Shown here: positions 1 through 36,063 of the stretch, in pieces
Numbering within the stretch: the stretch's first letter is position 1
Layout: each line of letters begins with the position of its first letter
NCBI GenBank assembly: GCA_023264635.1
Contig: JAHFLT010000014.1
Span: forward strand, 1 to 36,063
Direction: 5' to 3'
Source of the DNA: Candidatus Woesearchaeota archaeon
GTDB taxonomy: Archaea; Nanobdellota; Nanobdellia; Woesearchaeales; JAGVYF01
DNA: 36,063 nucleotides
The notes under the pieces: model-generated
What the model saw: the letters and a program-made list of their open reading frames with translations, nothing else
Databases searched by the model: none
Told to the model about the DNA's origin: nothing
Program-made: the position numbers and the translations under genes

Positions 1-12
1 CAATTAAATAGA
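1..12 (+). promoter_or_regulatory. TATA-like box for the first gene
   Basis: An A/T-rich box (TTAAATAG) sits with its centre about 26 nt before the ATG at 32. A second A/T-rich run (11-23) is closer to the start. Only the window edge precedes it, so any upstream element is not visible. Confidence 0.4.
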
Positions 13-31
13 ATATAATTATACTAGTTCT

Positions 32-805
32 ATGGCAAATCCACCACCACTTTATGATTATGAGAAAACGTATTGTTTTGTTGATGTGCCGGGTGTTGGC
101 TATGCAGTGAATATTTCTCCTTTCTCATTTGGCATTGCAGGACAGGAAAGAGACCCGCCAGTTGCGTTATTTCTGCGTGAAGAAAAGCAAAGGAGCGAGC
201 TCGAAAAACTCATTGTAAAGGAAGCAAACAAATCAACATGGCAGACAATATTGCATGGTATTGGTGACAATAGCAGATATTATCATCCCGGAGCTGCAAT
301 CCTGCTGGGAGTATGTTCAACTCCATTTATGTGTCCAATTCATATTGCCCTTGCCTTTTCTGTAGGGCTGCCGCTTGCGGGTATCCGCTATCTCCAAAAA
401 AAAAGCACCGAGAAGATGACTAAATGGATAGCTAATGCACCTGCATACGAGGCACGTGTGCAGCCAATGCAAGAATATCTCACAAAGCAAGGGATAGAAG
501 AGAAAATACAATCATATACACGTGCAAGAACTACGCTTGGTTTTACAGGCCAATTAAAGGCGCTGGTGAATGAACCTGCAGAACTGAAACAGCAACGTCT
601 GGAGCTGGCACACGCATTTTCTACACTCTATGAGATAAGCACGAATCAAGTGTTTACTCTAAGATCAGATAGTTTTTATGCGCCGAGAGTGTCTATGGAT
701 GTATATGCATTCATGCGTAATGTCTATGAAGGCAAGTGGCTGAAACACCAAAAGCAAGTTATCTTTGCCCGGCCAGTTGAAGGCTGCAGTCAGTGCGAGC
801 ATTAA
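32..805 (+). CDS. Conserved-looking hypothetical protein with one hydrophobic hairpin
   Basis: A 257-residue protein whose family I do not recognise. It has no N-terminal signal. A hydrophobic stretch at about residues 85-118 (containing GVCSTPFMCP and LAFSVGLPLAG) could be a membrane hairpin, followed by a basic, helical region. The last residues carry CSQCEH. The ATG at 32 is preceded by an A/T-rich box at the distance expected for a leaderless transcript, and there is no Shine-Dalgarno. It converges on the radical SAM gene on the other strand, and the two coding regions overlap by 47 bp, so one 3' end may be longer than needed. Function unknown; it is probably a real gene because it is long, uninterrupted and has a promoter-like start. 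Confidence 0.6.
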   Translation: MANPPPLYDYEKTYCFVDVPGVGYAVNISPFSFGIAGQERDPPVALFLREEKQRSELEKLIVKEANKSTWQTILHGIGDNSRYYHPGAAILLGVCSTPFMCPIHIALAFSVGLPLAGIRYLQKKSTEKMTKWIANAPAYEARVQPMQEYLTKQGIEEKIQSYTRARTTLGFTGQLKALVNEPAELKQQRLELAHAFSTLYEISTNQVFTLRSDSFYAPRVSMDVYAFMRNVYEGKWLKHQKQVIFARPVEGCSQCEH

Positions 806-1778
806 CCATTTTGTGGACATATTGAGTGAGTTTTCTCAGCACTCTTTCCTTCAATGACTCATCTATGGCAAGTACATTCACTTCCCGAGCCCAATCCATG
901 GTGGGTAGTTTTGTCAGCGTCCCTTTGAACGTGCGTCCAGCGTTCTCTACTTGCTTTTCAATGTCCTCTGCAATGTGACTTCCAAAAAGGCGAGTTGCCG
1001 GGAACTTTGAGAATGAATTAGCTCCAGCCCGCAACAAGAGCGGCAATGACTGCACTCTGTCTTTCCAGATACCGCACTGGATGTCCAACGTGGGAAAATG
1101 AACACGAACATTTGCAATCCACCATGCTTGCTCTTCAGGAGAGGGGATGTCTTTTTCAGTATAGATTGTTCCTTTTTCTGGGACAAGTGAGTAAATATGT
1201 ATCTTTGATATGTGATATCGCTCAATCATCTCCAGCAACTGCGACAGATCCTCCCTTGTTTCACCAACACCGACAATGAATGTCATCGCATTCGCAAGTC
1301 CGATCTTATACGCCTCATCAAACATCCGCAGGTACGGCTCTATTGGTTTTGATGGGCAGATGCGTTTATGCACGACAGGATTGACAGTCTCGATGGCTCC
1401 CACGACACCACGGATAAATGGTTTGTATGCCTCCAACAAGTCAGGAGATAATGGTCCAATATTGAGCCAGAACTTGTTTCCATATGCTGTAGTAAGTAAT
1501 GGAAGCAATCTTTTCATGTCTGCCGGAGAGAATGCATTTATTCCTCCAGAGAGGAATCCGGATTCCCATCCCAACACCCGACAAAGAATCGCCTCAGCAA
1601 GCAATGATTCTGTTGAGCGTCGCATTTTTTTCGGCTCTGCATTTGGCTGCACACTCATAAAACAGAATGTGCAGTCGCGGATGCTGCAATACCAGCTAAA
1701 GAAAATAGCGCGCTCGAAGTGCGTTTCTGATGGGAAATTTTTTTTATAGATACTATCTGCTTCCTCAATGATATCCAT
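759..1778 (-). CDS. Radical SAM protein of the biotin synthase/HydE/HmdB-like type with a CX4CX2C cluster motif
   Basis: A 339-residue radical SAM enzyme. Three cysteines at residues 31, 36 and 39 (CSIRDCTFC) have the aromatic residue before the last Cys typical of the family, but the first spacing is four residues rather than the canonical three. The motif was checked codon by codon on the minus strand. Downstream are a Gly-rich strand (LSGGIN), ETVNP and a FIVGVGETREDL segment, as in BioB-like enzymes that read a SAM-binding barrel. The C-terminal part resembles a BATS region (LLLRAGANSFS). The family cleaves S-adenosylmethionine to make a 5'-deoxyadenosyl radical; the substrate here cannot be told. 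The start at 1778 is the only ATG/GTG/TTG after an in-frame TAA about 42 nt upstream. It is 31 bp downstream of a small unknown gene on the same strand. The nearest named relative with odd spacing is HmdB (CX5CX2C). Confidence 0.85.
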   Translation of the reverse strand: MDIIEEADSIYKKNFPSETHFERAIFFSWYCSIRDCTFCFMSVQPNAEPKKMRRSTESLLAEAILCRVLGWESGFLSGGINAFSPADMKRLLPLLTTAYGNKFWLNIGPLSPDLLEAYKPFIRGVVGAIETVNPVVHKRICPSKPIEPYLRMFDEAYKIGLANAMTFIVGVGETREDLSQLLEMIERYHISKIHIYSLVPEKGTIYTEKDIPSPEEQAWWIANVRVHFPTLDIQCGIWKDRVQSLPLLLRAGANSFSKFPATRLFGSHIAEDIEKQVENAGRTFKGTLTKLPTMDWAREVNVLAIDESLKERVLRKLTQYVHKMVNARTDCSLQLAGQR

Positions 1779-1809
1779 CTTTCCAGAAGTTCTTAGCGCC
1801 TTAAAAAAA

Positions 1810-2259
1810 CTATCTGATTACGTAAGTGATATATGCCAATGACTCCAATGGAGGAGTTGCTCCTGTCTTCAGAAGAGCATTAAGAAGCTGGTAGATGCAA
1901 TTATCTTTTTCAGCAGAAAGCATTGGTACATCTTTTTCAGTGGCTAGTATAGGATATTTCTGTGTGATTTTTTTCCAGAAAAGAGAGTAATGGATTTCTG
2001 GTACACCCTTCTTTTTTTTCTCTATGTAAAGAGAGAAGCCAGAATTGGTTGCTAAGAAAAAATTATTCACATCAGTCTCAGTCATGCCAAGAACTGTTGT
2101 AAAGTAGAACGATAGGATATTGTTTTTGTCTTCCTCTGATAACTCCCAACAAACTGTCATCCATATATCTTCTTTAGTCGGTGCTTCAGTAAAAATCCGT
2201 TTTTCAATTATCTCCTTGAGTCCTATTTGTTTTGTCAGCAGTAATTTATCAAGGGTCAT
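1810..2259 (-). CDS. Hypothetical protein, 149 aa
   Basis: I do not recognise this protein. It is soluble, mixed charged and aromatic, with no Cys pair, signal or membrane segment. It lies between the radical SAM gene (31 bp downstream) and the 181-aa gene (44 bp upstream) on the same strand, so the three may be transcribed together. Base composition is like its neighbours. The ATG at 2259 has no Shine-Dalgarno. Confidence 0.55.
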   Translation of the reverse strand: MTLDKLLLTKQIGLKEIIEKRIFTEAPTKEDIWMTVCWELSEEDKNNILSFYFTTVLGMTETDVNNFFLATNSGFSLYIEKKKKGVPEIHYSLFWKKITQKYPILATEKDVPMLSAEKDNCIYQLLNALLKTGATPPLESLAYITYVIR

Positions 2260-2303
2260 TTTAGGTAATAATTATTCTCTGTGGCAGTCATTCTAGGTGA
2301 TAG

Positions 2304-2849
2304 TCATTCTATCCTGGCCATTGGCCCATAGATACACCTACAGAAAGACTTTTTGCCATGCTTCTTCATACATTTCAGATTAGGCAATGGATGCTGTTTT
2401 GTGACTTCGGAGAATGTTAGCACCCACCCATCCAACTTCTTACAGGAAGCGCATGCATCCTTGTTGGACTCTATGACAACACTCCGAATGTTTTTGCTGT
2501 GGTGGTAATGTGCCAGAAGATTTTTTTGTGCAAGAACAAGGTTTGGCTTTGGGTCTCTTCCTAATTCAGCATCAATCATAGCGAGTTCGTAGTATAGTGC
2601 TTGTTGGACAAGCATATCATTCTTGTGCTGCACAAGCAGCTTTTTGTACAGCGAAAAAATAGCTTCATCATCAGTTTTTTTGTGGTGTCTTTCCTTTGAG
2701 TATTCTTTATCTGTTATTCCCCAATTCTTTAGTCTCGTCACCCAACGAAATGTGAAGTTAGAAGAGAGCCATGCATTTTCATGTGCTGGTTCAGCTGGCA
2801 CGTCTACTTCCTGTTCTTTTTTGCCAAATAGGAATTCCCTAAGACTCAT
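2304..2849 (-). CDS. Hypothetical protein with a C-terminal Cys/His motif resembling the phage head-morphogenesis (SPP1 gp7/Mu F) tail
   Basis: A 181-residue protein. The first two thirds are helical and charged. The end carries CASCKKLDG at residues 133-141, then HPLPNLKC (153-160) and CRC (170-172). This order, a CxxC followed by LDG and then a proline/histidine and CRC, is like the zinc-binding tail of SPP1 gp7/Mu F minor capsid proteins, where it normally reads C-x2-C, L-D-G, P-H-P-N-C-R-C. The rest of the protein shows no phage similarity that I can see, and there are no phage genes nearby, so it may be a cellular protein using the same zinc fold. A TATA-like box (TTTAAAG on the minus strand, about 2868-2877) lies about 25 nt before the ATG, inside the 3' end of the upstream gene, suggesting a separate leaderless transcript. 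Confidence 0.65.
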   Translation of the reverse strand: MSLREFLFGKKEQEVDVPAEPAHENAWLSSNFTFRWVTRLKNWGITDKEYSKERHHKKTDDEAIFSLYKKLLVQHKNDMLVQQALYYELAMIDAELGRDPKPNLVLAQKNLLAHYHHSKNIRSVVIESNKDACASCKKLDGWVLTFSEVTKQHPLPNLKCMKKHGKKSFCRCIYGPMARIE

Positions 2850-2858
2850 GGGATTATA

Positions 2859-3500
2859 TCAGTATTTGCCCTTTAAATAATGTAGGTGTGCAAAACGCCA
2901 TGCCCCCACTTTAACAAGATGTTTTCTTTTTTCATGGTAGTGCATTGTGGCTTGCAGCGGCCAGTCAAACAGCCAGCTACGGGTGATAACGAACCCATTG
3001 TCTTGTGCATATTTTCTAAGAAATTGTTCAGACTCAGTTTTATGGAAGGAATACACAATAGGTGCCAGTGAGAATGCTTTTTCCAGAAATACTCTGTCAG
3101 CATGTTTTTTCTGTACGCCGAATGGCGGGTTCTGAACCACAACATCCACTATCTGTTTGAAGTTCCCTATATCCTCTTCATCAAACAACACATGGAGCGT
3201 TGCACCGAGTTCGTTTTCTAAGAATACAACATTCTCTTTAGCCCTAGCAAGTGCCTCATTGTCAATATCCACTAGATGTACCAGTCTCGCTCCCAGCACA
3301 GCTGCCCCAATTCCCAGAATACCAGTTCCCGCACCAAGATCAGCTATTGTTTTGTCTTCTATGTCCCCTTGTAAGAGCATCTCCCACAGCACCGTTGCTG
3401 CTATCTCTGAGGGGATTGCATACTGTTCCAGCGCAGCTTTGGACGCATTGAACTCTTTCAGCTGTGAAAGCAATACAGCAAGTGTGCCTTTTGTCAGCAT
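2859..3500 (-). CDS. METTL5-family RNA N6-adenine methyltransferase
   Basis: A 213-residue class I SAM-dependent methyltransferase. The SAM-binding loop is DLGAGTG at residues 54-60, the acidic ribose-binding strand is VDID (77-80), and the catalytic motif is NPPFG at 124-128. That combination, with the N-terminal LEQYAIP segment, is diagnostic of the METTL5 family, which in eukaryotes methylates a single adenosine of small-subunit rRNA. The length matches the family. An rRNA adenine is therefore the expected substrate, but this is inferred from the family. The ATG at 3500 has a TATA-like box 26 nt before it and no Shine-Dalgarno, so the transcript is probably leaderless. Confidence 0.88.
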   Translation of the reverse strand: MLTKGTLAVLLSQLKEFNASKAALEQYAIPSEIAATVLWEMLLQGDIEDKTIADLGAGTGILGIGAAVLGARLVHLVDIDNEALARAKENVVFLENELGATLHVLFDEEDIGNFKQIVDVVVQNPPFGVQKKHADRVFLEKAFSLAPIVYSFHKTESEQFLRKYAQDNGFVITRSWLFDWPLQATMHYHEKRKHLVKVGAWRFAHLHYLKGKY

Positions 3501-3520
3501 TGAGTGAAGAATACTCAGCC

Positions 3521-3530
3521 GTTTAAATTA
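3521..3530 (-). promoter_or_regulatory. TATA-like box for the METTL5-like gene
   Basis: TAATTTAAAC on the minus strand, centred 26 nt before the ATG at 3500. It supports a leaderless start. Confidence 0.55.
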
Positions 3531-3547
3531 TTGTAGGATACTATGGT

Positions 3548-3562
3548 TTTATATATTTAAAA
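3548..3562 (+). promoter_or_regulatory. TATA-like box for the small membrane protein
   Basis: TTTATATATTTAAAA on the plus strand. The predicted transcript starts near 3580, giving a leader of about 55 nt that contains the Shine-Dalgarno at 3623-3629. Confidence 0.55.
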
Positions 3563-3634
3563 GAACAAGAGAAATAGAGCGTTGGAAACCGAGTTGAAAA
3601 AAGGTTATTCATCGTTTTAAAAGAGGTGGAAGTA

Positions 3635-3832
3635 ATGGTAAAAAAAGAGGTATGTGGGAGTTGTCCCCCGTCTCAATGTCTGCGATGGTGGGGCATGGTT
3701 GTGACAGTGATAGGTATTCTATACCTTGGACAGGATATGCACTGGTGGGGATTCTGGACGCTCAATTGGTGGACTATTGCCTTCCTCTTGGTTGGTCTGT
3801 GTAAATTATGCTGGTCATATGCACTTGAATAG
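3635..3832 (+). CDS. Small Trp/Cys-rich membrane protein, 65 aa
   Basis: A 65-residue protein predicted to span the membrane twice (about residues 19-35 and 42-60), with a CGSCPPSQC motif just before the first segment and CKLC at the end of the second. It has nine tryptophans. The cysteine pairs on either side of two helices could bind a metal or form disulfides, but I know no function. I chose the ATG at 3635 over the in-frame GTG at 3626 because GAGGTGG (3623-3629) ends five nt before this ATG, the same spacing as in the next gene; a GTG start would overlap the ribosome-binding site. It is followed by a separate promoter for the next small gene. Confidence 0.65.
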   Translation: MVKKEVCGSCPPSQCLRWWGMVVTVIGILYLGQDMHWWGFWTLNWWTIAFLLVGLCKLCWSYALE

Positions 3833-3839
3833 ACAAAGC

Positions 3840-3848
3840 TTTATATAA
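3840..3848 (+). promoter_or_regulatory. TATA-like box for the DUF5679-like gene
   Basis: TTTATATAA just after the preceding stop codon. The leader would begin near 3870, contain a short CCCAT/ATGGG hairpin (3873-3889) and end in the Shine-Dalgarno GAGGTGA at 3896-3902. Confidence 0.55.
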
Positions 3849-3907
3849 CACCAATCCATAAAAAAGTGTATTGCCCATGATAATAATGGGTAGATGAGGT
3901 GACTCTT

Positions 3908-4054
3908 ATGGCTGAAGGCCGCTGCATGAAATGCAAAAAGAATGTACAAATTAAGGATGCAAAAGATACTGTCATGAAAAACGGAATGAAAGCTGTTAAA
4001 GGCACATGCGGTGCATGTGGAACAAAAGTCTTCCGCATTGTGGGAAAAGCATAA
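3908..4054 (+). CDS. Mini zinc-ribbon protein, DUF5679-like, 48 aa
   Basis: A 48-codon gene. The protein has CMKCKK near the start and CGACGTKVFRI near the end, separated by KDAKDTVMKNGMKAVKG, which is the arrangement of the DUF5679 zinc ribbon (two CxxC knuckles around a short beta hairpin). Such proteins are thought to bind nucleic acid or protein, but no function is established. The start is well supported by GAGGTGA (3896-3902) with a five-nt spacer, a TATA-like box upstream and T-rich tracts directly after the stop. Confidence 0.8.
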   Translation: MAEGRCMKCKKNVQIKDAKDTVMKNGMKAVKGTCGACGTKVFRIVGKA

Positions 4055-4055
4055 G

Positions 4056-4085
4056 CTTTTTCCTTTTTCTTTTTTCTCCTTTATA
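4056..4085 (+). terminator. Oligo-T transcription terminator after the mini zinc-ribbon gene
   Basis: Three T5-T6 runs separated by single or double C follow the stop codon within 30 nt. Archaeal RNA polymerase terminates at such T tracts without a hairpin. Confidence 0.6.
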
Positions 4086-4116
4086 CCTTAGGATTAATCT
4101 TAGGATTAGTATAAGT

Positions 4117-4866
4117 CTACTTTGTTACATACCTTGTTTTCCATTCACCTACAAGTTTTGCGTAAATGTATTCCATCAGTGGATGCAGATTAATCACGTC
4201 CTCTTCATTGTATTTGATGAGCAAATCGAGATACTCTTGGTCTCCAGAAGCAAAGAAAGATCTCCATAACCTAATGGGACTGCCATAAAGATGTTCTGGT
4301 CGCGGGATGCCTAGCTCTTTTTCAATATTCTTAAGTCCACCTTTCAGACCAATATGTTGGCATAAGCCGTGAAGGTCAATATGCGGTAGCGTGGTTGAGA
4401 TTCCGAAGTACGCCTCTAGTAGTGGCATGTCGAATGATCTGCCATTGTATGTTATCAGCAGCTTTTTTTGGTGCAATGCATGTTCAAACAGTTTTTTGTC
4501 CATGGTAACTCCGCGTACCATGATCATTGTTTGGTGTGTATCATACATGCCGATTATTGTCGGCTCTCCGCGTCCATCTACTTCAATGTCCAAAAAAAGG
4601 GCATCTTCCTTGAAAGCGCCATACAATCTCCAGTGTTCCTGCTTTGGAAATACAGCAGTAATAGATGAACTATCATCCTCAAGCAAGTGGCGCCGCATTT
4701 GCATGATACTGACATCGTATTGTTTTTTTTTCTCTGATGACAGTCCATGTATTTTCTTTACCCGTAGGAATTGCTCCCACGAAAGAATGTCACTCTCCCA
4801 AAGCATCTCCTCCTTTTTTTTACCGATTCCTGGTAAAAAACAGAATGAATGAGTAAGCATATTCAT
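4117..4866 (-). CDS. RNase H-fold 3'-5' exonuclease-like protein (YprB/DnaQ-type) with helix-hairpin-helix N-terminus
   Basis: A 249-residue protein in two parts. The N-terminus has FLPGIGKKKEEMLWESDI, a helix-hairpin-helix-like DNA-binding segment. From about residue 85 it has an RNase H-like exonuclease fold with the acidic residues in the expected order: D93 and E95 (LDIEVD), the YNGRSFD motif (140-146), D164 and D223 (YNEEDV). All four metal ligands are kept, so it is probably active on DNA or RNA. A longer reading with a GTG start at 4902 is possible, but no convincing Shine-Dalgarno precedes it. I prefer ATG 4866 (or 4860) because a TATA-like box (4880-4888) is placed for a leaderless transcript at that point and family members usually start just before the hairpin. 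The longer form would overlap the carboxypeptidase gene by 11 bp. Confidence 0.8.
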   Translation of the reverse strand: MNMLTHSFCFLPGIGKKKEEMLWESDILSWEQFLRVKKIHGLSSEKKKQYDVSIMQMRRHLLEDDSSSITAVFPKQEHWRLYGAFKEDALFLDIEVDGRGEPTIIGMYDTHQTMIMVRGVTMDKKLFEHALHQKKLLITYNGRSFDMPLLEAYFGISTTLPHIDLHGLCQHIGLKGGLKNIEKELGIPRPEHLYGSPIRLWRSFFASGDQEYLDLLIKYNEEDVINLHPLMEYIYAKLVGEWKTRYVTK

Positions 4867-4879
4867 ACTAATAGCAGTG

Positions 4880-4888
4880 ATTATAAAA
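4880..4888 (-). promoter_or_regulatory. TATA-like box inside the end of the carboxypeptidase region
   Basis: TTTTATAAT on the minus strand, with transcription predicted near 4858-4866. It is the main reason for choosing the shorter start of the exonuclease-like gene. Confidence 0.5.
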
Positions 4889-4891
4889 TGC

Positions 4892-5842
4892 TTACGAGAC
4901 ACCGCTTTCTTTTATGATAAGTCGACCTGTCGTAGCATCCAATGCAGCCATGACACCTATCGGAAGGGTCGCTCTGTTGTTTCCGTGACCTATGGGAAGG
5001 TTATAGATTGTCGGAAGCTGTAATGGCTGTAGCAGCTCAAGGAGAACATCTTCTACGCTCAAAGAGGAGTAATAGCCAGGTCTGAATTCATTTGGAGTGC
5101 ATTTGATACATTCACCAATCACAATACCCGCAGCATCTTTGAGTTTTCCGGCGTGTAATAGCTGAGTGAGCATCATATCAAAATGATAAGGCTCCACTTC
5201 TACTTCCTCTAAGAAGAGGATTTTCCCTTTGGTATCAATTTCATATGGTGTTCCTAAAGAAGCAGTAACCAGTGAAAGGTTGCCTCCTATGAGCTGCCCA
5301 TCAGCTCTTCCTGGTGTTATCGTCCATATCCATGGATTCTGTGGAGAGGGTTCGATGTCTCCGATAGGAGTTTTCTTTGTCAACGCTTTTAGTAAATATC
5401 TCGTTGTGTAATCAGATAAGATTTCCTCTGTCGCAAGTCCGGCTACAGAAGGCCCATGGAATGTCACAAGTCCGGTTTTCTGAAGAATTGCGAGATGCAA
5501 CGCAGTGATATCAGAGTATCCCAGAAAGATTTTCGGGTTTTTTTTTATGGCATCATAATCCAATTGTGGTAACAAACGCATTGATCCATAGCCACCCTGC
5601 AAACAGAAGATAGCTTTAACTTCTCTGTCTCGGAACATTGCATTGAAATCTTCAACTCTTTCCCGATCTGATCCGGCAAAATAACCATGAACTCTGGTCA
5701 CATACTTGCCAAGCTTTACTTTGTATCCCCACTTCTCCAAAAGCTTTACCGAACGGATAAGCGTCGTACGCTCAAAACTAGGTGAAGCAGGCGCAACAAT
5801 GCCTATCGTGTCTCCCCGTTTCAATGCTTCTGGCTTAATCAT
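4892..5842 (-). CDS. L,D-carboxypeptidase/MccF-like serine peptidase, family S66
   Basis: A 316-residue S66 peptidase of normal family length. The nucleophile Ser110 lies in GYSD, a Glu is in FLEEVEVEP (residues 210-218) and His286 in PIGHGNN completes the Ser-Glu-His triad. The N-terminal GDTIGIVAPAS and the CLQGGYGSMRLL segments are also typical. In bacteria these enzymes trim the terminal D-Ala from murein tetrapeptides during recycling, or inactivate microcin C (MccF). An archaeon should have no murein, so the natural substrate may be host or environmental peptides, or a microcin-like compound. There is no signal peptide, so it acts in the cytoplasm. It could be a horizontal acquisition from bacteria. 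Confidence 0.88.
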   Translation of the reverse strand: MIKPEALKRGDTIGIVAPASPSFERTTLIRSVKLLEKWGYKVKLGKYVTRVHGYFAGSDRERVEDFNAMFRDREVKAIFCLQGGYGSMRLLPQLDYDAIKKNPKIFLGYSDITALHLAILQKTGLVTFHGPSVAGLATEEILSDYTTRYLLKALTKKTPIGDIEPSPQNPWIWTITPGRADGQLIGGNLSLVTASLGTPYEIDTKGKILFLEEVEVEPYHFDMMLTQLLHAGKLKDAAGIVIGECIKCTPNEFRPGYYSSLSVEDVLLELLQPLQLPTIYNLPIGHGNNRATLPIGVMAALDATTGRLIIKESGVS

Positions 5843-5906
5843 ATACGGAAATGGATGTTAGAGAGTATATAAATAAATCGGTCATCTGACGCCATTGGCG
5901 CAACAA

Positions 5907-8447
5907 TTACTTCATCTCTCTTATCTTTTTCTTACTCTCGTCCCATTCCTGCAGAAACCGTTTCACTGTCTTCGCCACGTGCTCTGGCTGGGTTTTGAGA
6001 ATATCTGCAGCTTGTTGCAGGAGATCGCCTGTTGACTCTTTAGTGCTTGTCAATTCCAATTCCTTAGCAGCTATTTTTTGGTTTTTTTGGACAGCTTTTT
6101 GTGTACTTTTCCATTTTCCAAAAAGTTCCTGCACGCGTCCAGGCACACATTCTTCAGCAATACCTAATAGTAAAGCCACTTCTCGCAGCGCAAAAATTGT
6201 GTCTTCTTTCACTTTTTCAGCTGCACTACCAGCCACAAAAGTAAGTCGTACTATTCCATCTGAGATTTTATTGCTTTTGATGATCCGTATCTTACCAGCT
6301 TCTTTTGTATTGTGTAAGTGCGTTCCCCCACAGCATTCCACATCAACTTCCGGAATTTCTACAATGCGCAGTTCCTTCCCCGGCACGACACCACCCTGAT
6401 ATATTCTCATCCCAAACTTCTGCTCAGCAGCTGTACGCGAATAGAATGATAACTTTGTCTGTATTGCTTCGCGCACCAGCTTGTTCGCTTCTTCCTCAAT
6501 CTTCTTTAATTCCTCTTCGCTTAGGCTTTGGTAATGCGTTATGTCTATGTGTGCCTTTTCCTCTTGTTTCTTTGCGCCAGCCTGGTTAACATGATTTCCC
6601 AGCACACGGCGTGCAGCAGCATTAATGATATGCGTAGCTGTATGATGCTGCGCAAGCTGGAAACGCCGTTTCTTGTCTATTTCTCCGGCAATGGTGTCAC
6701 CTTCTTTGAATCGTGGATGCTCAGCCAGCTTATGCACAATGATATTACTTTGCTTAAACACATCAACCACCCTATGAGAACCTAATACCCCTGTATCATA
6801 TTCCTGCCCACCTGATGTTGGATAAAAATAAGTCTTGTCTAGTATAACATATTGCCCAATAACCTTTAGCACTTTTGCAGAGAAATCTGTCTTTCTGTAA
6901 TCTTCATAATACATAGTTTTTGTCTCAGGTACATCTTCCAGAGACAGCTGTTCTTTCTCTTCGGCTTCTTTCCCTTCCTGTTGTTCGTGTAGTTCTGCAA
7001 CACGTGCATAAAAGTTATCCGGTACTTTGACATTGACACAAATTTTCTTTGCCTCTTCCTCAATGAGTTCAGGAGAAATACCTTGGTTATCATAAAGCGT
7101 CAGCAGTTTTTCATCAGTAATTTTTTCCTTGGCTGCCAGCAGGCGCTGTATTACTTGTCGTGATTTCTGCCGTGTACTTTCATATTTGTTTTTTTCGACA
7201 TCAAGTATCTCATGGACATCTTCCAGATTTTCCATGAGCTCAGGGAAAAGGGGTTTTATGTATTCAGCATGAGTTTGGGCAACATCCGCTAAATGGATGT
7301 TCCAGCCGTAATGGTCTATGAATGAGAGCGCTCTACGTAAGATGACCCTTAGATTATAACCACCACGCACATTACTTGGCAGTGCACCATCATTCAATGC
7401 AAAAAGCAGGCTTCGTGTATGCTCAGCTACAGAATATATTGCTGCAAGCGGCTGGACAGCATCGCGTAAATCCTTTGTGTCCATATTCATCTTCTTTGCT
7501 ACAGAATTCCATGCTTTATCGATGTTCTCGACCTCATCTACATTTAAATAGGAGGCATATGGCAGGAATCGTCTTATAACATCCTTTTCACCTGTAACAC
7601 CTGTTGCGTGTAATAGTTTTTTACAGACTGTGGGAAATGTTGTCTCATAGCTTGTGCTCGTGCCTTGCGTGAACCATGCATTTCTCTCATGTCCCATGCC
7701 CATATCGAGCACTTTCAAATTCAGCTCTCGTGGGCCATGGGGAGTTGTTTCGTAGAGCATATACACCTGATTTCCCAGTTCAAGTCCTCGGGAATAGTAT
7801 TCCATCGACGGCCCAAAATTCCCGCCACCTGCCCAGGCATCTTCATGGAATGTTATTTCTTTATCTGACAGGCCTAGCCCTTTGTTAAGCCACGTTTTTA
7901 TGTCTGAGAAGTATTTTGCCTGATCAAACTTGTCTTTTGGCATGAATGCATGTTGCCCAATCATAACAAAGCCGGTGTAATGCGCCCCCGTTATACCAAC
8001 ATTATCTATATCATTAAAGCGGAGACAGAATTGCGGCACTACCAATGGATTCGCAGGTGGAGTGACTTCTCCTGATACAACATATGGCTGGAAATCATAA
8101 ATAGATGCCTGCACAAAATCAGTATCTGTTCTCCATCTGGCTGTCACAGGATAACGTTTTATCGGCGTGTAGCCTAATTTGCTGAACAGCTTTGAGAAAT
8201 TCTGCCATGTCTCAATGTAGTCCATCTTATTTTTTGCAGGAGGCTTATCAAAGAATTTGAAGCCACCAGAACATGCAGGATCACCACACGTTTTCCTGTC
8301 AGCATGCACTGTCCAGTAGAATGTGCCGCACGTGCATTGTTTGCGCATGAAACCATTATTCTTCAGTACATCAACAGCATAATACTTCTCAGGACTTTTT
8401 GATGCCTTCAGCTTGAACTCTTTCTTTACTTCTTTGTCACTCATCAT
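5907..8447 (-). CDS. alaS: Alanyl-tRNA synthetase, archaeal type
   Basis: An 846-residue class II synthetase that charges tRNA-Ala. The archaeal N-terminal zinc-binding segment (CTCGTFYWT, then CGDPAC) is at about residues 38-60, before the catalytic core with RFNDIDNVGITGAHYTGF. The editing domain has the HHTATH motif near residue 600 and CCGGTH near 705, which form the metal site that clears Ser- and Gly-tRNA-Ala. The C-terminal helical dimerisation part follows. It is slightly shorter than many archaeal AlaRS (about 900), mainly at the C-terminus. Start choice is ATG 8447 or the adjacent ATG 8444; a TATA-like box fits either as leaderless. Confidence 0.97.
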   Translation of the reverse strand: MMSDKEVKKEFKLKASKSPEKYYAVDVLKNNGFMRKQCTCGTFYWTVHADRKTCGDPACSGGFKFFDKPPAKNKMDYIETWQNFSKLFSKLGYTPIKRYPVTARWRTDTDFVQASIYDFQPYVVSGEVTPPANPLVVPQFCLRFNDIDNVGITGAHYTGFVMIGQHAFMPKDKFDQAKYFSDIKTWLNKGLGLSDKEITFHEDAWAGGGNFGPSMEYYSRGLELGNQVYMLYETTPHGPRELNLKVLDMGMGHERNAWFTQGTSTSYETTFPTVCKKLLHATGVTGEKDVIRRFLPYASYLNVDEVENIDKAWNSVAKKMNMDTKDLRDAVQPLAAIYSVAEHTRSLLFALNDGALPSNVRGGYNLRVILRRALSFIDHYGWNIHLADVAQTHAEYIKPLFPELMENLEDVHEILDVEKNKYESTRQKSRQVIQRLLAAKEKITDEKLLTLYDNQGISPELIEEEAKKICVNVKVPDNFYARVAELHEQQEGKEAEEKEQLSLEDVPETKTMYYEDYRKTDFSAKVLKVIGQYVILDKTYFYPTSGGQEYDTGVLGSHRVVDVFKQSNIIVHKLAEHPRFKEGDTIAGEIDKKRRFQLAQHHTATHIINAAARRVLGNHVNQAGAKKQEEKAHIDITHYQSLSEEELKKIEEEANKLVREAIQTKLSFYSRTAAEQKFGMRIYQGGVVPGKELRIVEIPEVDVECCGGTHLHNTKEAGKIRIIKSNKISDGIVRLTFVAGSAAEKVKEDTIFALREVALLLGIAEECVPGRVQELFGKWKSTQKAVQKNQKIAAKELELTSTKESTGDLLQQAADILKTQPEHVAKTVKRFLQEWDESKKKIREMK

Positions 8448-8465
8448 GAGGTTAAAAAGAGGGAA

Positions 8466-8475
8466 TTATTTAAAG
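8466..8475 (-). promoter_or_regulatory. TATA-like box for alaS
   Basis: CTTTAAATAA on the minus strand, centred about 24-26 nt before the paired ATG codons of alaS. Confidence 0.55.
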
Positions 8476-8523
8476 GTTTGTTGATTCCGTTTTAACGGCA
8501 TTAAAGAATTGTTTCCCCGTCAC

Positions 8524-8673
8524 TCAATCTCTTTGCAAGGTTCTGTACCTTTCTATTGCTTTTTGTTTTTGGAGTTTGAGTTGTTGTTGTTTGATTATTC
8601 TTACTGCTTGTCCCGAAGCAGAGGGAGGTTGGGATAATGGTTGAACACTAGTTACTGGTTGAGAGGTTTTGGG
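8524..8673 (-). other. In-frame open extension after the stop of the surface-protein gene
   Basis: After the TAA at 8674-8676 the same frame stays open for 49 codons to a TGA at 8524-8526. It would encode a Pro/Ser/Thr/Gln-rich linker (starting PKTSQPVTSVQPLSQPP) followed by a basic, Gln-rich helix (KQQQLKLQKQK). This looks like the natural end of a surface protein, and a single CAA to TAA change would explain it. Chance openness is also possible, because the strand is poor in T and a second frame is open for much of it. Confidence 0.35.
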
Positions 8674-10005
8674 TTAGGACGATAAGGGGGTGACACGGAT
8701 GTTGTCAACCTTAAATCGTGTAGGCAAACCGCTTCCTGAAGTACCAGTAGTTTCTGTTAACTCAGGATAAAACGAATTATACTGAGGTATTCTATGTTCA
8801 ACAGTTCCTAACAAGAAATGAGTAGATGTAGTTATAGTATTATCAGTTCCTTCCAATATCTGACCAGCGACTTGTACTTTAAATCTTCCATCTTTGTCTC
8901 TAGTTATCTTAATGTGATAATTATCCTGAGCGGGTATATTTTTTTTAGATAAAATCGTTATCTCTTCTCCTTTTCCGATAGTCTTATTCAATCCTACGGA
9001 AGAACCAGAAGAATATAGGTAAAGATGATATCCCTCCCGAGGGAGTAATTTCTTTGAAGTCATTTTTGATGTAATAAACCAAATATCAGCTACTAAGCCT
9101 AACTCTTTCCCTTTCCCATTTACATGTCTCCCAACATCAAATTCCCAAGTTCCGTATGCCTGTGTACTTTCTATTGCAATACGCCCTAAACGAACACTCC
9201 GTGGATATTGATAAGGGTAGCTAACAAATAATTCTCCATTGATAACCTCTATGGGAATGGGTGTTACCTTTCCATCTAATTCAAATAAAGGATCATCTAA
9301 CTCTCTAGGATAACCTACTGGACGGGCTACTTTTGGATATTCGAATACTCCAACTTTCCACACCGGATTCTTCGTATAATCTCCATCTTCAAAATTATCA
9401 GACCAGCCACCTATTATTTTAGCTGTCTCAAACACCAACTCTCCCTCTTCCTTTGCATACAAGAGATAGCCTTTGCCAGGCTTCAGAGTAAATTCATAAT
9501 TATCTATCTTGTTCCACTTCTGCGTTTTTCCATCAAATTCCCAAAAGGAGTCAATAGCGTCGCTAAAAGATTTTTCTGTTCCTTTACTTTTGATTTTTCC
9601 ATCTTTTATTTGTACATCAATAGATACACCAATCACATTCACCCCTTTAGTAAGGTGAATGCTCGATTGACTAGTAACATCTATTGATATCCTCATTTTT
9701 CCCCCCTGCACAAAATCAATAAAATAGCCAGTGTTTGGCTCAAGTGTTCGCATTGGATTAAAGCGTTCCCATTTACTATCTTTTAATTGATATATTGCCA
9801 TTGCTGGTTGATAGATCTTGTTATATTTCCAATTTCCTAGCGCCAAACCTGTTACTGTTGAGCTGGGAAATGAAACAAGATTCCATCCTGCAGGCACATC
9901 TATTTCTTTTGTTTGTCCTGCTGTTTGATATCCGGTTATCTGTGCTGTGACTATCAGGCTAGAGAGCGAAATAAGAATTAAAAGAGCAACAACCCACTTT
10001 TTCAT
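8674..10005 (-). CDS. Secreted surface protein with a concanavalin/LamG-like C-terminal domain
   Basis: A 443-residue protein with a typical signal peptide (positive MKK, hydrophobic 5-20, small residues at the likely cleavage site). A short beta domain with PAGWNLVSFPS (about residues 39-49) occurs in many surface proteins. From NFEDGDYTKNPVW (about residue 205) to the KVDNIRV end it looks like a concanavalin-type jelly roll, as in LamG or DUF1080 sugar-binding domains; the last strand KVDNIRV is characteristic. It is probably exported and binds a polysaccharide or glycan. The gene is 15 bp downstream of a small membrane-protein gene on the same strand and the two may be co-transcribed. Coding potential continues in frame beyond the stop, see the separate entry. 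Confidence 0.7.
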   Translation of the reverse strand: MKKWVVALLILISLSSLIVTAQITGYQTAGQTKEIDVPAGWNLVSFPSSTVTGLALGNWKYNKIYQPAMAIYQLKDSKWERFNPMRTLEPNTGYFIDFVQGGKMRISIDVTSQSSIHLTKGVNVIGVSIDVQIKDGKIKSKGTEKSFSDAIDSFWEFDGKTQKWNKIDNYEFTLKPGKGYLLYAKEEGELVFETAKIIGGWSDNFEDGDYTKNPVWKVGVFEYPKVARPVGYPRELDDPLFELDGKVTPIPIEVINGELFVSYPYQYPRSVRLGRIAIESTQAYGTWEFDVGRHVNGKGKELGLVADIWFITSKMTSKKLLPREGYHLYLYSSGSSVGLNKTIGKGEEITILSKKNIPAQDNYHIKITRDKDGRFKVQVAGQILEGTDNTITTSTHFLLGTVEHRIPQYNSFYPELTETTGTSGSGLPTRFKVDNIRVTPLSS

Positions 10006-10020
10006 TTCACTTTCTTATTC

Positions 10021-10464
10021 TCAAGAACTATTTATACTTTCCGATTCAGTCAACCACTTCCAAAGAGCCACACCAGTGAGCCCCAAAAATGATACCATCA
10101 AGAGCATACTATCTTGCTGTTGCTGCTGTACTAGCTTATCTAGACCTTTTAATTCACCCACCAATGTATCTCCTTCCAGAAGGAGTTTCTGCTGCTTCAT
10201 ATGAACAAGTGCCAGTTCAAGATCTTTTTCCACTTTCTGCGCCTGCTCTTTTACTTTACCTTCACTCTGTTTGGTCACATATGTGCCGTAGGATTGCCAT
10301 GTTTGTGTGAGCAATTTATCATATTGATCAAGGTAAAGATATTGTTTCATAGCAGGGTGGGTAGAGAAGTAATCATTGACTTTTTTCTCATTATAGAATC
10401 CCGAAGCACCGAAATAAATTGATGCTACCCCACATCCAACCAACAAAAGTGTTTTTGTGTTCAT
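10021..10464 (-). CDS. Small membrane protein with coiled-coil middle, 147 aa
   Basis: A protein with an N-terminal hydrophobic segment (about residues 4-20, LLLVGCGVASIYFGASG), a charged helical middle with heptad-like spacing and a Gln run (QQQQQ), and a C-terminal membrane segment (about 117-136). The likely topology is two anchors with an approximately 90-residue coiled coil between. The open frame extends upstream to 10557, but that part is coded over the end of the DNA ligase gene. ATG 10464 is preferred because a TATA-like box (10484-10493) is centred about 26 nt before it. Function unknown; it may work with the adjacent surface protein. Confidence 0.6.
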   Translation of the reverse strand: MNTKTLLLVGCGVASIYFGASGFYNEKKVNDYFSTHPAMKQYLYLDQYDKLLTQTWQSYGTYVTKQSEGKVKEQAQKVEKDLELALVHMKQQKLLLEGDTLVGELKGLDKLVQQQQQDSMLLMVSFLGLTGVALWKWLTESESINSS

Positions 10465-10483
10465 CTTTTTTTTCCAGTTCTCT

Positions 10484-10493
10484 ATAATTATAA
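10484..10493 (-). promoter_or_regulatory. TATA-like box for the coiled-coil membrane protein
   Basis: A 10-bp TTTATAATTA-type box on the minus strand just before the end of lig, centred about 24-26 nt upstream of ATG 10464. Confidence 0.5.
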
Positions 10494-10495
10494 AT

Positions 10496-12391
10496 TTATC
10501 TCTTTTGCTCATCAAATAGTTTCTGCACATACGACAATGGCGAGCAGTCCTCGGCATTCTTATCTGTTCTCAATCTGACGAGTCTTGGGAATCGGAGCGC
10601 AAATCCTGAAGCATAGGATGGACTACGTTGTATCTCTTCATATGCGAGTTCTAGCACAACAGCTGGGTTTATAGCAACTCTTCTTCCTTTTTCACGGATA
10701 ATCAAAGGCTTAAGCTGTTCAGTGAGCGCAGCAAAACTTACTCCTTCAGTTATGTTTTTGGTTATTTCCTTGAAACCAGTCCCCACTTTCCCTAGTTCAA
10801 GATATTTATCCACATCACGACATGCAACGGTGAATGAGGAGAGCATGTTTACCCTTTTCCCTTCTCCCCATTCAGCTCCCACAATCACAAGATCAAGTGT
10901 ATCCATAGTGGGTTTTATCTTGACGCCATAGCCAACACGTGCACCTGGCTGATACGGCGCTGTGAGGGATTTAACCATTATGCCTTCTGTCCCTCTTCCC
11001 AGCGCAAGGTTATAGAACTCGGCAGCATCATCTTCCTTATCGGTGACAAGCTGGTGTGCAAGTCTGATGGCAGCATCCTCTATTTTCACAATAGAACTGA
11101 GCAACTGCCGCCGTTCAGCAAATGGCAAACGTATCAATGTTCTGCCATTGAGCTCAAGAATGTCGAAGAGTATAACAAGTACAGGAACATCCTTTGACAT
11201 AAGATGGACATCATACTTTCGCTGGATGCGTTGGGAGATATCCTGAAATGGTGCAAAGTGCTGCTGTGATGTATCAAATCCAACTATCTCTGCATCTAAA
11301 ATATAATCGTGAGAAGACACACACTTCCCAATGACTTCTACAACATCTGGAAACTGTGGAGTAACATCATCAAGCTTTCTTGTAAAGAGTTTAATGCAGT
11401 CTCCATTCCGATGGATCTGTAGCCTGAATCCATCGTATTTGAATTCACATGCAGCTGGCTTGCCCACGATTGAAAATGCCTCTTTTATGGACTGCGCTTT
11501 CTGGAAAAGCATAAGCTTCAGTGGTTTTCCCGGAATAAGGCCGGTATCCAGCAACTTCCGTACACTTCTCATTTTTGCGCGTCTTGCAACCAGAGGAAGA
11601 TCATTGAATATGTCAAGTGCTTCCTGTATGTCTTGCGTGAAAGTATTATACACTTCTCGTGCAATGTGCTCATTTGGCGTGATTATGAGATCTGCGTCAG
11701 CTATATCAGTGAGCTCTTGCTGTGTCGTGATGTTTATTATTCTCTTTCCCTGCGGTTGAGCAACAACCCCTCGGCAAAAAACGCAAGCATTAGTCTTAGG
11801 TTGTGTGGCATTGCAGCGTGTGCAGGTGCTAGCCAAATAGCTGATTTTTGGATAATATGCCCACACCAGAGCATCCCGCATCAATCCTTCACCAGCACCT
11901 ACCCGCATATCGCCTAAGACAGTCCGTACAATATATTGTGCTTCTTTCGGCTCAGCGCTCGTCAATAGCTCTGCAATATACTGTGCCTTCACATCAACAG
12001 CTCCCTCTCCCTCGAGCTCTGCAAGCTTCTTGATGTTCGCGAATACTTTTGCAACTGTTATCCTCTGCGCAAAAAGGGTCTGTTGCTTCTTTGTTTTCAC
12101 CAGTTCAGCAGCAGTTTTTCCAAGATCACCTGTTGTTCTCCAATGGTCTTCAATCTCTTTATATCCCGTAGCTAGCGCTATTGCTTTGCTAAGGAGTTTT
12201 GCAGCAACGCCTATCTTCTTCTCTTCTGCAGTCGGAAATACAGTTCCTTGCAAGAGGAGTACCACTTTATCCAGCTCATCTGCAGGTATCTCTTCAATAA
12301 ATCTTGCAAGATGTGCGATCTTTTCCAATCGCTTAGGAGTTCCCTCTACTTTCTCATACACATCAACAAGTGAGCTGTAGCGCATGTACAA
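10496..12391 (-). CDS. lig: ATP-dependent DNA ligase (archaeal LigI type) with zinc-ribbon insertion
   Basis: A 631-residue ligase that seals nicks in DNA using ATP. The nucleotidyl-lysine motif KYDG has Lys318 (FKYDGFRLQIH), with the following motifs DAEIVGFD and EGIMVKS, and the C-terminal OB-fold. The N-terminal DNA-binding domain ends in GDMRVGAGEGL, as in other archaeal ligases, but between it and ALDIFNDLPLVA about 60 residues are inserted, containing C190, C193, C203 and C206, a CxxC-CxxC zinc ribbon. I do not recall this in classical archaeal LigI. GGAGGTG (12397-12403) is five nt before a TTG at 12391 and 11 nt before an in-frame ATG at 12385. The TTG is chosen because of the spacing used by neighbouring genes, but the ATG gives the more usual N-terminus. 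Confidence 0.95.
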   Translation of the reverse strand: MYMRYSSLVDVYEKVEGTPKRLEKIAHLARFIEEIPADELDKVVLLLQGTVFPTAEEKKIGVAAKLLSKAIALATGYKEIEDHWRTTGDLGKTAAELVKTKKQQTLFAQRITVAKVFANIKKLAELEGEGAVDVKAQYIAELLTSAEPKEAQYIVRTVLGDMRVGAGEGLMRDALVWAYYPKISYLASTCTRCNATQPKTNACVFCRGVVAQPQGKRIINITTQQELTDIADADLIITPNEHIAREVYNTFTQDIQEALDIFNDLPLVARRAKMRSVRKLLDTGLIPGKPLKLMLFQKAQSIKEAFSIVGKPAACEFKYDGFRLQIHRNGDCIKLFTRKLDDVTPQFPDVVEVIGKCVSSHDYILDAEIVGFDTSQQHFAPFQDISQRIQRKYDVHLMSKDVPVLVILFDILELNGRTLIRLPFAERRQLLSSIVKIEDAAIRLAHQLVTDKEDDAAEFYNLALGRGTEGIMVKSLTAPYQPGARVGYGVKIKPTMDTLDLVIVGAEWGEGKRVNMLSSFTVACRDVDKYLELGKVGTGFKEITKNITEGVSFAALTEQLKPLIIREKGRRVAINPAVVLELAYEEIQRSPSYASGFALRFPRLVRLRTDKNAEDCSPLSYVQKLFDEQKR

Positions 12392-12479
12392 GTGCGCACC
12401 TCCTTTCTTTTTTAAGATTTGCCTTATTGTGCGATTATTATTCTTTTCACTAATCTCAACATAACCTTTGTACTTTCAT

Positions 12480-12491
12480 AAAATTTAAATA
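12480..12491 (+). promoter_or_regulatory. TATA-like box of nrdJ
   Basis: AAAATTTAAATA with an expected transcription start near 12513. This puts the start point inside the first NrdR-like box, and gives a leader of about 125 nt (to ATG 12638). Confidence 0.55.
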
Positions 12492-12510
12492 GAGCGTAAC
12501 CCATAGAAAA

Positions 12511-12526
12511 ACACAACCTATTGTGT
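12511..12526 (+). promoter_or_regulatory. NrdR-box-like palindrome, first copy
   Basis: The 16-mer ACACAACCTATTGTGT matches the bacterial NrdR box (ACACwATATaTwGTGT) at 14 of 16 positions by eye, and lies in a longer inverted repeat with 9-bp arms (12508-12516 and 12521-12529). It covers the predicted transcription start, as a repressor site would. No NrdR gene is in the window. Confidence 0.55.
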
Positions 12527-12541
12527 TTTAGTTGTTTTGAA

Positions 12542-12557
12542 ACACAACAAATTGGGG
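12542..12557 (+). promoter_or_regulatory. NrdR-box-like element, second and weaker copy
   Basis: ACACAACAAATTGGGG matches the same consensus at 12 of 16 positions and begins exactly 31 bp after the first copy. This is about three helical turns, the spacing typical of paired NrdR boxes. The right half is degenerate. Confidence 0.4.
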
Positions 12558-12558
12558 C

Positions 12559-12689
12559 TAAGAGGAGAGGGTAATATTGGGGTAAAGGAAAAGTAGTATG
12601 GGGGTTGAGAGTAATAAATTGAGGTGATTGGTGATTGATGATGGAAAAAGAGGGTTTGGTTGGGAGTTTGATGGTTGGGGAGGTAGTTA
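12559..12689 (+). other. 131-nt cytosine-free tract over the nrdJ leader and first codons
   Basis: Between C at 12558 and C at 12690 the plus strand has only A, G and T, with G runs at 12569-12571, 12579-12582 and 12600-12604. The tract covers the whole later leader, the Shine-Dalgarno-like GAGGTGA (12621-12627) and the first codons. RNA from it cannot form G-C pairs within itself. Confidence 0.9.
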
Positions 12690-15436
12690 CGCGGTTGTAT
12701 ACGAAACAAGGTATCAATCCACTGGACACTATTGCTTATGAGAAACGTGATTCTCGTATCATAAATAGTAAGGGTGAAGTTAAGTTTGAGATGAAGGATG
12801 TTGGTGTTCCACCTTCCTGGTCGCAGCTTGCCACCGATATTCTTGCTGAAAAATATATTATGAAACGCGGCGTTCCTAACACAGGACGCGAAATCGGTGC
12901 AAGGGAAGTTGTTCATCGCATTAGTGATACTATCCGCCAGTATGGAGAACAACTAAAATACTTTACATCCAAGGAAGAAGCAGAAACATTTCAGGCAGAA
13001 TTGAGTTACATGCTTATCAATCAGATTGGCGCTTTTAATTCCCCTGTCTGGTTCAACGTGGGCCATTACCAGCAGTATGGCATCAAAGGGGGTGGAAAAC
13101 AAAATTACTTCTGGAATCCTAAGACAGATACGATTGAGAAAGTATCAAACACGTACGAGCATCCTCAATGTTCAGCATGTTTTATCCAATCTGTAGAAGA
13201 TAACCTGGAAAGCATGATGACGCTCCAGAATGCAGAGGTACGGCTTTTCAAAGGAGGATCAGGTACAGGAACCAATTTTTCTATGGTTCGCGGAGCTGGT
13301 GAGCGTCTGTCTGCTGGTGGAAAATCCTCTGGTCTTATTTCATTTCTTAAGGGATATGATGCCTGGGCAGGCGTTATCAAAAGCGGTGGCACAACAAGAA
13401 GAGCAGCAAAGATGGTCATCCTCGATATCGACCACCCGGATATAGAAGACTTTATTGAGTGGAAAGTCAAAGAGGAAAAAATTGTTGCTGCTCTTGCCAA
13501 AGCAGGATACTCTGCTGCCCATTTTGAGGATGAAGCGCAACAGCATGCATGGGGACAGAATGCGAACAATAGTGTCAGGGTTACTGATGAATTCATGCAT
13601 GCTGTAGAAAATGATGGTATGTGGGTGACGCGGGAAAGAACAACTGGCAACGTGAAAAAAGAGTATAGGGCAAGGGATATTTGGGATAAGATTTGTAAGG
13701 CTGCATGGGAATCGGGAGATCCCGGGCTGCAATTTGATACGACGGTGAATAAGTGGCACACGTGTAAGGAAAGCGGAAGAATCAATGCCTCTAATCCATG
13801 TAGCGAATACATGTTTCTTGATGATTCTGCCTGTAATCTCGCCTCTCTGAATCTCATGAAATTCTTTACGGAAAATGGATCTTTTGACGTAGAAAAATAC
13901 AAACACGCATGTGAGGTGTTCACTCTTGCACAAGAGATAATTGTGGATATGTCTTCCTATCCAACAGAACAAATAGCAAAAAATAGTCATGATTTCAGAC
14001 CACTGGGACTCGGGTATGCGAATCTTGGCGCATTGTTGATGGTGAATGGTGTGCCTTATGACAGCGATAAGGGAAGGGGAATAGCCGGAGCGTTGACCGC
14101 AATCATGACAGGTACAGCGTATGCACAGTCAGCGAAAATCGCAGCACGCATGGGATCGTTTGCAGTATATAACAAGAACAAAGAATCAATGCTCGATGTT
14201 ATTCGTCAGCACCGCAGTGCTGTAAAAGATATACATAAGGAATGCCCGGGGTATTTGATAAAAGCTGCTGCTGATAGCTGGAATCTGGCATGGGAACTGG
14301 GTGAAAAGTACGGATATCGCAATGCGCAGGCAACTGTTCTCGCTCCAACTGGAACAATAGGGTTGCTGATGGATTGTGATACTACTGGTGTAGAGCCTGA
14401 ACTTTCATTGATCAAGATAAAAAAATTAGCTGGAGGCGGCCAGGTAGTCATAAAGAACCAGAGCATCGCACTATCATTGCATCATCTTGGTTATGAACAG
14501 AAAAAGATTGAGGACATTGTAGCATACCAGCATGATCATAACCATATAGAAGGAGCGCCGCACCTTAGTCAGGAACATTATGCGGTTTTTGATTGTGCCT
14601 TTAAGACCAAGGAGGGAAAGCGCTTTATTCTCCCGGAAGGTCATGTTACTATGATGGCTGCAGTACAGCCATTCATCAGCGGTGCTATTTCTAAGACAGT
14701 AAATATTCCCTCAGATGCAAAACCAGAAGATGTTGCAGTTGCATATCTGGCAGCATGGAAAATGGGCTTGAAAGCAATTGCGCCATACAGAGATGGCTCA
14801 AAAGTATCTCAACCATTGAACGCCGGTAAAGAAGAACAATTAGAAAAAAAAGTGGGATGGGGAGAGCGAAAACAGCTTGAGAAGAGCCACGAGTTCTGGG
14901 GGGTCAAAGTAAAAATTGGCGGTCACACACTCCGGCTGCATACAGGTGAGTATCTCGATGGAACACCTGGTGAAATTTTTGTTGAGATGTACAAGGATGG
15001 TTCTGATTTCAAAGGGGCATTACATGCATGGGCAGTTGCATCATCAAAAGCACTTCAGCATGGGCTGTCTCTTGAGGAATTTGTCGATACAAACAAAAGC
15101 GTTGAATCAGAACCAAAAGGATTCACAGACCACGAATACATCAAAAGCTGTACTTCTGTGTACGATTTCGTAGCACGGTGGATAGAGCTCGAATATCTGG
15201 GTCGTAAGGACTTTGTTGAGAAAAGCTATGAGCTAAAAGTGGATCCGGCAAAACTCCGAGTTAATGTCACAAAGGCTCGTACAAAGCAACAACCGGTTGT
15301 TGAGCTTAGTGAAAAGAAAACAAGTCTGGATATTGTTGCTGGAGGTCCTCCATGCATAGAATGCGGTTTTAGCACAGTACGCAATGGTACGTGTTTTAAA
15401 TGCAATAATTGTGGAGCCACTATGGGCTGTAGTTAG
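12638..15436 (+). CDS. nrdJ: Adenosylcobalamin-dependent ribonucleotide reductase, class II
   Basis: A 932-residue reductase that makes deoxyribonucleotides using a cobalamin radical, without oxygen requirement. It has the NrdJ N-terminus (VPPSWSQLATDILA), the active-site strand NPCSEY (Cys about residue 388), and the APTGTIG loop. The C-terminal part has the TSCPD-type region and a tail with CIECGF, CFKCNNCG and a final GCS, the zinc-ribbon end of vitamin-B12-type NrdJ. Start options are a TTG at 12635, ATG at 12638 or 12641, and a later ATG at 12671 just before the conserved LYTKQG; I give 12638 with low certainty. Divergent to lig. Two NrdR-box-like sites and a C-free leader precede it. 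No cobalamin riboswitch is visible. Confidence 0.95.
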   Translation: MMEKEGLVGSLMVGEVVTRLYTKQGINPLDTIAYEKRDSRIINSKGEVKFEMKDVGVPPSWSQLATDILAEKYIMKRGVPNTGREIGAREVVHRISDTIRQYGEQLKYFTSKEEAETFQAELSYMLINQIGAFNSPVWFNVGHYQQYGIKGGGKQNYFWNPKTDTIEKVSNTYEHPQCSACFIQSVEDNLESMMTLQNAEVRLFKGGSGTGTNFSMVRGAGERLSAGGKSSGLISFLKGYDAWAGVIKSGGTTRRAAKMVILDIDHPDIEDFIEWKVKEEKIVAALAKAGYSAAHFEDEAQQHAWGQNANNSVRVTDEFMHAVENDGMWVTRERTTGNVKKEYRARDIWDKICKAAWESGDPGLQFDTTVNKWHTCKESGRINASNPCSEYMFLDDSACNLASLNLMKFFTENGSFDVEKYKHACEVFTLAQEIIVDMSSYPTEQIAKNSHDFRPLGLGYANLGALLMVNGVPYDSDKGRGIAGALTAIMTGTAYAQSAKIAARMGSFAVYNKNKESMLDVIRQHRSAVKDIHKECPGYLIKAAADSWNLAWELGEKYGYRNAQATVLAPTGTIGLLMDCDTTGVEPELSLIKIKKLAGGGQVVIKNQSIALSLHHLGYEQKKIEDIVAYQHDHNHIEGAPHLSQEHYAVFDCAFKTKEGKRFILPEGHVTMMAAVQPFISGAISKTVNIPSDAKPEDVAVAYLAAWKMGLKAIAPYRDGSKVSQPLNAGKEEQLEKKVGWGERKQLEKSHEFWGVKVKIGGHTLRLHTGEYLDGTPGEIFVEMYKDGSDFKGALHAWAVASSKALQHGLSLEEFVDTNKSVESEPKGFTDHEYIKSCTSVYDFVARWIELEYLGRKDFVEKSYELKVDPAKLRVNVTKARTKQQPVVELSEKKTSLDIVAGGPPCIECGFSTVRNGTCFKCNNCGATMGCS

Positions 15437-15438
15437 AA

Positions 15439-15445
15439 TTTTTTT
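15439..15445 (+). terminator. T7 run after nrdJ
   Basis: A run of seven T starts four nt after the nrdJ stop codon, a plausible archaeal terminator. Confidence 0.45.
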
Positions 15446-15813
15446 GCCTACATTCCAAGATGTTATTTTTAACAGAGCAAGTCGTTGCACACCATTGCCC
15501 CTTTTAAGAGTAATAATTCCATCATTCACTTCTTTGATGATGAGCTTCTTTTTCAACCGCTTATCGGTGAACGTGGCGTTTCTCACGCTAAAGTATTGAT
15601 ACCCCGTCTTAACTCATTTCTCTCCATTGAAGAACATAAAGAGAATAGAAATGCAACGCATAAGGATGGAAAGGGGAACTGAGAGGTAGAGAAAAGTTGC
15701 TTTTAGTAGTAATAGTGATGAAATATGCCTGCGGCTGCATAAAACAATTGTTTTGCTGTTAAACCGAAAATTATCTGCTCTTGATGTTGTAATGGTTGTG
15801 GGATTTGGTACAT
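15440..15813 (-). pseudogene. Broken PrgI-family / VirB4 N-terminus-like conjugation gene
   Basis: On the minus strand a GGAGGT is followed by ATG 15813 and MYQIPQPLQHQEQIIFG, then LTAKQLFYAAAGIF, the PrgI-family start (a small two-TM protein coded next to the VirB4 ATPase in conjugation systems). The frame then breaks. One extra base at the T run near 15720 would lead into LLLLKATFLYLSVPLSIL, a second membrane segment, and a TGA at the place of an expected Trp precedes VKTGYQYFSVRNATF. After it, IIKEVNDGIITLKRG looks like the start of a VirB4/TraC ATPase. Similarity ends at the nrdJ terminator, so the gene is truncated. It lies 45 bp downstream of the membrane metallopeptidase. A frameshift plus a stop plus truncation argue for decay rather than sequencing error. 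This fills the gap between nrdJ and the metallopeptidase. Confidence 0.5.
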
Positions 15814-15857
15814 TGTGGTGACCTCCGAGAAAAGATAAGTCACAATAAAAATAGTCT

Positions 15858-16610
15858 TTACCTAGCTACCTCTTTCATCATGCGCTTTTGGTAGTCAAGA
15901 AGTTCTTCATTTTCTGCTGGTGGGTGATTGAGGACATATATTATACCTGTTTTGCCATGATTATCTACAATCGGTTTCACCACAGCATATGCAATTTCAT
16001 AATAGAGGGGTTCTGCCACAATAGATACTAATTTCGTTCTGGTCACATTCTGCCAATTAGAAAGAATTATGGTATTATTAACCATTTCACGAGCAATATA
16101 TTCAGCAATACCCTCCCCAACAAGTGAATTAAAAGTTGTATTACGAAAATAAAAGTGAACAAGCTCATGATGAAGAAGTTGTTCAATATCATATACATTT
16201 CCCCACGTTAAGAGATAGAGAACAATATTTCGTAAAGTGTGCCCAGGAAGAAGAACTGGTAGTTTTTTCAGGTAGATTATATTATTGGAGAAGACTCCAT
16301 GAATCGTAGATTTATTCCCCGGGCTTGTAGTGGAAAGTTCAGTAGGAAACCCAATAACAACAATAGGTAATTCCTTATACGCCATCCCAAAGCGCTGTTC
16401 CTGCATTTTAGTCAATCTAATAATGTTTGAATGAACGTACATTTCAGCATCGTTTACAGCAAACGTAAGAAAAAACATATAAAACAGCGTTAATACAAAA
16501 AAACAGCAAAAAAAACCTACAAAAGCAAGTCGCCAGTTTATCTTTTTCTGTAGTTTTATGTTTATGAGTTGTCCGTCTCTGTACTCTAACTGAATGCGAA
16601 AAGGTTGCAT
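15858..16610 (-). CDS. Membrane-anchored zinc metallopeptidase-like protein
   Basis: A 250-residue protein with one membrane segment at about residues 27-50 (Phe-rich), leaving a short cytoplasmic start and an external domain of about 200 residues. H148, E149 and H152 make HExxH (HHELVH), and GEGIAEY follows at 165-171 with E166 and E170 as possible third ligands, as in gluzincin-type peptidases of the MA clan. The motif spacing is consistent with an active protease, substrate unknown. The start is ATG 16610, with a TATA-like box 26 nt upstream (leaderless). It precedes the broken PrgI-like gene and may be part of a decayed transfer element, where a wall- or surface-degrading protease would be useful; that is inference. 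Confidence 0.65.
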   Translation of the reverse strand: MQPFRIQLEYRDGQLINIKLQKKINWRLAFVGFFCCFFVLTLFYMFFLTFAVNDAEMYVHSNIIRLTKMQEQRFGMAYKELPIVVIGFPTELSTTSPGNKSTIHGVFSNNIIYLKKLPVLLPGHTLRNIVLYLLTWGNVYDIEQLLHHELVHFYFRNTTFNSLVGEGIAEYIAREMVNNTIILSNWQNVTRTKLVSIVAEPLYYEIAYAVVKPIVDNHGKTGIIYVLNHPPAENEELLDYQKRMMKEVAR

Positions 16611-16635
16611 TTGCTCATGAAAAACAGAGTAATGG

Positions 16636-16646
16636 TATAAATATAT
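16636..16646 (-). promoter_or_regulatory. TATA-like box of the metallopeptidase gene
   Basis: ATATATTTATA on the minus strand, placed for a leaderless start at 16610. The palindrome at 16646-16661 abuts its upstream side. Confidence 0.5.
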
Positions 16647-16661
16647 TTCCTAATTAGGAAA
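16646..16661. promoter_or_regulatory. Perfect 16-bp palindrome, candidate operator
   Basis: TTTCCTAATTAGGAAA is a perfect two-fold palindrome directly upstream of the metallopeptidase TATA box, in the position of the BRE. A dimeric regulator such as the winged-helix protein at 17562 could bind it; no proof. Confidence 0.5.
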
Positions 16662-16721
16662 CCTAAATAAGAATCTTTATAAAGAAATATTACTTCCCAA
16701 TAAAAATGACACACTCCCAAA

Positions 16722-16957
16722 ATAAATCAGACTAAAGTGGGGGTTTCTCACGCAAACCCCTTCACTTAAACCTTTCCCTCTAGCGAGGTCATGCCAGTGG
16801 CACTAAAGGTTTACTGTGGGGTTCGCTAAACGAGAACCCCCTAGCGATTACGAGCAACCACCTTCAGCATGAGGTGGTAGCACTGACTAAAAAACTACAT
16901 CCGCACTTTAATCCCGAAGTGCATAAGATTGAGAGCAAAAATTGAATTATTTACATC
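16722..16957 (-). mobile_element. IS200/IS605-type right end with TnpB tail and omega-RNA-like hairpins, degraded
   Basis: Read on the minus strand, a short open stretch ends in ALNLMHFGIKVRM and a stop at about 16909, similar to the very end of TnpB-like proteins. About 180 nt of strongly structured sequence follow: paired arms CCACCT/AGGTGG (16858-16876), GGGGTTC/GAACCCC (16817-16840) and GGGGGTTTC/AAACCCC (16739-16760), with CTAGCG-type interior repeats. Such a chain after a TnpB stop is the shape of the guide-RNA (omega RNA) and right end of IS200/IS605 elements. No tnpA and no full tnpB are present, so it would be a relic. This fills the space between the metallopeptidase promoter and the 45-aa gene. 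The identification is by eye and may be wrong; another structured RNA is possible. Confidence 0.35.
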
Positions 16958-17010
16958 AACTTAAGGATTGTAGAAAAAAAATTGAAATGCAGAATACTGG
17001 GAGTATAAAC

Positions 17011-17148
17011 ATGGCAAAGAAAGAAAAAACACTAAGAAAATTTGATAATATTTGGAAAGCAACTGTCAGAGTCCCAGATATGGCAACAGCTAACACCAAA
17101 ACATTCAGGTCAAAGAAGAAAGCTAAAAAATGGTTAGACCGATGGTAA
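17011..17148 (+). CDS. Mini protein resembling the arm-binding domain of tyrosine integrases, 45 aa
   Basis: A 45-residue, very basic protein. The pattern WKATVRVP, then a turn, then KTFRSKKKAKKWLDRW reads as a three-stranded sheet plus helix, like the AP2-like arm-DNA-binding domain at the start of phage-type integrases. No catalytic domain follows, so it is either a stand-alone DNA-binding protein or an integrase remnant. The open frame begins at 16942, but ATG 17011 is preferred because GGGAG sits seven nt upstream and the extra N-terminus would run into the relic RNA region. Its end overlaps the convergent phosphatase gene by 15 bp. Confidence 0.5.
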   Translation: MAKKEKTLRKFDNIWKATVRVPDMATANTKTFRSKKKAKKWLDRW

Positions 17149-17448
17149 AACATCATCAATCTTTGACTTTAGGATTTCAATAAGCTCAGGTTGGTTATAA
17201 TGGTAAACATCAGGAACATCAAGGGAAAGTATGCGTTTAAGCATATATTGTTTAGGAAACTTTTTAGCTATTTCGCTACGCTGAGCTTCTTCCATCACGA
17301 TAACAGTATCAGCCCAAGAAATCTGTCTTTCAGTAACAGGTTTAGTATTATAAAGACCTGCGGATTTAGTCTTAAATCTATCTTTAAAGATTTCTTCAGC
17401 AGTCTTGCTTCTGTTTTCGTTTTGATTGCAGATAAACAATACATTCAT
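17134..17448 (-). CDS. Low-molecular-weight protein tyrosine phosphatase-like protein (COG4551 type)
   Basis: A 104-residue protein with the P-loop CNQNENRS: Cys7 and Arg13 make the CX5R signature of low-molecular-weight phosphatases. AGLYNTKPVTE and WADTVIVME follow, and LDVPD (residues 76-80) offers the general-acid Asp. It is shorter than classical LMW-PTPs (about 150), but matches the compact COG4551 group. The substrate could be phosphotyrosine or arginine phosphate; unknown. ATG 17448 has a TATA-like box 26 nt upstream (17470-17481), so it is probably leaderless. It lies within the accessory island. Confidence 0.75.
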   Translation of the reverse strand: MNVLFICNQNENRSKTAEEIFKDRFKTKSAGLYNTKPVTERQISWADTVIVMEEAQRSEIAKKFPKQYMLKRILSLDVPDVYHYNQPELIEILKSKIDDVLPSV

Positions 17449-17469
17449 AGAAGATATACAAGTGGCTAC

Positions 17470-17481
17470 TTAAATATAAAG
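17470..17481 (-). promoter_or_regulatory. TATA-like box of the phosphatase gene
   Basis: CTTTATATTTAA on the minus strand, centred 26-27 nt before ATG 17448. The same box read on the plus strand could serve the regulator gene at 17562. Confidence 0.5.
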
Positions 17482-17504
17482 TTTCCTCTCGCAAAACTAA
17501 CAGA

Positions 17505-17556
17505 AGGAGGTAACGGGCTTCCTCCCACAGATAAATCTGTGGGTATCCGCCCTACG
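17505..17556 (+). repeat. IS200/IS605-end-like hairpin upstream of the regulator gene
   Basis: A perfect 9-bp stem (CCCACAGAT at 17524-17532, ATCTGTGGG at 17535-17543, loop AA) is embedded in weaker outer pairs GGAGG/CCTCC and GGGC/GCCC and followed by TATCCGCC. This is the look of subterminal hairpins of IS200/IS605 right ends. No transposase remains. It ends six nt before the start codon of the winged-helix gene and so lies in its leader. Confidence 0.4.
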
Positions 17557-17561
17557 ATTTT

Positions 17562-17996
17562 ATGACAAAATGGTATGAATGGTTTTCATTCCAAACGCAT
17601 GAAAAAATATGGGATGCCTTTGAAGAGATAGAAAACATTCTGTCAAACAAAGGAAATCTGCGTGTCTTGATCATTATGTACCATGTAACGGGGATGCTTA
17701 AAGGCTATTTTAAGAAAAAAAAGCTACGGTTTACTGAGATTAAAGAGGTAACAAAATTACCATTAAGTACTTTGAGAAAATCACTTGACAAGCTTTGTGA
17801 AAAAGGATTGGTTACTGTAGTTTATTTTGATGTCAAAACGCCAAGGAAGGATAGCCAAGTACCGCATTATGAACTAACGGATAAAGGATTCGAATTTTGC
17901 ACACTCAACTTAATGGGATATAAGACACTCCTAATAGATCGCCTGTCAGCGGCTCGGCATGTAAAATTATTATTGCCCAATGAAAAAGCACAATAG
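17562..17996 (+). CDS. Winged helix-turn-helix transcriptional regulator
   Basis: A 144-residue protein. Residues about 50-105 form a winged helix: RFTEIKEVTKLPLSTLRKSLDKLCEKGLV is a recognition-helix pattern, and YFDVKTPRKDSQVPHYELTDKG is the wing and following strand, as in MarR/ArsR/PadR-type regulators. N- and C-terminal helices would make the dimer. No metal-binding cysteine pair is evident. There is no Shine-Dalgarno at a normal distance from ATG 17562; a hairpin structure occupies the leader instead. Its targets may include its own region or the convergent copper oxidase genes, but nothing in the sequence proves this. Confidence 0.75.
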   Translation: MTKWYEWFSFQTHEKIWDAFEEIENILSNKGNLRVLIIMYHVTGMLKGYFKKKKLRFTEIKEVTKLPLSTLRKSLDKLCEKGLVTVVYFDVKTPRKDSQVPHYELTDKGFEFCTLNLMGYKTLLIDRLSAARHVKLLLPNEKAQ

Positions 17997-18002
17997 CACT
18001 AT

Positions 18003-18190
18003 CAGCATGAGTAGAAGAAGAAGCTTGGAAGATTACTCCCCCGCCTGGAAATGTTGCACCGACGGTGCTGTTCCTTATAGTGGTGTTGTGCTATCAGACA
18101 TAAGAATCCACATTTGCACTTTCAATATCATTGGAATTCCTGTTATATTCTCCCCTTAGGGATTGAGTTTTAGTGCAACGTCACAAAGTG
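18003..18190 (-). pseudogene. Fragment of a beta-helix/surface repeat protein
   Basis: One minus-strand frame reads EYNRNSNDIESANVDSYV, then two adjacent stops (TGA TAG), then HNTTIRNSTVGATFPGGGV and IFQASSSTHADSAIV. The NSN/NST rhythm is typical of parallel beta-helix surface proteins. No start and no domain end are present, so at best it is a remnant. The rest of the gap (17997-18271) holds a 9-bp hairpin (TTGAGTTTT/AAAACTCAA, about 18164-18200) that may end the oxidase transcript, and a small GCACC/GGTGC hairpin; no other gene is seen. Confidence 0.25.
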
Positions 18191-18271
18191 AAAACTCAAA
18201 GTTGTCGGTACTATAGTAAAAAATGGGGGTAGGCGAGGTCAAAACTGTGATGATCAATGAATTTCATTCCA

Positions 18272-19321
18272 CTAAACAAGTGGTCCGTACCCTTCATAAA
18301 ATAATGGTAGAATCATGCCAGCTGCTGCATGATGTACGTGGTGGCAGTGAAATAACCAAACTCCTGGATTATCAGCAACGAGTTCTATATCATAACGCTC
18401 TCCAGGATGAACTGGAAGATTATCACGAATTTGTTGTGCTGATTCAGGAACAGGATAACCATCAATGGCTACAACCTTAAATGCATGACCGTGTGTATGC
18501 ATCGGGTGAATTTCTTGTGTGCCTGCATTTATGAGACGAATAAGGATGTGCTCATTCTCTTTAACCATTAAAGGATCAATGTCCGGAAATATCCTGCCAT
18601 TTATTGTGAAAACATTATAATCGTGTTTGTGGATGTGTTCTCCATCCTGACCAATCATTTCCAATGCCTTGTTAAACCCGCCTGAAGTTATTTCCCATTC
18701 GTCTAAAATATAAACATATTCCCTATCATATTTTTTCACATCTATTTTTGGTTCGATTATAAATGCTCCAGATAAACCCATGTCCATTTGTAAGGCGACA
18801 TCTTCATGTGAAGAACCATGGGTGTGATAGAAATGTGTTCCTGCATTTTTTGCAGTGAATTCATAAACAAATGTTTCCCCTGGCTTAATGGGATGTTGCG
18901 TTAATCCGGGAATACCATCGGCTTTGTTTTCTACATGTACGCCGTGCCAATGAATACTAGTTGGAACACGAAGATTATTTTTAACAATCACACGAACTTT
19001 ATCTCCTTCTGTTACTCTAATTTCTGGTCCTGGGATTTGATCGTTATAGGTCCAAGCATAAACCAATTTTCCTTTGGCATATTCCCAGCGAATCTCATCA
19101 ACGGAGAGCTGGAATTCTTTAACTCCTTCTTTTTCAAGATAATTTAATCGCGCTATTCTATCTGTCGGAGTTTTCAGAGGAAGTTTCATTAAATTTTCCA
19201 TGCTGATGGTTGTCTCTGAGTGACCATTGTGTACTTCTCTGGGAGTCAGAAAATAAGCACCTGCTAAAAACAAGCTAGTAATGAGTGTGATGATAATAAA
19301 CGTTTTAACATGATTTTGCAT
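18272..19321 (-). CDS. Two-domain multicopper oxidase, exported
   Basis: A 349-residue protein with an N-terminal signal/anchor (residues 7-25). It has two cupredoxin domains and all four copper motifs: H124-W-H126-G, H166-T-H168, H272-P-M-H275-T-H277, and H325-C326-H327-x3-H331-x4-M336. The set is complete for the type 1 site and the trinuclear centre, as in small laccase-type two-domain oxidases, which work as trimers with the trinuclear site between subunits. It would oxidise a phenol, metal ion or similar outside the membrane and reduce oxygen to water. It is 23 bp downstream of an 84-aa His-rich membrane protein, likely one operon. Possible roles are copper tolerance or oxygen removal. 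Oxygen use suggests a habitat with at least some oxygen. Confidence 0.92.
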   Translation of the reverse strand: MQNHVKTFIIITLITSLFLAGAYFLTPREVHNGHSETTISMENLMKLPLKTPTDRIARLNYLEKEGVKEFQLSVDEIRWEYAKGKLVYAWTYNDQIPGPEIRVTEGDKVRVIVKNNLRVPTSIHWHGVHVENKADGIPGLTQHPIKPGETFVYEFTAKNAGTHFYHTHGSSHEDVALQMDMGLSGAFIIEPKIDVKKYDREYVYILDEWEITSGGFNKALEMIGQDGEHIHKHDYNVFTINGRIFPDIDPLMVKENEHILIRLINAGTQEIHPMHTHGHAFKVVAIDGYPVPESAQQIRDNLPVHPGERYDIELVADNPGVWLFHCHHVHHAAAGMILPLFYEGYGPLV

Positions 19322-19344
19322 TTTATTCCCAATGGGTAAATTTT

Positions 19345-19599
19345 CTATTTTCTTCCCTTCTTCCTGAGAATTTGGAAGACTGAATATAGCATATAGAAGA
19401 ACGATGCCCAGAATATTATAAGCATTATTCCTGCAAACACATGACCTTCAGCAAAATGATGAAATGGAAGAATTTCTTCGAACTGGTGTCCTATACTTGT
19501 GTCTTCTTCATGTTCTCCATTAGGTGTGTCATTAGCTAATACTAAAAGTATCATTGCCAAGAAAAGCAACATCAATAAGCCCACTACTAATTTTTTCAT
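19345..19599 (-). CDS. Small His-rich membrane protein, likely partner of the multicopper oxidase
   Basis: An 84-residue protein with an N-terminal hydrophobic segment (5-22), an external acidic, His-rich loop (GEHEEDTSIGHQFEEILPFHHFAEGH, about 28-53) and a second membrane segment (about 55-77) ending in basic residues. The His and acidic side chains could bind copper. It is the first gene of the two-gene unit. GAGGAGG sits about 12 nt before ATG 19599 and a TATA box at 19622-19629 would start the RNA almost at the ATG, so the translation mode is not clear. No named family recognised. Confidence 0.65.
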   Translation of the reverse strand: MKKLVVGLLMLLFLAMILLVLANDTPNGEHEEDTSIGHQFEEILPFHHFAEGHVFAGIMLIIFWASFFYMLYSVFQILRKKGRK

Positions 19600-19621
19600 A
19601 CTAAATCATATCCTCCTCAAG

Positions 19622-19649
19622 TTTATAAAGTTTCCGAAAAGGTTTCCGA
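19622..19649 (-). promoter_or_regulatory. Copper-oxidase operon promoter with paired 8-bp direct repeats
   Basis: On the minus strand TCGGAAAC (19642-19649) is repeated 12 bp later (19630-19637), and the second copy abuts TTTATAAA (19622-19629), the TATA box. The repeats occupy the BRE and the region just upstream, a good place for an activator or repressor. Farther out, GACAATTG (19676-19683) and CAACTGTC (19691-19698) form an imperfect inverted pair. Confidence 0.5.
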
Positions 19650-19808
19650 GCAGACCTCCTAATAATATTTATGCCGACAATTGAATATAGCAACTGTCAA
19701 ATGATATTTTTAGCTTAAAATAATTGAAGAATTGTCAAACTTGGGATAGTTATGAATGTTTCTTTTCATCTTAGGTCTCCATAAGAAGCAGCTATAAATA
19801 CGCTCAGA

Positions 19809-19822
19809 CCCAGCAAGCTGGG
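19809..19822. repeat. Short perfect hairpin downstream of tRNA-Arg
   Basis: CCCAGC, loop AA, GCTGGG. It lies about 33 nt beyond the 3' end of the tRNA gene, possibly part of its trailer. The rest of 19600-20007, apart from the promoter and tRNA, holds no gene I can see. Confidence 0.4.
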
Positions 19823-19854
19823 CCCAAGGTGGGACGTTGAAGCCCCGTATCAAC

Positions 19855-19946
19855 GCCTCGGCCGGGATTTGAATTCCCGCAGCATTTGCTGTCCCGGGTC
19901 GCAGGCTCCGGAGGCCCGCATTCTGTCCAAACTATACTACCGAGGC
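19855..19946 (-). tRNA. tRNA-Arg (anticodon CCG) with a 19-nt insertion in the T-arm
   Basis: On the minus strand the acceptor arms GCCTCGG and CCGAGGC pair perfectly. The anticodon loop is CTCCGGA on a five-pair stem (one G-U). After removing 19 nt (starting ACAGCAAATG, about 19874-19892) the T-arm becomes CCGGG, TTCAAAT, CCCGG, fully canonical, so the insertion lies between positions 53 and 54. The insert folds as CAGC, AAAT, GCTG. It could be a non-canonical intron, as known from crenarchaeal tRNAs, although a clean bulge-helix-bulge is not obvious, or the gene may be non-functional. The D-stem is weak. No CCA is encoded. The spliced length would be 73 nt. Confidence 0.8.
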
Positions 19947-20007
19947 AAAACACAAATAAAATGACCACTCCTTTTAAGAGTTTAGTCTTGTACGAGGGAT
20001 AGGCTTC

Positions 20008-20628
20008 TTACTCCACATACGCAAACACATCACGCAGTGTGCTCATCTTCATTGGATACGCGCTTGAACATGTCCTATCCAATAAAATCCCTTTTAGACC
20101 AACAGAAGAAGGACCCTCAACGTCATTGCTCACTTTATCACCAATCATGATGGCATTTCCTGGGCTTACACCAATTTGGTTTAAACAAATAGCATAGATT
20201 CTCTTTTCAGGCTTCAGTGTTCCCTCGTCACATGAAAAAACCGGGTGAGGTATGAATGCAGATAAACCCAAGCGGAAAAATGGTTCCTTATAGGGAGTCG
20301 CCAGGTTTGATATCAATCCAATTTTTATTTTTCTTTGTCGTAACTGCTCAAACACGTCCACTGTTTCTGGATAGAGAACACATGATTCAATTTCTTGATG
20401 AACTTCTTCTTCGTAGCATGCGGTGTCAATACTTTTATCTGGCCAAAGTCTTTGTGCCACTGTTGAGAGAGTTGGCAGGTATTCTGTAAGACAAATACGT
20501 CGTGCAGCACGAACTTGCTCGGGATTGGCAAAGCCTCCTTCTGCAAACAAATGAGTGTATGGCTTCATTTCCTTGCTTATATGCATCACTGTTCCAAACA
20601 GATCAAAGATGACTGCTTCAATGGTCAT
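20008..20628 (-). CDS. HAD-superfamily hydrolase (phosphatase/dehalogenase-like)
   Basis: A 206-residue HAD enzyme. Motif I is DLFGTV near the N-terminus (nucleophile Asp9), a helical cap covers about residues 15-90, motif II is SNLA, motif III Lys is in LKPEKRIY, and motif IV is GDKVSNDVEG. The DxF in motif I, rather than DxD, resembles the L-2-haloacid dehalogenase/phosphoglycolate phosphatase branch. The substrate cannot be predicted; a small phosphate ester is likely. ATG 20628 has a TATA-like box at 20651-20660 for a leaderless start. It is a single gene between the tRNA-Arg gene and tgt. Confidence 0.82.
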   Translation of the reverse strand: MTIEAVIFDLFGTVMHISKEMKPYTHLFAEGGFANPEQVRAARRICLTEYLPTLSTVAQRLWPDKSIDTACYEEEVHQEIESCVLYPETVDVFEQLRQRKIKIGLISNLATPYKEPFFRLGLSAFIPHPVFSCDEGTLKPEKRIYAICLNQIGVSPGNAIMIGDKVSNDVEGPSSVGLKGILLDRTCSSAYPMKMSTLRDVFAYVE

Positions 20629-20722
20629 GTATTAGTTTGAATAACAATTTACTTTTAATTGTTTCTGTAAAAAAAATCACCTTGCTTTTGTTTCACTGCA
20701 ACCCGTTCTTTATTACTTCCCG

Positions 20723-21925
20723 TCACTCAAGCCAATTCTTCTTCAGTTGCGCAAACTGTCCATCAATAATACTCTGCCTGATGCGTTTCACAATGGTTAG
20801 TATGAAGTGTACATTATGATATGATGCAAGCCTGTATGCAAGTAATTCCTTTGCGACGAAGAGATGCCGTAGATACGCACGTGAGAAGTGTGTACATGTA
20901 TAACACATACAGAATGGATCTATTGGCAATGTATCCTCACGAAATTGCGCATTGGTAATTCTTATCCTGAATTTGTTTACAGGAGAGCCACCAGCTGCTG
21001 GTGAGATAAGCAGCATGGCAGAACGTGCCATTCTTGTGGGTCCTGCACAGTCAAACAGGTCTATGCCGCGTTCAATGCATTCAAATAAGTCATCTATCCC
21101 CCCAATTCCCAACAGATGTCGCGGCTTTTCCTCAGAAAGCAGGGGTATTGTCCACTCAAGCACTTGATGCATTTCCTTTTTTGATTTACCGAGAGAACCG
21201 CCAATGGCATAACCTTCACATGGCAGATTGACAATAAATCGTGCACTTTCTTCGCGCAAATTCTTATACGCACCTCCCTGTACAATACCAAAGAAGGCTT
21301 GTTCTGTTTTCTTTGCGTTGATGCAGCGAACTGCCCATCTGTGTGTACGGGCTAATGCTTCTTTTGTGTACTCATATGAAGACAGCGGGGATGTGCATTC
21401 ATCGAATGCCAAAATGATATCTGCTCCCAATTTCTCTTGAATGGTAATCGATTTCTCCGGTGTCAGCTTGTGTCGTGATGCATCAATATGAGAGACAAAT
21501 GAAACACCTTCCTCATCAACCACTGCAAGCTTACTCTTTGGTGGCCGCTGTTCCTTTGTTTGCTCATCCTCTCCGGGGAAGATGTTTGCTATCTTGCCAA
21601 CTCCATGCTCCAAGGCGAATCCTAAGGAGAATGCCTGGAAACCACCGCTGTCTGTGATAATTGGTCCTTTCCATTGCATAAATCCATGCAAGCCGCCGAG
21701 CCTCGCTATAGATTCTTCTCCCGGACGCAGATAGAGATGATAGGTATTTGACAGAATGATTTCAGCACCCATTGCCAGTAAATCATGCGGCGTTAATGTT
21801 TTGACAGTTGCCTGTGTCCCAACAGGGATGAACATGGGAGTCTCTATAAATCCGTGCGGCACGCTGATGACACCTGCCCGAGCTCTGCCTTCTTTCGCAA
21901 CGATGGTGAATGAAAGATTGCCCAT
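20723..21925 (-). CDS. tgt: Bacterial-type tRNA-guanine transglycosylase, likely using queuine
   Basis: A 400-residue transglycosylase, bacterial in length and sequence, without the PUA domain of archaeal TGT. General base Asp92 is in DSGGFQ, Asp175 in FDEC, Gln216 in VQGG, the nucleophile Asp292 in FDCAGPTR, and the zinc ligands are C339, C341, C344 and H370 with the usual spacing. After IGG the pocket reads SLGKSK: by eye the position equal to Val233 of the Zymomonas enzyme is Gly246, as in queuine-using TGTs, while Cys177 is kept as in preQ1 enzymes. About 20 extra residues (113-133) are inserted. The ATG at 21925 overlaps the stop of the upstream gene (TAATG), so the enzyme is translationally coupled to Qng1; the upstream open reading to 21997 is not needed. 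Confidence 0.93.
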   Translation of the reverse strand: MGNLSFTIVAKEGRARAGVISVPHGFIETPMFIPVGTQATVKTLTPHDLLAMGAEIILSNTYHLYLRPGEESIARLGGLHGFMQWKGPIITDSGGFQAFSLGFALEHGVGKIANIFPGEDEQTKEQRPPKSKLAVVDEEGVSFVSHIDASRHKLTPEKSITIQEKLGADIILAFDECTSPLSSYEYTKEALARTHRWAVRCINAKKTEQAFFGIVQGGAYKNLREESARFIVNLPCEGYAIGGSLGKSKKEMHQVLEWTIPLLSEEKPRHLLGIGGIDDLFECIERGIDLFDCAGPTRMARSAMLLISPAAGGSPVNKFRIRITNAQFREDTLPIDPFCMCYTCTHFSRAYLRHLFVAKELLAYRLASYHNVHFILTIVKRIRQSIIDGQFAQLKKNWLE

Positions 21926-22842
21926 TAGTAGAAGATTGTACGCGTCTGGTGATGTGTCTGGAGAGAAAGTTCCTTTGCAGTTGTCCAGAGGATCCAATCT
22001 ATCTGATATGATGCAAGAGGTGTTAATGCTTTTATCATTTCTACAGCTTGGATCGTCGCTGCTCTGATCTCTATCTCTTCTTCTGACCCTGAAGCGAGTT
22101 CAACGCCATTGCGGATATTCTCATCAAGCGATTGCTCGTACTTCAACACACCATATGCATGCAACAGCTGTGGCAGTTTGTAATCTGCAAATGCAGTTAT
22201 CTTATCCATGCCTCGTAAGGGGTATGATTTTGCGCCATGTATATCTGCAGCGAGTATTTGTGCACGTTTCAGCAAAGGGATACTTCTTCCTTTGTATTGA
22301 GCCACATCACGAAAAGAAGAAAACTCTTTTGTCATGACAAAAGCCAAAGATAATGCATCAAATCCAGCTTCCTCTAATAAATGGAGCGGGTCTCCGTTAT
22401 ACTTCTCAAGAAGGACAGAACCAAGCTCATTCAGTGCCTTCACTCTTTCGTCCATCAACAAAAGCTCCCCTTGTCCACGGAGAATATGTTCCAAATCTTG
22501 CTTAGGCATTGCTCTGAGATAGTATGCATTGGTTATGGGAATCTCCTCATCCATGGCTCTCCTTAAACTTGCTGCAAGCGCTCTGTATCCACTGTTTTTT
22601 TTTCCATTGTACTCCATGCTCCATTTTTTCTCAGGTGTATTCCAGAAACAGAAATTGAGTGTATCGAGAACCAGCACGTACCATAAAGCCTCTAAAGAAT
22701 CTGTGCCATTGTAATGCACATCGCATTCCCAGGCAGGCACATTTTTACCGTAGATAGGCAATATCAGGAGTAGCTCTTTGTCTATCATGACGTGCTGCGC
22801 ATTTTCTACCACGTACTGTGTTCCCTCTAAAATCGGATTCAT
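21925..22842 (-). CDS. qng1: Queuosine salvage N-glycosylase, Qng1/DUF2419 family
   Basis: A 305-residue protein of the Qng1 family (human C9orf64 homologue). Landmarks in order are FCFWNTPEKKWSMEY (about residues 84-98), SGYRALAASLRRA, RGQGELLLMDERVKAL, SSFRDVAQYKG, LLKRAQILAADI (about 199-210) and KITAFADYKLPQLL, all conserved in the family. It hydrolyses queuosine 5'-monophosphate to queuine, which TGT then uses. It is the first gene of the pair, with TAATG coupling to tgt. ATG 22842 has a TATA-like box 26 nt upstream (22864-22872), so the operon is probably leaderless. Function of the family is established in eukaryotes and some bacteria; in archaea this is an inference. Confidence 0.9.
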   Translation of the reverse strand: MNPILEGTQYVVENAQHVMIDKELLLILPIYGKNVPAWECDVHYNGTDSLEALWYVLVLDTLNFCFWNTPEKKWSMEYNGKKNSGYRALAASLRRAMDEEIPITNAYYLRAMPKQDLEHILRGQGELLLMDERVKALNELGSVLLEKYNGDPLHLLEEAGFDALSLAFVMTKEFSSFRDVAQYKGRSIPLLKRAQILAADIHGAKSYPLRGMDKITAFADYKLPQLLHAYGVLKYEQSLDENIRNGVELASGSEEEIEIRAATIQAVEMIKALTPLASYQIDWILWTTAKELSLQTHHQTRTIFY

Positions 22843-22863
22843 ACAACCAGCGCTTACCTAGTT

Positions 22864-22872
22864 CTTTTTAAG
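22864..22872 (-). promoter_or_regulatory. TATA-like box of the queuosine-salvage operon
   Basis: CTTAAAAAG on the minus strand, centred 26 nt before the Qng1 ATG. Confidence 0.5.
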
Positions 22873-22909
22873 ATTTACTACCATTTGATGAAAGCAAAAG
22901 AGGGAAATG

Positions 22910-22918
22910 CTTTTATCT
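22910..22918 (+). promoter_or_regulatory. TATA-like box of purM
   Basis: CTTTTATCT centred 26 nt before ATG 22940. It overlaps the earlier in-frame ATG at 22907, which therefore cannot be the start. Confidence 0.5.
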
Positions 22919-22939
22919 TTCACTCACCACACAAGTAAA

Positions 22940-23983
22940 ATGAAATACAATGACGTTGTTGATCTTTCTGTTCTCGAGCCAGTGAAAAGGGATATTCTTG
23001 AGAAGCTCAAGGCAACGTTTACTCATTGCGAGACAGCTGGTGTGCAGCTGCATCAAGGCAGTGTGGGAGAACCTGCTGTATTGTTTGATTTGCCGGATGG
23101 AGATTACTACCTCGCATTCAAGATGGACGGTGTGGGGACAAAGTCAGCAATAGCAGACAAAATGGCAATTGCAGAGAAGCAAGGACAAAAGCTATACTCG
23201 GGATTAGGGCAGGATCTTGTAGCCATGAATGTCAATGATCTGGTTTGCGTAGGTGCAATCCCTTTTGCACTGGCAAATGAGATTGCGATGGGAGATGCAT
23301 CTTATCTCACTACGCAAAGGAGAGAAGAACTGCTTGAGGGATTAGTTACTGCTGCACAAAAGGGGATGGTCACCATCGCGTGTGGGGAGACTGCTGTCTT
23401 GCCGGATATCATTGCAGCAGGCCATGCGAACATCACTGGCGCTGCACTTGGGTTGGTGCCAAGAGGATGGTTGCGGCTTGGAGAGCATATCCAAGAAGGT
23501 GATTGTATTTATGGATTATCTAGCTCAGGCATTCATTCCAATGGTTTGTCACTTGCACGTAGAATAGCGGAAAATTTGCCTGTTGCATATGCTACTCCTT
23601 TTGCCGGAAAAACCCTTGGAGAGGAACTACTCATTCCAACGCACATCTACTGCCATGAAGTATTGGGCCTCTTTGAGCATGGAATTGATGTGCACTACAT
23701 CAGTAATATCACTGGTTCTGGTTGGAGAAAGGTGATGCGCTCACGATATGAGTGGACGTATGTCATTGATACAGTACCACCGATGCAGCCTATTTTCTCT
23801 TTCTTGCAGGAAAAAGGAAACGTTACTGATGAAGAAGCGTACCAGACATGGAACATGGGTGTTGGAATGATCATTATAGCTTCGGAGAGTGAACAAAGAA
23901 AGATAGCAGGGATTGCACAAGTAATTGGTCACGTTGAGAAAGGACCAAAGAGAGTGATATTACCATTTACAGAATATCGCTAA
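22940..23983 (+). CDS. purM: Phosphoribosylformylglycinamidine cyclo-ligase (AIR synthase)
   Basis: A 347-residue enzyme of purine synthesis that closes FGAM to AIR using ATP. It has the PurM N-terminal domain with MDGVGTKSAIA (the ATP-site DGVGTK signature), then NDLVCVGAIP and CGETAVLPD, and in the second half GLSSSGIHSNGLSLAR and NITGSGW. An in-frame ATG at 22907 gives 11 more residues but lies in the TATA-like box; ATG 22940 starts MKYNDVVDLS, the normal family start. It converges on truD with a 4-bp overlap. No other purine gene is beside it; purB is 5 kb away. Confidence 0.95.
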   Translation: MKYNDVVDLSVLEPVKRDILEKLKATFTHCETAGVQLHQGSVGEPAVLFDLPDGDYYLAFKMDGVGTKSAIADKMAIAEKQGQKLYSGLGQDLVAMNVNDLVCVGAIPFALANEIAMGDASYLTTQRREELLEGLVTAAQKGMVTIACGETAVLPDIIAAGHANITGAALGLVPRGWLRLGEHIQEGDCIYGLSSSGIHSNGLSLARRIAENLPVAYATPFAGKTLGEELLIPTHIYCHEVLGLFEHGIDVHYISNITGSGWRKVMRSRYEWTYVIDTVPPMQPIFSFLQEKGNVTDEEAYQTWNMGVGMIIIASESEQRKIAGIAQVIGHVEKGPKRVILPFTEYR

Positions 23984-25161
23984 AGCTGACATATTCTTTT
24001 TATTATAATGGTCGCATATGCCCCCTTTTCCAATGCAAAAGAGAGAGTAATTTTGTATAATCCATTGTTTAGCTCGTCTTTTTCTGGCTCAGTTGCAGCA
24101 AGATTCTGCGGAAAAAGAAGCATTGAACGAGGTCTTTCCTTGAAAAAGAGAGACGTCATTTTTTTAACTACCAGATCATCCAGTGTAAGCCCTTCCTTAC
24201 GTAGAACTCTGTCCACAATTCTCTGTAATTCATAAGAGACTCTGGTTTTCTTGCTGAGCATGGGAAGAGCATATGTGCGCCATTGTTCAAGCAACTCAGG
24301 TGACAATTCTTTGTAGAACAACAATTTTCCTGCACCGTATGGGAATTCTACAAGTTTCTGTATTTTTTGCCGTAATAGTAATTTAACACACTCATTCCAA
24401 AGAAAACTTTGATATGCAGAGACGAATAATTCTTTTATGGTCCTATCAAGGAGCTTGAATGCACCAACAAAGTCATTTTGATTCTTTACAAGATATTCGA
24501 GCACACGATATTCCTCCCGTAGATGCTTTGCAACTGGTGCACATTGTTCTACAAGAGTCTCCCATTGCCCCCAGTGCATGTCAAGGGATTTTCTGCAATT
24601 TCTGACAGATGCACGTTCAAAGCCCCGTTTTCGTGTGAGAAATAATTTTAATCCTGTTTCGAAATCATCAAAAATAAGATGCTTTGCAATGAAGTCAGAG
24701 GTTCCTTGCAATGACCCGAAGCGTTGCGTGTCAAAGTAATTAGGAACACCAAACTGTTTTGTTTGTTCTGTGGCTTTCTTTATCTTATCTAATTCATCTT
24801 TTCGTAATGCTCTTACGGTTATCGTGAACTTGTTCTTTTCAAGGTCACCTGTCTTTAGTGGTTGTTCAACAAAGCCAATAAATTGCAGCGAGATGTTTTT
24901 CTCCATGAACGTATATCTCTGGCCATCTCTGCCTTTAATGGACAGATACTGCGTTGTTTTTGCATGCTTGTCCTTTAGCCCAGCAATGCCTATTTCTGGG
25001 TAAGCAATACGGAACTTTCGCATTATAATCTTTTTGGCTTCAAGTGTATCCAGACTTGTTTTTTCCAGAAGGTAAAGCGAATATTTTCCCTCTTTGGAGA
25101 AGGTAGGATGATACATCTCTTCCACAATAAAATCTTCTGGCGTCTGCTTAAGTTTCATCAT
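23980..25161 (-). CDS. truD: tRNA pseudouridine(13) synthase TruD
   Basis: A 393-residue pseudouridine synthase that acts on U13 of tRNA (and in some archaea U35 of tRNA-Tyr, as Pus7-like). The catalytic Asp is in GLKDKHA (about residues 61-67), and NYFDTQRFGS, the C-terminal end of the active site and the TRUD insertion domain follow. The length is normal for archaeal TruD. Starts are ATG 25161 or the adjacent 25158. A TATA-like box (25179-25188) fits a leaderless start. It is divergent from tRNA-Lys, whose TATA box is just beside it. Confidence 0.95.
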   Translation of the reverse strand: MMKLKQTPEDFIVEEMYHPTFSKEGKYSLYLLEKTSLDTLEAKKIIMRKFRIAYPEIGIAGLKDKHAKTTQYLSIKGRDGQRYTFMEKNISLQFIGFVEQPLKTGDLEKNKFTITVRALRKDELDKIKKATEQTKQFGVPNYFDTQRFGSLQGTSDFIAKHLIFDDFETGLKLFLTRKRGFERASVRNCRKSLDMHWGQWETLVEQCAPVAKHLREEYRVLEYLVKNQNDFVGAFKLLDRTIKELFVSAYQSFLWNECVKLLLRQKIQKLVEFPYGAGKLLFYKELSPELLEQWRTYALPMLSKKTRVSYELQRIVDRVLRKEGLTLDDLVVKKMTSLFFKERPRSMLLFPQNLAATEPEKDELNNGLYKITLSFALEKGAYATIIIKRICQL

Positions 25162-25178
25162 TTTAGTGGATGTGGTTC

Positions 25179-25199
25179 GTTATAAAAACCTTTATATAA
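25179..25199. promoter_or_regulatory. Back-to-back TATA boxes of truD (minus) and tRNA-Lys (plus)
   Basis: TTTTTATAAC on the minus strand (25179-25188) serves truD and CTTTATATAA on the plus strand (about 25190-25199) is placed 25 nt before the tRNA. Transcription from the two promoters would compete for the same short region. Confidence 0.55.
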
Positions 25200-25219
25200 T
25201 CCCCATCAAAAAACAGAAT

Positions 25220-25292
25220 GGGCTGTTAGCTTAATGGCTATAGCATTCGACTCTTAATCGAAAGGTTGCGGGTTCGAGTCCCGCACAGCCCA
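25220..25292 (+). tRNA. tRNA-Lys (anticodon CTT)
   Basis: A 73-nt tRNA with all arms: acceptor GGGCTGT/ACAGCCC plus discriminator A, D-arm with GG, anticodon stem TTCGA/TCGAA with loop CTCTTAA, and T-arm GCGGG-TTCGAGT-CCCGC. No intron and no encoded CCA. It lies 32 nt before the next gene. Confidence 0.97.
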
Positions 25293-25324
25293 GTACAACA
25301 TACTCAGTGAAATGAAAAGAGGTT

Positions 25325-26152
25325 ATGCCACTTGATAGCTATCTCGGAATTGGAAAACCCGAAGAGAAGAGGGAAATTGACATAAAAAGAAATCCTGTAG
25401 ATATACTTAACTCAGCATATTCATTGTGGTGTGGATTCATTAAGCAACGAGCGCCTTGTCAGGCACCGGGTTGGCAGGAGCATATTTCTACTTTAGATTC
25501 GTTGCTTAAAGAAGCTGAATCCATTCTTAATCCGTATGATAAGAATATTCCCGCTATTGTGAAAGGAGAAGAATATTTTTCCTTTATGGATGTAATAAGA
25601 AATAAGATACGGTTTGAGTTGCCGCACATAGTGCAATATTTTCTTCCGGGTCTTTTTTATACCGCTTTGTTGCACTTGGAAACTGAACGCACTATTATTA
25701 TTCCGAAAAATATTGCCCTGCCAGCACTAGGTTATAAATTACAAAAAGGCAGTATAATCAACTATGGAGATATGCCCGAGAAGAGATATTCCACTGCACT
25801 TGGATCACATGCTATTGGTGGACTTATTGTTAACCGAGGAGTCATTGGTGGAATTGGTACAGAAGCACATGGAGGTGTATTTCTTAATCTTGGTTGTGTT
25901 AATGATGTCTTAGGTAGAAACTCCCAAGAGGGTTACTTTATCTGTAGTCATATATGCAAATGGTATCATCACAGGTATGATCACTTAGTAAACGTAAAAA
26001 GAACTCTCCAACGCCATGTGACTGTACAAGAAAAAGCATTGTTACCTTTTTTTACTGATTTAAAGATAGCTGCACATCACGAAGATGTTCTTCACATAAA
26101 AAACATAGTTAATAACATTAAACAATACTGCACACGGTACTATGCCCATTGA
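25325..26152 (+). CDS. Unknown protein, first of a tandem paralogous pair with GXGXG-like beta-helix repeats
   Basis: A 275-residue protein I cannot name. It starts MPLDSYLGIGKPEEK, has a helical middle, then a Gly-rich part at about residues 140-200 with turns every 6-8 residues (SIINYGDM, SHAIGGLIVNRG, GIGTEAHGGVFLNLG). This resembles the GXGXG-type right-handed beta-helix of glutamate synthase and related proteins. A C-terminal extension (about 205-275) is His- and Lys-rich and absent from the second copy. The paralogue follows with 11-bp overlap, so they are coupled. GAGG lies only two nt before the ATG, and no separate TATA box is seen between the tRNA and this gene. Confidence 0.6.
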   Translation: MPLDSYLGIGKPEEKREIDIKRNPVDILNSAYSLWCGFIKQRAPCQAPGWQEHISTLDSLLKEAESILNPYDKNIPAIVKGEEYFSFMDVIRNKIRFELPHIVQYFLPGLFYTALLHLETERTIIIPKNIALPALGYKLQKGSIINYGDMPEKRYSTALGSHAIGGLIVNRGVIGGIGTEAHGGVFLNLGCVNDVLGRNSQEGYFICSHICKWYHHRYDHLVNVKRTLQRHVTVQEKALLPFFTDLKIAAHHEDVLHIKNIVNNIKQYCTRYYAH

Positions 26153-26792
26153 TAAATACTTCGGACTTGGAAAGCCAGATGAGAAACAAATCATTGAACA
26201 TGGTGATAATCCCTTGACCATGCTCACTGCAGCATATAAGGAGTGGATTACCTATGTAGAAAGGGACCCTATTCGTGCTGAAACTCCCGATCGTTTTTTA
26301 TCAAAAGCTGAAGAAATTCTTATGCCCTGTGTTGGTAAACTGCCAAAAAAGATGGACAATACAGAGTACTTCCTTCCGCTGAGACTGTACGAACCAAATA
26401 TGCTTGCGGGAATATTCTATACCGCTCTGCTCAATAGCGGTGCAATTGATTACTTGATTATCCCTAAAAAAATAAGAAATATGTATCATTTTGGCTATAG
26501 ACTACGGAGAGGTGTTCTTGAGAATTATGCAAAGCTAGACTTAATCGGATGGCATGCTGAAGGTGGCTGTCTCATTAATCATGTTCGGATGGGAGAGGGT
26601 TTTGGTTCAGAAGCAACAGGTGGGCTATTCGTTAATTATGGTAAAGTGCAGCCTTATTTGTTTCCTACAAGTTCATTTGGGTCGATATCTAAAGGGGGAG
26701 TTTTTCTTGATTATGAGCATCGTGATTTTACCTATGACCCTGGGGGTGTTCCTCCTATTGACAAGCACTGCAAAGAGCATTATGCTCGCTAA
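26142..26792 (+). CDS. Unknown protein, second of the tandem paralogous pair
   Basis: A 216-residue homologue of the preceding protein. It starts MPIDKYFGLGKPDEK, has the same NPLTMLTAAYKEW helix and LAGIFYTALL segment, and a Gly-rich stretch (HAEGGCLINHVRMGEGFGSEATGG and GSISKGGVFLDYE) that lines up with the first copy. It ends without the His-rich tail. The start codon lies inside the end of the first gene (11-bp overlap). This is clearly a duplication followed by divergence. Function unknown; the fold guess is beta-helix. Confidence 0.6.
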   Translation: MPIDKYFGLGKPDEKQIIEHGDNPLTMLTAAYKEWITYVERDPIRAETPDRFLSKAEEILMPCVGKLPKKMDNTEYFLPLRLYEPNMLAGIFYTALLNSGAIDYLIIPKKIRNMYHFGYRLRRGVLENYAKLDLIGWHAEGGCLINHVRMGEGFGSEATGGLFVNYGKVQPYLFPTSSFGSISKGGVFLDYEHRDFTYDPGGVPPIDKHCKEHYAR

Positions 26793-26825
26793 GCGAGCTG
26801 CGGAGTATAAATTCAATTTGTGAAA

Positions 26826-27563
26826 TCACCCAAACAATTTCCGTTCAATCTCTTCACGTGTCACGTAGATAAATTCCCCAGGTGTAAGCGATTCCAGCGA
26901 GAGATTGCCTATCTTCGTACGTGTAAGCCTAATTACCTTGTGCCCCAGCACTTCACACATTTTGCGAACCTGCCTTTTTTTTCCTTCGGTAACCGTGACC
27001 TCCAGCAATGATTTCTCATCCGTGCGGAGGATGATGCATTTCGCAGGTCGTGTCCTGTATTTTGTCAGCCTGCCATCAAGCTCTAGAGTGATGATGACGC
27101 CACTCGCTAGCCTTCTGGCTTCATCAGGAGTAACAATGCCTTCCACCAACACTTCGTATGTTTTTGGTATATTCTTTTCCGGTGAAAGGATTCTGTGCGC
27201 TAGCTTTCCATCATTTGTGATAATGAGAACACCCTCCGAATCCCAATCGAGTCTGCCTACGACGAATAATGTTTTCTTCAGATGATCGTCTGTCGTTATC
27301 AGATGGAGCACATATGATTTTTCTCCTGCCTGACAAGTAGAACCTTTTGGCTTGTTGAGGATAATATAAACAGTTTGCTCTACTGGCTGTAATGGCTTAT
27401 CATCCACAGTGGCTTGCTGGAATTTTGTATTCACTTTGTACTTCAGAGAGTGAACTATTACTCCATTAATCTTCACTCGTCCTTGATCCAGTAATACCTG
27501 TGCTTCTGTGCTGCTCTTTACCATGCCAGCACGTTTCAATAACTGGTAAATACGTTTTTCCAT
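26826..27563 (-). CDS. RsuA/RluB/RluE-family pseudouridine synthase
   Basis: A 245-residue enzyme with an N-terminal S4 RNA-binding domain (MEKRIYQLLKRAGMVKSSTEA to about residue 60) and a pseudouridine synthase domain. The catalytic Asp is in GRLDWDSEGVLIITNDG (about 102-118), and the KTYEV and EGKKRQVRKM segments are typical. Bacterial members modify 16S or 23S rRNA; the archaeal substrate is unknown. Such bacterial-type enzymes are uncommon in archaea, so transfer is possible. ATG 27563 has a TATA-like box (27586-27596) and is probably leaderless. Confidence 0.9.
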   Translation of the reverse strand: MEKRIYQLLKRAGMVKSSTEAQVLLDQGRVKINGVIVHSLKYKVNTKFQQATVDDKPLQPVEQTVYIILNKPKGSTCQAGEKSYVLHLITTDDHLKKTLFVVGRLDWDSEGVLIITNDGKLAHRILSPEKNIPKTYEVLVEGIVTPDEARRLASGVIITLELDGRLTKYRTRPAKCIILRTDEKSLLEVTVTEGKKRQVRKMCEVLGHKVIRLTRTKIGNLSLESLTPGEFIYVTREEIERKLFG

Positions 27564-27585
27564 ATGGGAGGTGTCAGTAAAGGTG

Positions 27586-27596
27586 ATTTTAAATAG
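27586..27596 (-). promoter_or_regulatory. TATA-like box of the RsuA-family gene
   Basis: CTATTTAAAAT on the minus strand, centred about 27 nt before ATG 27563. Confidence 0.5.
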
Positions 27597-27668
27597 CTAC
27601 CGTGATTCCTATCTTCTTAGTGCGAAGCAGAGCTGGCAGGCGGAACTCTGAAAGATAGAACTATAGCA

Positions 27669-27680
27669 ACATTTAAAAAC
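27669..27680 (+). promoter_or_regulatory. TATA-like box of spt5
   Basis: ACATTTAAAAAC centred 26-27 nt before ATG 27703. The stretch before it (27608-27654) can fold into a nested hairpin (outer CTATCTT/AAGATAG, inner CAGAG/CTCTG) of unknown role. Confidence 0.5.
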
Positions 27681-27702
27681 CAATTCTAATTTTTAGGAAA
27701 AT

Positions 27703-28197
27703 ATGGCAGAAGAGCCAACTTCTTACATCTTTGGAGTGCGAACAACGGCCAATAGAGAGGACCAGGTTATGGATTTTGTTAGCTCTAATGCTACAAAACG
27801 TAAATTAGCCGTCTATGCCCTCGTGAGACCGCATGGCATGCGTGGGTATATATTCCTAGAAGCCAAGACAAAGGCTGATGCAGAGGCGGCTGTCTTTAAT
27901 GTACCATATGCACGTGGAATCCTTCCCAACCCAATCACTGTCAAGGAAATAGAACATCTCATTGAACAAGTTAAGCCAGATGTGGATATCAGAAAGAACG
28001 ATATTGTCGAGATAATCTCAGGACCATTCAAGCGCGAGAAAGCGAAGGTGATGCGCATAGACAAAGCAAAGGAGGAAGTGGTTGTCTTGCTTCTGGAATC
28101 AGCAGTGCCTATTCCGATAACTGTTAAACTAGATTCAGTAAAAGTCATCCGTAGAGATGAGGATGAAAAGCCAAAGGAAGAAGAAGAGGAAGAATGA
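27703..28197 (+). CDS. spt5: Transcription elongation factor Spt5 (NusG)
   Basis: A 164-residue archaeal Spt5. The NGN domain (YIFGVRTTANREDQVMDF to about residue 85) closes the RNA polymerase clamp, and the KOW domain (residues about 98-150, KNDIVEIISGPFKREKAKV) follows. The last residues are a run of Glu. Length is normal for archaea. In many archaea it sits beside secE and rpl11; here rpl11 is 42 bp downstream but secE is not seen. A leaderless start is likely. Confidence 0.95.
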   Translation: MAEEPTSYIFGVRTTANREDQVMDFVSSNATKRKLAVYALVRPHGMRGYIFLEAKTKADAEAAVFNVPYARGILPNPITVKEIEHLIEQVKPDVDIRKNDIVEIISGPFKREKAKVMRIDKAKEEVVVLLLESAVPIPITVKLDSVKVIRRDEDEKPKEEEEEE

Positions 28198-28209
28198 TGC
28201 TGCGTAAAG

Positions 28210-28218
28210 CTTATAAGC
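28210..28218 (+). promoter_or_regulatory. TATA-like box of rpl11
   Basis: CTTATAAGC centred 26 nt before ATG 28240, so L11 may have its own promoter as well as reading through from spt5. Confidence 0.5.
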
Positions 28219-28239
28219 CGTAGCTAAATTTCATTAAGA

Positions 28240-29013
28240 ATGCCATCACAGACAGTTGACGCATTGATAGAAGGTGGAAAAGCCACAGCAGCACCACCAT
28301 TAGGCCCGGCGTTGGGTCCATTAGGCGTCAATATAGGCCAAGTTATTTCCAAGATTAATGAAAAGACTTCTGTTTTCAAGGGTATGCAGGTGCCTGTCAA
28401 AGTAGTTGTTGATACGGTAACAAAAACATTTGATGTCACTGTTGGTACACCGCCGGCTTCAGCATTAGTGAAGAAGGAGGCTGGTGTTGAGAAAGGTTCA
28501 GGAAGTCCAAAACTGGAGAAGATTGCAAATATTCGTATCGAGCAAATCATCAAGATAGCAAAGATGAAAGAAGGATCATTGATGGGTAAAGATCTCAAGA
28601 CTCGTGTCAAGGAAGTGCTTGGTACTTGTTTCTCAATGGGGATAATGGTAGAGGGAAATGCAGCACGTGATACCATCCGGGAAGTTGAAGCTGGTAAATT
28701 CGATGCTCAGATAAAAATAGAGAAGACAGAGCTCACTGCAGATGAATTGAAAGAGCTCGAGATGCAAAGAAAACGCCTTGAAGAGGAACTTAAGACAAAG
28801 CGCGCCAACTTTGAAGCGACTGCAAAAAGCATTATTGCAGCGATGGTCGGTAAGCCTCGTGGCCAGATCAAGGCAAAACTCATTGAGGCAGGGATTCCGA
28901 CGTCGCTTATCGAGGAACTTCTGCCAGTTGAAACTGCAGGAGCTGCTGCGACTGGTGCTACACCGGCTGCTGCGCCAAAAGCAGAAGCAAAGAAAGAAGA
29001 GAAGAAAAAGTAG
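28240..29013 (+). CDS. rpl11: Ribosomal protein L11 (uL11) with long C-terminal extension
   Basis: A 257-residue L11, about 90 residues longer than usual archaeal L11. Residues 1-160 are the normal two-domain protein: the Pro-rich N-terminus (APPLGPALGPLGVNIG), the linker, and the 23S-binding C-domain, which sits at the base of the L7/L12 stalk. Residues about 165-200 are a charged coiled coil, 205-230 a second helical part (GKPRGQIKAKLIEAGIP), and 232-257 an Ala/Pro-rich hinge ending in KKEEKKK. That last piece is like the hinge and tail of archaeal P1/L12 stalk proteins, without their final hydrophobic factor-binding motif. It may bind factors or rRNA. It is downstream of spt5. Confidence 0.93.
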   Translation: MPSQTVDALIEGGKATAAPPLGPALGPLGVNIGQVISKINEKTSVFKGMQVPVKVVVDTVTKTFDVTVGTPPASALVKKEAGVEKGSGSPKLEKIANIRIEQIIKIAKMKEGSLMGKDLKTRVKEVLGTCFSMGIMVEGNAARDTIREVEAGKFDAQIKIEKTELTADELKELEMQRKRLEEELKTKRANFEATAKSIIAAMVGKPRGQIKAKLIEAGIPTSLIEELLPVETAGAAATGATPAAAPKAEAKKEEKKK

Positions 29014-29028
29014 ATTCTCCGTCGAAAA

Positions 29029-29038
29029 ATTTATAAAT
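29029..29038 (+). promoter_or_regulatory. TATA-like box of the 62-aa zinc-protein gene
   Basis: ATTTATAAAT starting 16 nt after the L11 stop codon. Transcription would start near 29059, which fits ATG 29062 as well as ATG 29056. Confidence 0.5.
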
Positions 29039-29055
29039 AATCTGTCGCTGGTGCT

Positions 29056-29244
29056 ATGTACATGGTCAAGAAGTGTCTCATATGTTCGGCAGTTGCCCAG
29101 TATGCCATAAAGGACACATCAGACTTCTATTGTGAAGAATGTGCCGAGGAACAGTTCGGAGATCTTTCGTTGCTGGTAAAGATTGAAGAACGCGTTGCTG
29201 CTAAAGAACGTCAGGAAAATAAGGAACTAGATGAAGAGTTTTAA
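29056..29244 (+). CDS. Small zinc-ribbon protein, 62 aa
   Basis: A short protein with CLIC (residues 7-10) and CEEC (26-29), two CxxC knuckles 15 residues apart, followed by a charged helix (VKIEERVAAKERQENKELDEEF). The knuckles fold as a zinc ribbon and the helix could dimerise. Function unknown. MYM or the third Met (29062, MVKKCLIC) may be the true start. It overlaps the end of purB on the other strand by 4 bp. Confidence 0.65.
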   Translation: MYMVKKCLICSAVAQYAIKDTSDFYCEECAEEQFGDLSLLVKIEERVAAKERQENKELDEEF

Positions 29245-30617
29245 TATAGTTCTGTAAGTATTCTCGCTAATCCAGTATAATTGGTGGGAGTAATTTGTTT
29301 AAGTTCCTTCTTTATGTCATCTGAGATCTGTAAGCCATCAATGAATGTATACAGCTCAGAGAGCATCACTCTTTTCCCTCGTGTCACCTCCTTCAGTTGT
29401 TCGTATGGCATTTTGATATTCTCACGGCGTAAGATTGTCTGTATTGCCTCTGCGATAACCTCTGGATGTTCTTCAAGCTCGGCAATAACTTTCTTCTCAT
29501 CGATAACTATTTTGCTAAGCCCCTTAAGCAAAGATGTATATCCCAGTAAACAATGACCTAGCGCAACACCAAAATTTCTCTCTACAGTAGAATCAGAGAG
29601 GTCGCGCTGTAGTCTTGATATAGGTAGCTTTGCGGAGAAATACATCAGCAGTGCATTTGCAATACCAATGTTGCCTTCGCTGTTCTCAAAATCTATGGGG
29701 TTAACCTTGTGCGGCATTGTGGACGAGCCAACTTCTCCAGCAACCACTTTCTGAACAAACCAGCCATCGCTTATGTATCGCCAGACATCTTGATTACAAT
29801 CAAGGAGGATGGTATTTATTCTCCGCAATGAGTCACATAATTCTGCATAGATGTCATGTGGCTCAATCTGCGTGGTGATATAATTTGGTTTTAGCTGTAT
29901 TTTTTCATCATTTCCATGGATGTTAAAGGAATCGATAAAACGGTGGCTGAAAGCAACCCAATCAACAGCAGGATACGCTGCATAATGAGCATTGTAATTA
30001 CCTGTTGCGCCATTCAGTTTTACCAGTAATTCAAGCTTGCCCAGTTGTTCACGCTGGCGTTTGAGCCGTGTGAAAAACACTTTGAATTCCTTACCCACAG
30101 TAGTAGGAGAAGCAGGCTGGCCATGAGTTCTCGCCAGCATCGGCACATCTTTGTACCAGCAGGAGATACCTTCCAGAGCATCATGCACCTTTTGTAATGC
30201 AGGCATAATACTCTCTCCTAGCCCATCCCGTAGCATCAACCCATAGGCAATGTTGTTCACATCCTCAGACGTCAATGCAAAATGTATCCACTCTAGAGAA
30301 TCACATACGCTTGTGTTGCCAAGTTTCTCTTTGAAGTAGTATTCCACCGCTTTCACATCATGATGTGTACTGGATTCTATGGATTTCAGCCTATCAAAAT
30401 CAGGAGTTGATAGCTGCGAAGTAAGTCGTATGCTCATTTTCTCACCTTCAGAGAATGCGCGTGTAATTCCCTGCTCTGAGAGTGCGATAAGATATTCTGC
30501 CTCAACACAGAGACGATAGTGCATGAATGCTTTCTCACTGAAGATAGCGCGCAGTGTCGTGACATCTTCACGATATCTGCCATCAAGAGGGCTTAGGGAG
30601 TCCATGGACTTATGCAC
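29241..30617 (-). CDS. purB: Adenylosuccinate lyase
   Basis: A 458-residue lyase of the fumarase/aspartase superfamily. It acts twice in purine synthesis, on SAICAR and on adenylosuccinate. The signature SSTMPHKVNPIDFEN and the THGQPASPTTVGKE loop, with SSTHHDVKAVE near the front, are all present and intact. Length is normal. It is the last gene of the long minus-strand run and its start overlaps the HTH/zinc gene by 8 bp. Why a purine gene is coupled to surface proteins is not clear. Confidence 0.96.
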   Translation of the reverse strand: MHKSMDSLSPLDGRYREDVTTLRAIFSEKAFMHYRLCVEAEYLIALSEQGITRAFSEGEKMSIRLTSQLSTPDFDRLKSIESSTHHDVKAVEYYFKEKLGNTSVCDSLEWIHFALTSEDVNNIAYGLMLRDGLGESIMPALQKVHDALEGISCWYKDVPMLARTHGQPASPTTVGKEFKVFFTRLKRQREQLGKLELLVKLNGATGNYNAHYAAYPAVDWVAFSHRFIDSFNIHGNDEKIQLKPNYITTQIEPHDIYAELCDSLRRINTILLDCNQDVWRYISDGWFVQKVVAGEVGSSTMPHKVNPIDFENSEGNIGIANALLMYFSAKLPISRLQRDLSDSTVERNFGVALGHCLLGYTSLLKGLSKIVIDEKKVIAELEEHPEVIAEAIQTILRRENIKMPYEQLKEVTRGKRVMLSELYTFIDGLQISDDIKKELKQITPTNYTGLARILTELY

Positions 30618-30999
30618 CCCTAAATCGTGCCATATCCTCGTTCGTCAATCCCATGTAACACACCCTGCAGAGGAAGACATTACTCTCCCATAAAATACCA
30701 GCTTCACGTTTTGCATACCGTTTGCAACGCGCACATGTGAAACCTTCTTTTAATGAGCTGGCAAAGAGCGTGTCAAGTGTTGTTGTTTTTGATGCAAATC
30801 CTGTAAGCAGCGGTTCTTTGTTTTTTTTACTCTCTTTGTGTTGCGCTTCTTCGAGATATCTTTTGACAGTCTCCTCAGCTATTCCCAGAAGTATAGCTGT
30901 CTCATGCAATGTCTTGCCATTTTTCAGGAGAGTGCATGCGTGCTCTGCCCTTTTCAGTTTCTCCCGATGCCCGAAATTATCTTTCATATTCTTTTCCAT
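30610..30999 (-). CDS. Helix-turn-helix plus zinc-ribbon protein, 129 aa
   Basis: Residues about 30-52 (TLHETAILLGIAEETVKRYLEE) are a helix-turn-helix with the length of sigma/Xre-type DNA-binding motifs. C90 and C93 (CARC) and C112 and C115 (CRVC), numbered from the TTG at 31002, form a zinc ribbon. A DNA-binding regulator or RNA-polymerase-associated factor is likely. ATG 30999 is preferred to the TTG at 31002. The 3' end overlaps purB by 8 bp and the 5' end overlaps the preceding gene by about 23 bp, so all three are translationally coupled. Confidence 0.7.
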   Translation of the reverse strand: MEKNMKDNFGHREKLKRAEHACTLLKNGKTLHETAILLGIAEETVKRYLEEAQHKESKKNKEPLLTGFASKTTTLDTLFASSLKEGFTCARCKRYAKREAGILWESNVFLCRVCYMGLTNEDMARFRGA

Positions 31000-31891
31000 C
31001 AAGGTATATTACTGGCTTTGCGCAAAGTATGGGTAACCTGATAGATTCACGCCAGGGAATGGCGCAGCTGTACCATCCACAATCAAAGAGAATCTCTTTT
31101 GCTTGCGGCAGATTGACTGGCTCAGCCATTATTTCGCATCCACTAAGGATGTCCTTTGCGGTCAATGTAAAAGGGTAATAAAACTGAAATTCAGCATCGT
31201 TCTTCATGGTCTCATTCTTCATGGTGACAGTAAGCGGAATGGATATCTCTCTTTTAATGCTATCTGCCTTAATCTGTTCAGGGGAGACAGACAGCGATAT
31301 TGTATCCCCTTCACGCTCGAGATGCTGGCTCTGCAGCTTCTTGCTTATTGCCTGTCTCACATCCCTTTTGCTAAGAGTTGAGAGAATAAGATTTCTGAGG
31401 AATCCTGTTTCTTCCCATGTCTTGACAAGATACTTCGCACGTTGTGCATATTGACCCAATGGGAGCTTTATCCTAATAACAAATCCAGGTATGCTTTTGC
31501 CGCTTCTGCTTGTCCATCTGCCGTCAAGGAGTACTCTTATATCCGTAGGCTCCACAATGGCACGAATACCTTTTATTTCCCGCGTGAATTGTTCTTCCTG
31601 ATGCAGCAATTCTTCACAACCAGCAAGGACATTACTCATACCGGTTTCCAATTCGTGCTCTATAGTAAGTTCATTGGCAATACCTGCCTGCCAGAAGGTA
31701 AAGCCGCCATGTTTTGCAAGATTTTTCGCTAATGATTCTGTCTTCTGCTCGACACATTGGGAAAATGCAGTAGCGAGATACGGGAAGAGTATTGATTTTT
31801 CTTTTCCGTTCTCATAAAGCGGGGCAATCCAGATACTTAGAAGCAAGGTGCATATGAACACTATGCCCATAAATAAGATTGCTGTTCTCAT
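30977..31891 (-). CDS. Single-pass membrane protein with external beta domain
   Basis: A 304-residue protein. The ATG at 31891 overlaps the TGA of the preceding gene (ATGA). The frame is open further upstream, but that part would overlap the 222-aa gene over a longer distance, so the shorter form is chosen. Residues about 4-22 form one membrane anchor (FMGIVFICTLLLSIWIAPL). The exterior part contains CVEQ near residue 45, GCEELLHQEEQF, and several beta strands, with CEIMAEP and LFDCGWYSC near the end. No named family. Probably a component of the same cell-surface apparatus as its neighbours. Confidence 0.6.
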   Translation of the reverse strand: MRTAILFMGIVFICTLLLSIWIAPLYENGKEKSILFPYLATAFSQCVEQKTESLAKNLAKHGGFTFWQAGIANELTIEHELETGMSNVLAGCEELLHQEEQFTREIKGIRAIVEPTDIRVLLDGRWTSRSGKSIPGFVIRIKLPLGQYAQRAKYLVKTWEETGFLRNLILSTLSKRDVRQAISKKLQSQHLEREGDTISLSVSPEQIKADSIKREISIPLTVTMKNETMKNDAEFQFYYPFTLTAKDILSGCEIMAEPVNLPQAKEILFDCGWYSCAIPWRESIRLPILCAKPVIYLDGKEYER

Positions 31892-32556
31892 TTTGACAGG
31901 TATGCTTTTTGCCATGCAAAATACATGATAAGCAGCACACCCGAGAGGATAAGTTCTATGTCCTCTGAAAAGAATTTGAGAGCAAGCGCAATGATGGTTA
32001 TGCAGCTGAAGACAATGATGCATGCCCTTATCTTATGCCTGATGATTTTTTTTTCATTGAAGAACCAGCTCATTGTCTTTGTGTGAAGGACTGCGGTGCT
32101 TATGACAAATAATGGAATAACTCCTCCGAGAAGGATGACCGATACAGCAAGAGAACTAACCATAAGTGGTACATGGTTCTCTACTAATCCAGTAAGCATC
32201 CAGTTCATTGTGCCATTAGCAACCACTATAAGCAGAACAACAGAACTTCCCATGCCAAGAAAAAGTGGGATTGTGCGTTTTGCCCAGACACCGATCTTGC
32301 ATTTTCTTTTGCCAAATGTGCGAAGCAATAAAGCTGTATTCCATAGCCAAAGCATGATGAGAGCTACAATAAGCAGCACGGAAATGGTAATGCCCAGCGC
32401 CCTACTCGTAAGAGCCTCAATGACAAACTGATATGCCAGCAACAAAAGCGCAGCGCCTGTGTAAAAGACTGCATCATACCACAATGTGTGAAAAAATAGT
32501 TTATAATCTACTGTTGTTCTATAATCCCCTATTCTTTCCTTTAGTCTATATTCCAC
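31888..32556 (-). CDS. Six-TM membrane protein
   Basis: A 222-residue protein with six hydrophobic segments at about 29-48, 53-73, 93-111, 127-150, 178-195 and 199-215, joined by short charged loops. There is no visible channel, transporter or enzyme motif. Its position between two exported proteins suggests it anchors or exports part of the system. It overlaps the upstream gene by 11 bp and the downstream gene by 4 bp. Confidence 0.6.
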   Translation of the reverse strand: MEYRLKERIGDYRTTVDYKLFFHTLWYDAVFYTGAALLLLAYQFVIEALTSRALGITISVLLIVALIMLWLWNTALLLRTFGKRKCKIGVWAKRTIPLFLGMGSSVVLLIVVANGTMNWMLTGLVENHVPLMVSSLAVSVILLGGVIPLFVISTAVLHTKTMSWFFNEKKIIRHKIRACIIVFSCITIIALALKFFSEDIELILSGVLLIMYFAWQKAYLSK

Positions 32557-34633
32557 GTATGCTACCTTTCCTCCCCGTGCTTGGTCCTTGTGGCGTCACT
32601 TCTTGCAATGGTGTCAGTTCTGTCACATCACTCATTCTGTTGCATGTCATCCCCTTGCTGCTCCGCAGACATAGTTTATCATAGAAATTCCTGCTATACT
32701 GGACAATGCTGCTTTTTGCTCTGGCGCTTGCTGTCTGGCCTTTTGGAACTGTAGCATCTTGTGTCAGCAGACTTATGACGTTGGTCTCCCCTCTGTAGAG
32801 ATCAACATTGAACGTGATGTCTTCTTGTTGTGCATCAACGAAGTAATTGAGCTTGTACAGATACTCTTTTGTCCTGTTAGGATACACTACTGTAGACCGA
32901 GTGCCTGCAACATAAGCAAGAAGAGTCTTTAATGGAGTATCTGCAATAAGCACACCCTCCTGACTCGCTTTCTTTTTTGAGAACGTGCCGCAATAGCCAA
33001 AGCTTGGTTCTCCCTGAATCAGCTGCCCAAACTCAGAAGAGAAAAACTTGTCGATAAATTCAAAATTCTTCACATTGAATATTTCAGCTGCACGTGCTGC
33101 AATATATGCATTATTCAGTGCAACTCCAAGGTTTGCGCGCTGGAATGAGCGTAACGTTTCTTCATAAATCTGCTTGCAGCTCAGGTCGTTGATGCATTCC
33201 TTAGTGGTCTTGCACTTTTGATCTCCTCCTTTGCAGGAGTCAGTTATTATTGTGTTGCCCACCCTGATGCGCATATTCACTTGTTGATATGGGCAGGTGT
33301 AATCACGAGTAGGGTCACAAACACGCCCTAGCTTATTGACATATTCTATCCTGCTGGATTGTTCAGGGATAGGCTTGCCATTTTCATCATAATGCGTTCT
33401 GCCAATGGGGTAACCTGTTACATCATAGATAGTTGAAACCGATGGTTTTCCCTGTGCAAAATCAGTCCTTACAAATATCTTGTTTCCCTTTGCATCAGTA
33501 ATAATCTCGTCTGCCATTGTTGGAACTCCATGTTCATTCTTCTCTGTTCGTGTATGGACACCTTTATCATCCTTCCATCGCACCTCACGCTGTGCATAGC
33601 CATCCGCAGTAGGATTACGTGCAAGAGCGACTTTCTTGACACCATCTTCTGTCATCCCACTTACTTGCTCGAGCTCAGTATTGTCTCTAAAGACACGTGC
33701 AGTGTTGCCCTCCACAATAATACGTTTGTCACCTGCGATTGCGGTTTTTCCATCAAACTGCGTGATTTCATCACCATACGTCTCTTCCAGCACTTCAGCT
33801 ACTTCTTCATCAACTGCATTACCATTAATGATCTTTTCTATAGTCCCGTCTGGTTTTGTTCTTGTTTCCCACCTAATGCTATTCCGCTGGTGTGAAGCAA
33901 CTGTCGTGTCTCCGGCCAACTCATAGCTTACAGTATCATCTTTTGCATCAATTAAGACCCCTTTCTTTTTCACAGCAGCTAAGAAAGAGGGATTTGTTTT
34001 TTCAAGTCCTTGCATGATGAGTAGTCCTTTCTCAGGATTCTCTGGTTGTTGGGACATGACATACTCTGCTGCATCAGGTGTCACTGGCATTGTTTTCTTT
34101 GTCGCAGGATCATAGAATAAGCTTGTAACAGGGCTGTTTTTCTGATAAAGCATTCGTAATGTTCTCCCCGTATCATCTGCATACAGTTTTTCCACTACTT
34201 CTCCTTTATCATTCTGCGTTTCGATGAGAGTATTCCTCGCCTGCAGCGGTGCAGTCTCTTTGTCAGAGACAGTCTTGATGTCTGGTAAGATAGCATACGT
34301 CGTGCCATCATTATTGTACACATAGAGATCTCCATCGAGATAACGCACCTTATGGGAGATGATGTCTTTTTTTGCGGTAGGAAGCAATGCATAGGTGACT
34401 TGCTTATTATCCTGATCCAATGGTATCTTTGCCAGGAAGTATGCCTGAGTTCCCGCGCTTCCTTGTGCAGCTGCTTGTGTAGCTGGTGTACGCTCGCTGA
34501 AATAGGGTAATGAAACTTCTTTGTAGTTTTGTTCACCTGCGCCAAAGACTACTGGCATGACTACCAGAATGAGCAGCAGCATGAGATGTAAAGAGAACTT
34601 TCTTCCTCCTGCCTTTTCAATGACACCTTTCAT
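32546..34633 (-). CDS. Large secreted protein with YD/RHS-like strand repeats
   Basis: A 695-residue protein with a classical signal peptide (MKGVIEKAGGRKFSLHLMLL, then hydrophobic to VVFGA). The middle (about 90-440) is built of short antiparallel strand repeats of the type KGNKIFVRTDF, STIYDVTGYPIGRTHYDENGKPI, similar to the YD repeats of RHS and other surface-toxin proteins, but without a clear shell. The end has paired cysteines (CDPTRDYTC, CKGGDQKCKTTKECINDLSC, CLRSSKGMTC). The start at 34633 uses the ATGA overlap with the upstream gene. Probably a surface-exposed or secreted structural or adhesive protein. Confidence 0.6.
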   Translation of the reverse strand: MKGVIEKAGGRKFSLHLMLLLILVVMPVVFGAGEQNYKEVSLPYFSERTPATQAAAQGSAGTQAYFLAKIPLDQDNKQVTYALLPTAKKDIISHKVRYLDGDLYVYNNDGTTYAILPDIKTVSDKETAPLQARNTLIETQNDKGEVVEKLYADDTGRTLRMLYQKNSPVTSLFYDPATKKTMPVTPDAAEYVMSQQPENPEKGLLIMQGLEKTNPSFLAAVKKKGVLIDAKDDTVSYELAGDTTVASHQRNSIRWETRTKPDGTIEKIINGNAVDEEVAEVLEETYGDEITQFDGKTAIAGDKRIIVEGNTARVFRDNTELEQVSGMTEDGVKKVALARNPTADGYAQREVRWKDDKGVHTRTEKNEHGVPTMADEIITDAKGNKIFVRTDFAQGKPSVSTIYDVTGYPIGRTHYDENGKPIPEQSSRIEYVNKLGRVCDPTRDYTCPYQQVNMRIRVGNTIITDSCKGGDQKCKTTKECINDLSCKQIYEETLRSFQRANLGVALNNAYIAARAAEIFNVKNFEFIDKFFSSEFGQLIQGEPSFGYCGTFSKKKASQEGVLIADTPLKTLLAYVAGTRSTVVYPNRTKEYLYKLNYFVDAQQEDITFNVDLYRGETNVISLLTQDATVPKGQTASARAKSSIVQYSRNFYDKLCLRSSKGMTCNRMSDVTELTPLQEVTPQGPSTGRKGSIRGI

Positions 34634-36063
34634 TCCATCCCCACCTTCCCGCACACATTCTGTGCTCTTCCCTGACTGAGCAGGTCACTTTGGAGATTAC
34701 CAAATTGTTTGAGTTGCGTGAATGTGCTCAGCGCTTGTGGCAATGTCCGTGCCACGGCGCAGATCATGCCATTTGTGCCTAAGTCAGCATAGCGCTGTTC
34801 ACACGCGAACGTGCCAAGGCCAAAAACCATTGAAAGCGGATTTGCAAATATGGTTTTCATGTACGTTGCCATGCGCTTCACAAAATGGGAAAATGGAATT
34901 AAGTCAAATACCTGACCGTAGAAAAAGCGGCATTTGAGATATTCATGCTGATTCACGCAGTATTGCATGGGAATCCCCTGCTGCACCTGATTCTGTAAGC
35001 AATCAACATAAACACATTGCAGTTGTTTGTATTTATGTAGGTTATACAAGACGCCGGGAATGCATCCGGTAGCCATGCTAAGGAAAAGGTTGTCCTTTGG
35101 GTTTTGCGGCCACGCAGTTGCACTGAGATGCGCCTTCTTGCTCCACTCAGGCTCGTTAATGAATTTGTTATACCAGTTTCCCCAGATAGTTTTGTCGCAT
35201 GATAAGTAAAGGCAATATTTGTAGGCGCTTGCGAACATGGTGTTATCTTGTATCCCATTACTAAAGCCACCTCCACCACCTCCTAATGCGCCAAGCATGC
35301 CTCCTGCTGATGCTGAAGAAAAGAGCGAAAGTCCACTGCATATTTGTTCTGCGATGCGGTAGATTTGTTCAAGCGGCTTGAATATTTTCCGTAGTCCATA
35401 GAGATCCCAGTTTTTCGCATCATCTATTTTCTTCTGTAGTAAGTCGTCCAGTGCTCCGGGTGTTGTACTCACAAGAGGCACTTCCAAATGGAGAGTGAGT
35501 TCCTGCGGCTTTGTGAGGCGTTCATTGTTGATGACAGTCATCACTGAAGCAGTGCATGTGGCTTTGATCTTGGCAAGTGCGGCATCTGACGCCATGGGAC
35601 CAACTGTTGTCTGCAGCAACAAACCGTCCTCTGCAGAAAGAATCCTGACAAGGGAAAATCCATTGTTGTCTGTGCAGTCAAGAATTGCTCCGTCAATAAT
35701 CTTCGCATTCTGAGGACCAATAAGCGGTACTCTGAAGTACACGCGCTGCTCAAAAAACAGGGTGTCTTTGTCCATAACGCGTGGCATTGGCATTGGCTTG
35801 CCGTTTACCTGCCAGTAGTTCTTTTTTTCTTTTTCAGCAGCGAGAACATCAACAGTCAGCGTCTTTTCAGCACGATTGCCTCCCAGGTCAGTAAATATAA
35901 GTTTTATCTGTGCACCCTTTATCGGTCCTGGCAGAAGCTTGCCTATGTTGCTCCATAAGCACCGGTGCATATTCTCCTCTTGAGGCACGCATTCAATGGT
36001 GACTGGTTCTTTTATGCCAATAACCTGCTCAACATATGCTTGTCCTCGGATATTTGTGTCATC
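34630..36063 (-). CDS. Large Cys-rich secreted or membrane protein, 5' end outside the window
   Basis: The frame is open through the right edge of the window: 25 further codons lie before the GTG at 35988, with no stop, so that GTG is not the start. Visible are 477 residues. The first part is beta-rich (KLIFTDLGGNRAEKTLTVDVL), like an immunoglobulin or cadherin-type domain. A Gly-rich loop (MLGALGGGGGGFSNG) follows a hydrophobic stretch, and the C-terminal half has many cysteines (CLYLSC, CIPGVL, CVYVDC, CVNQHEYLKC, FACEQRY). The stop overlaps the next gene start by 4 bp (ATGA). A surface structural protein is likely; family unknown. Confidence 0.6.
   Translation of the reverse strand, partial: DDTNIRGQAYVEQVIGIKEPVTIECVPQEENMHRCLWSNIGKLLPGPIKGAQIKLIFTDLGGNRAEKTLTVDVLAAEKEKKNYWQVNGKPMPMPRVMDKDTLFFEQRVYFRVPLIGPQNAKIIDGAILDCTDNNGFSLVRILSAEDGLLLQTTVGPMASDAALAKIKATCTASVMTVINNERLTKPQELTLHLEVPLVSTTPGALDDLLQKKIDDAKNWDLYGLRKIFKPLEQIYRIAEQICSGLSLFSSASAGGMLGALGGGGGGFSNGIQDNTMFASAYKYCLYLSCDKTIWGNWYNKFINEPEWSKKAHLSATAWPQNPKDNLFLSMATGCIPGVLYNLHKYKQLQCVYVDCLQNQVQQGIPMQYCVNQHEYLKCRFFYGQVFDLIPFSHFVKRMATYMKTIFANPLSMVFGLGTFACEQRYADLGTNGMICAVARTLPQALSTFTQLKQFGNLQSDLLSQGRAQNVCGKVGME

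Follow-up and report, generated by a model that had tools for sequence, protein, structure and literature searches.

As a rule, queuosine is regarded as a modification found in bacteria and eukaryotes, and archaeosine as its counterpart in archaea. The locus described here consists of a Qng1/DUF2419 gene followed by a bacterial-type tRNA-guanine(34) transglycosylase (TGT) gene, as seen in the open reading frames and profile searches, on the minus strand at 20723-22842 of a 36,063-nucleotide stretch of Woesearchaeales DNA, hereafter the window. Bacterial salvage clusters are built from the same two families as signature genes (PMC11130926), and some 30 contigs share the gene order and TGT subtype of the window, whose host, unlike theirs, is an archaeon without a known queuosine-precursor transporter. 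The eukaryotic system of Qng1 and QTRT1/QTRT2 follows the same logic, namely a nucleosidase that frees queuine and a TGT that inserts it directly; the Qng1 active site is intact in the window, but a single bacterial-type TGT gene is present and no gene for a second subunit. Chlamydia trachomatis, which salvages queuine directly through QPTR and a queuine-type TGT, likewise has no QueA, QueG or QueH and an altered TGT pocket, whereas the window genome has Qng1 and no QPTR. Archaeal TgtA has the catalytic TGT fold in common with the window enzyme, but the latter has no PUA match and would be expected to act at another tRNA position. Within the same archaeal group, QueA, QueH and Tgt, as part of queuosine synthesis, were described in 12 DPANN genomes in 2021, and a bacterial-type Tgt in DPANN is therefore not new (PMC8204110); in contrast to those genomes, the window genome is without QueA, QueG and QueH, and finished queuine would be salvaged in the reading proposed here. 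In the limited literature collection searched, which is not proof, no report of Qng1 or of queuine salvage in archaea was found, and we regard the pair as an archaeal addition to the known bacterial and eukaryotic salvage system.

In our view, the pair is likely a queuine-salvage operon of bacterial origin. Qng1 would hydrolyse queuosine-5'-phosphate (or queuosine) to free queuine, and the co-translated queuine-type TGT would exchange G34 of the GUN tRNAs, tRNA-Asp, -Asn, -His and -Tyr, for that base, which would be inserted directly and require no later enzyme step. The 305-residue Qng1 (21925-22842, minus strand), a predicted queuine-releasing queuosine-5'-phosphate nucleosidase, matches Pfam Q_salvage (PF10343) with E=3.7e-78 over residues 43-305 and the solved bacterial Qng1 7uk3/7u07 with E=7e-70 in phmmer, and it is about 38-46% identical to bacterial Qng1s in the alignment. 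Its AlphaFold model (pLDDT 94.3; TMq 0.93 against 7uk3) also matches 7u91, a crystal structure with queuosine-5'-monophosphate bound. Besides this full-length homology the catalytic Lys/Asp pair is present, as Lys192 and Asp220 (22183-22269, minus strand) are equivalent to Lys199 and Asp231 in the numbering of the solved bacterial enzyme, the residues mutated in structures 7u5a (K199C) and 7ulc (D231N).

The coupling of Qng1 to a bacterial-type TGT that the sequence-only reading had described was confirmed by the PF10343 and TIGR00430 matches and by the overlap of the two frames. The Qng1 stop and the TGT start meet in TAATG (21923-21927, minus strand), with one base common to TAA and ATG, and counted from this ATG the TGT frame (20723-21925, minus strand) encodes 400 residues (TTCTACTAATGGGC); the overlap would couple the two genes translationally. 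A TATA-like box, CTTAAAAAG (22864-22872, minus strand), precedes the ATG of Qng1 by about 22-30 bases, and AT-rich boxes resembling it occur at roughly the same distance upstream of the genes for alanyl-tRNA synthetase (AlaRS), Spt5 and a HAD protein, suggesting a putative leaderless archaeal promoter.

That the host is an archaeon, apparent from the sequence, holds at the level of the whole contig, which the window spans and which belongs to a 46-contig Woesearchaeales genome of 1,316,035 bases (96% complete, 0.42% contaminated). The pair is flanked on one side by an archaeal-type AlaRS (5907-8447, minus strand; TIGR03683, 881 bits against a cut-off of 745) and on the other by archaeal Spt5 and ribosomal protein L11 (27703-29013, plus strand; TIGR00405, 149 bits against 70, and NF002232, 210 bits against 162). 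A bacterial pair on a mis-binned contig would account for the close bacterial relatives of both genes, such as a Chloroflexi TGT with 62% identity to that of the window, but is extremely unlikely given these archaeal genes on the same contig, the low contamination, the TATA-like boxes and the occurrence of the pair in a second woesearchaeal genome.

The assignment of the second gene to the bacterial-type, G34-specific enzymes is equally firm. The TGT matches PF01702 with E=4.6e-135 and reaches 490 bits, against a cut-off of 307, on TIGR00430, the model for bacterial-type enzymes specific for G34, compared with just 128 bits on the archaeal TgtA (G15) model TIGR00432, which is below the cut-off of 350; the Pfam search found no PUA domain in the 400 residues, all of which are catalytic domain. 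As the sequence-only reading had held, the catalytic and zinc residues are complete, with Asp92 and Asp292, accompanied by Asp175 and Gln216, and the CxCxxC...H ligands Cys339, Cys341, Cys344 and His370, and the AlphaFold model (pLDDT 90.3) matches the Z. mobilis TGT with a TMq of 0.87. A loop insertion of about 30 residues (about 103-132; 21530-21619, minus strand) follows FQAFSLG in the alignment and is mostly predicted to be disordered. The genome holds exactly one TGT-family gene, since its two search matches are the two halves of this gene split by the insertion, and as this sole gene is of bacterial type there is no archaeosine TgtA. An archaeal host with no other TGT might have re-purposed the enzyme for an archaeosine-like modification of position 15; we give this very little credence, as the enzyme fits the G34 and not the G15 model and has no PUA match, and as QueD is absent and full-length QueC was not found, hence no preQ0 synthesis is expected.

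With regard to the substrate pocket, the sequence-only reading had seen a queuine-type signature in Gly246 replacing Val233 of preQ1-type enzymes, although Cys177 is retained. Alignment to preQ1- and queuine-type enzymes confirmed that Cys177, the equivalent of Cys158, is kept and that the pocket loop is altered, but a clean Val233-to-Gly246 substitution had to be dropped. The loop GGSLGK (residues 242-247; 21185-21202, minus strand) stands where preQ1-type enzymes have GGLAVGE and is one residue shorter (GG-SLG against GGLAVG), so that gap placement decides which residue faces Val233; Gly246 is one of two possible pairings, and MAFFT aligns Leu245. Judging from the alignment, the true signature appears to be this one-residue deletion together with a Pro160-to-Ser exchange, as the pocket motif is DECTS (Asp175-Ser179; 21389-21403, minus strand) instead of the preQ1-type DECTP, with Ser179 replacing Pro160. 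The co-varying DECTS and shortened GGSLG loop would be a stronger substrate signal than Val233-to-Gly246. In human QTRT1, missing side chains at 232-233 give room for the queuine cyclopentene and Ser164 contacts the cyclopentene ring, and with the offset set by human Val161 = Cys158 (PMC6165067), Ser179 might lie at the position of human residue 163, beside that contact. Queuine TGTs typically carry GG[LS][AS]G and preQ1 TGTs GGLAVG (PMC11570991); GGSLGK is free of GGLAVG and near to the former, but it falls outside the exact motif, which, together with a Cys158 that is Val in eukaryotic queuine enzymes, counts against queuine as the substrate. Single residues are no proof of specificity, because Z. 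mobilis TGT carrying the C158V/V233G double exchange still does not insert queuine (PMC3660597).

Gene content, judged by family searches of the window genome, also bears on the substrate. QueA, QueG, QueH, QueD and QueF were not found, and QueC gave no full-length match, only weak and mostly partial ones of about 24-27 bits that we read as probable other PP-loop enzymes; a full preQ0/preQ1 pathway, whether for de novo synthesis of queuosine or for preQ1 salvage, was therefore not recovered among QueD, QueC, QueF, QueA and QueG/QueH, the genes searched. About 4% of the genome is possibly missing from the assembly, and it is unlikely that all of the absent genes were lost by chance in that fraction. 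The absence of QueA and of QueG/QueH agrees with what would be expected of a genome with a queuine-type TGT. From gene linkage, gene absences and subtype pattern we infer specificity for queuine and not preQ1; the enzyme is likely queuine-type because the synthesis and tailoring genes are absent and because its subtype is linked to Qng1 in bacteria.

Environmental preQ1 could nevertheless be inserted as the final base, with Qng1 merely degrading or recycling queuosine nucleotides. The retained Cys158 equivalent would allow this, and B. henselae, a TGT-only genome, provides a precedent for preQ1 as the final base (PMC11570991). We consider this improbable, since the product of Qng1 is queuine and not preQ1, the translationally coupled pair is widespread with the same TGT subtype, the preQ1-type GGLAVG loop is replaced, GGSLG TGTs and QueA never occur together in Woesearchaeales, and no known preQ1 transporter family was found in the genome.

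Queuine could reach the TGT from scavenged or from recycled queuosine nucleotide. Of the proposal that the cell takes up queuosine nucleotide, frees queuine and inserts it at position 34, the salvage step is supported by the missing synthesis genes and the Qng1-linked subtype, but nucleotide uptake is no more than possible: neither of the known queuosine-precursor transporters QPTR (PF02592) and QueT (PF06177) was found in family searches of the window genome, and Qng1 may equally recycle queuosine-5'-phosphate from the cell's own tRNA. It is quite possible, though not the version that we favour, that Qng1 recovers queuine solely from turnover of the cell's own queuosine-containing tRNA and that external queuine enters otherwise. 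Queuosine-5'-monophosphate is a product of tRNA hydrolysis (PMC11130926) and is the ligand in 7u91, and the missing transporters fit this arrangement as well; even so, an initial input of queuosine or queuine would still be required, as synthesis genes were not found.

The salvage reading is further supported by the recurrence of the pair. Contigs of GTDB genomes were scanned with the Qng1 alignment and the best 80 loci taken, of which 33 have a TGT frame downstream on the same strand, opening less than 300 bases away in 29. All 29 full-length bacterial TGTs of these 33 loci carry the insertion, DECTS and GG[SAT][LV]G. Among the best 80 loci, about 30 bacterial contigs have the pair in the same order and with the same TGT subtype, in hosts including Desulfobacterota, Chloroflexota and Bipolaricaulota, and these recurrences together with the E-values exclude a chance origin of the pair. 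A search of sister genomes was only partly rewarded: relatives within the genus and the family have neither gene, whereas the more distant Ca. Woesearchaeota CG11 (G016 = L127) has them adjacent.

Among the 23 Woesearchaeales genomes with a TGT of the window-type insertion clade, loop type goes with the presence or absence of QueA. QueA occurs in none of the 17 genomes with GGS[LM]G and DECTS, and in five of the six whose TGT has GGxFG or GSxFG without DECTS (Fisher p=1.8e-4, uncorrected for kinship); the TGTs with the GGxFG switch all belong to one clade, and the link to QueA thus counts as one evolutionary event and not six. QueA was seen in 22 relatives of the window genome. QPTR is present in 12 of the 17 GGS[LM]G genomes and lies no further than about 1.2 kb from the TGT gene in nine; these nine (L058, L059, L061, L062, L063, L065, L068, L069 and L073) have GGSLG and no QueA, and the arrangement looks like a Chlamydia-type direct queuine uptake in archaea. 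Another 45 woesearchaeal TGTs form a second, larger bacterial-type subfamily with LDDxP, GGLxIGE and FDS in place of FDC (for example L020, L018 and L025). QueA is present in the genomes of 15 of these 45 TGTs, and for the 30 whose genomes have none preQ1, queuine and the product of another enzyme are candidates for the final base.

As for the origin of the pair, Qng1 of the window and of CG11 groups with bacterial operon-type Qng1, and eleven other woesearchaeal copies form a separate lineage in which a Pacearchaeota genome is also represented. That Qng1 arose just once in Woesearchaeales was rejected (AU p 6e-5), the TGT-linked and the stand-alone genes being separate lineages. The members of the separate lineage (L002, L003, L005-L012, L015 and L149; Woesearchaeales and Pacearchaeota) are not beside a TGT gene, and some genomes with stand-alone Qng1, such as G037 and G042, show no TGT. 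For the window TGT, FastTree gave a place among Chloroflexi, whereas under a better model it branched off first among the insertion-type TGTs of Woesearchaeales (support 98/92), with AU p values of 0.035 for grouping with Chloroflexi and 0.058 for grouping with all bacteria; depending on the model, the enzyme would be either that earliest branch or close to Chloroflexi. The pair was probably acquired laterally from bacteria. Its GC and GC3 are similar to those of neighbouring genes, which, together with the TATA-like box, suggests an old and domesticated acquisition, and Qng1 had no match in the phage collection searched.

More broadly, archaeosine at tRNA position 15 might have given way in most Woesearchaeales to queuosine-family bases at position 34, supplied within this one order by interchangeable routes, namely QueA/QueH tailoring of salvaged precursors, QPTR uptake of queuine and Qng1 release from queuosine nucleotides. 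The window species would then be an obligate queuosine scavenger in need of a bacterial partner for its translation; we hold the case for this whole scenario to be nearly balanced, leaning slightly against. An archaeon that has the coupled Qng1-TGT pair but neither an archaeosine TGT nor queuosine synthesis would carry dietary-style queuine dependence into all three domains of life, and it would hint that this tiny archaeon is nutritionally tied to bacteria. The data also provide a testable signature of TGT substrate, namely DECTS and GGSLG together with Qng1 or QPTR, as opposed to GGxFG without DECTS together with QueA in the same clade.

The remainder of the window holds several further features. 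Four overlapping minus-strand frames at 30977-35988 encode 348, 222, 702 and 452 residues, none with a Pfam match and the two largest with no NCBIfam match either. An LD-carboxypeptidase of family S66, of the peptidoglycan-processing type, is encoded in this archaeon at 4892-5842 (minus strand), and a two-domain multicopper oxidase of 349 residues (copper-oxidase families) in the same small genome at 18272-19321 (minus strand). TruD-type pseudouridine synthase is present in two copies, one in the window next to tRNA-Lys (23980-25161, minus strand) and one elsewhere in the genome (G000:C12:6512-7219). Finally, a tRNA-like gene missed by ARAGORN lies at 19854-19946 (minus strand; Rfam tRNA, 31.8 bits). 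Its acceptor stem is GCCTCGG/CCGAGGC and its anticodon loop CTCCGGA, with a CCG anticodon that is probably for Arg; about 20 additional bases separating the anticodon arm from the T arm probably represent an intron in a non-canonical position.
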